Below, piece by piece: positions 1 through 58,072 of a DNA stretch of 58,072 nucleotides. Each line of letters begins with the position of its first letter. Positions within the stretch are counted from its first letter, which is position 1. A model generated the notes under the pieces. The model was not told the origin of the DNA, did no database searches, and saw nothing but the letters and a program-made list of their open reading frames with translations. The DNA is from Chitinophagales bacterium (GTDB lineage Bacteria > Bacteroidota > Bacteroidia > Chitinophagales > JADJOU01): assembly GCA_030832185.1 (NCBI GenBank), contig JAURJQ010000030.1, positions 117,725 through 175,796 on the forward strand, read 5' to 3'. A program made the position numbers and the translations under genes.

Positions 1-111
1 TATTTAAAATCAAAACTGGGTAGGTATGCTAAATATTACGATATGTTAAAATCATTTGAAAGTATTCGTGGAGCGCAAATGAGAATGGTCTATCAGGTGA
101 ATGGTTTATAA
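1..111 (+). CDS. C-terminal fragment of an unidentified protein (5' end outside window)
   Basis: Frame 1 is open from the first base to a TAA at 109-111 and gives the last 36 residues of a protein, ending in MRMVYQVNGL. The fragment is basic and aromatic with no recognisable motif. I cannot identify it. It ends 8 nt before the TTG start of the WbqC-like gene, so the two are probably co-transcribed. In many Bacteroidota signal peptidase I precedes WbqC-like genes, but this tail does not look like a signal peptidase C-terminus. Confidence 0.55.
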   Translation, partial: YLKSKLGRYAKYYDMLKSFESIRGAQMRMVYQVNGL

Positions 112-119
112 TCATTATC

Positions 120-701
120 TTGACGAAATCAGTTCCTCTTTTTTATTTCGGCAATATAGCATATTGGCATGAGCTCATTGAGCTAGAAAAGTTGTGTTTC
201 ACGACCAAATTCCCTATACCTAAAAAGACCTATGCTAATCGCACAGTTATACTCATGGCCAATGGTCTTCAGACTCTGACCGTTCCAATCTTAGGCGGGA
301 GAGGAAGTAAAATTCCTATGGATAAAATCGAAATATCTTATCTAGAGAATTGGATAGCTAAGCATAAAATGGCTTTGCAATCAGCCTATGCTAAGAGTCC
401 TTATTATGAGCATTATATGCCTTATTTTGAGCCCATTTGGGCTGCAAAGCCTCAGTCGCTCATGCAACTTAATTTGAACATGTTTAAAGTACTTTCAAGA
501 GTATTGAAACTGAATATAGAAATAGTAGAAGAGGAAACTATGAATCTATCAGAAGACCAGTTCATTCCTAATATTTATTGTCAGACACTTGTTTCGTATC
601 CTCAGGTGTTTCGATATAAATTTCCTTTTCATCCCGATTTATCTATTTTGGATTTAATTTTTTGCATGGGACCTAATGCCATGTCTTATCTAAAAAGCTA
701 A
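120..701 (+). CDS. WbqC-like family protein
   Basis: Encodes 193 residues resembling the WbqC-like family, which is found in Bacteroidota and in some O-antigen loci. Its biochemical role is not established, although a sugar-nucleotide or aminotransferase-related role has been suggested. Family-like features are an N-terminal hydrophobic strand (about 6-15), a YANR segment (38-41) followed by a strand and NGLQ-TLTVPI, and a W-x-x-KH...SAYAKSPYYEHY block (about 78-99). The start must be the TTG at 120, because the next in-frame ATG (255) would remove the conserved N-terminus. No Shine-Dalgarno is visible. The length is close to the usual size of about 200 residues, so the gene looks intact. Confidence 0.8.
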   Translation: MTKSVPLFYFGNIAYWHELIELEKLCFTTKFPIPKKTYANRTVILMANGLQTLTVPILGGRGSKIPMDKIEISYLENWIAKHKMALQSAYAKSPYYEHYMPYFEPIWAAKPQSLMQLNLNMFKVLSRVLKLNIEIVEEETMNLSEDQFIPNIYCQTLVSYPQVFRYKFPFHPDLSILDLIFCMGPNAMSYLKS

Positions 702-752
702 TTTTTAAACCTTTTAAATCCTTGTTTTTGTCTCAAAATGTTCTAGATTTTG

Positions 753-760
753 TATATTTG
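753..760 (+). promoter_or_regulatory. Bacteroidota -7 promoter element for the toxin-antitoxin remnant
   Basis: TATATTTG matches TAnnTTTG. A TTTG at 727-730 lies 22 nt upstream and could be the -33 element. The element sits 20 nt before the antitoxin ATG at 781. This is pattern matching only. Confidence 0.55.
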
Positions 761-780
761 TTCGAGAAATTATTCAAATA

Positions 781-980
781 ATGGATTTAATTTTAGAAGA
801 GAAAAAGAAACAAGCCCATAAAATCATTGATGAATTAAAAGATGCACAATTCATAGATCGGTTAATAACTATGCATGAATTGAGTAATATTAAGGTAGAC
901 AGAAATTAGAAAATGCTATCTCTGGAGAGGAAACTATAGCTAGAACAAAAGAGCGGATTAGAGAATGGTGGGGCAAGTAG
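781..980 (+). pseudogene. Antitoxin of a type II toxin-antitoxin pair, frameshifted
   Basis: ATG at 781 opens a 42-codon frame that ends at TAG 907-909, just after VDRN. The -1 frame then continues without a stop from 903 to TAG 978-980 as KLENAISGEETIARTKERIR-EWWGK, a typical end of small antitoxins whose partner is a RelE/ParE-like toxin (acidic 'ISGEE', basic helix, REW). Adding one A to the run at 903-905 restores a single frame of about 66 residues that overlaps the toxin start by 16 nt, which is the classic coupling of such pairs. The site is not an X XXY YYZ slippery heptamer, so I read it as a 1-nt deletion. A sequencing error is the alternative. Confidence 0.7.
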
Positions 981-1290
981 TTTTCTCAAGTGAAATAGAA
1001 AATTATTTAAACAATTTGATATATGTACGTTATCAGAATGAATACTTTGGACAAATTGAGGATTCTTTTGAATATGTAGAAAAATTGGTGAGATTTATTG
1101 AAAGAAATATTCAACAGATTCCTTCGAGAAAAAGCCCCCAGAATCTTGAATCACTAGGAGAAAATTATATAATTTATCAATCAAGTCCTCGAACAACTTG
1201 GTACATATTTTACGATAACTTTGAACATAACGTCTAGTAACTTTTTTATTTAACAACCATGAAAAATTCGCCCAATATTTAGATCTATAA
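965..1290 (+). pseudogene. RelE/ParE-family toxin, frameshifted near its C-terminus
   Basis: The open frame 965-1237 encodes 90 residues: strand VVFSSEIENYL, a helical middle (YFGQIEDSFEYVEKLVRFI) and the strand TTWYIFYDNFE, as in small RelE/ParE-like toxins. It stops at 1235-1237 just before the expected end. The -1 frame from 1237 to TAA 1288-1290 reads [17 protein letters not shown], containing the NNH...YL tail common in this family. One extra base near 1234 (GTC-CTA-GTA) would join the two parts into about 108 residues. Antitoxin and toxin therefore each miss one base. The toxin as written lacks its terminal strand and is probably inactive. Confidence 0.7.
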
Positions 1291-1302
1291 AAACGTTTTT
1301 AT
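1287..1302. repeat. 16-bp perfect palindrome over the toxin stop and mutase start
   Basis: ATAAAAACGTTTTTAT reads identically on both strands. It covers the last codons of the ancestral toxin frame and the first two bases of the mutase ATG at 1301. It could be an operator or just AT-rich chance. No T-run follows, so it is not a standard terminator. Confidence 0.35.
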
Positions 1303-3472
1303 GTCCACACAAGCATTATTTCCAGTAAAAAAACTAAAAGCTACCGGCACTAGTGAGAAGATATATATCATCCCTCCTCATAGGAATCGCTACCTGTCTG
1401 AAATATCAGAATCTATTCGGAAGTACAATAAGGAAATTAATGATCAGGCAGATATAGCTCAAAGATTGTACGCACTTCATTTAGCTAAAGTAGAAGCCAG
1501 TAAAGCAAAAGATGAAGTATTGACTGCAGCGCTAGATAGGCTTTATGCCTCTCTAGAGGAAAAGCTATCTATTGAGAATAAAAAAGTCATTCAAGGTTGG
1601 CAGGATAAGGTGAATCGTTACAAAGATGAATTTTATATATTCAAAGTTCGAGATAAGGAATTAAAAATAGCGACTCACACGAAGTCCTTATCTAATCTTT
1701 CTATTCCTAAGATTTCTATGCCTAAATACAAAGGTTGGGGCGATATTTTGCAGTGGAGTCTACAAGAAAATGTTCCTGGAGAATTTCCTTATACCGCTGG
1801 GGTTTATCCATTTAAGAGAGAGAATGAAGATCCGACGCGAATGTTTGCGGGCGAAGGGAGCCCTGAGAGAACGAATAAACGATTTCATTATGTGTCTCTT
1901 GGCCTACCTGCCAAAAGACTTTCGACGGCGTTTGATAGTGTGACTCTATATGGCGAAGATCCTGACCACAGGCCGGATATCTATGGAAAAATAGGTAATG
2001 CCGGTGTGAGTATTTGCTGTCTCGATGATATGAAAAAATTGTATTCGGGTTTTGATCTCTGTGAGCCAAACTGCTCTGTATCTATGACGATCAATGGTCC
2101 TGCACCTATATTGGTAACATTTTTTATGAATGCAGCCATAGACCAGCAGTGTGAAAAATACATTAAAGAAAACGGATTAGAGAAAGACGTCCAGAAAAAA
2201 ATAGATGAACTCTATAAAGGAAAAATTAGACCTCAATATACACCATATGAATCTAATGAGTTGCCAGAAGGAAATTCTGGATTAGGCCTCATGCTGCTAG
2301 GTGTTACAGGCGATCAGGTCCTACCTATGGATGTATATGAAAAAATTAAAGCTGAAACCATAGCTAAGGTAAGAGGTACGGTACAAGCAGATATCCTTAA
2401 AGAAGATCAAGCGCAGAATACATGTATTTTTTCTACGGACTTTGCTTTAAAGTTGATGGGGGATGTACAGGAATATTTTATTCAGAATAAGATTAGAAAT
2501 TTTTATTCAGTATCTATTTCAGGCTATCACATAGCGGAGGCAGGCGCCAATCCTATTTCGCAGTTGGCGTTTACGCTTTCCAATGGATTTACGTTTCTGG
2601 AGTATTATGTATCAAGAGGTATGAAAATTGATGATTTTGCGCCGAATTTTTCATTTTTCTTCTCGAATGGCGTAGATCCTGAATATTCTGTTATAGGTCG
2701 TGTTGCTCGTCGTATATGGGCTAAGGCAGTAAAAAATCTTTATGGAGGAAATGAGCGCAGTCAAATGCTAAAATATCATATCCAAACTTCTGGACGTTCT
2801 CTGCATGCGCAGGAGATAGATTTTAATGATATCCGTACGACTTTACAGGCGCTTTATGCCATTTATGACAATTGCAATTCATTGCATACTAATGCCTATG
2901 ATGAAGCTATAACTACACCTACAGAGGAATCTGTGCGCAGAGCTATGGCTATTCAGATGATAATCAATCATGAACTAGGATTAGCTAAGAATCAAAATCC
3001 AAATCAAGGTTCATTTATCATAGAAGAGCTAACGGATCTGGTAGAAGAGGCTATTCTTCTAGAGTTCGACAAATTGACGGAGCGCGGAGGCGTACTCGGC
3101 GCTATGGAGACTATGTACCAACGAGGAAAAATTCAAGAAGAGTCCATGCATTACGAGATGCTCAAACATACTGGAGAATACCCAATAATAGGCGTCAATA
3201 CATTTCTTAATAGTAAGGGTTCTCCAACGGTGATTCCGGGTGAAGTCATTCGAGCTACAGATGATGAAAAGCAACAACAAATAGAAACCTTGAATGCTTT
3301 ACACTCCATTTATAGCGAGGCTCAAAAAACATCACTCCAGAACTTAAAACTCGCATCATTACAAAATAGAAATCTCTTCTACGAATTAATGGAAGCCGGA
3401 AAAGTCTGCTCACTTGGGCAGATATCGAATGCGCTATATGAAGTAGGTGGACAGTATAGGAGGAATATGTAA
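1301..3472 (+). CDS. Acyl-CoA mutase domain of the IcmF type, without B12-binding and G-protein domains
   Basis: Encodes 723 residues matching the C-terminal part of fused isobutyryl-CoA mutase IcmF, a coenzyme-B12 carbon-skeleton isomerase. Residues about 20-140 correspond to the inter-domain linker ([18 protein letters not shown], then a helical region). From about 145 comes the TIM-barrel substrate domain ([26 protein letters not shown]; then [21 protein letters not shown]). The ending [19 protein letters not shown] fits the family terminus. Usual IcmF is about 1,100 residues with a B12-binding domain and a MeaI-type GTPase in front, and both are missing here. No homologous sequence precedes it, because the broken toxin-antitoxin pair occupies the upstream DNA. 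It either works with a B12 subunit encoded elsewhere or is a truncated copy. Confidence 0.82.
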
Positions 3473-3588
3473 TATTCGTTTGTGTATCTTAAATAAGAGA
3501 ATTAACTGATTGTTTACAAAAGGGGTCGGGGTAGTATAGTGTCAAAAACATTCCTGCAATCCTTCTTAGTATTTCCTAAAAAACCTAT

Positions 3589-3596
3589 TATCTTTG
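3589..3596 (+). promoter_or_regulatory. -7 promoter element for the secreted protease
   Basis: TATCTTTG fits TAnnTTTG and ends 15 nt before ATG 3612. It overlaps the upstream in-frame TTG (3594), which argues that translation starts at 3612. Confidence 0.6.
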
Positions 3597-3611
3597 TCTA
3601 AATCCATTCCT

Positions 3612-5234
3612 ATGAAGCAGTTTATATTTTTACTGATATTTAGCCCTGTATTTATTTGCGCTCAGTTTGGAAATCGGAACCTACCGCCAGAGAGTTGGAC
3701 TAGGGATGGAAAATATGTCGCAATAAACAGTAAAGAAGTCCTAGCGGATCCAAATGAAATACATAAATTAAAAGCAATCGAACATGCCTCATACATATGC
3801 GCGACTGCTATACCTGCGCAGATTAAATTTTCAGATTTTAGTCTGGTAGAAATTTTGCCAAATAATGATAAGGTTTATCGCCTTCTTATCAAATCTCCTG
3901 GTGCATTAGGTATGATGCTGATGTTTGAGAATTTTAAACTAGACAAAGGCGCTAAATTATGGATTTATAATAAAGAGAAGACTCACTTTGCCGGAATGTA
4001 TTCTGAAAAAGATAATTATCAGACAAATGGCGAGTTTTTAAGTTCGTATGTACTAGGAAATGAAGTCATAGTCGAATATTTAGAATCAAGTGAAATACAT
4101 ACTGTAGATTTTTCAATTACCAAGGTTTATCATTATTTTAGAGGTTTGAAAAGTGGGAATGGCAATGGGTTTGGTTCATCTGGATCTTGTATGGTAAATG
4201 CTGCCTGTCCTGAGGGGGCTATTAAGCCTGCAGCGCGCGCTGCGACATGCAGAATAAGGGTCACAGGACCTAGTTTCTCAGGATTTTGTACTGGTACATT
4301 GATTAGTAATACCTCTGGAGATGGGACCCCATACATTATTAGTGCCAATCACTGCAGTGCTAAGAGTAGTCTGAGTGATTTGATTAATTGGGAATTTGAT
4401 TTTTTATTCGAATCTCCTTCTTGTAATAATCCTCCAATAGAGCCTTCTGCATTGACCTATAAAGGTTGCACTGCTCTAGCTTATTCTGGAACAGATAACG
4501 GAGAAAATTCATCAGACTTTTTATTATTAAAATTAAATTCGACTCTTTTAACTGCTACGCATGATTTTACCTTTCTAGGCTGGGATAGATCAGATAACAA
4601 TTATGAAAATACAGTGTGTTATCACCACCCAAAAGGAGATATTAAAAAAGTTAGTACTTCTTCAGGATTTACTAGCAAAGTAAGCTATGGAAATAATGTG
4701 CCGAATACTCATTTAGCTCTAACATGGACACCTACAGCTAAAGGTTATTCTGTAACAGAAGAGGGCTCTTCTGGTTCAGGGTTGGTCAATAATGATGGTT
4801 TATTAGTTGGGACATTGACTGGAGGGTCAGCTTCGTGTGACAACCTTAGTGGAGTAGATATGTATGGTCGTTTTTTTGTTCATTGGGATAAATTTGGAAC
4901 AGCAAATGATCGTCGATTAAAACCATGGTTAGATCCAGGAAATACGGGAGCCACTATTTCTAAGTCACTTAAGCTATCAGGTGCTATTGTAGGAATATCT
5001 TCCCATCAATTGGAAGAAAAGCTAATGTATTCTTTTAATTTAAATCACCTAAAAATCAATTGGATAAACAGCGGATATGACATTAATATTTATAATTTTC
5101 TAGGACAGAAAGTTTATCAGACCTGCACGAATTCTGAAGAGTTGAATGTTGATTTGGCTTCTTTCACTAAAGGTATATATATTGTAGAAGCTCTAAATGA
5201 GAATAAAAGAGCAGTTGTGAAAATCAGTTGGTAA
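3612..5234 (+). CDS. Secreted lysyl-endopeptidase-like serine protease with T9SS type A sorting domain
   Basis: A 540-residue protein. An N-terminal signal peptide (MKQFIFLLIFSPVFICAQ) is followed by a pro-region, then a trypsin-fold domain with a visible triad: His247 in SANHC, Asp302 in SSDF and Ser387 in EGSSGSG. This arrangement is like lysyl endopeptidase / Achromobacter protease I. Several cysteine pairs suggest disulphides. The last ~75 residues (YNFLGQKVY...GIYIVEA...VVKISW) look like a type A T9SS C-terminal signal, so the protein is probably exported by the type IX system and attached or released at the surface. I chose ATG 3612 over TTG 3594 because it directly begins the signal peptide. 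Exact substrate specificity cannot be read from the sequence. Confidence 0.85.
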   Translation: MKQFIFLLIFSPVFICAQFGNRNLPPESWTRDGKYVAINSKEVLADPNEIHKLKAIEHASYICATAIPAQIKFSDFSLVEILPNNDKVYRLLIKSPGALGMMLMFENFKLDKGAKLWIYNKEKTHFAGMYSEKDNYQTNGEFLSSYVLGNEVIVEYLESSEIHTVDFSITKVYHYFRGLKSGNGNGFGSSGSCMVNAACPEGAIKPAARAATCRIRVTGPSFSGFCTGTLISNTSGDGTPYIISANHCSAKSSLSDLINWEFDFLFESPSCNNPPIEPSALTYKGCTALAYSGTDNGENSSDFLLLKLNSTLLTATHDFTFLGWDRSDNNYENTVCYHHPKGDIKKVSTSSGFTSKVSYGNNVPNTHLALTWTPTAKGYSVTEEGSSGSGLVNNDGLLVGTLTGGSASCDNLSGVDMYGRFFVHWDKFGTANDRRLKPWLDPGNTGATISKSLKLSGAIVGISSHQLEEKLMYSFNLNHLKINWINSGYDINIYNFLGQKVYQTCTNSEELNVDLASFTKGIYIVEALNENKRAVVKISW

Positions 5235-5240
5235 AATTTA

Positions 5241-5945
5241 ATGGCGAAACTACTTCTTATTCCTGCTCCCATAGTTGACAACTCTATAAAAGATATTACA
5301 GAGTATTCTAAGCAATCCGTTAAACCTATAAGGCATTTTGTAGTCGAAAATTTACGGACAGCGAGAAGAGTGCTGCGTAAGTATGACTATAAAGTTAATT
5401 TTGATAACGAGGTGAGTTTTTTTGAGTATGACAAACATATCAAAACTTCATCTTTAGAAGAAATAGAAAATTGGTTTAAAGCTGGATTTTCTGTAGGTCT
5501 CATGTCAGAAGCTGGCATGCCATGTATCGCTGATCCTGGAAATGAGGTTGTGCGCTTAGCGCATCGGTTAGGCACCTCTATTGAGGTTTTATCTGGTCCT
5601 TCTAGCATTCTCATGGCCTTAGTAGCCAGTGGATTAAATGGGCAAAATTTTGCCTTTAATGGTTATTTACCAATAGACCAAGCAGAGCGATTGAAAAAGT
5701 TAAAATTTCTAGAAGCTAGAGCCCAATCTGAAAATCAAACACAGTTATTCATGGAAACGCCATATAGAAACCAAGGTCTCTTTGATTTTATACTTAAAAG
5801 CTGCCCTTCGCATCTTTTTTTAGGCATAGCAGCTAATATGGGAGAAGAGTCTTCTATTATCAGATCGAAAAAGATAGAAGATTGGAAACGATCAGACCTA
5901 CCTATGCTTCATAAGCTTCCTACTATATTTTCTTTGGGTATATAA
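5241..5945 (+). CDS. RsmI-like SAM-dependent methyltransferase (tetrapyrrole methylase fold)
   Basis: Encodes 234 residues related to RsmI, which 2'-O-methylates cytidine 1402 of 16S rRNA. Motifs of the family are SEAGMPCIADPG (about 89-100), the SAM-pocket segment LSGPSSILMALVASGL (about 117-132) and a methylase FxGYLP motif. It is shorter than E. coli RsmI (286 residues), and in RsmI the N-terminus reads GTPIGN where this one has LIPAPI. Bacteroidota often carry such a shorter paralogue, so the rRNA target is an inference. The gene starts 6 nt after the protease stop. Confidence 0.72.
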   Translation: MAKLLLIPAPIVDNSIKDITEYSKQSVKPIRHFVVENLRTARRVLRKYDYKVNFDNEVSFFEYDKHIKTSSLEEIENWFKAGFSVGLMSEAGMPCIADPGNEVVRLAHRLGTSIEVLSGPSSILMALVASGLNGQNFAFNGYLPIDQAERLKKLKFLEARAQSENQTQLFMETPYRNQGLFDFILKSCPSHLFLGIAANMGEESSIIRSKKIEDWKRSDLPMLHKLPTIFSLGI

Positions 5946-6292
5946 TTTTCATACAATTATTGTACATTTTTCATATTGAATTCTATAAAAGGATACATTT
6001 ATTTTATGTAAAAAGCCTAATTGATTAATCCGTAATATAATATTAGTGCTTAATTTAGCTTGATCCTCTGCGGGTTTTTTTCTAATCAAATTTAAAATCA
6101 ATTTTTTATTAACAGCATTTAGACTTTATCCGAAAGAAAAGATTATGTACTAACTACAAAAAAAAGGAGTTCGGTAGGGGAACCGAACTCCAAAATACTA
6201 TGAAAACAAAACTAACATAATTGTTAAAACAACTATGAAAACCTAATACAAATATAATATAAAAAAATGGAATGTCAAGTCCTAAGTTAAAA
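5946..6292. other. 347-nt AT-rich gap between convergent genes
   Basis: Holds no convincing ORF. The only clear structure is the hairpin at 6166-6191. A 10-nt direct repeat CTATGAAAAC occurs at 6198-6207 and 6233-6242. On the minus strand a TAGTTTTG lies between these repeats, compatible with a weak promoter. Nothing identifiable is seen from 5946 to 6150. Confidence 0.4.
6157..6191 (-). terminator. Rho-independent terminator downstream of ftsK
   Basis: On the minus strand GGAGTTCGGT and ACCGAACTCC form a perfect 10-bp stem (6182-6191 with 6166-6175) with a 6-nt loop. The hairpin is followed by a run of T (A-run 6157-6165 on the plus strand). It lies about 100 nt past the ftsK stop and fits termination of minus-strand transcription. 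Confidence 0.75.
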
Positions 6293-8761
6293 TTATTTTG
6301 GATTTTTAAGATTCTCAAGGTATTGTGCGAGTTCATCTAAGGTTTTGAAGTTCACATCGCGTGGTTTACTTCCTTTATTAGGCCCTACTATACCCATGGC
6401 TTCTAGCTGATCTACTAGTCTGCCCGCGCGCCCGTGACCTACGTTTAATTTTCGCTGCAGTAGTGAAATAGAGCCTATTTGCTGTATGACTATTTCTCTA
6501 GCAGCATCCTCAAATAAGGGGTCTATATCATTTTTATCAAATCTGACTTCACGGTCCAATTCTTCGTCTCCATAGTATTCTGGCAATTGGTAAGCCTCTC
6601 CATAGCTTTGCTGCTTGCCAATATGCTGACATATTTTATCTACCTCTGGCGTATCTACAAATGGGCATTGGAGGCGTATGATATCGCCACCAGATGGACT
6701 ATAGAGCATGTCTCCTCGCCCTATGAGCTGTTCAGCACCTTTGGTGTCAATTATAATATTGCTATCTATTGCTTTAGATACGGCAAAGGCTATTTTAGTA
6801 GGGAAATTCGCTCTGATCAATCCTGTGAGAATATTCGCCGCAGGGCGCTGGGTAGCCAATATGACATGAATACCGATAGCTCGAGCAAGCTGGGCTATTC
6901 TAGCCAAGGGCATTTCTACCTCTTTGCCTGCAGTGATTATGAGGTCGGCATACTCATCTATAACCAATACAAAATAAGGTAAATAGCGATGGCCGTGAAG
7001 TGGATTGAGCTGACGTTTTTTAAATTTGTCGTTGTATTCTTTGATGTTTCTTACCATTGCCTTTTTGAGGAGATCATATCTGTCATCCATCTCTATGCAC
7101 AGTGAATTGAGTGTATTGACTACTTTTTTTACGTCAGTGATTATAGGCTCTTCCTCATTGGGAAGTTTAGCAAGAAAATGTTTTTCTATTGTACTATATA
7201 TACTTAATTCTACTTTCTTTGGATCCACCATGACGAATTTAAGCTCAGAAGGATGTTTCTTGTATAACAGCGAAACTAGAATTGCATTAATTCCCACAGA
7301 TTTCCCTTTGCCCGTAGCCCCTGCCATGAGCAGGTGCGGCATGGTAGCCAAATCTACTACTACCATTTCATTGGAGATATTTTTTCCCAGGGCGATAGGT
7401 AATTCCATTTTTGTCGTTTGAAATTTTTCCGACATGATAGCCGAGCGCATACTTACTATCTCTGTTTTCTTGTTAGGGACTTCTATCCCTATCGTTCCTT
7501 TGCCAGGGATAGGGGCTATAATGCGTATGCCGAGCGCTGCTAAGGAAAGGGCAATATCATTTTCTAATCTTGATATCGTAGATACGCGCACTCCTGGTGC
7601 AGGAGTGATTTCATACAATGTTACAGTAGGTCCCACTGTAGCTCTAATGGAACTAATCGTGATATTGAAATTTTTGAGGGTTTCTACGATTTGATTCTTA
7701 TTGTTTTCTAGTTCATTCCTATCTATAGTCGTAGTTCCCGAACCATGATTTTCTAAAAAGTCTATGGTAGGATATTTGTAGTCAGATAAATCTTTTTTAG
7801 GATCGTAAGGCTCTAAATTTTCAAGATTTTTCTGCTGAATTTCCGCGATGTTTGTAACCAATTTTTCTTCTGTCTTAGGCACTATGGTTAGTTCTGTGGT
7901 GCTCTTTTCTTCAGAAATATTTTTTACATCGCTACTTTGCTTCTCCTCGATTTCTGTTTTTGTGGTCTGAGGAAGCTCCTCGTTTTTATTCATGATTTCT
8001 AGTCCCAAATTCGGCAAAGGCATATCTAGACTGTCTGGTGCGCTTGTAAAATCTATATTATCTTTTTCAAATAGGGTGTCACTATAGGTTTTTTCTTCAT
8101 TGATTATTCCCTTTTTTATAGGTTCTGTTTCGTTAAACAACTTTTCTTCCTTTGGCAGTTGACCTTGTTCATACCATTTCAAAATAAAATTGAAATTGAG
8201 ATTAGCGAACCAAACTAAGGCAGCAATGCTGCAACATATCCATACCATCAGCACACCTAATGTGCCTATATAATTATGAAGAAAACTATCAGGACCGGTG
8301 ATGAGATTGCCAAAGTTTCCTCCTAGAGGTAGATACCCATTTCTAAAAAAAACCAACTGAACTAATGCTAGAAAACTACTAGCAATAAAAATGAATAGAA
8401 TTGGATAGAGACTAAGCTTGAGATAAGAGAATAGTCTCTTCTGGAAGAGCAGGTTGAGACTGAGCAGGAAAAGACTGATGGGTATTATAAATGCAGCGAG
8501 TCCGAATAAATTGTCAACGAAGAAATAACCTAAGAAAACCCCAATTTTATTGAGCCAGTTTTGAATTTTATAGTGTTCTGTTTCCTTGATATAATCCCAG
8601 CCTTCTAAAGCTATACTCTGGTCTAGACGAAAGCTAAAAAGGTAGGATAAAAAGCTAAAAAATAGAATAAATGAGAAAAATAGAATGACGACACCTGCAA
8701 TCTTTTGATGTTTGCTCTGATTTAAAAATGAACTGAGTTCTTTATTTGATTTGGCTGCCAT
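6293..8761 (-). CDS. ftsK: DNA translocase FtsK
   Basis: An 822-residue FtsK/SpoIIIE ATPase that pumps chromosomal DNA at the division septum. Four hydrophobic segments lie in the first ~190 residues, followed by an acidic, low-complexity linker to about 330. Next come the FtsK beta domain and the RecA-like motor with Walker A GATGKGKS (about 478-486) and Walker B LVIDEYADL (about 595-603), then RIAQLARAIGIHVILATQRP. The C-terminal winged-helix gamma domain (LLQRKLNVGHGRAGRLVDQL) binds KOPS-like sequences in known FtsK. Its length is typical for Bacteroidota, shorter than the E. coli protein. A minus-strand -7 element (8793-8800) lies 31 nt upstream. Confidence 0.97.
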   Translation of the reverse strand: MAAKSNKELSSFLNQSKHQKIAGVVILFFSFILFFSFLSYLFSFRLDQSIALEGWDYIKETEHYKIQNWLNKIGVFLGYFFVDNLFGLAAFIIPISLFLLSLNLLFQKRLFSYLKLSLYPILFIFIASSFLALVQLVFFRNGYLPLGGNFGNLITGPDSFLHNYIGTLGVLMVWICCSIAALVWFANLNFNFILKWYEQGQLPKEEKLFNETEPIKKGIINEEKTYSDTLFEKDNIDFTSAPDSLDMPLPNLGLEIMNKNEELPQTTKTEIEEKQSSDVKNISEEKSTTELTIVPKTEEKLVTNIAEIQQKNLENLEPYDPKKDLSDYKYPTIDFLENHGSGTTTIDRNELENNKNQIVETLKNFNITISSIRATVGPTVTLYEITPAPGVRVSTISRLENDIALSLAALGIRIIAPIPGKGTIGIEVPNKKTEIVSMRSAIMSEKFQTTKMELPIALGKNISNEMVVVDLATMPHLLMAGATGKGKSVGINAILVSLLYKKHPSELKFVMVDPKKVELSIYSTIEKHFLAKLPNEEEPIITDVKKVVNTLNSLCIEMDDRYDLLKKAMVRNIKEYNDKFKKRQLNPLHGHRYLPYFVLVIDEYADLIITAGKEVEMPLARIAQLARAIGIHVILATQRPAANILTGLIRANFPTKIAFAVSKAIDSNIIIDTKGAEQLIGRGDMLYSPSGGDIIRLQCPFVDTPEVDKICQHIGKQQSYGEAYQLPEYYGDEELDREVRFDKNDIDPLFEDAAREIVIQQIGSISLLQRKLNVGHGRAGRLVDQLEAMGIVGPNKGSKPRDVNFKTLDELAQYLENLKNPK

Positions 8762-8792
8762 ACTAAATTAGGATATTCCTAAGTCTAAATTA

Positions 8793-8800
8793 CAAAGCTA
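8793..8800 (-). promoter_or_regulatory. -7 promoter element for ftsK
   Basis: The minus strand reads TAGCTTTG (TAnnTTTG), 31 nt before the ftsK ATG. The leader between contains an inverted repeat TTAGGA-TAT-TCCTAA at 8768-8782. Confidence 0.5.
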
Positions 8801-8859
8801 TATCTCTAGTAATAAAGAGGCGGATAAATTGTCCACAAGGTTTAGTTTTACATACAGTT

Positions 8860-9246
8860 TTAGTCTAAAAAACGCGCGCGTTCTTTTTCCGTCGGCATTC
8901 TACAGTGGTCAAATCTGCCAAACCAATGCACTCTATTAAGACTAGTCCACTGATAAATATAGTCTCGAATGAACTTTGGAATCCACTTGAAAATATAAAA
9001 TATAGCCCAAATACCACCTATTGACTTGAGAATTTCTAATACAGCATCGGATTCAGTGAAAATTTCATGATTTTGAAAATAGACTATAGTTTTAAGTTCA
9101 TCAATGAACTCTTTAGGTAAAAGTTCTGCGGCTGCCTTACCTTGAAGGGGAGTGAATTTCAATACATGATTTTTATCTGCATCTATAAGTAGATTTACAA
9201 ATCGATTACAAAGTCCACAGACCCCATCGAAGAAGATTAGATTCAT
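8860..9246 (-). CDS. DCC-family thiol-disulfide oxidoreductase-like protein (DUF393)
   Basis: Encodes 128 residues. It opens with the family signature DGVCGLCN (residues 7-14), which gives the DCC family its name and supplies a CxxC pair (Cys10, Cys13) on a thioredoxin-like fold. LKFTPLQGKAA and the central ESDAVLEIL are also family-like. The physiological partner is unknown. It lies 34 nt downstream of kynureninase on the same strand, and a TAATTTTG on the minus strand (9276-9283) could give it its own promoter. Confidence 0.88.
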   Translation of the reverse strand: MNLIFFDGVCGLCNRFVNLLIDADKNHVLKFTPLQGKAAAELLPKEFIDELKTIVYFQNHEIFTESDAVLEILKSIGGIWAIFYIFKWIPKFIRDYIYQWTSLNRVHWFGRFDHCRMPTEKERARFLD

Positions 9247-9275
9247 GAAATTCGGACTTAAATTGAGCTAATGTT

Positions 9276-9283
9276 CAAAATTA
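9276..9283 (-). promoter_or_regulatory. Possible -7 element for the DCC-family gene
   Basis: The minus strand reads TAATTTTG, overlapping the kynU stop codon region and 29 nt before the DCC gene start. Confidence 0.35.
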
Positions 9284-10537
9284 AGAATAAAACTCTTTAA
9301 TACTTTCTGCTAAAATCCAGCAATCCTCAAATCTATTGTACATAGGCACCGGAGCTACACGGATGACGTCAGGTTCGCGCCAGTCTGTGATAATACCATT
9401 GTCTTGAAGGAATTTGAAAAGTTCTTTTGGTTTGTCGAGAGCTATCAAGGAGAGTTGACAGCCACGATATTTAGGATTGGAAGGTGTTATGATTTTTATC
9501 TGAGGAATTTCTTTGAGCAAATTTTCCAAATATCCTGTCATCTGCTCACTTTTAGTGCGAAGATTTTCTATTCCAGCCTGTTCAAATATCTCCAGTGAAG
9601 CTAAATGCGCAGCCATAGAGAATATTTGTGCATTGGATTGTTGCCATCCGCTTGCACCTTTAGCTGGAATGAATTCTGATTTCATCAGGAAGCGGTCTTT
9701 CTCCTCATTACCCCACCAGCCTGCAAAACGAGGTAAATCTGGATTATTTCCATGCTTTTCATGTACAAAAATAGAAGCGACACCACCAGGCCCAGAGTTT
9801 AGATATTTATAGCTACACCAGCAGGCGAAGTCCACATTCCATTCGTGGAGTTTTAAAACGATATTTCCGGCAGCATGAGCCAAATCATAACCTGCTATGG
9901 CTCCTACTTCATGTGCTTTTTTAGTAATGGTCTCTAGGTCGAATAATTGACCTGTATAGTAGTTGACCCCACCGAGCATCAACAGGGCGAGTTCATCTTT
10001 ATTGTCTTCAATTTGAGCAAGAATATCTTCCGTCCGGATACAATGTTCTCCATCACGGGGTTGAAGTAAAATGATATGTTGACTCGGATCTAATTCATGA
10101 AATTTGACCTGCTGCTGCACGGCATAGTGGTCGGAAGGGAAGGCCGCAGCTTCCATCATAATTTTTGTTCTTTTACCATGGGGTCTATAAAAGGAGACTA
10201 GGAGTAAATTTAAATTGACAGAAAGCGTATTCATGACGGCAACTTCTTCCGTTTTAGCTCCTACTATTTTAGCAGCTTTGTCCGTTAAGAAATGATGATA
10301 GCCAAACCAGTTTCTTCTCGACTGAAAATGTCCTTCCACACCGTATTTTCCCCAGTCTTCTAATTCTTCAAGGATATATTGCTGAGCCTTTCTGGGCTGC
10401 AGACCTAGCGAGTTTCCAGTGAAATAATAGATGTCTTTTCCGTTGTGCTGTGGGAAAATAAATTGGTCTCGGTAGGACTTTAAACTATCTGATAAATCAA
10501 GGGATTGAGCGTACGAGAGAGAGTAATCTAATGCCAT
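9281..10537 (-). CDS. kynU: Kynureninase
   Basis: A 418-residue PLP enzyme that cleaves L-kynurenine to anthranilate and L-alanine, or 3-hydroxykynurenine to 3-hydroxyanthranilate. Family signatures: [10 protein letters not shown] near residue 40, [10 protein letters not shown] (about 218-227) and the Schiff-base lysine at about 244 in [12 protein letters not shown], then RFAGWWG. Length is normal and all expected blocks are present. No other kynurenine-pathway gene lies nearby. Known uses are tryptophan degradation or a route to NAD, and context here does not choose between them. It is divergent from lepA. Confidence 0.95.
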
Positions 10538-10557
10538 TATTTGAATAATTCAGAATT

Positions 10558-10565
10558 CAAAATTA
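10558..10565 (-). promoter_or_regulatory. -7 promoter element for kynU
   Basis: The minus strand reads TAATTTTG, 20 nt upstream of the kynU ATG. It sits in an AT-rich stretch of imperfect GAATT repeats shared with the lepA promoter. Confidence 0.5.
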
Positions 10566-10585
10566 AGAATTTAGAATTAAAATCC

Positions 10586-10593
10586 TATTTTTG
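10586..10593 (+). promoter_or_regulatory. -7 promoter element for lepA, 7 nt from the start codon
   Basis: TATTTTTG ends 7 nt before ATG 10601. Transcription in Bacteroidota usually starts a few bases after this element, so the lepA mRNA could be leaderless or nearly so. The element also lies inside the longer possible frame from ATG 10541, which argues against that earlier start. Confidence 0.55.
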
Positions 10594-10600
10594 TAGCTTG

Positions 10601-12397
10601 ATGAAGCCAATAAGGAATTTTTGTATAATTGCACACATAGATCATGGAAAATCTACCTTGGCAGACCGTTTATTGGAGTTTACCAATACGATAACGGAAC
10701 GTGAGCGGGAAGACCAGCTTCTCGATGACATGGATCTCGAGAAGGAAAGAGGAATTACGATAAAGAGTCATGCCATTCAGATGGATTATCCATTTAACGG
10801 AATAGATTATACTATAAATCTCATAGATACACCTGGTCACGTAGATTTTTCTTATGAAGTTTCTAGATCGATAGCTTCCTGTGAAGGTGCATTGCTTCTT
10901 GTCGATGCTACGCAAGGTATTCAGGCTCAGACGATATCTAATTTATATTTAGCTCTGGAGAATGACCTAGAAATCATACCTGTAGTTAATAAGATAGATA
11001 TGGATGGGGCTATGATTGAAGAGGTCAAAGACCAGATCGTTGATTTGATAGGTTGTGAGAGAGATACAATACTTGAGGCGAGTGGCCGCTCAGGTATAGG
11101 GATTGAAGGTATTCTGAAAGCTGTAATTGAAAGAATTCCAGCCCCCAAATTTATAGAAGGAGCGAAGCTTCAGGCTATGATTTTTGATTCTGTATTCAAT
11201 CCATTTAGAGGAGTGATTGCCTATTTTAGAATTTTTAATGGCACATTGCGGAAGAATGATAAAATCAGATTTTTAGCTACCCAGAAAGATTATAACGCAG
11301 ACGAAATAGGTATCCTAAGATTGAAGCCCGAGATAAAAGATATGTTAGGACCGGGGGATGTAGGTTATATTATTACAGGTATCAAGCAAGCTAAAGAAAT
11401 TAAGGTAGGCGATACCATCACACTAGCTAGTGACCCTTCTACGGAGAGTGTCAAAGGATTTGAGGATGTAAAACCAATGGTATTTGCGGGTATTTATCCA
11501 ATCGACTCTGATGATTTTGAAGATTTGAGGGATAGTTTGGAGAAATTGCAGCTAAACGATGCCTCTTTGGTATATGAGCCAGAGACTTCGATTGCCTTAG
11601 GTTTTGGATTTCGTTGTGGTTTTCTTGGGCTTTTACACCTTGAGATTGTCAGTGAACGATTGGAACGTGAATTTGATCAGAACATAATTGTGACTGTGCC
11701 TCAGGTGAGCTATAATTGTTATTTAACTAAAGATAAAAACGCTCCGATTTACCTTCACAATCCTTCTGAATTACCAGATGTGACTACTTTAGATAGAATA
11801 GAAGAGCCTTGGATAAAATCACAGATCATCACTAAACCAGAATTTATAGGTAGCTTGATGAATCTGTGTATGGAGAAACGTGGAATTTTACAAAATCAAC
11901 ATTATCTAACTCCTACACGTGTCGAATTGCAATTTGAAATGCCGTTGGCAGAAATTGTATTTGACTTTTATGATAAATTGAAGTCTATTTCTAAGGGCTA
12001 TGCCTCTTTTGATTATCAGTTAATAGGCTTCCGGGCAGGAGATTTAGTGAAATTAGATATTAAACTCAATGGGGAGAATGTAGATGCATTTTCTTCTATG
12101 ATCCACCGAGATAAGGCTTATGGATTCGGAAGTAGACTGTGCGAGAAATTGAAGGAGTTAATACCAAAACAACAATTTGTCATAGCTATTCAAGCTGCTA
12201 TCGGTATGAAGATTATATCGAGAGAGACGATATCTGCTATGCGTAAGGATGTAACGGCAAAGTGCTATGGTGGGGATATTTCTAGAAAGAGAAAGCTCCT
12301 AGAAAAGCAAAAGAAAGGAAAGAAAAAAATGCGTCAATTTGGTAAGGTAGAGGTGCCGCAGGAAGCATTTTTAGCAGTATTAAAGTTGAATGATTAA
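10601..12397 (+). CDS. lepA: Elongation factor 4 (LepA), ribosome back-translocase GTPase
   Basis: Encodes 598 residues, matching the usual length of about 600. G-domain motifs at the N-terminus: AHIDHGKST (P-loop), [15 protein letters not shown] and NKIDMD. These are followed by the beta-barrel, two EF-G-like alpha/beta domains and the LepA-specific C-terminal domain ending in [20 protein letters not shown] chose ATG 10601 ([17 protein letters not shown]) because LepA proteins start here and the 20 residues gained from ATG 10541 have no family match. Confidence 0.97.
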
Positions 12398-12511
12398 TAA
12401 AAAATTGAAAAGTCGATATCGTTTTTATTCGCCTTTTCACTCCCAACTATATAAATTATAATTAAAAAAAGAAATTAACTACTAATTACTAAAAGACTAA
12501 CAACTAGAATT

Positions 12512-13072
12512 ATGTCAGACATTAATAGTATAATAGACGAAGCAAAATCGAAGTTTAATAAATCAATAGAGCATCTTGAAGAAGAGATGATGAAAATCAG
12601 AGCTGGCAAGGCTAATCCATCTATGCTGAATGGAATTATGGTAGATGCTTATGGCTCTATGGCTCCGTTATCAGGCGTATGCAGTATCACAACACCAGAT
12701 GCTAGGATGCTCGTATTGCAGCCATGGGATAAAGGGCAGATTTCAGCTATTGAGAAAGCTATCATGCAAGCCAATATTGGTTTAAATCCTCAGAATGATG
12801 GGCAGGTAATTCGAATTTCTGTGCCGCCACTGACCGAAGAGCGAAGAAAAGATCTCGTAAAGCAGTCAAAATCTGAAATGGAAAAATCGAAAATAGCCAT
12901 ACGCAACATTAGAAGAGATGCCAATGAGGATATCAAAGCATTAAAAAAAGATGGAGTATCTGAAGATATGATCAAGGGTGGAGAAGATAGAATGCAAAAA
13001 TTAACAGACGAGTTTATCTTGAAGGTAGATAAGTTGCTAGAAGCTAAGGAAAAGGAAATTATGACGGTGTAA
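12512..13072 (+). CDS. frr: Ribosome recycling factor
   Basis: Encodes 186 residues, the normal size. With EF-G it splits the post-termination ribosome. Typical RRF segments: KIRAGKANPSML near residue 30, ITTPDARMLVLQPWDK in the middle, and PPLTEERRKDLVKQ plus IRNIRRDANEDIKALKKD in the long helices. It heads a nearly continuous plus-strand run that extends to 24231. No TAnnTTTG element was recognised in the 114-nt gap after lepA. Confidence 0.97.
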   Translation: MSDINSIIDEAKSKFNKSIEHLEEEMMKIRAGKANPSMLNGIMVDAYGSMAPLSGVCSITTPDARMLVLQPWDKGQISAIEKAIMQANIGLNPQNDGQVIRISVPPLTEERRKDLVKQSKSEMEKSKIAIRNIRRDANEDIKALKKDGVSEDMIKGGEDRMQKLTDEFILKVDKLLEAKEKEIMTV

Positions 13073-13126
13073 CACTAATCGCCATTGATATTTCAGTCGT
13101 GACATATTTTTTCATCTAATACTTAA

Positions 13127-13151
13127 TAACGAATAAATTTTCAATAATGAA
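13127..13151 (+). repeat. Copy of a short dispersed AT-rich motif (TAACGAA...AATAATGAA)
   Basis: TAACGAA at 13127-13133 and AATAATGAA at 13143-13151 match the two ends of the inverted-repeat arms found at 50213-50233 and 50342-50369. It overlaps the ATG of the OmpH-like gene. It may be a small dispersed repeat or chance in AT-rich DNA. Confidence 0.35.
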
Positions 13152-13734
13152 TAATTCAATCAACAATGTAGTCATAGGAATCATAAGTTTAGCAGTAGCT
13201 TTTCTATATTTTTTGCATTTTAAATCAACCTCACCTACCGTCAATCTAAATCCTAATAGCAAAGATATAGTCGCTGCTTCCGGCAGCAGAGTTGCCTTTG
13301 TCAATATAGATTCATTTTTTGTAAAGTACGAAGATTTTAAGAAATTTAAAAGTGAGTTGGAGGCTTCTCAGAAAGCTGGTCAGAAACAACTGGAGTCGAA
13401 AGCCGCTTCCATGCAGGCTGATTACGGTAAATTTATGCAGCAAGCTCAAAGTGGTCAGTTGACACAACAACAAGCTCAATCTCAAGAAAAATCCTTTATG
13501 GCTAGAAAGGATGCGCTTTTGTCTGAGGAGCAGCAGTTGGCAAAGAACTTGGCAGATAAGACAAATAACGCCACTAAGGAATTGTATAAAAAAGTAGATG
13601 CCTATTTCACAGAAAATAAATCAAAATACAATTGCGACTATGTCATGGGTTATCAGACCAACGGTATGCTGCTTTACTTTGATAAAAAAATGGACATCAC
13701 TAGTCAGCTTGTAGAAGACCTTAATAAGAAGTAA
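13147..13734 (+). CDS. OmpH/Skp-family periplasmic chaperone
   Basis: Encodes 195 residues. An N-terminal hydrophobic segment (about 8-24, signal anchor or signal peptide) precedes RVAFVNIDSFFVKYEDFKK, the standard OmpH/Skp opening. A long Gln/Lys/Ala-rich coiled-coil arm follows (about 75-150), then a C-terminal strand region (YVMGYQTNGMLLYFDKKMDIT). Skp proteins hold unfolded outer-membrane proteins in the periplasm. The gene lies 74 nt after frr and 21 nt before the next membrane-protein gene. Confidence 0.88.
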   Translation: MNNSINNVVIGIISLAVAFLYFLHFKSTSPTVNLNPNSKDIVAASGSRVAFVNIDSFFVKYEDFKKFKSELEASQKAGQKQLESKAASMQADYGKFMQQAQSGQLTQQQAQSQEKSFMARKDALLSEEQQLAKNLADKTNNATKELYKKVDAYFTENKSKYNCDYVMGYQTNGMLLYFDKKMDITSQLVEDLNKK

Positions 13735-13755
13735 ATCTTTCGCTAATTAAGAGGT

Positions 13756-14715
13756 ATGTTTAAGTTATTTGAAAAAGAATCAATAATTGCATACCTAATT
13801 TATTCCATTCTTATACTCTTATTGAGTATAAAAGTTTTTTATACAGGTGTTTTAGATATGAACTATAAGAGTTCCTATTTTTTGACTTCTATAATAGATA
13901 TAAGCGCTTGGAAACCTTTTTTGATTAGAGGGTTAATTTTCCTGGTCATTTTGTTTTCGTTTTTTATTCTGTCTCTCATATATGTGGATTTCAGTTATCA
14001 TGCCAAAGCATGGCTTGTTTGTCAATTTGTTGTTTGTTGTCAATTTCTAGCAGCTTTCATATTCCCGCTTTCTATAGAACAGGTGCTATGTGTATTTGTA
14101 TTTCTCTTGATGTCATTATTGCTTGTCCGTGCCGACAAAAAAAAGGATACCGTAGAAACTTTTTATAATTTAGGATTTCTTTTTGCATTTTCTATTGTGC
14201 TTTCTTTTAGTATGCTTTTTTATCTTATTCCTTTATTATTTACTATTTTTATTTATAGCAAGAATGGAGCTCGGGATCTTTTAGCTTTAATTTTAGGAGT
14301 ACTCACACTTATTAGTGTGTTTGTCAGTTATTTTATCCTGACGGATCATTCTGCTGTTTCTTTGGAATTTTATGCTATGTTCAAATTAATTCATTATGAC
14401 TTGGCGAAAAATTGGGAATGGGTAATTGCAGGAATCTGTCTTTTGTTTATGGGGATTACACTTCCGTCGATAGGGTCATTTACGATTCATACTAGAAAGT
14501 TTTATACCTATTTATTTTTTTGCGCTCTAACCATCCTTCCAATTTACTCCCTATTGAGTATTACGGAAACCAAGTTGAGCCTATTAGTTGCGCTGATTGC
14601 TAGTTTCTATATACTGCCATTTATATTTCAAGCTAGAAGTTATAGAGTAAAGAGTTTTCTATTGTTTTTTGGGTTAATTATCTCAATATTTGCTACATTT
14701 GTTCAGTTTAAATAA
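13756..14715 (+). CDS. Multipass membrane protein, DUF6427-like
   Basis: Encodes 319 residues, nearly all hydrophobic with about eight to ten membrane segments and short loops. I see no catalytic motif. The size, layout and position in a Bacteroidota housekeeping cluster resemble the DUF6427 membrane proteins, but this is recognition by general features. The FKLF start and the basic segment RADKKK between helices suggest a cytoplasmic loop. It is tightly linked to scoB downstream (5 nt). Confidence 0.55.
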   Translation: MFKLFEKESIIAYLIYSILILLLSIKVFYTGVLDMNYKSSYFLTSIIDISAWKPFLIRGLIFLVILFSFFILSLIYVDFSYHAKAWLVCQFVVCCQFLAAFIFPLSIEQVLCVFVFLLMSLLLVRADKKKDTVETFYNLGFLFAFSIVLSFSMLFYLIPLLFTIFIYSKNGARDLLALILGVLTLISVFVSYFILTDHSAVSLEFYAMFKLIHYDLAKNWEWVIAGICLLFMGITLPSIGSFTIHTRKFYTYLFFCALTILPIYSLLSITETKLSLLVALIASFYILPFIFQARSYRVKSFLLFFGLIISIFATFVQFK

Positions 14716-14720
14716 TCAAT

Positions 14721-15374
14721 ATGTTAACGAAGGAGCAAATAGCTCAGCGAATAGCGCGAGAATTAAAAGATGGAATGTATGTGAATCTAGGCATTGGCAT
14801 TCCGACTCTTGTAGCTAATTACATACCTAGCGGTATAGAAGTCGTTCTCCAAAGCGAAAATGGCTTGTTGGGCATGGGTCCTTTCCCCTCTGAAGGAGAA
14901 GAGGATGCTGATTTGATTAATGCAGGCAAACAAACTATAACTACATTGCCTGGATCTTCTATTTTCGATAGTGCAGCAAGTTTCGGTATGATACGAGCTC
15001 AAAAGGTAGATTTGACTGTACTAGGGGCTATGGAAGTTTCTGAAAGCGGTGATATAGCTAATTGGAAAATACCTGGAAAAATGGTAAAAGGAATGGGTGG
15101 AGCTATGGATTTAGTGGCTAGTGCGAAAAATATCATAGTGGCCATGCAGCATTGCTCTAAAGATGGCAAATCAAAATTGCTCAAGAATTGCAGCCTGCCG
15201 CTCACTGGAATTAGATGTGTAACAAAAATTGTTTCTGATTTAGCGGTTTTAGATGTTACTCCTCAAGGTTTTGTTCTTCTAGAAAGAGCACCAGAAGTGA
15301 GTTTAGAATACATTCAATCTGTAACAGAAGGTAAATTGATTATAAATAGAGAAATCCCGGAGATAAAATTTTAG
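14721..15374 (+). CDS. scoB: 3-oxoacid CoA-transferase, beta subunit
   Basis: Encodes 217 residues of the class I CoA-transferase B subunit, which with subunit A moves CoA from succinyl-CoA to acetoacetate or similar acids. Recognisable blocks: IAQRIARELKDGMYVNLGIGIPTLVANY, the catalytic-glutamate motif SENGLLGMGPFP (about 46-57), and GAMEVSESGDIANWKIPGKMVKGMGGAMDL. Length is typical. The A subunit normally sits directly upstream, but here that place holds a membrane-protein gene and no scoA is in the window, so the partner must be elsewhere. Confidence 0.92.
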   Translation: MLTKEQIAQRIARELKDGMYVNLGIGIPTLVANYIPSGIEVVLQSENGLLGMGPFPSEGEEDADLINAGKQTITTLPGSSIFDSAASFGMIRAQKVDLTVLGAMEVSESGDIANWKIPGKMVKGMGGAMDLVASAKNIIVAMQHCSKDGKSKLLKNCSLPLTGIRCVTKIVSDLAVLDVTPQGFVLLERAPEVSLEYIQSVTEGKLIINREIPEIKF

Positions 15375-15380
15375 TAGCGA

Positions 15381-16367
15381 ATGATAATTTCTAAAACTCC
15401 AGTTCGAATAAGTTTTTTTGGTGGAGGTACCGACTATCCTGAGTATTTTAATGAATATGGTGGCTGTGTGCTGAGTACGACTATAGATAAGTATGTTTAT
15501 ATCACTATAAATAAAATTGGGGGTCTTCTCGATGATAAGTATAGAATAGCTTATAAGAAAATAGAATTATGCAATAGTATTTCAGAAATAGAGCACCCTT
15601 CTGTTCGTGAAACCCTCCGTTATTTAAACATTATAGACGGTCTAGATATTAATATTTTCAGTGATTTGCCAGCGCGCACTGGATTAGGCAGCAGTAGTAG
15701 TTTTACAGTAGGTCTGCTAAATGCCTTATATGCCTATGAAGGGAAAATTAAATCAAAGTTGGACTATGCTCAAGAGGCTATCTATATAGAAAAAGAAATC
15801 TTGAATGAAAATGTAGGTGTGCAAGATCAGTTGGCGGCTGCTTGTGGCGGTTTGAATTATATGAAATTAAGTAGTTCTGGCTATGAGGTGAATCCCATAA
15901 TATTATCTAAAGAACGAAAACTAGTATTGGATAGTAATTTATTACTGTATTATACCGGAATTAGTAGATTTGCCACAGAAGTGCTCACAGAGCAGATAGA
16001 GAAGACCAAAGAAAGGAAAGTGATGGTAGAATTGAAAGATATTTATAACATGGTGCAGGATGGCATTAAAATACTTTCTGATGACTCCATTCCACTTTCA
16101 GATTTTGGAAATCTACTTGACAAAACATGGCAGGCCAAGAAGAAACTTTCATCAGCAATTTCTAATGGACCTATAGATGAAATGTATGAAATTGCGATTA
16201 AAAGTGGAGCACTTGGAGGCAAATTATTAGGTGCAGGTGGAGGTGGTTTTTTTCTCTTTTATGTAAATAAAGAGAATCAAGAGCTATTTAGAGAAAAAAT
16301 GGAAAATTTTATAGAGATTCCATTTAGTTTTGAGGAAGAAGGAAGCAGGATAATACATTTTAGTTAA
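15381..16367 (+). CDS. GHMP-family sugar kinase, D-glycero-D-manno-heptose 7-phosphate kinase-like
   Basis: Encodes 328 residues of the GHMP kinase superfamily. Evidence: the opening IISKTPVRISFFGGGTDYPEYF, common to HddA-type heptose kinases and related fucokinase domains; the nucleotide-binding loop LPARTGLGSSSSF (about 97-109); and the C-terminal motif GALGGKLLGAGGGGFFLFY. HddA makes heptose 1,7-bisphosphate for GDP-heptose. No gmhA, gmhB or hddC is in the window, so a kinase for another sugar (for example L-fucose) is possible. It starts 6 nt after scoB and leads into the polysaccharide genes. Confidence 0.8.
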   Translation: MIISKTPVRISFFGGGTDYPEYFNEYGGCVLSTTIDKYVYITINKIGGLLDDKYRIAYKKIELCNSISEIEHPSVRETLRYLNIIDGLDINIFSDLPARTGLGSSSSFTVGLLNALYAYEGKIKSKLDYAQEAIYIEKEILNENVGVQDQLAAACGGLNYMKLSSSGYEVNPIILSKERKLVLDSNLLLYYTGISRFATEVLTEQIEKTKERKVMVELKDIYNMVQDGIKILSDDSIPLSDFGNLLDKTWQAKKKLSSAISNGPIDEMYEIAIKSGALGGKLLGAGGGGFFLFYVNKENQELFREKMENFIEIPFSFEEEGSRIIHFS

Positions 16368-16371
16368 GTGC

Positions 16372-17139
16372 ATGATTGAGTTAAGGAAGAAATTATATTA
16401 TTTGCTATTTAGTGTTAAAAACTTTGGGCTGCTAGATGGTTTTATTTTATGGTTAAATTTAGAAGTTTTTGAAACTAGCACAATTTCTGTTCCTGGAATT
16501 AAATATGAAATTATTTTAAGAAAAAACACTTCAGATAAAAACGCTTTCAAACAAATTTTTTTACTAAACGAATATGATTTGTTTGATTTTAAAAACCCAA
16601 AAACTGTAATTGATGCTGGTGGAAATATAGGTCTTTTTTCAATCTTAGTTAAAAAAAAATATCCTGACTCTAAAATTATATGCATTGAGCCTGATGAAGA
16701 AAATTATAGTATTCTATCAAAAAATTTATCTTTTTATTCTAATATTTTTAATGAATACAAAGGGTTATGGCATAAAGACTGCAAGTTAAGTATCGTTAAA
16801 AAGGAAGAAATAGGTGCATGGGGTACTCAAGTAATAGAAAACGAAAATGGATCAATTGATGCAATTTCTATTGACACAATTTTTAAAAAGTATTCAATTG
16901 AATATATTGATATTTTAAAAATAGACATAGAAACCAGTGAAAAATATTTATTTGACAATAATATAGATTGGTTATTAAAATCAAGATATATAATAATAGA
17001 ATTTCATGATAGAATAGAACATGGTACTTCTATAGGTTTTTTTAAGGCATTATCAAAGTTAGATATTAAATTTAATTATTTTATTATGGGAGACAATACT
17101 GTTATCGAAAACCTGAGTTTTAAGTCTAGTAATGACTGA
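16372..17139 (+). CDS. FkbM-family methyltransferase
   Basis: Encodes 255 residues with a Rossmann-type SAM domain: TVIDAGGNIGLFSILVKKKYP (from about 76), an acidic end of strand 2 (IICIEPDEENY), and the FkbM-typical SIDTIFKKY...IDILKIDIETSEKYLF (about 165-190), then YIIIEFHD. FkbM proteins O-methylate hydroxyls on sugars or natural products. Base composition is visibly more AT-rich than the preceding genes, which suggests the polysaccharide insert begins here. It overlaps the next gene by 8 nt. Confidence 0.85.
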   Translation: MIELRKKLYYLLFSVKNFGLLDGFILWLNLEVFETSTISVPGIKYEIILRKNTSDKNAFKQIFLLNEYDLFDFKNPKTVIDAGGNIGLFSILVKKKYPDSKIICIEPDEENYSILSKNLSFYSNIFNEYKGLWHKDCKLSIVKKEEIGAWGTQVIENENGSIDAISIDTIFKKYSIEYIDILKIDIETSEKYLFDNNIDWLLKSRYIIIEFHDRIEHGTSIGFFKALSKLDIKFNYFIMGDNTVIENLSFKSSND

Positions 17140-18070
17140 GATAAAAATAATTTTTTTATTAGCTTATGATTTTGAATTGGTGAAATTATCTTTGCCTTGT
17201 GTTTACACTCATGCTGATAAAATTTTATTTTCTATAGATATTAATAGGACATCATTTGCAGGAAATAAATATTACTTTGATGAAAATTTTATTAACTGGA
17301 TTAAAGAATACGATACTGAAAGTAAAATTACAATCTACGAAGACAATTTTTATCAGAGCAATCTAACTGTAATGGAATGCGAAACTAGGCAAAGACAAAT
17401 GTCCGCTGATTATCTTGGAGAAGGAGGTTGGACAATTCAACTTGATGTGGATGAGTATTTTATAAATTTCAAAAGTTTTGTAACTTTTTTAGAAACAAAA
17501 AGCAATTATTTAATTGATCCTAAAAATAATAGAATAGCTATTTCCTCCAATTGGATTGTAATGTATAAGCAAGATGAGAATGGTTTTTTTATGATAAAAG
17601 ATTCGAAATTTCCATTAAAGATTGCTACAAATTATCCTAAGTATACTATCGCCAGAAATTTACATTGTAAATCTATTTATACTAGAAGTTTTATGCTACA
17701 TCAATCCTGGGCGAGAAGTATAGAAGAAATCGAAACTAAAGTGAAAAACTGGAGCCATGCTTCAGATGTTAAAAACCCCGCTGAATATTTAGAATTTTAT
17801 AAATCCATAAATATAGAAAACTATAAATCAGTAATTGATTTTGCTCCTTTAAAACCAAAGTCAATATTCAAACGATTAGATTATATTCCAATTAAAAACG
17901 CAAATGAATTAATTGCTTATTTTGAAAAAATAGATCCAAAAGAATCTAGTTTTTATATTTTTCGCAAGAATTTCATTCAATGGTTTTTAAATGTCAATAT
18001 TTTAAAAACTATATACTTTAAAATAAACAACTTTTTGTATTGGCTTACTTATGATGGCAAAAATAAATAG
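17132..18070 (+). CDS. Putative glycosyltransferase (GT2/GT92-like)
   Basis: Encodes 312 residues. The pattern is that of a small nucleotide-sugar transferase: N-terminal strand IIFLLAYDFELVKLSLPCVYTHADKI, RQRQMSADYLGEGGWTIQLDVDEYF with a DVDE acidic (DxD-type) metal site at about 105-108, and a C-terminal helical part. The arrangement recalls GT92/DUF23-like or GT2-like enzymes that have a 'DVDEF/Y' motif. Donor and acceptor are unknown. Translation is probably coupled to the upstream FkbM gene through the 8-nt overlap. Confidence 0.6.
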   Translation: MTEIKIIFLLAYDFELVKLSLPCVYTHADKILFSIDINRTSFAGNKYYFDENFINWIKEYDTESKITIYEDNFYQSNLTVMECETRQRQMSADYLGEGGWTIQLDVDEYFINFKSFVTFLETKSNYLIDPKNNRIAISSNWIVMYKQDENGFFMIKDSKFPLKIATNYPKYTIARNLHCKSIYTRSFMLHQSWARSIEEIETKVKNWSHASDVKNPAEYLEFYKSINIENYKSVIDFAPLKPKSIFKRLDYIPIKNANELIAYFEKIDPKESSFYIFRKNFIQWFLNVNILKTIYFKINNFLYWLTYDGKNK

Positions 18071-18098
18071 TCTATATGCACTATCAAATAATAGTTAA

Positions 18099-18986
18099 AT
18101 GACTGAGTTATTTATAAAAACGAATTGTATACTATGTAATTCAGCGAATAGCTCAATTTATATTGACAACATTGTACATAATTGTCAAATGCTCAAAAAT
18201 TTAAATATAAACAGCATTGTTGATTCAAGTATAATGCTATGTCTTGAATGTAGTCATCATTATTTATCTCCAATTATTGAAGAGAATACTATAAAAGATT
18301 ATTACAATCGTATTAATTCAGAATACTATGATTATATACCATCTCATGCAAGAAAAAATGAAGATTTAAAGATTTTAAGCGCAGTTCAAAAGTTAAAACC
18401 AAAAGGAAATATATTAGAAATAGGCAGTGGGAATGGTTTTTTGCTTAATTTATTCAAAGAAAATGGCTATCAATGTACTGGAATAGAGCCATCGCCCAAA
18501 GCATCAGAATATGCAAAAAACACATTAAATTTAAATATATTAAATACCTTTTTAACTAAAGATACTTTTGCTGAAAATTCATTTGATGTCGTTCTATTAA
18601 TGGATGTTTTAGAGCATATATATAGGCCAATTGAATTATTTAATCAATGCAATAAAATTTTAAAAAAAGGCGGTATTATAGTCGTTTTAACAGGAGACAT
18701 AGATAGTTTAAATGCTAAGTTCTGGAAAAACAAATGGTTCTACTTTAATTACTGGGAACATATATCCTTTTTTAGCAGAGCATCTATAGAATACTTGTTG
18801 TTGAAAACTGATTTTAAATTAATAAAATACTCTATTTTCAATCATACAGGTAGTTACATATTTAATTTATATAAGTTCTTTATCCATAATATACTGATGA
18901 ATATGTATAATGTATGGATTAAAAGAAAATTTAAGCATACAATATCTTCTTTTGATCATATGTTAGTAATTGCTGAAAAAAAATAA
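18099..18986 (+). CDS. Class I SAM methyltransferase with N-terminal zinc-binding-like module
   Basis: Encodes 295 residues. The N-terminus has two cysteine pairs (NCILCN near 9-12 and CLECSHHYL near 47-50), as in the putative zinc-binding domain found before sugar C-methyltransferase domains. The SAM domain follows: ILEIGSGNGFLLNLFKENGY (from about 104), GIEPSPKA, and DVVLLMDVLEHIYRPIELF. C-terminal aromatic stretches may contact a membrane. By analogy it could methylate a sugar or a nucleotide sugar. The target is unknown. Confidence 0.8.
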   Translation: MTELFIKTNCILCNSANSSIYIDNIVHNCQMLKNLNINSIVDSSIMLCLECSHHYLSPIIEENTIKDYYNRINSEYYDYIPSHARKNEDLKILSAVQKLKPKGNILEIGSGNGFLLNLFKENGYQCTGIEPSPKASEYAKNTLNLNILNTFLTKDTFAENSFDVVLLMDVLEHIYRPIELFNQCNKILKKGGIIVVLTGDIDSLNAKFWKNKWFYFNYWEHISFFSRASIEYLLLKTDFKLIKYSIFNHTGSYIFNLYKFFIHNILMNMYNVWIKRKFKHTISSFDHMLVIAEKK

Positions 18987-18987
18987 G

Positions 18988-19764
18988 ATGATTTCTATTA
19001 TCACAATATGCTTTAATAATTTAGATGATTTATTAGAAACTATAGGGTCAGTTAATTTTCAATCAGTACAAGATTTTGAGCATTTAATCATTGATGGTTC
19101 AACCAATGATAAAATACGAGTATACCTAGAATCAAATCCCCAGCCTGCTACTAGACGTTGGATATGTGAGCCGGATAGAGGAATTGGGGATGCTTTTAAC
19201 AAAGGAATTGAAAAATCTAAAGGAGATATTATTGTTTTATTAAATTCTGGAGATTGTTTTTATGATGCGAATGTAATTGAGCACGTTTATAATGAATTTA
19301 ACGCTAATTCAACGATTACATGGCTTCACGGTATGTTTGAGATAAAGCGTGCAGGTAGAGAAATTATTATTGGGAAATCATTTTATAAATCATTGTTATA
19401 TAGAGGAATGCGACGAGTTTGCCATCAGACTATGTATGTAAAGAAAGAGCTTTACCTTAAATATGGAGGCTATGATATCAATGAAAAAGTGTGCATGGAT
19501 TATGACTTTTTATGCAGGATTAGCAATGAACCTTTTAAATATACAACTCAAGTTTTAGCTAAATATGACGCCAATGGTATCAGTAATCAAAGCTATTTAA
19601 ACGCTATTATAGATGCAAAACGCGTATATTTAAAATACTTTCCATATACTTTAAAAATAGATTTATGGATTTTAAGACAAACCTTGTTATTTAAATTAAT
19701 TAATTCTATTTTTGGAAAGTTTTTGTTTAAAATCAAAGATAGACTGGGATTAGCCAATTGGTAA
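18988..19764 (+). CDS. Family 2 glycosyltransferase
   Basis: Encodes 258 residues with a GT-A fold pattern: MISIITICFNNLDDLLETIGSV, FEHLIIDGSTNDKI, WICEPDRGIGDAFNKGIEKS, the metal-site region LLNSGDCFYD (SGD in place of DxD) and HQTMYVKKELYLKYGGYD...MDYDFLCRI. This matches WcaE/PssE-like GT2 enzymes of exopolysaccharide loci. The upstream in-frame TTG (18970) lies inside the preceding gene, so ATG 18988, one base after its stop, is preferred. Confidence 0.88.
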   Translation: MISIITICFNNLDDLLETIGSVNFQSVQDFEHLIIDGSTNDKIRVYLESNPQPATRRWICEPDRGIGDAFNKGIEKSKGDIIVLLNSGDCFYDANVIEHVYNEFNANSTITWLHGMFEIKRAGREIIIGKSFYKSLLYRGMRRVCHQTMYVKKELYLKYGGYDINEKVCMDYDFLCRISNEPFKYTTQVLAKYDANGISNQSYLNAIIDAKRVYLKYFPYTLKIDLWILRQTLLFKLINSIFGKFLFKIKDRLGLANW

Positions 19765-19774
19765 CTATTAATAA

Positions 19775-20911
19775 ATGAAAAAAGCACTTATAACAGGTAT
19801 TACAGGTCAAGATGGCGCCTATTTAGCAGAATTTTTGCTCAAAAAAGGATATGAAGTGCATGGCATGAAACGTCGATCTTCATTATTCAATACCGATAGA
19901 ATAGATCATATCTATCAAGATCCGCATATCTCTGATCAAAATTTAAAATTGCATTATGGGGATTTGACGGATAGTACTAATTTGATACGAATTATTCAAG
20001 ATATTCAGCCGGATGAAATTTACAATCTAGCTGCAATGAGCCATGTCCATGTGAGTTTTGAAACACCTGAATACACGGCTAATGCGGATGGGATAGGTAC
20101 CTTGAGATTATTAGAAGCCCTGCGAATACTAGGATTAACCAAAAAAACGAGAATCTATCAAGCATCTACATCAGAGTTGTATGGGTTAGTTCAGGCGGTA
20201 CCTCAATCAGAGACTACTCCATTTTATCCGCGCTCTCCCTATGCGGTAGCAAAAATGTATGCCTATTGGATAACGGTTAATTATAGAGAGGCATATAATA
20301 TGTTTGCTTGTAACGGTATATTATTCAACCACGAATCACCAATAAGAGGGGAGACCTTTGTGACTCGTAAAATTACTCGTGCTGCCTCTAAAATTGCGCT
20401 CGGACTTCAGGATAAATTATTTCTAGGAAACTTGAATAGTAAGCGCGACTGGGGACATGCTAAGGATTATATTGAGGCTATGTACTTGATTTTACAGCAG
20501 GATAAGGCGGAGGACTTCGTCATAGCAACAGGGGTTACTACAGAGATTAGAGAATTTGTTAGAAAATCTTTTGCATGGCTAGGTATAGAGGTTGCATTTA
20601 AAGGAGAAAATGAAGCTGAAATAGGTTTCATAAAAAATATAGATACAGAAAAAGCTACAAAACTGGGACTTAAGCTTAATTCCTTAACTATTGGCAAAGA
20701 AATCATAGCTGTTGATCCACGATATTTTAGACCTACGGAAGTAGATTTATTGGTAGGGGATGCCACTAAATCAAGAATTAAACTAGGGTGGGTTCCTAAG
20801 TATGACCTGAATGGTTTGATTGATGATATGATGCAAAGCGATCTTCACCTAATGAAGCGAGACCAGTATTTAGATGCTGGGGGGTTTAAAACATTGAGTT
20901 ATTTTGAATAA
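19775..20911 (+). CDS. gmd: GDP-mannose 4,6-dehydratase
   Basis: Encodes 378 residues, close to E. coli Gmd (373). An extended SDR enzyme converting GDP-D-mannose to GDP-4-keto-6-deoxy-D-mannose. Visible: cofactor loop [54 protein letters not shown], the catalytic S/T-E and YxxxK region ([13 protein letters not shown]), [22 protein letters not shown] and the terminal [16 protein letters not shown]. First committed step toward GDP-L-fucose, with fcl immediately downstream. Codon use is less AT-extreme than the neighbouring glycosyl- and methyltransferase genes. Confidence 0.97.
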
Positions 20912-20915
20912 ATTT

Positions 20916-21842
20916 ATGGAATTTGATTCTAAAATTTTTATCGCAGGTCACCGGGGTATGGTTGGCTCTGCTATATATAGAAATTTAATTTCAAAAGGAT
21001 ATAAGAACATACTTGCGAAAACTAGGGCGGAACTTGATTTAAAAAACTATGAAGCCGTGCATTCATTTTTTGAATCGGAAAAGCCAGACTTTGTATTTCT
21101 AGCAGCTGCAAAGGTAGGCGGTATTATAGCGAATAACACTTATCGCGCAGATTTTTTATATGAAAATCTACAGATTCAGAATAATGTTATTCATAATGCG
21201 TATTTATCTGGAGTAAAGAAACTCGTATTTCTTGGTAGCAGTTGTATTTATCCTAAAGATTGTCCTCAGCCTATTAAAGAAGAATATTTATTAACAGGGA
21301 TTTTAGAACCTACTAATGAACCGTATGCGATTGCAAAAATAGCAGGTATTAAGATGTGTGAAGCTTATCGTGATCAATATGGCTGTAATTTCATATCTGT
21401 CATGCCTACTAATTTGTATGGAATCAATGACAATTACCATCCTGAAAATTCACATGTATTTCCGGCCTTGATACGTAAATTTCATGAAGCAAAACTAAAT
21501 GGGGGAAAGGAGGTAGTGGTTTGGGGTTCAGGAAATCCTCGACGTGAATTTCTCAATGCAGACGATATGGCGGATGCTACTATTTATCTTATGCAAACCT
21601 ATAATGAAAGAGAGCTAGTCAATATTGGAGTGGGTAAAGATATTTCTATAAGAGAGTTGGCAGAATTGATTAAAGAGGTAGTCCAATACAAAGGAAGTAT
21701 TGTTTTTGATAGCTCAAAGCCTGATGGCATGTTTCAAAAGCTATTATCGATTGACAAATTAACTCAATTAGGCTGGGTTGCTAAAACAAGCTTAAAGGAA
21801 GGTGTTGAATTGGCTTATAATGACTTTAATACATCGAAATAA
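20916..21842 (+). CDS. fcl: GDP-L-fucose synthase
   Basis: Encodes 308 residues (E. coli Fcl/WcaG 321). Epimerises and reduces GDP-4-keto-6-deoxymannose to GDP-L-fucose. Motifs: [46 protein letters not shown], the YAIAK catalytic tyrosine-lysine pair, MPTNLYG and [19 protein letters not shown] prefer ATG 20916, 4 nt after gmd, over the overlapping TTG 20904. Gmd and Fcl together make GDP-L-fucose a likely donor for this locus. Confidence 0.95.
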
Positions 21843-21847
21843 ATAAA

Positions 21848-22792
21848 ATGGAAATTTCAAAAATTCTGAACAAAAATTTCGTCATTTTTGACATTGGATC
21901 TTCTTTTGCTAAGTCTAATAAGATTCTAAAAAAATATAGCCAAGATATCTGCTATTTCGAGATTGATGCATTGTCTGTCAGCGATATCAAAGATCAGAAA
22001 CTATATAAAAATATTAAGATAAGAAAAGGTATTCATACTGTGATCGGTCCGAAAGATTTTATCGAACGACAGTATATAGAGACTTCTTCTTTTCTGGATA
22101 TTAGACCAGGCATGATAGAGCAATATGGCATGGATTATCATTTCAAGGAGGTAAAAAAAATTGCTTTAGAATGTGTCACCGTATCTGATATTCTCAAAGA
22201 ATATAACCTAAATCATATAGATTTTCTTAAAACCGATGTCGAAGGATTGGATTTTGATATTATTCAAAGTATAGAGTCTATGCTGCCAAAAGTCAATGTC
22301 ATTAAATCAGAAATTAGATTTGAACCATTTTATGAATCGGAAAAGCCATTTTATATAGTATGTCAATATTTGGCAAATCATGGATTTGAATTTATTAATT
22401 TTAGTGTTCTAGATGAATGGAAGTTAAGCACGAAAAATCAATCAAAATTTAGAGATGGTAGAATGGTTATGGGCGATTTTATATTCTTTAGAAAATTAAA
22501 TACAGATGATTCAAATTACATTGTGGATCTAACAAAACAGATTTTAATTGCCAAATCTTTGAATTTGAATTCTTATGCTGAATATTTATTGGAAACAAAT
22601 AAAGATAAATTGTCTAAAAAATTATATTGTGAACTAGAGAATACGATTGCTCAATTTTCAATTTTAGAGTCGATTTTAAATTCAATTTTTGCTTTAATCT
22701 CTAAAACACCGTTTATTCATCCTATTCGCAAATCGCTAAAATATCTATATCAAAGAAGTAGAATTAATAGCTTTTTCCCCCAAGGGTTATAA
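21848..22792 (+). CDS. FkbM-family methyltransferase (second)
   Basis: Encodes 314 residues. The SAM domain starts at FVIFDIGSSFAKSN (about 10-23), with the FkbM hallmark LECVTVSDILKEYNLNHIDFLKTDVEGLDFDII (given here as key elements T-V-S-D-I-L, F-L-K-T-D-V-E-G). The first glycine motif is degenerate (DIGSSFA instead of DxGxNxG), and about 90 C-terminal residues are a helical, basic extension absent from small FkbM enzymes. Probably an O-methyltransferase acting on a sugar of the same glycan. Confidence 0.78.
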   Translation: MEISKILNKNFVIFDIGSSFAKSNKILKKYSQDICYFEIDALSVSDIKDQKLYKNIKIRKGIHTVIGPKDFIERQYIETSSFLDIRPGMIEQYGMDYHFKEVKKIALECVTVSDILKEYNLNHIDFLKTDVEGLDFDIIQSIESMLPKVNVIKSEIRFEPFYESEKPFYIVCQYLANHGFEFINFSVLDEWKLSTKNQSKFRDGRMVMGDFIFFRKLNTDDSNYIVDLTKQILIAKSLNLNSYAEYLLETNKDKLSKKLYCELENTIAQFSILESILNSIFALISKTPFIHPIRKSLKYLYQRSRINSFFPQGL

Positions 22793-22802
22793 ATTAAACT
22801 AA

Positions 22803-23447
22803 ATGAAACTTCTACAGCGTTTAACTCCAAAATACCTTCGAATCAATAAGGCATTTGGCCAAAATCCATTTGTATTATTAGATATAGGAGCAGGAAATCA
22901 CTCCTGCTCTAAATATAAGAATGCATTCCCAAATTGTGAGTATCATGGAGTAGACTTAGATAAAAACTACAATAATGATGAGAATGATTTCAGTCAAATG
23001 AAGGCATTTTATGAAATGGACTTAACTCTATTGGATTTCAGTTCGATTCCTAATAATTATTTTGATTTTATCATGATGGCTCATATAATTGAGCATTTAC
23101 ACAATGGAGATAAAGTTATTGAAGGTTTGATCCCTAAATTAAAATCTGGAGGATATATATATATTGAATATCCTGGAATCAAAAGTACAAAACTTCCTTC
23201 TATGAATGGTACTCTTAATTTTTATGATGACGATACTCATGTCAGAGTTTATTCCATTCCAGAAATTAGGAAAGTATTAGGCAATCAGTTTGAAATTTTA
23301 TCTTCAGGTACTCGAAGAAATATAGCATTTCTTTTAGCTACGCCTTTTAAAATTCTATTAAATGTGATGACATTTAAGAAACCAAGCGGCAATACCTTCT
23401 GGGATCTATTAGGTTTTGCTGAGTTAGTTTTCGCCCAAAAAAAATAA
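22803..23447 (+). CDS. Class I SAM-dependent methyltransferase
   Basis: Encodes 214 residues. VLLDIGAGNHSCSKYKNAFP (about 24-43) is the SAM loop, YHGVDLDKNY ends strand 2, and FDFIMMAHIIEHLHNGDKVIEGL is the family Methyltransf_11-like strand 4 and helix. The protein has a membrane-adjacent hydrophobic patch near the end (IAFLLATPFKILLNVM). Substrate unknown. In context it is likely a glycan-decorating enzyme. Confidence 0.82.
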   Translation: MKLLQRLTPKYLRINKAFGQNPFVLLDIGAGNHSCSKYKNAFPNCEYHGVDLDKNYNNDENDFSQMKAFYEMDLTLLDFSSIPNNYFDFIMMAHIIEHLHNGDKVIEGLIPKLKSGGYIYIEYPGIKSTKLPSMNGTLNFYDDDTHVRVYSIPEIRKVLGNQFEILSSGTRRNIAFLLATPFKILLNVMTFKKPSGNTFWDLLGFAELVFAQKK

Positions 23448-23469
23448 TTTATTTGCATAATCAATATCA

Positions 23470-24231
23470 ATGAAAAAAATATTTGAAAGTATTCTATTGA
23501 AATTTGGCTTTAAATTGATAAAAAGGCCAGTTATGAATGGAAGTGGAAAGTTTGAAATTTCAAACTTTAGTTACAATATAGTTACCCCTTCGGCTAATTT
23601 TTCGCCTTGGGATAATGATAGAAACTTTATGACTATATATGATATAGCTAGGAATAACACCCTTGTGGATAAATATAGAATGTATGAATTGTGGGAACTA
23701 ACGGAGCAGATAAATAAGTTAGATAGTTCAGCTAGCTTTCTAGAAGTAGGTGTTTGGAGAGGCGGTACGGCTGCTATAATTGGTAGAAAATTGGAACTTT
23801 TAGACTCTAAGATCAATTTCTATCTAGCTGATACCTATACAGGTGTAGTTAAATCAAACGACAAAGATTTATTTTATACTGATTCTGAACATAATGATAC
23901 CTCATTGACAATAGTTGAAAACTTAGTAAAAGATATTAAAATTAACTACAAACAGTTAGTGGGTATTTTTCCGGAAGATACCGCTCACTTAATCAATGAA
24001 AACGAGAAATTTGGACTATGTCATATCGATGTAGATGTTTATCAATCTGCGAAAGATATTGTAGATTGGATATGGGATAAATTGATTATTGGTGGTGTAG
24101 TTATATTTGATGACTATGGATTTCATACCTGTACTGGTATCACAACATATATTCAAGAGGTCAAACATCTCAAAGATAGAATGATAGTTCATAATATCAA
24201 TGGACATGCATTAATGATTAAATTAAACTAA
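23470..24231 (+). CDS. TylF/MycF-like O-methyltransferase
   Basis: Encodes 253 residues like the macrocin O-methyltransferase family, metal-dependent enzymes that methylate sugar hydroxyls. Evidence: the SAM loop LEVGVWRGGTAAIIGRKL (about 89-106), YLADTYTGV, and the C-terminal metal-site block HIDVDVYQSAKDIVDWIWDKL then GGVVIFDDYGFHTCTGI. It is the last plus-strand gene of the locus, and its 3' end overlaps the convergent glycosyltransferase gene by 14 nt. Confidence 0.85.
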   Translation: MKKIFESILLKFGFKLIKRPVMNGSGKFEISNFSYNIVTPSANFSPWDNDRNFMTIYDIARNNTLVDKYRMYELWELTEQINKLDSSASFLEVGVWRGGTAAIIGRKLELLDSKINFYLADTYTGVVKSNDKDLFYTDSEHNDTSLTIVENLVKDIKINYKQLVGIFPEDTAHLINENEKFGLCHIDVDVYQSAKDIVDWIWDKLIIGGVVIFDDYGFHTCTGITTYIQEVKHLKDRMIVHNINGHALMIKLN

Positions 24232-25363
24232 CTCTGTCTAATTCATCCACTATCCTTCGAGTAACATTTTTCCAAGAATAGTAAAAGTAAAATTTTCCAG
24301 ATATTTCTGTTTCGGAATTTAAAGCTAAATTTATATTTTCTACAAAATGAGACCAATTGTCATCTTTTGATATCCATAACATACCTTGACAGGATTCCAC
24401 ATCGAGGCCGAAGCTACCATTCTCTGTACTGACAACTTTGATATTATTCCCTAAAGCCTCTACCGCCTTGGTTTTAATGCCACCTCCCGAAAGCATAGGA
24501 TTAAGCATGAGGTCAGCGCTGTAGAGTATATCATTTATGTTTTCTACAAATCCAAAATAAATAACTGCTCCTTTTGTTTCGTTTATTTTTTTGACTAATA
24601 CTTCATTTAGTCCTTTTCCTATGATAAGGATTTTGAAATCATTTCTGTATTTAGATAATCTAGGATATATTTCGAATAGAATATTTTCTACAGCTTCATC
24701 GTTTGGATGATAGTTATAAGAGCCAGCAAAGTATAATAATTTTGTGTGTAAATCTATATTAAGTCGATGACACAATGCTTCTTTATACTTTGTATCCTTG
24801 ATAGGTTTTTCTATTAGATTGATGCCAAATGGAGATACGATGCATTTATCATCAGAAAGTGCATAATTTTTTATAGCCCAGATTCTGTCTTCATTGGTTA
24901 CAAAAAATACCAATTGAGAGCTATTCATGACCCATTTTTCATAGTAAAATAAAATTTTCCACCACCATTTATTGAGGGATTTAAAACGATCTGCTTCTAT
25001 ATTGTGTGAATAGGTTAATAGAGGTTTTTTACCCATACGCGACGCTATATATCCCAGTAAACCAAGGTATGGATGTGAACACATGATAAAATCTATTTTA
25101 TCCTCCTTTATTGTATTTAGAATTTTGGGAAGATAGTATAGCTGACTATAAGTTAAAATATTATTCTTGAAAACTTTTAAAAGAGAAAATTTTATCTTTT
25201 CCTCTGAGGCATTTCTTTCATTAGCTTTATGGCCTATGACAATAGAATCTGCATACTCTGAAATGTAATTGTGAAAATATAGATGTGCTAAATGCCCGCC
25301 TAATTTTGCAGGCAAGAATTTATAAGAAATGAGTGTAAGCAGCCTAATGCGTTTTTGACTCAT
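24218..25363 (-). CDS. Family 4 glycosyltransferase
   Basis: Encodes 381 residues with a GT-B fold: N-terminal half around YKFLPAKLGGHLAHLYFHNYI (glycine loop), middle MCSHPYLGLLGYIASRMGKK and NIEADRFKSLNK, and a C-terminal Rossmann half with LLYFAGSYNYHPNDEAVENILF, ILIIGKGLNE and VIYFGFVENINDILYSADLMLNPMLSGGGIKTKAVEAL, where the usual EGFG/EGxPxxxxE is replaced by GGGIKTKAVEA. Similar to WsaF/Slr-like and GT4 enzymes of exopolysaccharide loci. Transcribed toward gmd/fcl, and probably follows the YfhO-like gene (97-nt gap). Confidence 0.85.
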   Translation of the reverse strand: MSQKRIRLLTLISYKFLPAKLGGHLAHLYFHNYISEYADSIVIGHKANERNASEEKIKFSLLKVFKNNILTYSQLYYLPKILNTIKEDKIDFIMCSHPYLGLLGYIASRMGKKPLLTYSHNIEADRFKSLNKWWWKILFYYEKWVMNSSQLVFFVTNEDRIWAIKNYALSDDKCIVSPFGINLIEKPIKDTKYKEALCHRLNIDLHTKLLYFAGSYNYHPNDEAVENILFEIYPRLSKYRNDFKILIIGKGLNEVLVKKINETKGAVIYFGFVENINDILYSADLMLNPMLSGGGIKTKAVEALGNNIKVVSTENGSFGLDVESCQGMLWISKDDNWSHFVENINLALNSETEISGKFYFYYSWKNVTRRIVDELDRVSLI

Positions 25364-25425
25364 TTATATTAAACTGAATTCTAAAATATTATATAAATAT
25401 ATACCGCCCATCATTATTTTAAGTG

Positions 25426-25441
25426 TCCCGCAAGTGCGGGA
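25426..25441. repeat. GC-rich 7-bp inverted repeat
   Basis: TCCCGCA-AG-TGCGGGA is a perfect palindromic stem in otherwise AT-rich DNA between the GT4 and YfhO-like genes. The 2-nt loop is too tight unless the closing pair opens. There is no T-run on either side, so a terminator is uncertain. It could be a short dispersed palindrome. Confidence 0.4.
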
Positions 25442-25460
25442 TAGAATTAATCGGTTCGGG

Positions 25461-27875
25461 TTAAATTGCTTTTGACCGGCGTAAGTAAACAAAATAAATA
25501 AATCCAAGGCATAAAGCTAAAGATATAGCACTCGCTATATATCCAAAACTCATAAATGTGTTTAGCTTTTTAGCAGTAAACTTCATTTCCACTTTATTAT
25601 TACCGGCAGGAATATAGGCTCCTCTTAATAGGTAATTGACACGCACAAGCTTATGAGGTTCCCCATTTACAAATAGATTCCAGTCTTCATTTCCTTTATA
25701 CCATATTTCTGAGAATACGACGAATCCGCCTGTGGCAGAATTAGATGCATACTCCATATGATCTGGGTTATATTTGGTCAGACTTATACTCCCATTGGGA
25801 TCAGTATTGATGCTAAAATTGATTTCGTTTTTATACCGCTGGTCTATCCATACTGTATTCTTAGGATTAAAGCTACCTATTGAATCCATTTCCTCATTCG
25901 CATTTTTTGCAAATTTGACCTCTTTGATAAACCATGCATTGCCACAGGCATCAGGGTTTTGTTGAGGCATTTTTTGACCTTGGTTATCTACGATGAGGTA
26001 CTTTGTATTGAGCATGTTTAATACAGCAAAGTTGCCTTTGGATAGATGCACATCGATTAAATCTTGATAGCGGAATAATTTAGCTGGTGAATATCCTCCC
26101 ACATTACTATATCTATACCCATCTGTATTGTCACTAAATACACTTTGGCTAGTGGTATTGAATATTCTAAAGTGCGACTTGTCCTGCTCTAGATATTGAT
26201 TGTAAGCTTCGTTTGGAATTAGATCTTCTGTTTTATCGACTTTCTGAAATACATCAAGAGATAGATAGCGTTTGTGCACACTCCATAGATCAAAAAAGAT
26301 AAGCACTCCTAATAGAAGGAAAATATGATTTCTGGTAAGTTTATCTTTAATATAGAAATATAACCCCCCAACCGATAACAAAGCTAGAATAAAAGTTCTT
26401 AACATATCTGATTTAAAGAAAGATGCTCTATCTTCAATAGCTAAATTCAAGGCCTCTTTATTATTAGCAAAGGTTTGTAAGTCATTGTCTCCGCTGAAGC
26501 CAGCATTAGAAACCATTATAAAACCTAAAATCAAAAGTCCAAGATATGTATAAACAGCGTGCTTAAAAGATTTGATTACAACTTCTTTATTACTATCATT
26601 ATTAAAAAACGAATGTAACCCCATACCGATAGTTAGTATTGTTATAGCATTCAAAATAGAAAAGGACATGGTCGGGGTCCTAAATTTATTGTACATCGGT
26701 AGATAGTTAAAGAGCATTTCATTGAACCCTAAAAAACTTCTTCCTAAGCCCATGAACAAAGACAGGGCAAAAATTCCTAGAAGCGCATATTTAAATTTGT
26801 TCTTCCAATAAAACAGAGTGAAAATAAATAGAAACATAATCACAGCCCCTAAATAATTGGGCGCTCCTGTAAAAGGCTGTATACCCCAATACAAAAACTG
26901 AATAACCTGTTCCTTTTCATTGGGATTCATGGCCTCTGCCAATTTAGACTTATTAGTTTTAACAGTATAATTATTAGACCCTCCTGCTGCATCAGGTACC
27001 ATAAAATTGAGAAGTTCATTTACTGAATAGCTCCAGCTAAATGCATAATTAATATCCAGCCCTCCTTCTTTACCTGTTGATTTAGAATCAGGTTTTATCA
27101 ACTCTGATTTACCTCCACGCATAGTCTCTTTATTGTAATCTTGAACTATGAGTAAGGTAGATAAATTAGGGAAAGCTCCTAAGGCGACGAAGACAATTAC
27201 GATGGTGCCTTTTTTTACAAATGGAACAAATGATTTAGTCACTAAAGCATCATATATAAAATAAAGTGCAAGTAAAATACAAACTAGAGCTCCATAATAT
27301 ACAATCTGATAGTGACCATATGCTATAGAAAGATTTAATCCTAGCATAATTGCGATCAATCCAATCAATTTATTGTGTTTAATGTAGGCTATAAATCCTG
27401 CATAAACTGGAAACATAAATGCAAATGATAAAATCTTGGTAGGGTGGGATGCCCACAAGGAATCCAAAATCCAGGTATTCAGACCTAAAGCAATCGCTAA
27501 GATAAATGCAAGTTGTCTATTAACATTTAATAAAACAAGGGATAAAAATCCGCATAAAAAAACAACAAATAGATTCGAAACATTATTGGGTAATAAACCA
27601 ACAACTTTAGTATAATACTTATAAATAAGGTTGCCTGAAATATCTGCAGCTATAGTGAAAAGAGGCATCCCACTAAAAACACGGTTGGTCCATAGAATGC
27701 TTTCTCCTTTTTTGTTATAATCGAGATATTCCTTCGCTGCAGCATGCCATGTTACTGCATCGTTAGCGCTTAGCTTCTTCCCTTGAAGCTCAGGATAAAA
27801 AATAACACAAGAAACTAATATAAGACCTAGAAGATATGGAAGATAGCTTTTCATTTTTTCAATTATTTCCTTCAT
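25461..27875 (-). CDS. YfhO-family multipass membrane protein
   Basis: Encodes 804 residues. About twelve membrane segments run from residue 10 to about 540, a large extracytoplasmic loop region follows (about 545-765), and a final membrane segment lies near 775-797. LSANDAVTWHAAAKEYLDYN and LWTNRVFSGMPLFT near the N-terminus match the GT-C-like YfhO family. Members in Firmicutes help transfer sugars onto teichoic acids. In Bacteroidota the role is not established, but YfhO proteins plausibly act as lipid-linked glycosyltransferases. Lies 15 nt after amn and before the GT4 gene. Confidence 0.82.
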   Translation of the reverse strand: MKEIIEKMKSYLPYLLGLILVSCVIFYPELQGKKLSANDAVTWHAAAKEYLDYNKKGESILWTNRVFSGMPLFTIAADISGNLIYKYYTKVVGLLPNNVSNLFVVFLCGFLSLVLLNVNRQLAFILAIALGLNTWILDSLWASHPTKILSFAFMFPVYAGFIAYIKHNKLIGLIAIMLGLNLSIAYGHYQIVYYGALVCILLALYFIYDALVTKSFVPFVKKGTIVIVFVALGAFPNLSTLLIVQDYNKETMRGGKSELIKPDSKSTGKEGGLDINYAFSWSYSVNELLNFMVPDAAGGSNNYTVKTNKSKLAEAMNPNEKEQVIQFLYWGIQPFTGAPNYLGAVIMFLFIFTLFYWKNKFKYALLGIFALSLFMGLGRSFLGFNEMLFNYLPMYNKFRTPTMSFSILNAITILTIGMGLHSFFNNDSNKEVVIKSFKHAVYTYLGLLILGFIMVSNAGFSGDNDLQTFANNKEALNLAIEDRASFFKSDMLRTFILALLSVGGLYFYIKDKLTRNHIFLLLGVLIFFDLWSVHKRYLSLDVFQKVDKTEDLIPNEAYNQYLEQDKSHFRIFNTTSQSVFSDNTDGYRYSNVGGYSPAKLFRYQDLIDVHLSKGNFAVLNMLNTKYLIVDNQGQKMPQQNPDACGNAWFIKEVKFAKNANEEMDSIGSFNPKNTVWIDQRYKNEINFSINTDPNGSISLTKYNPDHMEYASNSATGGFVVFSEIWYKGNEDWNLFVNGEPHKLVRVNYLLRGAYIPAGNNKVEMKFTAKKLNTFMSFGYIASAISLALCLGFIYFVYLRRSKAI

Positions 27876-27890
27876 TTTATATTATTAATT

Positions 27891-28661
27891 TTAAAATTTG
27901 AGATGCTTTATCGTTTGCCCGTTATTTATAAGTTGTTTTAAGGAGTCAATACCTATTTGTATATGGATATCGACATAGTTGGCAGTGACACTGGTATCGC
28001 TTTTCTCGGTTTTCACACCATCTGGTTCCATTGGTTTGTCACTTACTAGGAGTATTGCACCTGTACGTATTTTATTGTAATGACCTACCGTGAATATGGT
28101 TGCGGTTTCCATATCGATGGCTTCTACGCGGAGTTTAGTGAGATAATCTTTAAATTCTGAATCGTGTTCCCATACTCTTCGATTGGTGGTATATACTGTA
28201 CCAGTCCAATAGTCCCTGTCGTAGTCTCGAATAGTCGTAGATATAGCTTTCTGAAGAGCAAAGGCAGGTAATGCAGGAAGCTCCGATGGGAAGTAGTCAT
28301 TCGAAGTTCCTTCGCCGCGCACAGCAGCTATAGGTAGAATTAAATCTCCGATGTTAAATTTGGACTTTAAAGCGCCACATTTGCCTAAGAAAAGGCAAGC
28401 TTTTGGATTAATTGCCTTGAGTAAATCCATAACTGTAGCAGCATTAGGGCTCCCCATGCCAAAATTAATAATCGTGATATTGTCTTTAGTAGCGGTTTGC
28501 ATTGGTCTTTGTTTGCCCATGATTTCTACTTGAAATTTCTCTGCAAATAGTTCTACGTAGCCTATAAAATTGGTGAGTAAGATATAGTCGCCAAAGGCTT
28601 CCAATGCAATCCCAGTATATCTAGGCAGCCAATTATTAACAATCTCCTCTTTTGAATTCAT
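27891..28661 (-). CDS. amn: AMP nucleosidase
   Basis: Encodes 256 residues, the short Bacteroidota form that lacks the N-terminal regulatory domain of the 484-residue E. coli enzyme. It hydrolyses AMP to adenine and ribose 5-phosphate. Phosphorylase-fold signatures: ITIINFGMGSPNAATVMDLL, FLGKCGALKSKFNIGDLILPIAAVRGEGTSNDYFP, VEAIDMETATIFTVGHYN (purine-site Glu/Met) and LLVSDKPMEPDGVKTEKSD. Divergently transcribed from the 28700 gene, with adjoining promoter elements. Confidence 0.92.
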   Translation of the reverse strand: MNSKEEIVNNWLPRYTGIALEAFGDYILLTNFIGYVELFAEKFQVEIMGKQRPMQTATKDNITIINFGMGSPNAATVMDLLKAINPKACLFLGKCGALKSKFNIGDLILPIAAVRGEGTSNDYFPSELPALPAFALQKAISTTIRDYDRDYWTGTVYTTNRRVWEHDSEFKDYLTKLRVEAIDMETATIFTVGHYNKIRTGAILLVSDKPMEPDGVKTEKSDTSVTANYVDIHIQIGIDSLKQLINNGQTIKHLKF

Positions 28662-28668
28662 TCTCGTC

Positions 28669-28676
28669 TATTTTTG
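28669..28676 (+). promoter_or_regulatory. -7 promoter element for the 28700 gene
   Basis: TATTTTTG (TAnnTTTG), 23 nt before GTG 28700. It abuts the opposite-strand element at 28677-28684. Confidence 0.55.
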
Positions 28677-28684
28677 CAAATATA
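28677..28684 (-). promoter_or_regulatory. -7 promoter element for amn
   Basis: The minus strand reads TATATTTG, 15 nt before the amn ATG. It directly abuts the plus-strand element, so the two promoters probably cannot be occupied at once. Confidence 0.55.
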
Positions 28685-28699
28685 ATCCAAATCTATAAA

Positions 28700-29119
28700 G
28701 TGAAAAAATACGTTTTATTTTATATCATTTCAGTCTTATTTGCTTGCAGCTTGTTTTCACAATCTTCAAATCTAGATAGCCTGCGAATGAATGCTATGAT
28801 AGTTAAAGATACTCTGCTTTTGAAGCGAATCCTCCATGATTCTCTTTTCTATATTCATTCCAATGGACTCATTGAGACCAAAAGTGATTTTTTAACTTCT
28901 ATAACTTCAGGTAAAATTGAATATGAAGACATACAAATACAAGAAAAGAAGCAACGTACGATTAATAGAACAGGTCGTTCTTATACAGGAGTAGTCTGCG
29001 TGATAGGAAAATATAAAGGAGAATCTTTTCAAGTAAAACTTGCTTTTACCTCATACTATCGAAGACAAGGGAAACAATTCAAATTGATTTATTGGCAGTC
29101 GACTAAAATGACTGATTGA
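28700..29119 (+). CDS. Exported DUF4440 / NTF2-like small protein
   Basis: Encodes 139 residues from GTG 28700. The N-terminus VKKYVLFYIISVLFACSLFSQ is a clear signal peptide, so the longer reading from ATG 28652 is unlikely; that ATG also lies upstream of the promoter element. The mature part has LLLKRILHDSLFYIHSNGLIETKSDFLTSITSGKIEYED, the usual opening of DUF4440 domains (SnoaL-like cone fold), and ends in strands VKLAFTSYYRR...FKLIYWQSTKM. Function unknown; probably periplasmic. Confidence 0.75.
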   Translation: MKKYVLFYIISVLFACSLFSQSSNLDSLRMNAMIVKDTLLLKRILHDSLFYIHSNGLIETKSDFLTSITSGKIEYEDIQIQEKKQRTINRTGRSYTGVVCVIGKYKGESFQVKLAFTSYYRRQGKQFKLIYWQSTKMTD

Positions 29120-29175
29120 CTTTGCAGGAAAATCGCTATGCAGCATTGTGACTTAAGGCGCGTGTGCCTATAAAA

Positions 29176-31572
29176 TTATTTTTTCTTAGTACTAGTTTTT
29201 TTCGTCTTGGTCGATTTAGCCGTTTTCTTAGCAGTGGCTTTAGCGGTTTTTTTAGGCGATTTGTCAGAACTAGTTTTTGACTCACCTTTAATAATATTTA
29301 AAATAGTATCTAGACTTAACTGGGCGGCATCCTCTCCTTTCGGAATTCTATAATTTTCTTTACCCTGCTTGATAAATGGCCCCCATCTTCCTTGGAGCAC
29401 TTGTATCTCCTCTTCTGGGAAATCCAAAATCAACTTCTTTGCATCGGATTCGCGTTTATCTAGTATGCGCTGAATCGCTGATTCAAGGTCAATAGACATC
29501 GGGTCATCTTCTTTTTTAAGTGAAGTAAAAATAGTGCCTTGCTGCACATAGGGTCCAAATCGCCCTACATTCACTTTGAGTTCTTTTCCCTCAAATTCTC
29601 CTACAATTCTAGGTAGCTTGAAGAGATCTAATGCCTCATCAAGTGTAATTGTTTCTATGCTTTGATCTTTTCTCAATCTGGCATAGCGTGGCTTGTAATC
29701 AGGTTTATTCTCATCGGTTACACCTATTTGTATCATGGGTCCAAATCGCCCCATTCTAGCGATCATTGGCTCTTTAGAATCTGGATGATTACCAAGGCTG
29801 CGCTCGCCTGAAACTCTTTCTGCCTTCTCAAGGGTAATTTCTACTTCTTCATGAAAAGGTTTGTAAAAATTGTCGAGCATTTTCTGCCATTTTATTTTGC
29901 CATTTGAGATTTGGTCAAAGTCCTCTTCCATCGTAGCCGTGAACTTATAGTCAATTACCTTTTCAAAATGTTGCTTAAGGAAATCAGTCACTAGCATACC
30001 TATATCTGTAGGGAATAGCTTGGCTTTTTCAGCACCAGTATTCATAGATTCGCTTTCTAAGCTCACTTTGTTATTTACCAATTTATAAACTTGGAAATTA
30101 AGTTTTTTGCCGTCTCTATAATCCTTTATAACATATTCTCTATTTTGTATTGTGGAGATGGTAGGAGCGTATGTGGATGGTCTTCCTATACCCAGTTCTT
30201 CTAATTTTTTTACCAGACCAGCTTCATTATATCTAGCAGGATGCTTGGAATACTTTTGAGTAGCAGCTAAACTATGCAATTTCATAGCCTGTCCTTCTTT
30301 CATTGGAGGTAAAAATCCACCACCCGTTTCTTCATCATCTTCATCCTTTTCTACCATATAGGCTTTGAGAAATCCATCAAATGTAACAACTTCTTGTCTT
30401 GCGGTTAGGTCCGTTTCGTTTTTATCATTGCTAATAGTAACTATGGTGTTTTCTATTGCGGCATCACTCATCTGAGAGGCTATTGCGCGCTTCCAGATGA
30501 GGTCATAAAGGCGCACCTCATCATTGTCTCCTGATATATTTATATTGCTAAAGGTAGACGGTCTTATCGCTTCATGCGCTTCTTGGGCATTGGCTATTTT
30601 ACTACTATATTTTCGTAGTTTATGGTAATTTGTACCATAGAAATTCTCCACTGCTTTCTGAGCATCAGCAAGTGCTGTGTCACTTAAATTGACAGAGTCG
30701 GTTCTCATGTATGTAATATGCCCAGCTTCATAGAGACGCTGCGCTACTTGCATAGTTTTTGCTACAGAGTACCCCATTTTTTTAGAGGCTTCCTGTTGCA
30801 GGGTAGAAGTGGTAAATGGAGCTACGGGTGATTTTTTTCCAGCCTTTTTTTCTATCTTGGCTATTTTGAAATTAGCATCGACAAAACTTTCTACAACGCT
30901 CTTAGCCTCTGCATCACTACTAAGGTCTTTGGCGCTTTCAGCTTTGACTTTCATAGCTTTACCTTCTATATCTTTCTCGTCAAAAAAGGCCGCTAATTTA
31001 TAGTACATTTTAGCCTGAAATTGCTGTATCTCGCGTTCACGTTCTACGATTATGCGCACAGCTACAGACTGGACTCTACCAGCACTGAGGTTTGGTCTTA
31101 CCTTTCTCCAGAGTATTGGGGATATTTCAAAACCTACGATTCTATCTAATACTCTTCTGGCTTGCTGTGCATTGACTAGGTTCATATTAATAGTCCTAGG
31201 ATTGGCAATGGCTTTTTTAATGGCAGATTCTGTGATTTCTGAATAGGTGACCCGCTTGGTCGTCTTTGGATCTAGGTTCAATACCTCGCATAAATGCCAT
31301 GATATGGCTTCTCCTTCGCGGTCTTCATCCGTTGCTAGATAGACCTCGGAGACCTCTTTTTTTAGTTTTTTCAGTTCAGCTACTACCTTTTCTTTTTCTT
31401 TAGACACTTCATAGCTAGGAAGAAATCCATTCTCTATATCTATAGCCTTATTATTTTTGGGTAGATCTCTTATATGACCATAGCTCGATGCTACTATAAA
31501 TTTATCGCCCAAATATTTGGTGATAGTTTTTGCTTTGGCAGGAGACTCTACGATTAATAAATTTTTTGGCAT
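29176..31572 (-). CDS. topA: DNA topoisomerase I
   Basis: Encodes 798 residues of type IA topoisomerase, which relaxes negative supercoils. Toprim domain: LLIVESPAKAKTITKYLG and YLATDEDREGEAISWHL. The active-site tyrosine lies near residue 287 in GHITYMRTDSVNLS, preceded by PFTTSTLQQEASKKMGYS. The C-terminal part has Toprim-C-like repeats of the type GRFGPYVQ/GRWGPFIKQG instead of four-cysteine zinc ribbons, as in other Bacteroidota TopA, then a Lys/Thr-rich tail (last ~40 residues) that probably binds DNA. The -7 element at 31606-31613 fits its promoter. Confidence 0.97.
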   Translation of the reverse strand: MPKNLLIVESPAKAKTITKYLGDKFIVASSYGHIRDLPKNNKAIDIENGFLPSYEVSKEKEKVVAELKKLKKEVSEVYLATDEDREGEAISWHLCEVLNLDPKTTKRVTYSEITESAIKKAIANPRTINMNLVNAQQARRVLDRIVGFEISPILWRKVRPNLSAGRVQSVAVRIIVEREREIQQFQAKMYYKLAAFFDEKDIEGKAMKVKAESAKDLSSDAEAKSVVESFVDANFKIAKIEKKAGKKSPVAPFTTSTLQQEASKKMGYSVAKTMQVAQRLYEAGHITYMRTDSVNLSDTALADAQKAVENFYGTNYHKLRKYSSKIANAQEAHEAIRPSTFSNINISGDNDEVRLYDLIWKRAIASQMSDAAIENTIVTISNDKNETDLTARQEVVTFDGFLKAYMVEKDEDDEETGGGFLPPMKEGQAMKLHSLAATQKYSKHPARYNEAGLVKKLEELGIGRPSTYAPTISTIQNREYVIKDYRDGKKLNFQVYKLVNNKVSLESESMNTGAEKAKLFPTDIGMLVTDFLKQHFEKVIDYKFTATMEEDFDQISNGKIKWQKMLDNFYKPFHEEVEITLEKAERVSGERSLGNHPDSKEPMIARMGRFGPMIQIGVTDENKPDYKPRYARLRKDQSIETITLDEALDLFKLPRIVGEFEGKELKVNVGRFGPYVQQGTIFTSLKKEDDPMSIDLESAIQRILDKRESDAKKLILDFPEEEIQVLQGRWGPFIKQGKENYRIPKGEDAAQLSLDTILNIIKGESKTSSDKSPKKTAKATAKKTAKSTKTKKTSTKKK

Positions 31573-31605
31573 TTCCTCGTCGTTTAAAAAGCGATATTAA
31601 AAACG

Positions 31606-31613
31606 CAAAACTA
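31606..31613 (-). promoter_or_regulatory. -7 promoter element for topA
   Basis: The minus strand reads TAGTTTTG, 33 nt before the topA ATG. A good purine-rich RBS (GACGAGGAA) precedes the ATG. Confidence 0.5.
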
Positions 31614-31628
31614 TAAATAAAAGAAATG

Positions 31629-31636
31629 TAACTTTG
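31629..31636 (+). promoter_or_regulatory. -7 promoter element for the 31651 PLP-enzyme gene
   Basis: TAACTTTG, 14 nt before ATG 31651, divergent from the topA element 15 nt away. Confidence 0.5.
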
Positions 31637-31650
31637 ATATTTTTTAAGAA

Positions 31651-32517
31651 ATGGAAAATTTAGAGCGGATAAAAATGTCTTTAGCCTATGATGCCAATCG
31701 GCTGATAAAGCTTGATTTAAAGGCTTTTGGAATAGAGATGTCTCAAGTTTATTTTTATTTAGATTACCTAAATCATCCATTCTTTAGCGGAAATAAAATA
31801 AGAAAACTCTACGGTTCATTGAAAATTTTAGTGAGCCATGACTATGATTATCTGCTCACAATAGGGGGGAATTATTCAAATTACCTCTATGCCTGCTCAT
31901 TTATTCCAGAATTATTTCAAAAGAAATTAGTAGTCATAGTGAAGGGACACGAACCAAAAAAATATGGGTACACGCTTAGACATCTAAAAGATAAAGGGGC
32001 GCATTTGCACTTTTATGAAAGAGATGAGATAAAAAATAATCTTGATAAAATATTGACCTCACTCGAGAACTTGTATCCCAGGGCTATGTTTCTTCCAGAG
32101 GGTGGGACCAATGAATGGGCCAATGAAGGATTTGAAGACTTAATTACGTCTGAGTTTGAAAATTTTGATTGTGTATGTGTTCCTGTAGGTACTTTAGGCA
32201 CTTATAGGGGAATTGTCCATTATCTTTCAGATAGTAGAAAATTGAGAGGTTATGCCGCACACTTAGACTATTCAATGCAGAATAATGGTAATATTACATA
32301 TGATTATAGTTTCGGGGGATTTGCTAAAATGACCGAGGAGCTTATGTCGTTTGTCAAGACATTCGAACACAACTATAAAATTCTATTAGATCCTGTATAC
32401 ACCTCAAAAATGATGTATGGTATTATTCAAGACCTTAAAAAGGGGGTTCTGCATCCTTCTCAGAAAATCATAGCTATCCATACAGGTGGACTACAAGGAT
32501 GGAATGGTTTTAAGTAA
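31651..32517 (+). CDS. PLP-dependent 1-aminocyclopropane-1-carboxylate deaminase / D-cysteine desulfhydrase family protein
   Basis: Encodes 288 residues of fold type II PLP enzymes. The Schiff-base lysine is Lys49 in FFSGNKIRKLYG, followed by LLTIGGNYSNYLYA, the substrate-binding SN motif of this family. MFLPEGGTNEWANEGF and VCVPVGTLGTYRGI form the phosphate-binding region. It ends with IIAIHTGGLQGWNGF. Shorter than E. coli DcyD (328). Substrate cannot be decided; D-cysteine, ACC or another amino acid is possible. Confidence 0.85.
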   Translation: MENLERIKMSLAYDANRLIKLDLKAFGIEMSQVYFYLDYLNHPFFSGNKIRKLYGSLKILVSHDYDYLLTIGGNYSNYLYACSFIPELFQKKLVVIVKGHEPKKYGYTLRHLKDKGAHLHFYERDEIKNNLDKILTSLENLYPRAMFLPEGGTNEWANEGFEDLITSEFENFDCVCVPVGTLGTYRGIVHYLSDSRKLRGYAAHLDYSMQNNGNITYDYSFGGFAKMTEELMSFVKTFEHNYKILLDPVYTSKMMYGIIQDLKKGVLHPSQKIIAIHTGGLQGWNGFK

Positions 32518-32584
32518 AAATTGAAATTATATTTAATTGATAAATTAGGGTATATTCTGCCTTCTTGATTTCAATTTTTATTCG

Positions 32585-32592
32585 TATATTTG
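32585..32592 (+). promoter_or_regulatory. -7 promoter element for the di-haem peroxidase
   Basis: TATATTTG, 16 nt before ATG 32609. It fits an operon of 32609, 33691 and 34282. Confidence 0.55.
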
Positions 32593-32608
32593 TCATAATG
32601 ATATTGAT

Positions 32609-33685
32609 ATGAAAATTTTACAATATTTGGGATTTTTTTTTCTAGTGAGTCTGCTAGCGTGCTGTAAGTCTGAAGCTCTGGATACCCCATATGTACTAAA
32701 TAAACCTAAACATTTCCCACCACCTTCTATACCTGCGGATAATCCTTTGACGGCAGCTAAGATCAGATTAGGCAGAATGCTTTTCTATGAAAAGAGGATT
32801 TCGGAAGATCAAAAAATAGCTTGTGCCAATTGTCACAAACAAGAATTTGCCTTTGGGAGTGATCAGGCCCTAGATAAAAAAGTACACGGAGATTTGACTG
32901 CGCGAAACAGTTCTGTCTTATTTAATATGGTCTTCACTAAGAACTTTTTCTGGGATGGTAGAACCACTACACTTGAGGCTACATGTCTAGATGCCCTTAA
33001 AGGGGAGCAACGATTTGATATAGCCCAAGTGAAGTCTAAGCTCATGGTAGAATCTCAGTATAGGGATGCTTTCAATTCAGCTTTCGGTGCCAGCGAGCCT
33101 ACAGAAGATATGGTCGTCAAGGCATTAGCTAGTTTTATTCGTACCATGGTTTCAGGAACATCTAGAGTAGATAAAGGTACTGCGGAGGGCAATCCGAATA
33201 AGTATTTAACTCCTTTGGAAATAGAGGGTAGAACTATTTTTGAAACGGAAGAAGGCGACTGTTTCCATTGTCATGGTGACCCAATAGGTCAGCCAATGAT
33301 GACCGATAATTTATTTCACAATAACGGATTAGATCCTGTTTTAAATGTGAGTCTTTTTAAAGATCCTGGATTAGGGTCTGTTACAGGAGTTACTGGCCCT
33401 GATGCTGGAAAGTTTAAGACCGGACCACTTAGAAATCTATCGTATAGCAAGCCATTTATGCACGATGGCAGGCTAGCAAACTTAGATGCAGTTTTAGCTC
33501 ATTACAATACAGGTCTATCTACTGACCCAAATCGTAATAAGTTTTTTGATGTCAATATGAAAAAAGCTAACCAAGGCGGTATTAATTTATTGCCGGATAG
33601 AATCAATCGGCTTAAGGCTTATCTATTAGCTTTCGATGACCCGAGTTTTATCAGTGATACTAGTTTTAGCTCGCCATTTAAGTAG
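32609..33685 (+). CDS. Lipoprotein di-haem cytochrome c peroxidase (CCP/MauG family)
   Basis: Encodes 358 residues. A lipoprotein signal peptide ends in LVSLLAC (lipobox, Cys about 17-18). Two c-type haem sites are visible: CANCH (Cys72, Cys75, His76) and CFHCH (Cys218, Cys221, His222). Family blocks IRLGRMLFYEKRISEDQKIACANCH, ARNSSVLFNMVFTKNFFWDGR and GPLRNLSYSKPFMHDGRL are present. Such proteins reduce hydrogen peroxide or perform MauG-like oxidations in the periplasm. Probably anchored to a membrane facing the periplasm. Confidence 0.93.
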   Translation: MKILQYLGFFFLVSLLACCKSEALDTPYVLNKPKHFPPPSIPADNPLTAAKIRLGRMLFYEKRISEDQKIACANCHKQEFAFGSDQALDKKVHGDLTARNSSVLFNMVFTKNFFWDGRTTTLEATCLDALKGEQRFDIAQVKSKLMVESQYRDAFNSAFGASEPTEDMVVKALASFIRTMVSGTSRVDKGTAEGNPNKYLTPLEIEGRTIFETEEGDCFHCHGDPIGQPMMTDNLFHNNGLDPVLNVSLFKDPGLGSVTGVTGPDAGKFKTGPLRNLSYSKPFMHDGRLANLDAVLAHYNTGLSTDPNRNKFFDVNMKKANQGGINLLPDRINRLKAYLLAFDDPSFISDTSFSSPFK

Positions 33686-33690
33686 TCAAG

Positions 33691-34263
33691 GTGAGGGTAC
33701 TACTAATAGATTGTGAGGACTCTTACACGCTCAATATTTATGATTATTTAATGCAGTGCGATGTAGATGTCGATATCGTTTTACATCAAAATGTAATCAT
33801 AAGCGAGATTAGAATATATGATGCCTTAGTTTTATCTCCAGGACCTAAATCTCCCAGCGAAATTCCACTTCTTACAGAAGTGATTATGCAATATAATCGG
33901 CAGCTTCCAATTCTTGGTATTTGTCTTGGACATCAGGCGATAGGCATGTATTTTGGGCACGAATTAATCAAGTCTAAACTGCCTATGCACGGCATTTCAG
34001 TAAAAATAACTTTGGCCGAAAATCCTATTTTTCATAATATTGACACAGGAAATTTTATAGCCATGCGATATAATAGTCTAGCCATAGCAGAAAATGAAGG
34101 TTCGGAACTCGAAGTCATAGGTCGTGATGAGTTCGGAGAAATTATGGCCTTTCAGCATAGGACCCTTCCTATTTATAGCTTTCAGTTTCACCCAGAGTCT
34201 ATTGGTACACCTGATGGATTGAACTTATTTCAAAATTGGATAAAACTTATAACTAAAAATTAA
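33691..34263 (+). CDS. Glutamine amidotransferase subunit of anthranilate/aminodeoxychorismate synthase
   Basis: Encodes 190 residues (TrpG/PabA type) from GTG 33691. It releases ammonia from glutamine for a chorismate-using partner. Class I triad: Cys78 in ILGICLGHQAIG, and His167 and Glu169 in FQFHPES. LLIDCEDSYTLNIYDYL and LVLSPGPKSP are the normal N-terminal motifs (usually DNxDSFT). No trpE or pabB is adjacent, which favours PabA (folate) but does not prove it. It sits 5 nt after the peroxidase gene and 18 nt before the hexomutase gene. Confidence 0.88.
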   Translation: MRVLLIDCEDSYTLNIYDYLMQCDVDVDIVLHQNVIISEIRIYDALVLSPGPKSPSEIPLLTEVIMQYNRQLPILGICLGHQAIGMYFGHELIKSKLPMHGISVKITLAENPIFHNIDTGNFIAMRYNSLAIAENEGSELEVIGRDEFGEIMAFQHRTLPIYSFQFHPESIGTPDGLNLFQNWIKLITKN

Positions 34264-34281
34264 TCACTCAATAAATTTTAT

Positions 34282-35676
34282 ATGTCCCTAATAGCATCTA
34301 TATCTGGTATCCGAGGCACCATTGGTGGAGTACTCGGAGAAGGTTTGTCTCCCATTGATATTCAACGCTATGCGCTCGCTTATGGTCAGTTAGCTAAGAC
34401 CAAACATGCACGACCAAAAATAGTGATAGGCCGCGATGCCCGCATCTCTGGTGAAATGGTCTACAATATTGTCTCAGGCTCCTTGGTAGGTATGGGAATA
34501 GACATTGTTAATCTCGGTCTTTCAACTACACCCACCGTAGAGAAAGCAGTCAAAAAGCTAGGCGCGCAAGGAGGTATTATATTGACTGCTAGCCATAACC
34601 CTAAGCAATGGAATGCACTTAAGCTTCTAAATGAAGTAGGCGAATTTATTTCAGCGGAAGAAGGCCAAAAAGTTATCGATGGCGCTCGTGAGTTAGATAA
34701 TTTGATTTTTGCAGAGGTAGATGAACTAGGAAAAATTATCGAAGATCATGGCCTTTTAGATTGGCATATAGAAGAAATTGTCCAAATGAAATGGACGAAT
34801 CGATCGAGTATAAGATCTAAATCTATAAAGGTAGTAGTAGATGGTATTAATAGCAGTGGTAGCATAGCAGTTCCAAAATTGTTAAACGCACTAGGTATAG
34901 AAGATATCATTCTACTGAACGGAGATACTTCCGGCAACTTTGCCCACAATCCTGAGCCGTTAGCCCCTCATTTACAGCAAATATGCCAGTCTGTCGTGGA
35001 TGAAAAGGCCGATCTTGGCATAGTAGTAGATCCGGACGTAGATAGACTCTGTTTTGTGAATGAAGATGGTAGTCTTTTTGGGGAAGAATATACCCTTGTA
35101 GCAGTGGCGGATTATATTCTATCTATTGAAAAAGGGTCTACTGTCTCCAATCTATCGTCCACTCGCGCTTTAAGGGAAGTAACTATGAAACATGGCGGGA
35201 AATACTATGCCTCTGCTGTAGGGGAAGTAAATGTCGTCGCCAAGATGAAAGAAGTTAATGCTATCATCGGTGGGGAAGGGAATGGCGGTGTCATTTTCCC
35301 AGATTCACATTACGGAAGAGATGCACTCATGGGTATTGCACTTTTTCTAAGCTATTATGCTCAGAAGGGTCTAAAAATGTCTGCACTCAAGACCACTTTG
35401 CCTCAGTTTGAAATGGCCAAAAGTAAAATAGAGTTAGAGGCAGGAATGAATGTAGATACTTTATTAAACCAAATGTACTTAAAATACAGAAATGTGGAGC
35501 AATGCAATACCGAAGATGGACTTAAAATTGACTTTGCCGATAGCTGGGTGCATCTTCGTAAATCCAATACCGAACCTATCATACGTATATACTCAGAAGC
35601 CAATACATCCGCTCAAGCAGAATCTTTAGCTGCTCGATTTGTTCAAGAACTAAGAATCGAAGCCCAAGGCAATTGA
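34282..35676 (+). CDS. glmM: Phosphoglucosamine mutase / phosphohexomutase
   Basis: Encodes 464 residues of the alpha-D-phosphohexomutase superfamily. Motifs in order: SGIRGTIGGVLGEGLSP, VIGRDARISGEMVYNIVSGSLVGMGIDIVNLGLSTTPTVE, phospho-serine Ser104 in TASHNPKQWNALKLL, metal-binding loop DPDVDRLCFV, sugar-binding GGEGNGGVIFP and phosphate-binding RKSNTEPIIRIYSEA. GlmM makes glucosamine 1-phosphate for UDP-GlcNAc, complementing glmS at 38629-40473. A phosphomannomutase/phosphoglucomutase specificity cannot be ruled out. Confidence 0.88.
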   Translation: MSLIASISGIRGTIGGVLGEGLSPIDIQRYALAYGQLAKTKHARPKIVIGRDARISGEMVYNIVSGSLVGMGIDIVNLGLSTTPTVEKAVKKLGAQGGIILTASHNPKQWNALKLLNEVGEFISAEEGQKVIDGARELDNLIFAEVDELGKIIEDHGLLDWHIEEIVQMKWTNRSSIRSKSIKVVVDGINSSGSIAVPKLLNALGIEDIILLNGDTSGNFAHNPEPLAPHLQQICQSVVDEKADLGIVVDPDVDRLCFVNEDGSLFGEEYTLVAVADYILSIEKGSTVSNLSSTRALREVTMKHGGKYYASAVGEVNVVAKMKEVNAIIGGEGNGGVIFPDSHYGRDALMGIALFLSYYAQKGLKMSALKTTLPQFEMAKSKIELEAGMNVDTLLNQMYLKYRNVEQCNTEDGLKIDFADSWVHLRKSNTEPIIRIYSEANTSAQAESLAARFVQELRIEAQGN

Positions 35677-35796
35677 AAATACTGATTGAGGACTATAATG
35701 AATCAATTTTTAACGTATTGAATAAAACAAAATTATTCGCTGCATTATGGATGAAAATTAATATATACAAAAATCAACTTTGGACATCATACTAAT

Positions 35797-36363
35797 ATGC
35801 TTGAAACGATACAGAATTCAGATATCATTCTACTTAGGTTTATCCATTTGGATTTGTCGAATCCGTTATTGGATAGTTTATGTCCTATTCTAAGAACTAA
35901 GACAACTTGGATCCCTCTTTATGTATGCTTAGTCTATTATTTTTGGAAATATTTTCCAAGAGATTACATTAAGATCATATTGATATCTATCATCCTTGTC
36001 TCACTGGCAGACATAGTTTGTGCTCAGCTATTGAAGCCATGGTTTCATCGCATAAGGCCTTGTCAGTCAGAAGAATTGGTTTATTGGCTACGGATGTTTC
36101 CCTATTGTAGTCAGACGTTTAGTTTCCCATCATGCCATGCCGTGAACCATGCTGCTCTGGCATTTTTTATTGGCCAATTTTTCAACATATGGCAGCGAGT
36201 GTTATTGGTGTTTTGGGTCCTACTCATTGGATTTAGTCAGTTATATATAGGAGTGCATTATCCTAGTGATATCCTTGGGGGTATAGTTCTTGGCTGGGTA
36301 TTTGCTATGTGCGCCACTATAATTTGCAATCGTTGGGTTACATCCAATTCAAGAGACGTCTAA
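35797..36363 (+). CDS. PAP2-family membrane phosphatase
   Basis: Encodes 188 residues with about five membrane segments. The three PAP2 motifs are seen: KPWFHRIRPC (K-x6-RP), FPSCHAVNHAAL (usually PSGH, here Gly replaced by Cys) and LYIGVHYPSDILGGIVLG (usually SR-x5-H-x3-D, here the catalytic His and Asp are kept). Members dephosphorylate lipid phosphates such as undecaprenyl pyrophosphate or phosphatidate. The stop overlaps the convergent PBP gene by 4 nt. Confidence 0.88.
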   Translation: MLETIQNSDIILLRFIHLDLSNPLLDSLCPILRTKTTWIPLYVCLVYYFWKYFPRDYIKIILISIILVSLADIVCAQLLKPWFHRIRPCQSEELVYWLRMFPYCSQTFSFPSCHAVNHAALAFFIGQFFNIWQRVLLVFWVLLIGFSQLYIGVHYPSDILGGIVLGWVFAMCATIICNRWVTSNSRDV

Positions 36364-38621
36364 TAATCTTTTTTCCCACTTGGTAGAATAGAGTCAAGAT
36401 CTACATCTTGGAGATTAGAACCGTAGCTATCTATTGGTGCTCTATCATCTAGATAGCTACAATTAAATTTTTGAATAGTAGCACTGTCTGTTTCATTGAA
36501 AAACGAACCAGATTTATATTTCGGCAAGGTAGTTGCTTTCTTATAAAATTTGGCCCAGATAGGCAGCGCAGAGTTAGCTCCTTGACCTAGTCGTGTAGAT
36601 GCAAAAGTAATAGAAGGATCATCTGCTCCTACCCATACCGCAGTGAGAAGATTGGACGTACTTCCTATAAACCAGCCATCAGAATTTGATTGAGTAGTTC
36701 CAGTTTTGCAGGCTATTTCTTCTTTAAATCCATATTGGCTGCGCAGGCGAGTAGCAGTGCCTTTCTCTTTGGATACTTGCTGAAGCATTAGGTTCATTAG
36801 TTTTGCTGTTTCAGCAGTTATAGCTTCCTTGGATTGCGGCTTATTTTCAAATATGACATTGCCATTTTTATCTTCTATACGATCTATGTAGTATGGCTGA
36901 CTAAAGATTCCCTCATTCATATAGGGTGAGTAGGCTCCAAGCATTTCTATAACGGATACATCCGCTGTGCCAAGACATATAGCGGGCACTTCTTCGAATT
37001 CAGTTTCTATCCCTAGCTGTCTGGCCTTATCTATAAGAAGAGACGGTCCGAATTGTTTGATTAATAGGGCAGCAATTCTATTGTCTGAGACTTGGAGGCC
37101 CGCTTTAAGAGAAACTTCCTCCCCATCCTGGAAATTTTTTGATCCTTTAGGGTCCCAACTTTCATGACCTTCGATGAGCGGTTTTTCATATTTAAGCTTA
37201 CTACAAGGCGTCATTCCATTCTCTAATGCTACATTATACAAAAATGGCTTGAATGTAGAGCCCACCTGTCTTTTTGTAGATTTTCGAACATGGTCGTATT
37301 TGAAAAAATTAAAATCAACACCACCTACCCACGCTCTTATCTTACCTGTTTGAGGCTCCATAGCACATAGTCCTGTTTGTAATATTTTTTTGATGTATTT
37401 GATAGAGTCTATGACACTCATCATCGTATCTACTGGGCCACGATAGGTAAAAATTTGCATGGTATGCTTCTCTTTGCCTAGGATAGTGAAAATTTCCTCT
37501 TCAGATTTTCCAGCATCACTTAGTGCTTTATAATGTTCAGTTTCTCGAACTATATTTTTGACTAAATCAGGATTAGCCTTAGCCCCATATTTATAAGGAT
37601 CCTTAGCTCCCCATTCACGGAGAAATTCTTTTTGAAGCCATGGCATATGCTCAGCTACTGCTATTTCAGCATAGTTTTGAAGTTTAGAATTTATCGTGGT
37701 GTGAATGCGCAATCCGTCTGTGTATATATTGTATGATTCTCCGTTTTCTTTGGTATAATTCCTAAGTATTTCTACTAGTTCTATTCTAATCTGCTCTCTA
37801 AGGTATGGAGCCATACCTGTGCTTGGAGAGGTCAGTTTATAATCAAGTTTGATTGGGAGTTTTTTGGCTCTATTTGCTGTCGTTTCGTTTATAAATCCAG
37901 CTTTTCTCATTTGTTCGATGACTATGTTTCTCCTTTTTAGTGCGTTCTTTGGCTTTGATTTAGGATTATAAAGTGAAGGTCCTTTGAGCATGCCAACTAA
38001 AATGGCAGATTCATCAAGAGTAAGCTTTATAGGTTCTTTATTGAAATAGGTTTTAGAGGCCTCTCTAAGACCATAAGAATTATGCAGGAAAGGAACTGTA
38101 TTAAAGTAGAGGGCGAGAATTTCTTGTTTGGAAAAATTTCGCTCTAGTTCTATTGCTATATACCACTCTTTTATTTTTTGTATCAGCCGCTTGAATTTAT
38201 TCTTTCTACCTTCAGAATGAAATAGGTTTTTCGCCAATTGTTGGGTAATCGTGCTAGCACCAGATGGCTTTCTGAGTACGAAGGTTCTAAAGGTGGCAGA
38301 GATAACTCCAAAGACATCAATGCCAGAATGATCATAAAATCGCTCATCTTCTGTGGCTATGAGAGCCTCTATCGTGCTAGCTGAAATTTGCTTATAATTA
38401 AGTTCTGTTCTATTTTCATAGTAGAGTTTACCCATGACTTCGACATCTTCACTATAGATTACAGAAGATACCTGGCTTTCAGGGTTTTTAATATACTCTA
38501 TAGAAGGTAATTCTCCTAGCCAACCTTGAGCAACAGAAAATAGTAGTAGAGAAAATAAGAGTATAAACCCAATGAATACCTTGAAAAATAATCTAAAATA
38601 GTACTTAAAGCTATTTTCCAT
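36360..38621 (-). CDS. Class A penicillin-binding protein 1A (glycosyltransferase/transpeptidase)
   Basis: Encodes 753 residues. One N-terminal membrane anchor (about 10-31), then the GT51 transglycosylase domain (LIATEDERFYDHSGIDVFG, GASTITQQLAKNLF, KIKEWYIAIELERNFSKQEILALYFN) and the transpeptidase domain with SxxK in RQVGSTFKPFLY (Ser near 459), SDN in LQVSDNRIAALL and KTGTT (near 639). It builds and cross-links peptidoglycan on the periplasmic face. Starts 7 nt after glmS, so precursor supply and polymerisation are apparently co-transcribed. Confidence 0.95.
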   Translation of the reverse strand: MENSFKYYFRLFFKVFIGFILLFSLLLFSVAQGWLGELPSIEYIKNPESQVSSVIYSEDVEVMGKLYYENRTELNYKQISASTIEALIATEDERFYDHSGIDVFGVISATFRTFVLRKPSGASTITQQLAKNLFHSEGRKNKFKRLIQKIKEWYIAIELERNFSKQEILALYFNTVPFLHNSYGLREASKTYFNKEPIKLTLDESAILVGMLKGPSLYNPKSKPKNALKRRNIVIEQMRKAGFINETTANRAKKLPIKLDYKLTSPSTGMAPYLREQIRIELVEILRNYTKENGESYNIYTDGLRIHTTINSKLQNYAEIAVAEHMPWLQKEFLREWGAKDPYKYGAKANPDLVKNIVRETEHYKALSDAGKSEEEIFTILGKEKHTMQIFTYRGPVDTMMSVIDSIKYIKKILQTGLCAMEPQTGKIRAWVGGVDFNFFKYDHVRKSTKRQVGSTFKPFLYNVALENGMTPCSKLKYEKPLIEGHESWDPKGSKNFQDGEEVSLKAGLQVSDNRIAALLIKQFGPSLLIDKARQLGIETEFEEVPAICLGTADVSVIEMLGAYSPYMNEGIFSQPYYIDRIEDKNGNVIFENKPQSKEAITAETAKLMNLMLQQVSKEKGTATRLRSQYGFKEEIACKTGTTQSNSDGWFIGSTSNLLTAVWVGADDPSITFASTRLGQGANSALPIWAKFYKKATTLPKYKSGSFFNETDSATIQKFNCSYLDDRAPIDSYGSNLQDVDLDSILPSGKKDY

Positions 38622-38628
38622 TTTTGGA

Positions 38629-40473
38629 TTATTCTACCGTAACACTTTTAGCTAGATTTCTAGGTTGATCTACGTTACAGCCTCTTTCTAGTGCCGTATA
38701 ATAGGATAGTAATTGAAGTGGAATAGAAGCCAGAATAGGACTTAGACAATCTTCTGTATCAGGCACTTCAATAACATGTTTCGCTAATTTTTTAATTTGA
38801 GTATCTCCATGTCGAGCTATAGCAATGACCTGTCCCTTTCTAGCCGCGACTTCTTGCACATTACTAAGGGTCTTTTCATGGCTGCTTATGTTATTCACGA
38901 GAAATACTACAGGCATTTCTTCATCTATAAGTGCAATAGGGCCATGCTTCATTTCTGCTGCAGGATAACCTTCTGCATGTATGTAGGAAATTTCTTTTAA
39001 TTTGAGCGCACCTTCTAAAGCTGCTGGGAAGTTATACCCTCTACCTAAGTAGAGAAAATTAGTAGCATTTTTATACTCTTTGGCTATCGCTTTTACCTTC
39101 TCTTCACATGATTTGAGAAGTGATTCTATTTTTGATGGTAAAATTTCAAGTTCGTGAAGCAATTGGTTCAGTCGGGATTTAGATAAGGTATTTTTATTTT
39201 CAGCTATCCAAAGTGCAATGAGGAAAAATACAGAAACCTGGGCGGTAAAAGCTTTAGTACTAGCTACGCCTATTTCAGGTCCAGCATGGGTATAGCATCC
39301 AGCATGAGAAGCCCTAGGAATAGAAGAACCTACCACATTGCAAACCCCAAGAATCAAGCAGCCTTTCTGTTTAGCCATTTCGATGGCAGCTAGGGTGTCA
39401 GCGGTCTCCCCCGACTGCGATATAGCTATAATAATATCGTCTTCGTCTATGACTGGATTTCTATATCTAAATTCCGAGGCATACTCTACTTCTACATTAG
39501 CTCTAGCTAGATCTTCAATCATATATTCAGCTAAAAGACCAGCATGCCAAGAGGTTCCACAAGCCACAATTACGATTCTTCTGGACGCCATGATTCGATT
39601 TTTGTACTCTTCCAGACCGCCTAATTTTATTTTACCATTTGTTAAATCTACCCTTCCGCGGACACTGTCATAAATGCTCTTTGGCTGCTCATGTATTTCC
39701 TTGAGCATAAAATGCTCATAACCGCCTTTTTCAATAGACTCTAGGTTGAGTTCTAATTCTTGAATATTAGGTGTTTTTTCTTCGTTTTGGATAGTTTTTA
39801 ATTCAAAGTTACCATCTCTATTTAATGTTACCATTTCTTCATCATTAATATAGATGACTTTCTTGGTGTATTCTATAACTGGCGAGGCATCAGAAGCCAG
39901 AAAAAATTCATTTTCTCCTATACCTACTATCAGTGGGCTTCCCTTTCTAGCACCAATGAGTATATTGGGTTCTTTTTTAGAAAACACTGCTATAGCATAA
40001 GCTCCAGTAACTTCATTTAACGCTAAGCGAACAGCTTTGTCTAGCGCACATTTTTCCTTTTTTTGAATTTCTTCAATCAGATGGGGAAGGACTTCTGTAT
40101 CTGTATCAGATATAAATTTGTAGCCTCTTCTTGTTAGCTCTTCTTTGATGGATTGAAAATTTTCTATAATACCATTATGAACGACTACTATATCCCCATT
40201 ATTACTTATATGAGGGTGAGAATTTATTTGACTCGGGGGGCCATGTGTGGCCCAACGAGTATGGCCAATGCCGAGTGCCCCGTTTATACTAGCTTTTGTA
40301 GCTAATTCTTCTAACTCAGATACTTTCCCTTTTTGCTTTATTAGGGAGATATTCCCATTATTCATAAGTGCTACACCTGCACTGTCATAGCCTCTATATT
40401 CTAGTCTTTTTAATCCTTTTAAGAGAATGGGATAGGCTTCTTTGGTTCCTATATAGGCTACAATTCCACACAT
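38629..40473 (-). CDS. glmS: Glutamine-fructose-6-phosphate aminotransferase (isomerizing)
   Basis: Encodes 614 residues, normal length. Makes glucosamine 6-phosphate, the first step to UDP-GlcNAc. N-terminal nucleophile amidotransferase domain: MCGIVAYIG with Cys2, RLEYRGYDSAGVAL and GIGHTRWATHGPPS. Two SIS domains follow with VACGTSWHAGLLAEYMIED, SQSGETADT, and LGRGYNFPAALEGALKLKEISYIHAEGYPAAEMKHGPIALI (key residues). The C-terminus is LPRNLAKSVTVE-like (QPRNLAKSVTVE). Between the DUF4270 gene (12-nt gap) and PBP1A. Confidence 0.98.
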   Translation of the reverse strand: MCGIVAYIGTKEAYPILLKGLKRLEYRGYDSAGVALMNNGNISLIKQKGKVSELEELATKASINGALGIGHTRWATHGPPSQINSHPHISNNGDIVVVHNGIIENFQSIKEELTRRGYKFISDTDTEVLPHLIEEIQKKEKCALDKAVRLALNEVTGAYAIAVFSKKEPNILIGARKGSPLIVGIGENEFFLASDASPVIEYTKKVIYINDEEMVTLNRDGNFELKTIQNEEKTPNIQELELNLESIEKGGYEHFMLKEIHEQPKSIYDSVRGRVDLTNGKIKLGGLEEYKNRIMASRRIVIVACGTSWHAGLLAEYMIEDLARANVEVEYASEFRYRNPVIDEDDIIIAISQSGETADTLAAIEMAKQKGCLILGVCNVVGSSIPRASHAGCYTHAGPEIGVASTKAFTAQVSVFFLIALWIAENKNTLSKSRLNQLLHELEILPSKIESLLKSCEEKVKAIAKEYKNATNFLYLGRGYNFPAALEGALKLKEISYIHAEGYPAAEMKHGPIALIDEEMPVVFLVNNISSHEKTLSNVQEVAARKGQVIAIARHGDTQIKKLAKHVIEVPDTEDCLSPILASIPLQLLSYYTALERGCNVDQPRNLAKSVTVE

Positions 40474-40485
40474 AATTTTAAAATA

Positions 40486-41799
40486 TTAAAGATCAGTATA
40501 ATATAATTTTAATTTAGGTTTAGCAGCATTTCCTGTGCCGCCAATAACTACACTCGAAGGTAGGAAATCTGAAAATTTGGTCAAAGAATTGGAAATCAGT
40601 AATGGTGCTGAATAAATTCTCAACTTTCTGGTTGTATTTATATTGGTTCCCATCCTATTGACATACATTGCTATATTGTACTTATATTCCTTACAGGGAT
40701 TAACTCCTATTGAGGTGTCTTTGATAGAAATTAAAAAGCCTTTTTTGTATAGTTCGTCCGGTAGGGCAAACTCACGATTTAAGGTGTCCAACGACATAAG
40801 TCCAAGATTCGGTGTGAGAAAAACTCCTGTATCTAGTATGTATAGGCTTAGTTCTGCTTTGAAAACACTTTTCATTTTCATGAAACTGGAGAGATCTGGA
40901 AGCACTAAGGTCGTTACATAGCCACTCAATCCATGGCTGTATAAAAGATTATCTCCAGAGGTATTATTTGGATTTTGACTTGCTAATCTTGCTAGACTTG
41001 AATTGTCATGAAGAAATTGATTAATAGTGGTTGAATTATTCCCTCCAGTGTTAAAATCAGAGGTGATCGAGCCTCCATTGGCATTCTTGCCATAAATTCT
41101 TAGCGTGTTATCAGATCCTATGCTTAGTAATACAAATCCATTTGTACTGTTACTTCCGCTACTTCTTACGTAGAGTCCTTTCAGTACATTCTGAAAATCT
41201 GCGTCACTTGAATAGACTCCTGGGGCAATAATTTTATTGGCTAGACTGCGATTTAAAGGAACTCTTATGGCTGGAGCTGCCTTAAATCCTCCATCTAAGG
41301 TGCTATCCTTATAATTAGCGGTAAAATTAGTTAGGGAACCAAGTAAGCTAGGATTATAACTATAGGTCATTTTTTTACTATTAGGGTCGGTTTCTATTCC
41401 TTCTGTCATTTCATATACCTCTAAACTGAATGGCTGATTTGCAGAGCCGTAGGCAGGAGTAGTTGCATAATAAGGAATAATTAGCACGATAGAATCCACT
41501 GACGCAAAAGTAAAACTCTTACTAGATAGTGTAGTCTGATAGCTAGCGAAATAGCTAGATCTAAAAGTGCCGTAATGCTCATCTATTTTAGTGCCAAAGG
41601 GGACTACACTGGTATTCCTTATCGCTCTTAATGAATCTAAAGCATTATACCCGATTACCACAAGGCTATCATTTGATTTCCAATTGAGTGGAAAATTACT
41701 TGTGTTGTCAATAAAATCTGTACCTTCTTTACTACAAGAGTATAGGGAAATAAGAATGAAAAGCTGGCAAATCGTTTTCGTTAAATTATGCGCCTTCAC
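40486..41799 (-). CDS. DUF4270 lipoprotein
   Basis: Encodes 437 residues. Signal peptide with lipobox ISLYSC, so the mature N-terminal cysteine is near residue 22. The rest is strand-rich with Ser/Asn/Thr runs: DSLRAIRNTSVVPFGTKIDEHYGTFRSSYFASY, GFKAAPAIRVPLNRSLA, FKAELSLYILD and a C-terminal PKLKLYYTD strand. This is the Bacteroidota DUF4270 layout. Function unknown; probably at the outer membrane. It overlaps the half-glgA gene by 14 nt and precedes glmS, a gene order I recall as common in the phylum. Confidence 0.82.
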   Translation of the reverse strand: MKAHNLTKTICQLFILISLYSCSKEGTDFIDNTSNFPLNWKSNDSLVVIGYNALDSLRAIRNTSVVPFGTKIDEHYGTFRSSYFASYQTTLSSKSFTFASVDSIVLIIPYYATTPAYGSANQPFSLEVYEMTEGIETDPNSKKMTYSYNPSLLGSLTNFTANYKDSTLDGGFKAAPAIRVPLNRSLANKIIAPGVYSSDADFQNVLKGLYVRSSGSNSTNGFVLLSIGSDNTLRIYGKNANGGSITSDFNTGGNNSTTINQFLHDNSSLARLASQNPNNTSGDNLLYSHGLSGYVTTLVLPDLSSFMKMKSVFKAELSLYILDTGVFLTPNLGLMSLDTLNREFALPDELYKKGFLISIKDTSIGVNPCKEYKYNIAMYVNRMGTNINTTRKLRIYSAPLLISNSLTKFSDFLPSSVVIGGTGNAAKPKLKLYYTDL

Positions 41800-42622
41800 T
41801 TTCTAAAACTGGTTTGAAAGCATCTATATATTCAAAGAATGCCTTAGGATTATCATGAGTCATATCTCTATTAAACGTTGGCTTTTTGCTATCTATTACA
41901 CATTTATTGAGATCGCTATCAATAGAATGAGTGTTGAGGATAATTCCATCAGAGTAATTAATAGCACCACGGCATAAAGCAGTGTGCGTAGCGGGTTTAA
42001 AATCTAAGCCTTTTTCTTCCTTTATAGCATTGTCAAGAAGAGCTTTTTCTAAAAATTTTTCTTCAAGAGCATGATTGAAGCTCTCATCAAATATATTAAA
42101 AAATATTTTAGATTCCGAAAATATGGGGTCAGCTCCATATAAGGTGCGAGCATAAAAAGGCACCAGACTCGTCATCCAGCCATTGCAAATTATAAAGTCT
42201 GGAGCCCACCCAAATTTTCGCACTGTCTCCATGATACCTCTATTGAAAAATATCATGCGCTCTGAATTGTCATCATAGAATTTTCCATTTTCATCTTCAA
42301 AGTCAAATTTCCTTGTATAAAAATCGTCATTATGTAAGAAATAGATTTGAAGTCTGTGTTTAGAATTAGGTAAAGATGCTACTTTTACTGTTAAAGCAAA
42401 ATCTTCGTCGTTAAACATTACGTTGATTCCACTTAATCTGACAACCTCATGAAGCTTGTGTCTTCGCTCATTGATGGTTCCAAACCGCGGCATGAGAATG
42501 CGCACATCAAGTCCGTTAGAAGCTAATTCGTTCGGGAGTTCGGATATTTTATTGGCTATATCTGTCAAATTGTTAAACGGCTCTAACTCAGAAGTCAGAA
42601 AAAGTAATTTTCTCTTAGTCAT
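41786..42622 (-). CDS. Glycogen/starch synthase-like protein, N-terminal GT5 half only
   Basis: Encodes 278 residues similar to the N-terminal Rossmann half of GlgA: KLLFLTSELEPF, LPNELASNGLDVRILMPRFGTIN, HDDF/YF-like HNDDFYTRKFDFEDENGKFYDDNSERMIFFNRGIMETV and FIICNGWMTSLVPFYAR. Full GlgA is about 470 residues, and the C-terminal GT-B half with the catalytic ExxGxxxxE region is absent. The ADP-glucose-binding KxGGL motif is also missing (NNLTDIANK in its place). Starch synthesis activity is therefore unlikely. The protein is followed by DUF4270, glmS and PBP1A, suggesting an envelope role. Confidence 0.8.
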   Translation of the reverse strand: MTKRKLLFLTSELEPFNNLTDIANKISELPNELASNGLDVRILMPRFGTINERRHKLHEVVRLSGINVMFNDEDFALTVKVASLPNSKHRLQIYFLHNDDFYTRKFDFEDENGKFYDDNSERMIFFNRGIMETVRKFGWAPDFIICNGWMTSLVPFYARTLYGADPIFSESKIFFNIFDESFNHALEEKFLEKALLDNAIKEEKGLDFKPATHTALCRGAINYSDGIILNTHSIDSDLNKCVIDSKKPTFNRDMTHDNPKAFFEYIDAFKPVLESEGA

Positions 42623-42668
42623 TAAATAAAAAATTTAGAGGTGTACAGATTCACTAGTTAACTATCTG

Positions 42669-42676
42669 CAAAGATA
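42669..42676 (-). promoter_or_regulatory. -7 promoter element for the half-glgA / DUF4270 / glmS / PBP1A operon
   Basis: The minus strand reads TATCTTTG, 46 nt before the ATG at 42622. It is the only such element I found upstream of the four-gene run. Confidence 0.5.
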
Positions 42677-42754
42677 ATACAAAATAAATGGAAATCTACC
42701 TAATTATTTTGTATTTTATCCGAAAAGTCTTTATTCGCAAGTCTTGTCGCTAGA

Positions 42755-43519
42755 TTACGACTTAATCACTATGTTAGAATTAGCCTGCGCTGCGCAGGTG
42801 ATGAGGAGATCGCCTATATGCACATGAGATGGCCTGGAGACTATGTAGTAAACGGCGTCTGCTACATCCTTAGCATAAAGGGGCTTAAATCCCTGATAAA
42901 CCTTTTCCGCTTTAGCTTTATCGCCATGAAATCTCACCTCTGAAAATTCTGTATGAACCATGCCAGGTGCTACACTGCTTACTTTGATATTATGCTCTAA
43001 GAGATCTAGTCTTAAACTTTTGGTCAGTGCATCCACAGCACTTTTGCTAGCGCTATAAACATTGCCGCCTAGATACATGTCTCGCGCTGCAGTGCTACTT
43101 ATATTTACTATATGCCCAGATTTATTTTCTATCATGAAAGGAATAACTTCTTTCGTAAGATAGATAAGGCCTTTAAGATTAGTATCTATCATCGTTTCCC
43201 AATCAGATTCTAATCCTTCTTGGAATGGAGATTTGCCTAACGCTAAGCCTGCATTATTAACGAGTAGGTCAATTTTAGTAAGAAGATTTGCACAACTAGC
43301 AAGACTATCTTTTACCTTTTCGCGCTGCTGTATGTCAAAGCAGACGGTTCGCACGTCGACATTATATTTAGTTTTTAAACTGGATGCCAGTTTATTCAAT
43401 CTATCTAGTCTTCTACCAGATATAATAAGGTCCCACTGATTCGTAGCAAGAATTTCGGCTGTGGCCTCTCCTATGCCGGAAGTAGCTCCCGACACGAATG
43501 CTAATTTATTTTTTGTCAT
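42755..43519 (-). CDS. Short-chain dehydrogenase/reductase, YdfG-like
   Basis: Encodes 254 residues of a classical SDR. Evidence: SGATSGIGEATAEIL (NAD(P) loop), the basic residues SGRRLDRL after strand 2 suggesting NADPH, VNNAGLALG, the catalytic Ser-Tyr-Lys set with NISSTAARDMYLGGNVYSASKSAVDALTKSLR, and VSSVAPGMVHTEF. This matches YdfG-like 3-hydroxy-acid/serine dehydrogenases. Substrate not determinable. A TAAATTTG element on the minus strand lies 7 nt upstream. Confidence 0.92.
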   Translation of the reverse strand: MTKNKLAFVSGATSGIGEATAEILATNQWDLIISGRRLDRLNKLASSLKTKYNVDVRTVCFDIQQREKVKDSLASCANLLTKIDLLVNNAGLALGKSPFQEGLESDWETMIDTNLKGLIYLTKEVIPFMIENKSGHIVNISSTAARDMYLGGNVYSASKSAVDALTKSLRLDLLEHNIKVSSVAPGMVHTEFSEVRFHGDKAKAEKVYQGFKPLYAKDVADAVYYIVSRPSHVHIGDLLITCAAQANSNIVIKS

Positions 43520-43526
43520 AAGACGA

Positions 43527-43534
43527 CAAATTTA
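43527..43534 (-). promoter_or_regulatory. -7 promoter element for the SDR gene
   Basis: The minus strand reads TAAATTTG, ending 7 nt before the ATG, so the transcript would be leaderless or nearly so. Confidence 0.5.
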
Positions 43535-43567
43535 TATCATACTGCTCTAACTAATTTGTCTTAATTT

Positions 43568-43575
43568 TACTTTTG
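43568..43575 (+). promoter_or_regulatory. Possible -7 promoter element for the flippase gene
   Basis: TACTTTTG fits TAnnTTTG and lies 55 nt before ATG 43631. Confidence 0.4.
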
Positions 43576-43630
43576 TTTAGAAATATATAGCGGACACTAA
43601 TAAATTTAGCGTGTTCGAAACTTTTAATTT

Positions 43631-44923
43631 ATGAACGATATAAAGAATAAGTACTTCTTTCTTTTTGATAGATATCAGCTATTGCTCAAAAGCTTTTCAA
43701 CTATTTTTATTTTTAGAAGTGGAGTCATTGCTATTAATTTAGGCACAGGCATATTGCTAAGAAATGAATTAGGAGAAGCAAATAGTGGGCAGTTTGGCCT
43801 CTTTATAGGCGCTTTAATATTGTTCAATACGTTTCTCAACCTTGGATTCAATGGCAGTGCTATCTATTATGCCAAAAAGAAACCTGAAAAGTTATCACTA
43901 TACCTTACGACTAATTTTATTATCACTGGCATAAGTATCGTAGTCATTTTATTAGCTCTTTTCTTGTTTAGTTTTTATTTTACATTTCAGTCTAATACTC
44001 TGCGAATTGTATTCATTGCTTGTTATATTATCTATTCTTTTTCCCTCATTTATAGATCTTTTCTTCAAGGTATGGATGAAAATTTATTTATGCAAAAAGT
44101 TGATTTGGGTACGCGAATTGTTTATGGCATTTTCATACTTATGCTTTATTATTTGAGCATAATGTCTGTGACATTTATTATTGTATTTATGACATTAGAG
44201 TATTTCATTTTTACATGCTTAGCTCATGCTAAGGCTAAGGTTAAAATCTGGCCTCTTCATTGGGATATGAGTTTTTTTAAAGAAAATATTCTCTTTAATA
44301 TGAAAAACTATTTGGCAGGATTTTTGTACATTTTACTACTTAAAGGGGATCAATTTATCATTAAAGCATTCTATAATAACCATCAAGTAGGAGTTTACGG
44401 TATCGGCGGGACTATTGTTGAGAATATGTTTATGGTTACTAGTATCATTTGTGCCATGTACATTCCTAGGTTGTTAGAGAGGGATAATTTCTTAGATATA
44501 CTTGAAAATACTAAGAAGGTACTCTTATTCGTATTCTTATCAAGTGCAGTTATGGCTTTGATGGTGTTTCTCTTTAGTCCTTGGCTTTATGAAATGTATT
44601 TTCATAAACAAGATGTCCAAGGCATAAGCTCATTGCGTATTCTGCTGCTTGGCTTTATTTCCTTATCTATGTTTATTTTAACCTATCAGATATATTTTTC
44701 AGTCCGCTTAAAAAAATCTTTGCTTATAATTCTTAGTATAGGTGTTGTGTTAAATTTACTTTTAAATTATTTATATCTCCCTAAATATGGAATTATTGCG
44801 TCAGCTTGGGCATCTAGTATTTGCTATACCTTAGTCGCTATATTGTCATTTTTAGATTTATACTATCTTAAGAAAGGAAACTATAAACGCAGAACACTAA
44901 TGCTGGATGAAGAACGCGAATGA
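43631..44923 (+). CDS. Polysaccharide-type flippase (MOP superfamily)
   Basis: Encodes 430 residues with about twelve membrane helices, beginning with SGVIAINLGTGILLRNELGEANSGQFGLFIGALILFNTFLNLGFNGSAIYYAKKK (key: helix 1, NSGQFG, then a short loop and FNGSAIYY), the usual Wzx/MATE-like opening. The C-terminus is a short basic tail (KKGNYKRRTL). Such proteins move lipid-linked glycans across the inner membrane. It is far from the main polysaccharide locus and could serve that or another glycan. Confidence 0.85.
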   Translation: MNDIKNKYFFLFDRYQLLLKSFSTIFIFRSGVIAINLGTGILLRNELGEANSGQFGLFIGALILFNTFLNLGFNGSAIYYAKKKPEKLSLYLTTNFIITGISIVVILLALFLFSFYFTFQSNTLRIVFIACYIIYSFSLIYRSFLQGMDENLFMQKVDLGTRIVYGIFILMLYYLSIMSVTFIIVFMTLEYFIFTCLAHAKAKVKIWPLHWDMSFFKENILFNMKNYLAGFLYILLLKGDQFIIKAFYNNHQVGVYGIGGTIVENMFMVTSIICAMYIPRLLERDNFLDILENTKKVLLFVFLSSAVMALMVFLFSPWLYEMYFHKQDVQGISSLRILLLGFISLSMFILTYQIYFSVRLKKSLLIILSIGVVLNLLLNYLYLPKYGIIASAWASSICYTLVAILSFLDLYYLKKGNYKRRTLMLDEERE

Positions 44924-45254
44924 TTTTCTTATTCATAGTGCCAAAGTCGATTTCGGCATTCTAAAAAAGTGGACGAATTTGAAGTTGATGACTTCAGATG
45001 AAGTGTTTAAAAATTTAAAAAATCTCGTAGGCTTTCGAATCCAAAGAATGTTAGATCATGATTATTCTAGTTTGCTTGAGCTACTCTACAAATGTGATAT
45101 TTCAGAAATTAAGGTTCGTTCATGCTTTGATGCTAAGAAAACATCGAAGGAGATAGCTAATGAACTAGCAGAATTATATATACAGCGTATGCGTCAAAAA
45201 TGGCAAACTAGACTCCTATATGATAATCCAGATGTCAAAGGTGATTGGGACTAG
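44907..45254 (+). CDS. Small conserved-looking protein of unknown function
   Basis: Encodes 115 residues starting inside the flippase gene (17-nt overlap), so it is probably translationally coupled. No signal peptide or membrane segment. Mostly helical, acidic N-terminal half with LVGFRIQRMLDHDYSSLLELLYKCDISE and a second helix SKEIANELAELYIQRMRQKWQTR. I recall similar unannotated ~115-residue proteins in other Bacteroidota but know no function. Confidence 0.65.
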   Translation: MKNANDFLIHSAKVDFGILKKWTNLKLMTSDEVFKNLKNLVGFRIQRMLDHDYSSLLELLYKCDISEIKVRSCFDAKKTSKEIANELAELYIQRMRQKWQTRLLYDNPDVKGDWD

Positions 45255-45325
45255 GATTTAAGTATTATTAGCAATTTAAAACATTATTATACAAGTTTAT
45301 ATATTCAAATGTTTTCCTTATATCT

Positions 45326-45333
45326 TATCTTTG
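45326..45333 (+). promoter_or_regulatory. -7 promoter element for the desaturase
   Basis: TATCTTTG, 19 nt before ATG 45353. Confidence 0.55.
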
Positions 45334-45352
45334 TATTTGTAAATTAAACAAT

Positions 45353-46453
45353 ATGAAATTAAGCGATTATATTCTAATGGAGCCACGCTATAAGTGGGCA
45401 GATGAGAGTGGAAATTTTATTAAACCGACGATTGGTCAAATACTATCTGAATACTTTTATCGAATAAACATATTTAGAGATATTCGAAATTGGTTTCCTC
45501 TCTATGCTTGGTTGTTAGTGCTATTATTGATGCCAGCTTTCCTTCTTTTAATTGTTAAGTATTTGTCTATCGGAAATGCTTTGATTGCCTTTATTTACGG
45601 TATGGTAATTATGGGTAGTCACGGAACTATGTGGTACCATAGATACTCCACTCATAGTGCATTCACTTTCAAAAATAATTTTTGGAAATTTATATCACAG
45701 CATCTCGTGATTAAAGTAATACCTGAGGAGCTCTATGTAGTTTCACACCATGTGCATCATGAAAAATCAGACAAACCAGGAGATCCCTACAATGCATTCG
45801 GAGGTTTTTTCTATTGTTTCCTAGCCGATACGAATCATCAGCTGATGAATAGGGAACTATCTGAAGAGGACTACAATATAGCAAAAAAGAATATTGCGCA
45901 TACAGGTTCAAAAATTAACACTTATGAGCAATACCTGAGATACGGAACTATAGCTCATCCTCTTTACATATTTCTCTCTACGTTTTTGAACTGGATTTTT
46001 TGGGGTACTGTTTTTTATTTTTTAGGTGAATGGATAGGAAGCTATGGTGGCGGACTAGGTATGTTATGCGCTATTTTCGGCGGAACTTTTGTATGGGCTG
46101 TAGGAGTAAGAACGTTTAACTACGAAGGCCATGGAAAAGGAAAAGGAAAAAAAGGCTGGGGAGATTCTGATTATAATCGTTCAGACTACTCTATCAATCA
46201 AGCATGGGCTGGTTATGTTGCGGGAGAGTGGCACAATAATCACCACTTGTTTGCTACGAGTGCTCGAAGCGGATTTCTACCATATCAGTTAGATATACCT
46301 TGGCTTTATGTCCAGCTTTTGTACAAATTAGGAGGTGTAACGGAGTTTCGAGATAACAAGAAGCAGTTCTATGAAAATTATGTTGAACCATTTAAAGTAA
46401 AACATCACTTCAAAGAATCATCAGCTTTGCCTCCTGATCACTCTGCTGCTTAA
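45353..46453 (+). CDS. Fatty-acid/acyl-CoA desaturase
   Basis: Encodes 366 residues, an integral-membrane di-iron desaturase. The three histidine boxes are visible: HRYSTH in MWYHRYSTHSAFTFKN, HHVHH in VSHHVHHEKSD, and HNNHH in GEWHNNHHLFATSA. Membrane segments flank them (about 45-90 and 190-250). It inserts a double bond into acyl chains and so adjusts membrane fluidity. The region FNYEGHGKGKGKKGWGDSDY is a cytoplasmic loop. Regulation by temperature is common for the family but not visible here. Confidence 0.93.
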   Translation: MKLSDYILMEPRYKWADESGNFIKPTIGQILSEYFYRINIFRDIRNWFPLYAWLLVLLLMPAFLLLIVKYLSIGNALIAFIYGMVIMGSHGTMWYHRYSTHSAFTFKNNFWKFISQHLVIKVIPEELYVVSHHVHHEKSDKPGDPYNAFGGFFYCFLADTNHQLMNRELSEEDYNIAKKNIAHTGSKINTYEQYLRYGTIAHPLYIFLSTFLNWIFWGTVFYFLGEWIGSYGGGLGMLCAIFGGTFVWAVGVRTFNYEGHGKGKGKKGWGDSDYNRSDYSINQAWAGYVAGEWHNNHHLFATSARSGFLPYQLDIPWLYVQLLYKLGGVTEFRDNKKQFYENYVEPFKVKHHFKESSALPPDHSAA

Positions 46454-46539
46454 AGTCTAGTTGCTAGTTTGCTTAACGAATTTTAGGCATTCTTCCATTT
46501 TTTTTAGTGTGTTTTCACTGAAATTTGTTTCCATTTAAT

Positions 46540-48249
46540 ATGCAAAGATTTCAATACGGCTATTTATTAAACTTATTGTGGTTAATCATTCCACTATTTG
46601 CGGTTGTTGCTTATTATATGCGCTGGCAATTAAAAACTGAGAAATCTGTATTTAAATCCAATATAGTAAATCATATATTGCCCCACAGAAATGCCCTACA
46701 GGATAGAACAAAGCTTAGCTTATTCTTCATGAGTATAGTATTTCTTATTTTGGCTATAGCTAATCCTCAAATAGGAGTGAAAGGCGAGAAAATCAAAGGA
46801 CAGGGATTAGATATTATGATCCTATTAGATGTATCCAATAGTATGCTAGCGGAGGATATACAGCCTAATAGGATTAGTCGATCAAAGTTTTTCATTACTA
46901 AATTTCTAGATCAGTTAAAGCATGATCGAGTTGGACTCGTTCTCTTTGCAGGGAGTTCTTATTTGCAGGTCCCCTTGACTATAGATTTTACATCGATAAA
47001 AATGAGTATGCCTCTCATTGATCCATCCAATTTTCCATCACAAGGTACCAATATTGGAGATGCAGTAACTATGGCGGGAAATACTTTAGGGCTTACTGAA
47101 TCAAAGAGCAAGGCTATTGTTATAATTACGGATGGAGAGGATCATGATCAAGAGGCTAGTACTGCTATAGAAACTGCGCGTAAAAATGGGATAAAAGTTT
47201 TCGCAATAGGTGTAGGAGAAGAAAAAGGAGCCCCTATCCCAGTAGGTAATGGCGAGTATAAAAAAGATGAAAATGGAAATATTGTTATGACTTCATTTAA
47301 TCGAAGTGTTCTTGAAAATTTAGCTTCCATAGGTAATGGAAGTTTTTATCACCTAGGACAGCAGGGAGATATAGTAGAAGATGTCGTAGCAGAATTGAAC
47401 AAGTTAGAGGGTAAAGATTTCGAAGATTTTGATATGTCTAATTTCAATAGCTATTTCTATTGGTTTGCGCTTGCTGCATTGCTCTTATTGTTTATAGAAT
47501 TTATGCTGCCTAGTATAGATTATAAACAATTTGTTAAAAATATTTCTAGCATAGGATTTGTCATTCTTTTTTCCCTTTCAGCCACTGCACAAACTAAGGA
47601 AATCGAAGCTCAGTATAAAAAGTCAAGAACCCTCATAAGAAATGGTAATTCCAGTTATCAGAATAATAATTTTGATAAAGCTGAGCTAAATTATAGGAAA
47701 GCGCTAGTAATAGATCCTAAGAGTAAATCAGCGAATTATAATTTAGGAAATACACTTTATAGCCAGCAGAAATTTCAGGAAAGTCAAGAATATTATGAAA
47801 AGAGTATTGACAAAAATGATGATAAATTGTCAAGAGCCAGAGCCTATCATAATATTGGAAATACCTGTTTTAAATCCAATCAATTAGAGCAAGCCATACT
47901 GGCATACGAAAACGCACTAAAGTTAAATCCTAGCGACATGGAGACTAAGTATAATCTGGCTATGGCTAAGAAGCAGCAACAGAATAAAGGAGGAGGTAAA
48001 AATGATCAAAAGCAAGATAAAAAAGATAATCAAAATAAAAAAGACCAGAAAAAAAGCGGTGGAAACGGAAACCCACAAGAAAAGCCTGAGGAAGCTAAGT
48101 CTGAACCAAAGCCAGATTATAAATCTATGAGCAAAGAACAGGCACAGCGATTATTAGAGGCCTTAAAAAACCAGGAGCAGAACACGCAAAATAAAATGGA
48201 AGCTAAGAAGACCAAGCCTGAACCTAAAAAAGGGGAAAAGGATTGGTAA
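46540..48249 (+). CDS. VWA-TPR fusion protein, BatB-BatC type
   Basis: Encodes 569 residues. N-terminal membrane segments (about 5-25 and 55-75) precede a von Willebrand A domain with MIDAS DVSNS (about 97-101), then a membrane segment (about 305-325). A second hydrophobic, signal-like stretch ending in SATAQ (about 335-355) leads to four TPR-like repeats (about 365-475) and a Lys/Gln/Glu-rich tail. In Bacteroidota BatB (VWA) and BatC (TPR) are usually separate adjacent genes, and here they are one frame. Role in the Bat/aerotolerance locus is not well defined. ATG 46540 is preferred to TTG 46525. Confidence 0.82.
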   Translation: MQRFQYGYLLNLLWLIIPLFAVVAYYMRWQLKTEKSVFKSNIVNHILPHRNALQDRTKLSLFFMSIVFLILAIANPQIGVKGEKIKGQGLDIMILLDVSNSMLAEDIQPNRISRSKFFITKFLDQLKHDRVGLVLFAGSSYLQVPLTIDFTSIKMSMPLIDPSNFPSQGTNIGDAVTMAGNTLGLTESKSKAIVIITDGEDHDQEASTAIETARKNGIKVFAIGVGEEKGAPIPVGNGEYKKDENGNIVMTSFNRSVLENLASIGNGSFYHLGQQGDIVEDVVAELNKLEGKDFEDFDMSNFNSYFYWFALAALLLLFIEFMLPSIDYKQFVKNISSIGFVILFSLSATAQTKEIEAQYKKSRTLIRNGNSSYQNNNFDKAELNYRKALVIDPKSKSANYNLGNTLYSQQKFQESQEYYEKSIDKNDDKLSRARAYHNIGNTCFKSNQLEQAILAYENALKLNPSDMETKYNLAMAKKQQQNKGGGKNDQKQDKKDNQNKKDQKKSGGNGNPQEKPEEAKSEPKPDYKSMSKEQAQRLLEALKNQEQNTQNKMEAKKTKPEPKKGEKDW

Positions 48250-48329
48250 ATTAAAAATGAAGTTAAGGTTGTAAAAGGATTGTATTAATTTTACCCCTTG
48301 GACCTAGAACATAAAAAACATAAAAAAAC

Positions 48330-50201
48330 ATGTCAGATAGTATAAAGCACGAATGTGGTGTAGCTCTCCTCAAACTCAATAAGCCACTTCAATACTATCT
48401 AGATAAGTATAAAACACCTACCTATGCGCTAGATAAAATGTACCTCATGATGGAAAAAATGAGGAATAGAGGACAAGATGGTTCAGGGATAGCTGTGGTC
48501 AAGAGAGACACACATTTCGGTCATGACTTTATCTATAGAGAGCGAAGTTCGGAGCCCACAAGTCTTCAGCAAATTTTCCAACGCTCCTATGCTCATTTCG
48601 AATCATGTAATGAAGAGCAGAGAAAAGATGCCAAGCACTTATTGCAGCACTGTGAGTCTTTTGGTAATGTGTTTTTAGGCCATTTAAGATATGGTACACA
48701 TGGAGTCAATTCAGAAAAAGTATGTCATCCTTTTTACAGAAAATCAAATTGGTTAACAAGAAATCTCGTCTTAGCAGGCAATTTTAATCTGACAAATGTC
48801 AAAGAATTGATGACCCAGCTGGTCAATCTAGGACAGCACCCGAGACAAAATACAGATACGGTATTGGTTTTAGAAAAAATAGGTCATTTTTTAGATTTGG
48901 AAGTACAGGCTTTATTCGACCAGTATAAAAAAGAAGGCTTAGGCAATCAGGAAATATCTGAAAAAACACAGCGTGAACTCGTGATTGAAAATCTTCTAGC
49001 TCGTGCAGTGAAAGGATTTGATGGTGGGTATAATATAGCAGGGGTTTTAGGCTATGGAGATGCTTTTGTCTTTAGAGATCCTAACGGAATTAGACCATGC
49101 CACTACTATGCAGATGATGAGGTTACTATAGTAGCAAGTGAGCGTCCAGCTATAGCCACGACATTTAATATAGATTATAATCAAATTAATGAATTGCCAC
49201 CTGCACATGCCTTGATTTTAAAAAATGATCAACCACATAAGGTGGTGAAAATACAGGATGAAAAGGAGCGCTTATCATGCAGTTTTGAGCGTATTTATTT
49301 CGCTAGAGGCACAGATGGGACTATATATGGTGAACGAAAAATGCTCGGAAAACTTTTAGCACCCCTAGTATACGAGAAAATAAAGGCAGATTTTAATAAT
49401 ACAGTTTTTTCATTTATCCCCAATACGGCAGAGCTGGCCTATATGGGTCTCATAAAGGGATTGGAGCAGATTTATCGTTCAAACATTCTTTCATCTATAG
49501 ATAAAGATAACACCCGTGAGTTAGTGGAGGGTCGCATAAGAGAAGAAAAACTAATCGTGAAAGATGCTAAACTTCGGACATTTATAACGAATGACCAAAG
49601 TAGAAATGCCCTAGTTTCTCATGTGTATGATATAACGTATAATTCTATTATTCCTGGTCAGGACACTATTTGTATTATAGATGATTCTATCGTGCGCGGC
49701 ACGACATTGAAACAAAGTATTATCAATATTCTCGGTCGATTAAAACCAAAAAAGGTAATGGTGGTATCTTCTGCTCCTCAGATTCGGTATCCAGATTGCT
49801 ATGGTATTGATATGAGTAGATTGGGAGATCTGTTAGTTTTCAGAGCTGCAAAAGAAATATTGTCGCGAAGAAATGAATTGGTTTTTCTAGATGAAATTTA
49901 TCAGAAATGTATTCTTGAAAATCAAAAGTCTTTCACTGAGATTCAAAATATTCTTAAAGAGTTTTATTCTGTATTCGATAATGAGGAATTGACAAAAGTC
50001 GCTGGGGAACTTGTGACGCCTGAAAATGCGACCTATGAAGTAGAGTTGGTATTTCAGACAATTGAAAATTTAGCAATAGCATGTCCAAACGATCGAGGAG
50101 ATTGGTACTTCAGTGGAAACTATGCCACATCGGGAGGTAATCGTGTGGCTAATCAGTCATTTATTAATTATTTTGAAGATAACGGAGAAAGAGCTTATTA
50201 A
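48330..50201 (+). CDS. Long PurF-like amidophosphoribosyltransferase
   Basis: Encodes 623 residues, longer than standard PurF (about 470-505). Cys9 (MSDSIKHECGVALLKL) would become the N-terminal nucleophile after removal of 8 residues. The glutaminase half has RNRGQDGSGIAVV, GHLRYGTHG and AGNFNLTN. The phosphoribosyltransferase half has the PRPP loop IIDDSIVRGTTLKQ (about 448-461). Extra segments (e.g. a Q/E-rich piece around 80-110 and 190-215) account for the length. Bacteroidota often have a standard PurF plus this longer form. True substrate use is an inference. Confidence 0.82.
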   Translation: MSDSIKHECGVALLKLNKPLQYYLDKYKTPTYALDKMYLMMEKMRNRGQDGSGIAVVKRDTHFGHDFIYRERSSEPTSLQQIFQRSYAHFESCNEEQRKDAKHLLQHCESFGNVFLGHLRYGTHGVNSEKVCHPFYRKSNWLTRNLVLAGNFNLTNVKELMTQLVNLGQHPRQNTDTVLVLEKIGHFLDLEVQALFDQYKKEGLGNQEISEKTQRELVIENLLARAVKGFDGGYNIAGVLGYGDAFVFRDPNGIRPCHYYADDEVTIVASERPAIATTFNIDYNQINELPPAHALILKNDQPHKVVKIQDEKERLSCSFERIYFARGTDGTIYGERKMLGKLLAPLVYEKIKADFNNTVFSFIPNTAELAYMGLIKGLEQIYRSNILSSIDKDNTRELVEGRIREEKLIVKDAKLRTFITNDQSRNALVSHVYDITYNSIIPGQDTICIIDDSIVRGTTLKQSIINILGRLKPKKVMVVSSAPQIRYPDCYGIDMSRLGDLLVFRAAKEILSRRNELVFLDEIYQKCILENQKSFTEIQNILKEFYSVFDNEELTKVAGELVTPENATYEVELVFQTIENLAIACPNDRGDWYFSGNYATSGGNRVANQSFINYFEDNGERAY

Positions 50202-50212
50202 TGAATAATTAA

Positions 50213-50369
50213 TAACGAACAATTAATAATGAAAACAGTAAAGGCATTTTTTTAATAGGCGTTCCAATCAAAAATTTATTTGAATGACCTTGATCACTAT
50301 AAAAAATAATTTAATCAAAGTTTTATCTTTAAGAGAATCTATTCATTATTAACTATTAACTATTCGTTA
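50213..50369. repeat. Imperfect inverted repeat flanking a ~108-nt spacer between the PurF-like gene and menB
   Basis: Left arm 50213-50233 begins TAACGAA and ends AATAATGAA. The reverse complement of the right arm 50342-50369 has the same ends with an extra 7-nt unit, because AACTATT is tandemly duplicated at 50351-50364. Only two positions differ otherwise. The interior has no ORF. It may be a small non-autonomous repeat element or a long hairpin. Confidence 0.5.
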
Positions 50370-50375
50370 AAAAAT

Positions 50376-51185
50376 ATGTGGCAAGAAATTAAAAAATACG
50401 AAGACATTTTATTTGAATTCTATGATGGTATAGGTAAAATTACTATCAATAGACCTGAGCGCCACAATGCTTTTAGACCAGAGACTAATTTTGAAATCTT
50501 AGATGCCTTGGATATTTGTCGAGAGGATACAAATATTAATATTATCGTACTAACAGGTGCTGGTAAGAAGGCTTTTTGCAGCGGGGGCGACCAGCAGGTG
50601 AAAGGTGTAGGAGGCTATATAGGCAAAGACGGTGTTCCTCGCTTAAATGTTCTCGATATTCATAAAAAAATACGATCCATGCCTAAGCCTGTCATAGCTA
50701 TGGTGAATGGGTATGCCATTGGTGGCGGTCATGTGCTACATGTAGTCTGTGATTTAAGTATTGCCTCTGACAATGCTATATTCGGACAGACAGGGCCTAA
50801 AGTAGGTAGCTTTGATGCGGGCTTTGGATCTAGTTTTCTGGCTAGGAATGTAGGTCAGAAAAAAGCAAGAGAAATCTGGTATCTCTGTGAGCAATATTCT
50901 GCTTACGAAGCCTTGGATATGGGTTTAGTAAATAAAGTAGTACCAATCGATTTTCTCGAAAGGGAGACCATAAAATGGGCTAAAACTATAATGAAGCGTA
51001 GTCCTATGGCAATAAGAATGCTAAAGCGTGGATTTAATGCTGAGCTCGATGGACAGCTAGGCATAATGGAACTCGCAGGAGATGCTACCTTAATGTTTTA
51101 TCTTATGGAAGAAGCCCAGGAAGGGAAGAATGCGTTCCTTGAAAAGCGTGAACCAGATTTTCAAAAATATCCGAAGTTTCCTTGA
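50376..51185 (+). CDS. menB: 1,4-dihydroxy-2-naphthoyl-CoA synthase
   Basis: Encodes 269 residues of the crotonase superfamily, closing the second ring in menaquinone synthesis. MenB features: [72 protein letters not shown] (key residues, with the Asp of GSFDAG) and MSLYCEQ-like [23 protein letters not shown]. Length is typical. Other men genes are not in the window. Confidence 0.96.
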
Positions 51186-51258
51186 TTTAATTAGCTATAG
51201 AGCGACATGTTCTATGAGCCTTTTAAAGAAAAATTAATTCAAAATAAATAGTAGAAGA

Positions 51259-52122
51259 CTATTTCTTGAACATTGTAGCTAGTTTATGAATATAGGCCTC
51301 TTGTACATTTATGGCACAGTATTCACCTCCCAATTTTTTGAAGATAGTCTTCGTATTTTTAAGGTTGTTTTGAATATGAGTCTTCATATGATCTTTAAAT
51401 AGACTAGAGGAAGTGTCTACCCATTCATAGTTCATTTTTTCAGCATTGTATAACTCTACCAGACCTATGTCGGGAAAGTTTTCTTCCATTTGATCATAAA
51501 ACTGTAAGGCATAAAAATCATGCTTCGTACGTGTTATGATGAGTTCTTTTTCGAAATTTCCTCCTTCTATAAAATCTGACAATATGAAAACGGTTGATTT
51601 TTTCTTAATCGTATTGTGCAGAAAAAGCATAGCTTCTCCTATATTGGTCGTGTTTCGGGATGGTTCGATATGGACTAATTCGCGAAGGATGGTTAGAATA
51701 TGCGATTTGCCCTTTTTAGGAGGGATATATTTTTCCACCTTTTCACTAAAGAATATGACACCCACCTTATCATTATTGTTAAGTGCACTAAAGGCAAGTG
51801 TAGCCGCTACTTCATTGACTATGTCTCGTTTGGTTGTATCCATACTACCAAAATAGTTTGATAGAGAAATATCAACCAATAGAATAAAAGTCAGCTCTCT
51901 TTCTTCTTCAAACTCTTTGATATAAGGCTCTTGGCTTCTAGAAGTGACATTCCAGTCTATGGAGCGAACATCGTCTCCATAGCTATAGGCACGCACGCCA
52001 TGAAAAGATATACCTTTACCCTTAAATGTAGAGGTATAATTTCCCGTAAATAGATCTTTACTATGATTGCGGGTTTTAAGTTCGAGTTTACGAACTTTTT
52101 TTATGAGTTCAGATACGTCCAT
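51259..52122 (-). CDS. DUF58 domain protein
   Basis: Encodes 287 residues with the DUF58 signature F-x-G-x(2)-SYGDDVRSIDWNVTSRSQEPYIKEFEEERELTFILLVDIS (key: Y-G-D-D-V-R-x-I-D-W, D-x-S), a VWA-like fold with a partial MIDAS (DISLS). Such proteins are encoded with MoxR ATPases, and the pair is thought to act in protein maturation or envelope stress. The gene lies 5 nt downstream of moxR. Confidence 0.9.
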   Translation of the reverse strand: MDVSELIKKVRKLELKTRNHSKDLFTGNYTSTFKGKGISFHGVRAYSYGDDVRSIDWNVTSRSQEPYIKEFEEERELTFILLVDISLSNYFGSMDTTKRDIVNEVAATLAFSALNNNDKVGVIFFSEKVEKYIPPKKGKSHILTILRELVHIEPSRNTTNIGEAMLFLHNTIKKKSTVFILSDFIEGGNFEKELIITRTKHDFYALQFYDQMEENFPDIGLVELYNAEKMNYEWVDTSSSLFKDHMKTHIQNNLKNTKTIFKKLGGEYCAINVQEAYIHKLATMFKK

Positions 52123-52127
52123 TCGCT

Positions 52128-53126
52128 CTATGGTACTTCTACGGCATTTAGTATTTCAGTGATAATATCGTCGGTCGAAATATTTTCCGCTTCCGCTTCA
52201 TAGGTCAGACCTATTCTATGACGCAATACGTCATAACATACATGTCGCACATCTTCTGGTATCACATATCCTCTGCGTTTCATAAAGGCGTTGGCTTTGG
52301 CGGCCATAGCCAGATTGATAGAGGCTCTAGGCGAACCACCATAGGAAATTAGGTGTTTCAATTTATCCAATTTATTATCAGCCGGAAATCGAGAAGCAAA
52401 TACAATATCTACGATGTATTGTTCGATCTTCTCATCCATGTAGATTTGTTTTACTATTTCTTTCGCTTTGATAATAGCCATTTTATCTACTACTGGCTCT
52501 ATGACTGATCGGTAGTCGCTCGAATTTTGTTTGAGAATCTCTATTTCATTCGCTTTGGTAGGATAGCCTACGATTATTTTCATCATAAATCGATCGAGCT
52601 GAGCTTCGGGTAGAGGATATGTGCCTTCCTGCTCCAGCGGATTCTGTGTAGCCATGACCAGGAAAGGCTCATCGAGTTTGTATGATTGATCTCCAAGGGT
52701 GACTTGTTTTTCTTGCATAGCTTCGAGAAGAGCGGATTGAACCTTAGAAGGTGCTCGGTTAATTTCATCTGCTAGGAGGAAATTAGCAAATACAGGGCCT
52801 TTCTTTACTTGAAACTCTCCTACTTTTTGATTATAAATCATAGTACCTACTATATCAGCTGGTAAGAGGTCAGGAGTAAACTGAATTCGATTGAAAGTGC
52901 ATTTTAACGAGTCGGCCAATGATTTTATTGTCAAGGTTTTTGCCAGTCCAGGCATACCTTCTAGAAGTATATGGCCGTGCGATAATAAAGCAAGAATAAT
53001 CTTGTCAATCATATCCTTTTGGCCTATTATTTTTTTAGCTAACTCTCTTTCGATGACTTCTATAAAAAGACTTTCTTTGTTGACTATTTCATTTAATTCT
53101 CTGATGTCTGTAGCGCTGTTTGCCAT
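52128..53126 (-). CDS. MoxR-family AAA+ ATPase
   Basis: Encodes 332 residues. Walker A GHILLEGMPGLAKTLTIKSL (about 51-70), Walker B ANFLLADEINRAPSKVQSALLEAMQE, sensor 1 PFLVMATQNPLEQEGTYPLPEAQLDRFM, and a C-terminal lid with GGSPRASINLAMAAKANAF. MoxR ATPases act as chaperones for VWA proteins. The obvious candidate substrates here are the DUF58 and the 46540 VWA-TPR protein. A TATATTTG on the minus strand 16 nt upstream is the probable promoter. Confidence 0.95.
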   Translation of the reverse strand: MANSATDIRELNEIVNKESLFIEVIERELAKKIIGQKDMIDKIILALLSHGHILLEGMPGLAKTLTIKSLADSLKCTFNRIQFTPDLLPADIVGTMIYNQKVGEFQVKKGPVFANFLLADEINRAPSKVQSALLEAMQEKQVTLGDQSYKLDEPFLVMATQNPLEQEGTYPLPEAQLDRFMMKIIVGYPTKANEIEILKQNSSDYRSVIEPVVDKMAIIKAKEIVKQIYMDEKIEQYIVDIVFASRFPADNKLDKLKHLISYGGSPRASINLAMAAKANAFMKRRGYVIPEDVRHVCYDVLRHRIGLTYEAEAENISTDDIITEILNAVEVP

Positions 53127-53142
53127 GCTCTATTTTTTATTG

Positions 53143-53150
53143 CAAATATA
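53143..53150 (-). promoter_or_regulatory. -7 promoter element for moxR
   Basis: The minus strand reads TATATTTG, 16 nt before the moxR ATG. Confidence 0.55.
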
Positions 53151-53248
53151 AATTTCTGTTCACCTTTTGCATTATATAAAAAAGATTAACCCATGCAAAA
53201 TATTGTTAATCCTGCAGAAATCATTTAAAAAATAATATTATAATAGTC

Positions 53249-53266
53249 TAGTTTTGATTAATTTTG
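53249..53266 (+). promoter_or_regulatory. Two -7 promoter-like elements before the adhesin gene
   Basis: TAGTTTTG at 53249-53256 and TAATTTTG at 53259-53266 are 2 nt apart and both match TAnnTTTG. The second ends 20 nt before the preferred TTG start (53287). Confidence 0.5.
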
Positions 53267-53286
53267 TAGTAGTCAATTATTTATAC

Positions 53287-56200
53287 TTGAAACGTCCACG
53301 CTTTTTTTACTTTAGTGTATTCATATTTCTATTAATTGTAGGGTCTATAAATGCTACCCACATTGTAGGAGGAGTAATTTATTATGAGCATCTAGGAAGT
53401 AACAAATACAAACTAATTTTCGAAGTTTACCGTGATTGCAGTCCAGCAGTTGTGGTAGGTTATGATGGTACTCCAAGTAATACTCCTAATCAACAATTGC
53501 CCCCATTTTATTTTAGTGTTTTCAGAGGAAATGTAGATAATAATATAGCCGCTTCATTGCCTCCATTTTTCACCAATGCACTTCAGCTTCAAGGCACGGC
53601 ACTAAAAATAAATCCGGTTATTGTCAACCCCTGCCTGAAAGTAGATAAGAATACCTGTGTGGAACGAGGATTTTATGAGACCATTATAGATCTTCCATCC
53701 AATAACGAGGGCTATACTATTCAGCATATGCGCTGCTGCAGAAACGACGGTATATTGAATATTAGAAATCAACCAGGGAACCAAGATAAGCCCGGCATTA
53801 CGCTTCGTACATATATTCCACCACACGGTACTTATCCCAATAATTCAGCTAGGTTTAAAGATTTTCCTCCAATATTTATTTGCGTCAATCAGAGCTTCTA
53901 CTTTGATCACTCGGCTATAGACAAGGATGGAGATCAACTGGAGTATTCATTGACTGCACCACTTGCAGGATTGAATTCAGATAATCCTACTAGTAGGCAA
54001 CAAACATTAAATGTCCAACCTGTTCAATGGTCTAATGGATATAACGTAGGAAATATGATAGGAGGCTCACCACCTATGAGCATCGACCCACAGTCAGGCT
54101 TGTTAGTTTGTAAGCCAGATAGAGTAGGACGATTTGTAGCTTCGGTTATGGTGAAAGAAAGAAGAAATGGTGTTATCATAGATTCATTCGCTCGAGATTT
54201 TCAATATAACGTAGTAGATTGCGATCTGCCAAATGCAGATGTTCCATTCATAAGTGGTACCTATGATCCTAAACAGGATATTGGCACCTATATACTCTGT
54301 GGTGATTTTAATGTAAACTTTAATAATGTAAGCACCAATGCGGATAGATATGAATGGAATTTTGGAGATCCTGCAAGTGGAGTGAATAATACATCTACTG
54401 CTACCAATCCGACACATACATTTTCTGATACGGGTACATTTACTGTCATTTTGCGAGCGTTTAAAAGACGATTAGATGGCCAGCTATGCTTTGATACCAC
54501 GAGGAGGATATGTAAAATTTATCCACGTATAAATGTAAATTTCAACTTTCAGAATCAAGTGTGTCAAGGGAAGCCAGTGCAGTTTACAGACCTGACCTCT
54601 GAGTCTAGTGGTGCTATAGTGAGGTGGGAATGGACTTATGGAAATGGTCAAACTTCTTCTGCTAAAAATCCAATATATACCTATCCAGCTTCGGGAAATT
54701 ATGTGGTCAAACTAAAAGTGACTTCTCAAAATGGATGTATTAGCGATACAAGCATGCCAATATTCTTATATGATAAGCCGAATATACTAGCTACCGTTCC
54801 TAATGGTTGTATAGGTCAACCTATGAATTTAGTGTGTAATGTGACAGTGAATCCTCCTTCCGTAATATCAGGTTACCGATGGACTCTTCCTACAGGCACT
54901 CAATTGACTGCCTGCAATGTTACTTACACTCCTGCCACTATGGCTAGTGGCTCAATAAATTTATGGGCTGTAACTAATTTTGGTTGTATAGATTCTTTGA
55001 ATTTCCCATTTATCGTCAATCCTCTGCCTACCATAAGGGCTTCTAGAGATACGATTTTATGTTATGGTCAGCCTACTCCTATATCCGCCACTGGTGGGGC
55101 TATCTATCAATGGACCCCACCTAGTTTTCTTTTGAATCCTAATGCTGCTGCAACAATTGCTGCGCCTCCTTATCCAGATTCAATCATGTATGTAGTCAAA
55201 GGAACAGATGCGAATCAGTGTTTTAATTTTGATTCGGTCAAGATAAAATTTTATACTAAAACAGCCATTAATGCGGGTCCAGATACCAGTATCTGTCTAC
55301 CACCTAGCACTAATGCTAGAACCTTTGCACAACTCAATGGCACAGGAGTTTTTAATTCAGTCTATTGGTTGCCAGCTAGTACACTGACCAATTCGAACTC
55401 CTCTACGCCAACTGCGAGACCATTAGTAAATACGGATTATATTTTCCATGGCATAGATACCAATAGATGCCTCATGCGTGATACGGTCAGAGTCATAGTT
55501 CTAGACCCGAGATTTAATTTAATTCTTATGGCTGATACGTCTATCTGTCCTAGAGATACTTTTCGGATATTTCCGCATGATCAGGGAGAATTCTCTACTT
55601 ATAGGTGGACTCCTAATTCACCTTTAGCGATTTCGAATCCAAATATTAGAACACCAGTTCTCAAGCCGTTAATTACCGCCCAATATATCTTGAGTATATC
55701 CAATTATTGCTATACGAAAACAGATACGATTATGGTCAATGTTCTGCCTCTGCCAATTGTAGGCTTGAAAGCGCTAGATTCGATTTGTTTTTTGGAGACC
55801 TATCAGTTTCTATCTAACCCTTATCATATCGACTATACATGGACTACTCCGGAACCAAGTTTTAGTAATCGAAAAATTTACAATCCTACAGCTAAGCCTG
55901 GCACTAGTCAAACCTATATTCTGAAAGTCATAGATACGAATACCTGTGTCAATACCGATTCAATTAGACTATTAGTGCATGATTTGCCTTATCTGAGCGT
56001 TGCAACTATACCAAGGTATATTTGCCAAGGAGATACGATAGAGCTGACTGCTTTAACTAAGGAAAAATGTGATTATCTTTGGTGGAAGCCCATAGGGCTC
56101 AGTTCGGATACTGCTAAGACGGTAAAGGCGTTTCCAAAAGACACAACTAAGTATTATATTAAAGCGACCAATATTCATCAGTGTACCTGGACCGATAGCT

Positions 56201-56961
56201 TTGTGCTTAATGTACAGAAGCCTATACGTCCCTATGCTACTAGACCTGTAAGAATATGTAAAGGAAAGTTTATAGATCTTTATGCTGAAGGGGGGCTTTA
56301 TTATCTTTGGCAGCCCAATTATAATATCAGCGATACCCTATCTCGGAACCCTCAAGTGTTTCCAGATTCTTTTTTCACTTATACTATTTTCATTTCTAAT
56401 GATTGTTTTCTAGATTCTCTCAAAGTAGATGTCTATGTAGATACCTTGCCTAAAGTAGATTTAGGAAAAGATACAAGTATATATAGGGGTCAAGAAATAA
56501 CTATAGTAGGGCGCACAGCAGCAGAAAAGCTAGAGTGGTTCCCAAAACAAGTAGTTGAGACGAATCCATTTGTGAAGGAAATACATGTCAGTCCTAAAGA
56601 TACGACAATGTATTGGCTCGAGGCGACAGATGACAGAGGTTGTGTCGGTCGGGATAGTATCAAGGTATTTGTTTACGGAAAAAATGTAATGCTGATACCG
56701 ACCGGATTTTCTCCCAATGGAGACGGTATAAATGATGAATTTAAGATAGTAAAACATCTCAATATTCGATCTATATCTTATTTTAAGGTTTTCAATAGAT
56801 GGGGCGAGAAAATATATACTACCACAGATATCAATAAAGGGTGGGATGGAAGCTATGAAGGACAGCCGAGTCCTGCTGGAGTCTACGTGTGGTACGTAGA
56901 GGCTTTTACTTATGACAATGAGCGCATAGTTCAATCAGGCAATGTGACTTTGATTCGATAG
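53287..56961 (+). CDS. Large T9SS-secreted PKD/Ig-like adhesin with gliding-motility C-terminal domain
   Basis: Encodes 1224 residues from TTG 53287. The N-terminus (LKRPRFFYFSVFIFLLIVGSINA) is a signal peptide; the earlier TTG 53254 lies in the promoter region. Residues about 25-340 form an uncharacterised N-terminal module (HIVGGVIYYEHLGSN...). Two PKD domains lie near 340-415 (YEWNFGDP) and 418-495 (VRWEWTYGNG). About seven Ig-like repeats with the pattern Y-x-W-x-P...T-x-Y...C run from 500 to 1134. The last ~90 residues (PTGFSPNGDGINDEFKI... FNRWGEKIY... GWDGSYEGQPSPAGVYVW) are the gliding-motility-associated type B T9SS signal. Likely a surface adhesin. Confidence 0.92.
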   Translation: MKRPRFFYFSVFIFLLIVGSINATHIVGGVIYYEHLGSNKYKLIFEVYRDCSPAVVVGYDGTPSNTPNQQLPPFYFSVFRGNVDNNIAASLPPFFTNALQLQGTALKINPVIVNPCLKVDKNTCVERGFYETIIDLPSNNEGYTIQHMRCCRNDGILNIRNQPGNQDKPGITLRTYIPPHGTYPNNSARFKDFPPIFICVNQSFYFDHSAIDKDGDQLEYSLTAPLAGLNSDNPTSRQQTLNVQPVQWSNGYNVGNMIGGSPPMSIDPQSGLLVCKPDRVGRFVASVMVKERRNGVIIDSFARDFQYNVVDCDLPNADVPFISGTYDPKQDIGTYILCGDFNVNFNNVSTNADRYEWNFGDPASGVNNTSTATNPTHTFSDTGTFTVILRAFKRRLDGQLCFDTTRRICKIYPRINVNFNFQNQVCQGKPVQFTDLTSESSGAIVRWEWTYGNGQTSSAKNPIYTYPASGNYVVKLKVTSQNGCISDTSMPIFLYDKPNILATVPNGCIGQPMNLVCNVTVNPPSVISGYRWTLPTGTQLTACNVTYTPATMASGSINLWAVTNFGCIDSLNFPFIVNPLPTIRASRDTILCYGQPTPISATGGAIYQWTPPSFLLNPNAAATIAAPPYPDSIMYVVKGTDANQCFNFDSVKIKFYTKTAINAGPDTSICLPPSTNARTFAQLNGTGVFNSVYWLPASTLTNSNSSTPTARPLVNTDYIFHGIDTNRCLMRDTVRVIVLDPRFNLILMADTSICPRDTFRIFPHDQGEFSTYRWTPNSPLAISNPNIRTPVLKPLITAQYILSISNYCYTKTDTIMVNVLPLPIVGLKALDSICFLETYQFLSNPYHIDYTWTTPEPSFSNRKIYNPTAKPGTSQTYILKVIDTNTCVNTDSIRLLVHDLPYLSVATIPRYICQGDTIELTALTKEKCDYLWWKPIGLSSDTAKTVKAFPKDTTKYYIKATNIHQCTWTDSFVLNVQKPIRPYATRPVRICKGKFIDLYAEGGLYYLWQPNYNISDTLSRNPQVFPDSFFTYTIFISNDCFLDSLKVDVYVDTLPKVDLGKDTSIYRGQEITIVGRTAAEKLEWFPKQVVETNPFVKEIHVSPKDTTMYWLEATDDRGCVGRDSIKVFVYGKNVMLIPTGFSPNGDGINDEFKIVKHLNIRSISYFKVFNRWGEKIYTTTDINKGWDGSYEGQPSPAGVYVWYVEAFTYDNERIVQSGNVTLIR

Positions 56962-56965
56962 AAGT

Positions 56966-57469
56966 GTGGAAACATGGGATTTGTATAATAGTCGTGGAGA
57001 ACATCAAGGCATATCTATTCAAAGGGGAGAGGCTATTCCTGTAGGCTATTATCATCGCATTATTCATGTATGGATATTTAATGAAAGAAATGAATTTCTT
57101 ATTCAGCAGAGAGCCATGCATCTTACGTGGTTTCCTGGAAGATGGGCTACTACTACTGGGAGTGTGGTCTCAGGGGAGAGCGATTTAGAATTAGCAGCGT
57201 ATAGAGAAGTAAACGAAGAGCTGGGTCTCGGAAAAACTCAAATAGTCTTAGAATTGGTAAATGAGTTAATTGTTGGGCACTCTATAGTGACTATATTTAA
57301 AGCATTTCTACCTAGCTATATGCTCCAGCAGTTAAAGATAAATGAGGAAGTAGCAGATGTGAGATGGATGAGAAAATCAAAGATCGAAGAGTTGCGAAGT
57401 CTCTGCTTATTCGCAGAATACAGTGATGAAACCTTTAGCATTGTTTATCCCATTTTGGAAAAGTTTTAA
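56966..57469 (+). CDS. Nudix hydrolase (isopentenyl-diphosphate-isomerase-like subgroup)
   Basis: Encodes 167 residues from GTG 56966, 4 nt after the adhesin stop. The Nudix box is GSVVSGESDLELAAYREVNEELGL near residues 58-81, with one extra residue between the first Glu and the REVNEE core (8 instead of the usual 7). WDLYNSRGEHQG at the N-terminus and HVWIFNERNEFLIQQRAMHLTWFPGRWATT resemble IDI-like/YfcD-like Nudix enzymes. Substrate unknown. Confidence 0.88.
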   Translation: METWDLYNSRGEHQGISIQRGEAIPVGYYHRIIHVWIFNERNEFLIQQRAMHLTWFPGRWATTTGSVVSGESDLELAAYREVNEELGLGKTQIVLELVNELIVGHSIVTIFKAFLPSYMLQQLKINEEVADVRWMRKSKIEELRSLCLFAEYSDETFSIVYPILEKF

Positions 57470-57561
57470 CTTAACCCATATCGCATATCAGCTCCACGAC
57501 TAGTAGTGTGTCAAATGCTAATTCAATGTAATAATTAAATAGTAGTTGCTGAATTTCACTT

Positions 57562-57569
57562 ATTTTTGA
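57562..57569 (+). promoter_or_regulatory. -7 promoter element for the SUI1-like gene
   Basis: TATTTTTG, 13 nt before ATG 57583. Confidence 0.5.
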
Positions 57570-57582
57570 GGGATAGCTTTAT

Positions 57583-57903
57583 ATGAGTAAAAACAAATTA
57601 GTCTATTCTACAAATCCTGATTATTCTCTAGAAGAAAATGAAGAACAGAATGATTTAAATAAAGAGACATCTAGTCAGAAATTGAGAATAAGACTAGAAA
57701 CTAAACATAGAGCAGGAAAGAAGGCTACCATAATTCACGGTTTTGAAGGATCTGATAATGAATTAGAAGTGCTAGCTAAGCAATTGAAGACTAAGCTAGG
57801 TGTAGGTGGTTCAGTCAAGGATGGAGAGATTATCATTCAAGGTGATTATGTGCAGAAGGCAAAAGATTTGCTTATTCAGCTAGGATATAAAAACACGAAA
57901 TAA
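57583..57903 (+). CDS. SUI1/eIF1-like translation factor (YciH family)
   Basis: Encodes 106 residues. The C-terminal SUI1 fold is clear: [23 protein letters not shown], then the helix [44 protein letters not shown] (key: [17 protein letters not shown]). The first ~35 residues are acidic and probably flexible. YciH affects start-codon selection in E. coli. The gene precedes lptB by 19 nt. Confidence 0.92.
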
Positions 57904-57922
57904 TTTTAAAAGAGATATAGAT

Positions 57923-58072
57923 TTGAAAACGCTAAGAACAGAGCATATAGTAAAGGCATATCGCGGCAGAAAAGTAGTCAACGATGTATCTATAGAGGTC
58001 AAACAGGGAGAAATCGTTGGTCTACTAGGACCAAATGGTGCTGGTAAGACGACCTCTTTTTATATAGCGGTA
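57923..58072 (+). CDS. lptB: LPS-export ABC transporter ATPase LptB (N-terminal part, runs off the window)
   Basis: The first 50 codons from TTG 57923: [41 protein letters not shown] and KTTSFYIAV. The P-loop is GPNGAGKTT. The phrase '[14 protein letters not shown]...[16 protein letters not shown]' is characteristic of LptB among ABC ATPases. LptB powers lipopolysaccharide transport with LptFG. Preceded by a purine-rich AAAGAGATA. Only the first fifth of the gene is present. Confidence 0.85.

Follow-up and report, generated by a model that had tools for sequence, protein, structure and literature searches.

The window analysed here, the whole stretch of 58,072 nucleotides from a Chitinophagales bacterium, carries on its minus strand (41786–42622) an open reading frame for a 278-residue protein of glycosyltransferase family GT5, with an N-terminal GT-B domain and what appears to be a closing C-terminal helix, but without the catalytic C-domain. 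The locus raises the question of what such a short GT5 protein does in the cell. Our preferred reading is that of a cytoplasmic pseudoenzyme with a housekeeping role, probably in envelope assembly, made together with BamH; we give this statement as a whole a little better than an even chance, whereas its pseudoenzyme part alone is very probable.

Domain architecture and lost catalytic residues

The frame begins with ATG and has zero internal stops. Its sole Pfam domain is the GT5 N-domain (PF08323, Glyco_transf_5; residues 5–229, 143.3 bits against a cut-off of 22.7). The NCBIfam whole-protein models score far under their cut-offs, TIGR02095 (GlgA) with 95.9 bits against 328.45 and PRK14098 with 159.4 bits against 754, and cover the protein with only about their first 200–215 model positions. 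The N-terminus, MTKRKLLFLTSELEPF..., forms the first GT-B strand; no signal sequence or lipobox was seen in it when it was read directly rather than with a predictor, which suggests that the protein is cytoplasmic.

An AF2 model based on 67 sequences (pLDDT 90.4, pTM 0.90) retrieves GT5 synthases as its best Foldseek matches; in structure comparison phosphorylases come after them, a fold likeness that by itself gives no function. Superposition with VIA-align places model residues 4..274 on residues 1..478 of 1rzu_B (Z 24.6, 2.6 Å, 246 residues), and model residues 1–4 to about 267–277 pair with the first to the last residues of GT5 chains (1rzu_B 1..478, 2qzs 1..477, 6gne_B 23..516; Z 24–28); these ranges are first and last aligned residues only, and the internal gap rests on the aligned lengths (about 240–253) and the sequence match. 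The usual ending of full-length synthases is SW..S(A)..Y..LY..L, and that of the short family is Y..(F/L)Y..L. Because the model superposes on GT5 to both ends and the C-terminal motif is shared, the C-terminal Rossmann domain appears to be missing from the inside, with the closing helix that packs on the N-domain kept. The earlier note on this DNA had described an intact 278-residue GT5 frame without KxGGL whose catalytic C-terminal half is absent, and this holds, as the frame ends at 278 residues without a C-terminal Rossmann domain; its statement that only the N-terminal half remains needs amendment with regard to the C-terminal helix, which the model alignment and the Y..(F/L)Y..L ending indicate to be retained.

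The loss extends to residues within the N-domain. We take K15, G17, G18, D21, D137, H161, R300, K305 and E377 of GlgA (E. coli numbering) to hold the donor or to act in catalysis. The focal protein has N18-L-T-D-I22 at the position of KTGGL, and the alignment sets its N18, T20, D21, N24, G148 and F178 at K15, G17, G18, D21, D137 and H161. Across the family, the K15 column holds 42 K and 3 R in 45 full-length rows, compared with 8 K in 116 short rows; G17 is present in 42/45 against 1/116 and G18 in 42/45 against 0/116, while D21, D137 and H161 are invariant in the full-length rows (45/45 each) and remain in only 7/116, 7/116 (109 rows have G instead) and 5/116 short rows. All 116 short rows have gaps in the R300 and K305 columns, and the E377 column lands in an unrelated linker. 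Other positions are kept, namely E9 (113/116), P12 and P42 (116/116 each), D105 (115/116) and R109 (114/116). The histidine of HAHDW was considered as the catalytic residue and discarded, since the alignment sets H161 in TVHN.

In the short rows 58 positions are at least 90% conserved, and at 20 of these fewer than half of the full-length rows agree; the focal protein keeps 53 of the 58. They cluster at 51–67, 77–83, 93–110, 133–136 and 148, largely following model strands 39–45, 92–97 and 143–147. In the N-domain of a GT-B protein the ends of the strands face the cleft. Because the conserved clusters largely follow such strands, the constrained surface would be the former inter-domain face, a placement made from topology without coordinates. 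The stretch INERR..LHEV.RLSG was rejected as a hallmark of the short family, as related full-length synthases have a similar one, MP(R/K)(F/Y)G.I.(E/D)R(K/R)..(L/I)H, and only the short-specific conserved positions set the family apart.

The host genome (2.2 Mb, 31 contigs) was searched for the remainder of a glycogen pathway. It contains no second PF08323 protein and no other GT5 by TIGR02095, hence neither a full GlgA nor a lone GT5 C-half. Nor was a lone glycosyltransferase C-half found among its ten PF00534 matches, which all lie in frames of 361–399 residues, the size of whole enzymes. No GlgC, the source of ADP-glucose, scores above cut-off (best TIGR02091 match 37.7 bits against 424.9). 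Glycogen synthesis as the role of short GT5 is rejected on the sub-cut-off GlgA scores, the lack of another GT5 and of GlgC in this genome, and the lost residues. Apparently non-catalytic, the protein is on this evidence no glycogen enzyme, and the database name glycogen synthase is wrong.

Distribution and constraint of the short GT5 family

With the focal protein as query, relatives are found in 147 of 149 genomes of the class Bacteroidia, with frame lengths of 247–336 residues among the primary matches listed. A profile of 28 members (alignment A1, 28 of 30 loci; L054 and L059 excluded) matches 386 of 395 class genomes of completeness at least 70, a count that includes two weak rows, G427 and G533. 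It also matches 352 of the 355 near-complete genomes (at least 90% complete, at most 5% contaminated), and the three without a match have 300–420 contigs. A second alignment, A2, comprises 66 of 80 loci and the focal protein, with L062, L083 and 12 others (near-copies and the odd L135) excluded.

Outside the class, among the matches listed, short relatives occur in families f24, f22, f21, f19, f14, f26, f30 and f36, and families such as f18 have only full-length synthases of 488–491 residues or longer, one f18 protein being a PRK14098 starch synthase at 943 bits (NCBIfam). In a tree of the N-domain columns, a single branch with SH-aLRT 100 separates the 35 short rows used from 45 full-length rows, and the focal protein, whose 278 residues fit the family length, falls inside the short clade. 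The short GT5 proteins of about 270 residues are thus one old clade, kept by nearly every sampled class genome. The f18-type synthases are nearest to this clade with weak support (55). Three of them (L249, L258, L259) carry RVSSLAD or RISALAD in place of the GlgA KTGGLAD and are perhaps an intermediate towards the short clade; L258 exceeds the PRK14098 cut-off.

Short GT5 is under strong purifying selection. Its identity lies within 0.05 of that of GlmS and above those of PanC and BamH in 19/19 locus pairs, and its dN/dS is 0.017–0.083 in the 17 computable pairs of the 19, which were picked by a short-GT5 identity of at least 0.85 from the 36 loci that have the complete set of four genes, a choice that favours short GT5. 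A decaying pseudogene, a frameshift or an assembly error is ruled out by these values and by the constant length and frame across the class (frame lengths from the matches listed).

Pedobacter/Mucilaginibacter pairs (L084, L088, L093, L072, L074, L075, L105) show a four-fold-site identity of short GT5 of up to 0.73, as against mostly 0.25–0.43 for the direct neighbours; this rise is absent from the pairs L116/L138 and L070/L079. It may reflect high expression or an extra constraint at the nucleotide level; that strong expression keeps synonymous divergence low was set aside on the ground that codon usage of short GT5 is unremarkable (median Nc 50.7 versus 50.5 for other genes).

Genomic context

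On the minus strand, short GT5 is followed by the only DUF4270 match of the host genome (40486–41799), whose frame overlaps that of short GT5 by 14 nt. This lipoprotein (PF14092, 99.4 bits) has a lipobox-like LYSC followed by acidic residues and scores 48.7 bits with BamH_fj, under the cut-off of 420; by family it is assigned to BamH of the Bacteroidota BAM complex. The third gene of the operon, glmS (38629–40473, minus strand), follows 12 nt later, and the fourth, 7 nt after glmS, encodes a class A penicillin-binding protein (PBP) with Transgly and Transpeptidase domains in Pfam (36360–38621, minus strand). Beside the latter and convergent with the operon end lies a PAP2-family phosphatase (35797–36363), possibly an undecaprenyl-diphosphate phosphatase. 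Upstream, where relatives have a divergent panC, there is a short-chain dehydrogenase (42755–43519, minus strand), which is no conserved partner.

Neighbours were surveyed at 80 named loci, 79 of which have the focal frame; L083, which lacks it, and loci too short upstream or downstream were dropped from the counts. The DUF4270 cluster is directly 3' of short GT5 in 61 of 73 loci with more than 1.5 kb downstream. At three further loci (L128, L139, L140) this place is taken by a longer flavobacterial cluster, whose tested member, that of L140, is DUF4270/BamH (PF14092 265 bits, BamH_fj 393 against 420), and with these bamH adjoins short GT5 in 64 of the 73. Upstream, 64/77 loci have a panC cluster in divergent orientation, whose tested member matches PF02569, and the glmS cluster c3 occurs in 47/80, mostly at +2. 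Among 20 chosen diverse genomes, BamH comes next after short GT5 in 19, the exception being G316, in which a Pfam-confirmed enolase (L143, 10296–11564) is directly upstream of short GT5.

Outside the class, the order short GT5–bamH–bamG is found in 8/8 genomes examined, with L148, which the BamH profile did not catch, counted via BLAST. The BamH and BamG profiles include sequences from some of the loci on which they were run; BamG was checked independently by NCBIfam, giving 221–267 bits in all eight against a cut-off of 250, exceeded in L150, L151 and L156. In these clusters glmS is not labelled. Three genomes outside the class have an enolase-like frame, recognized by inspection of the sequence, near the short GT5/BamG cluster (L154, 3746–5080; L156, 12842–14131; L157, 1775–3064).

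A promoter may precede the operon. The sequence TATCTTTG (42669–42676, minus strand) lies 46 nt ahead of the ATG and is similar to the –7 box of Bacteroidota, TAnnTTTG; the match in the window is weak, and no –33 TTG was found at the usual distance from it. Among relatives, the two-box pattern occurs within 150 nt upstream of short GT5 in 29/77, compared with 22/1540 shuffles, and around the short GT5 stop in 0/74 loci.

Retention in reduced genomes

Two reduced genomes, G316 (489,825 bases, 22% GC) and G525 (1.2 Mb), keep the short GT5 gene, and profile searches detected neither BamG nor DUF4270 nor GlgC in either. By tblastn, G316 has murC–G, mraY, ftsI/W/A/Z, ddl and a class A PBP, as well as a 580-residue BamA-like frame with a POTRA domain. 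GlmS, GlmU, PanC, PanD and LpxA–D were not found in it by tblastn (E. coli, window and locus queries; E 1e-3), absences that are less sure in a genome of 22% GC where the BamA-like frame itself surfaced only with a better query. In G525, GlmS is present but encoded elsewhere, and panC stands beside the short GT5 gene. Judged from what these two genomes keep and lack, the constraint on short GT5 seems independent of BamG/BamH, GlmS, pantothenate synthesis and glycogen. Two such genomes are a small sample, however, and as both have peptidoglycan genes they cannot show a dependence on the peptidoglycan pathway.

Discussion

The earlier note had also claimed that the gene stands in an operon with envelope genes, that such proteins are widespread in Bacteroidota, and that this one is a pseudoenzyme with a new role. 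The 14-nt overlap with DUF4270, followed by glmS and the class A PBP, and the relatives in 147/149 and 386/395 class genomes agree with the first two claims; of the third, a constrained pseudoenzyme outside glycogen synthesis stands, whereas the proposal that it senses UDP-GlcNAc or another sugar nucleotide finds no support, given the loss of donor residues and the retention of the gene in G316, where tblastn detected neither GlmS nor GlmU. The identity of the DUF4270 neighbour as BamH by family offers a better lead. A C-half in trans and a loss of constraint across species had been named as findings that would overturn the proposal: the former was looked for in the host genome with PF00534 and TIGR02095 and not found, and the latter is not seen in the 386/395 genomes, the dN/dS range or the proposed conservation analysis of the short family, which gave 58 clustered positions.

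Compared with GT5 synthases (GlgA, TIGR02095; best-scoring type PRK14098, NF010698), short GT5 shares the fold and sequence of the N-domain and a Y..LY..L-like C-terminal helix; it differs from GlgA in lacking the C-terminal Rossmann domain, in the loss of KTGGL, D137, H161, R300, K305 and E377, and in scores far under the cut-offs. Pseudo-glycosyltransferase partners such as GtfB of GtfAB are inactive GT-B proteins kept for binding, as we propose for short GT5; GtfB-like proteins, however, keep both Rossmann domains.

In the mechanism that we envisage, the C-terminal Rossmann domain of a GlgA-type GT5 would have been lost once, in a single excision before the class Bacteroidia split from some neighbouring classes, with the N-domain and the closing C-terminal helix retained. 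The old inter-domain face, freed by this loss, would then have been open to new binding. The newly fixed residues (N51, E52, R54, L57, E59, S64, G65, N67, L77 to S83, K105, K136 and G148) would largely follow the β-strands lining the freed face, for which reason a small ligand or protein partner is proposed to bind there, and short GT5, produced along with BamH, might have a scaffolding or switching function in the assembly of the cell envelope. The envelope is our best guess because of the gene company (BamH, BamG, GlmS and PBP) and because a genome of 0.49 Mb has kept the gene along with peptidoglycan synthesis and a small protein resembling BamA. On the other side, the linkage with bamH may be a transcriptional convenience, as BamH and BamG can be lost while short GT5 stays. 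A more specific form, which we advance only tentatively, would make short GT5 the cytoplasmic part so far missing from an ancient outer-membrane assembly module, short GT5–BamH–BamG; it would sense or handle a precursor of the envelope in the cytoplasm and link this to construction of the Bacteroidota surface, its core role outlasting BamG and BamH.

Other readings account for part of these observations. Short GT5 could be a dedicated cytoplasmic factor of the Bacteroidota BAM or surface-lipoprotein pathway, acting with BamH and BamG in, for example, expression, glycosylation or delivery. The head-to-tail gene order in all eight genomes outside the class, the short GT5–bamH linkage across the class and a promoter motif found before short GT5 and never around its stop are in accord with this, as is the fjoh_0824 promoter that drives the F. 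johnsoniae BAM depletion constructs, BamH being Fjoh_0823. We nevertheless regard such a factor as doubtful: G316 and G525 retain short GT5 with no BamG or DUF4270 detected, a word search of the main texts of two BAM papers (PMC12611786, PMC12578637) finds neither glycogen nor starch synthase, and since no signal sequence was seen, short GT5 should not meet BamH at its final site. The earlier proposal of a sugar-nucleotide sensor or regulator, for instance of GlmS via UDP-GlcNAc, draws on a fold that descends from a nucleotide-sugar enzyme and on the usual place of glmS in the class, two genes downstream; it is unlikely in view of the lost donor-binding and catalytic positions (K15, G17, G18, D21, D137 and H161, and R300, K305 and E377 with the C-domain), of G316, and of glmS lying elsewhere in G525 and being unlabelled in the clusters outside the class. 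Short GT5 is probably no GlmS regulator.

GT-B glycosyltransferases with split halves exist, and short GT5 might be half of one, with its C-domain supplied in trans as in Alg13/Alg14. This is very improbable, as all ten PF00534 matches are in frames of whole-enzyme size and no other GT5 C-half is present in the host genome, the catalytic and donor residues of the N-domain are lost as well, and the C-terminal helix is already in cis. That the gene is a decaying glycogen synthase relic, to which the absence of both GlgC and a full GlgA from the host genome would lend itself, is scarcely credible beside its near-universality, its single old clade and its low dN/dS. There is little to recommend, finally, a binder of a small molecule of metabolism, such as a cobamide or nucleotide, whose gene merely happens to lie beside envelope genes. 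The sole motif relatable to cobamide binding is HCHGW, and its H145 is I in the focal protein; D..H..G, one position off from DxHxxG, which we take to be the B12-binding motif, was rejected for the same missing histidine. In favour of such a binder, and against the envelope reading in that it points to other possible ligands, BT_4307 of B. thetaiotaomicron, annotated as a putative glycogen synthase and numbered beside BtBamH (Bt4306), is one of 16 proteins that a B12 photo-probe captured reproducibly, with log2 values of 2.61 and 1.05 in the two independent screens (PMC8941943). The same capture list includes general proteins (trigger factor, prolyl isomerase), and section 5 of that paper contains no discussion of the BT_4307 capture.

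BT_4307 (Q89ZR9) and Fjoh_0824 would, from gene position, belong to the short GT5 family, BtBamH being Bt4306 and FjBamH Fjoh_0823 in the cited sections of PMC12611786 and PMC12578637, which do not name short GT5 among the BAM components; the F. johnsoniae paper uses the fjoh_0824 promoter for depletion constructs. BamG and BamH are outer-membrane and surface proteins; short GT5 is their gene neighbour, has no signal sequence that we could see, and persists in two reduced genomes in which they were not detected. We found neither a functional study of the short GT5 family nor a published link to bamH in the PMC papers searched. One review sentence mentions a GlgA-GT5 'fragment' retained in Bacteroidetes, evidently this family, and gives no architecture, distribution, neighbours or function there; according to the passage cited from a gut-glycogen review (PMC10395257), all Bacteroidetes members lack GlgC. 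In the relevant part of a vesicle paper (PMC10797578) BT_4307 is listed as a potential glycogen synthase and glycogen storage is taken as possible, whereas the catalytic apparatus of the short GT5 family is gone.

A gene present in nearly every sampled member of a very common bacterial class, and conserved at about the level of GlmS in the pairs compared, is thus misnamed, and the name has already led to the storage inference in B. thetaiotaomicron (PMC10797578). The gene's association with bamH, joined by bamG in genomes outside the class, offers an entry point to a possible cytoplasmic arm of the Bacteroidota BAM machinery. For P. gingivalis, the portion cited of PMC10394638 reports positive selection on a 'glycogen synthase' orthogroup, OG0000702; this orthogroup may correspond to the short GT5 family, which would change its meaning.
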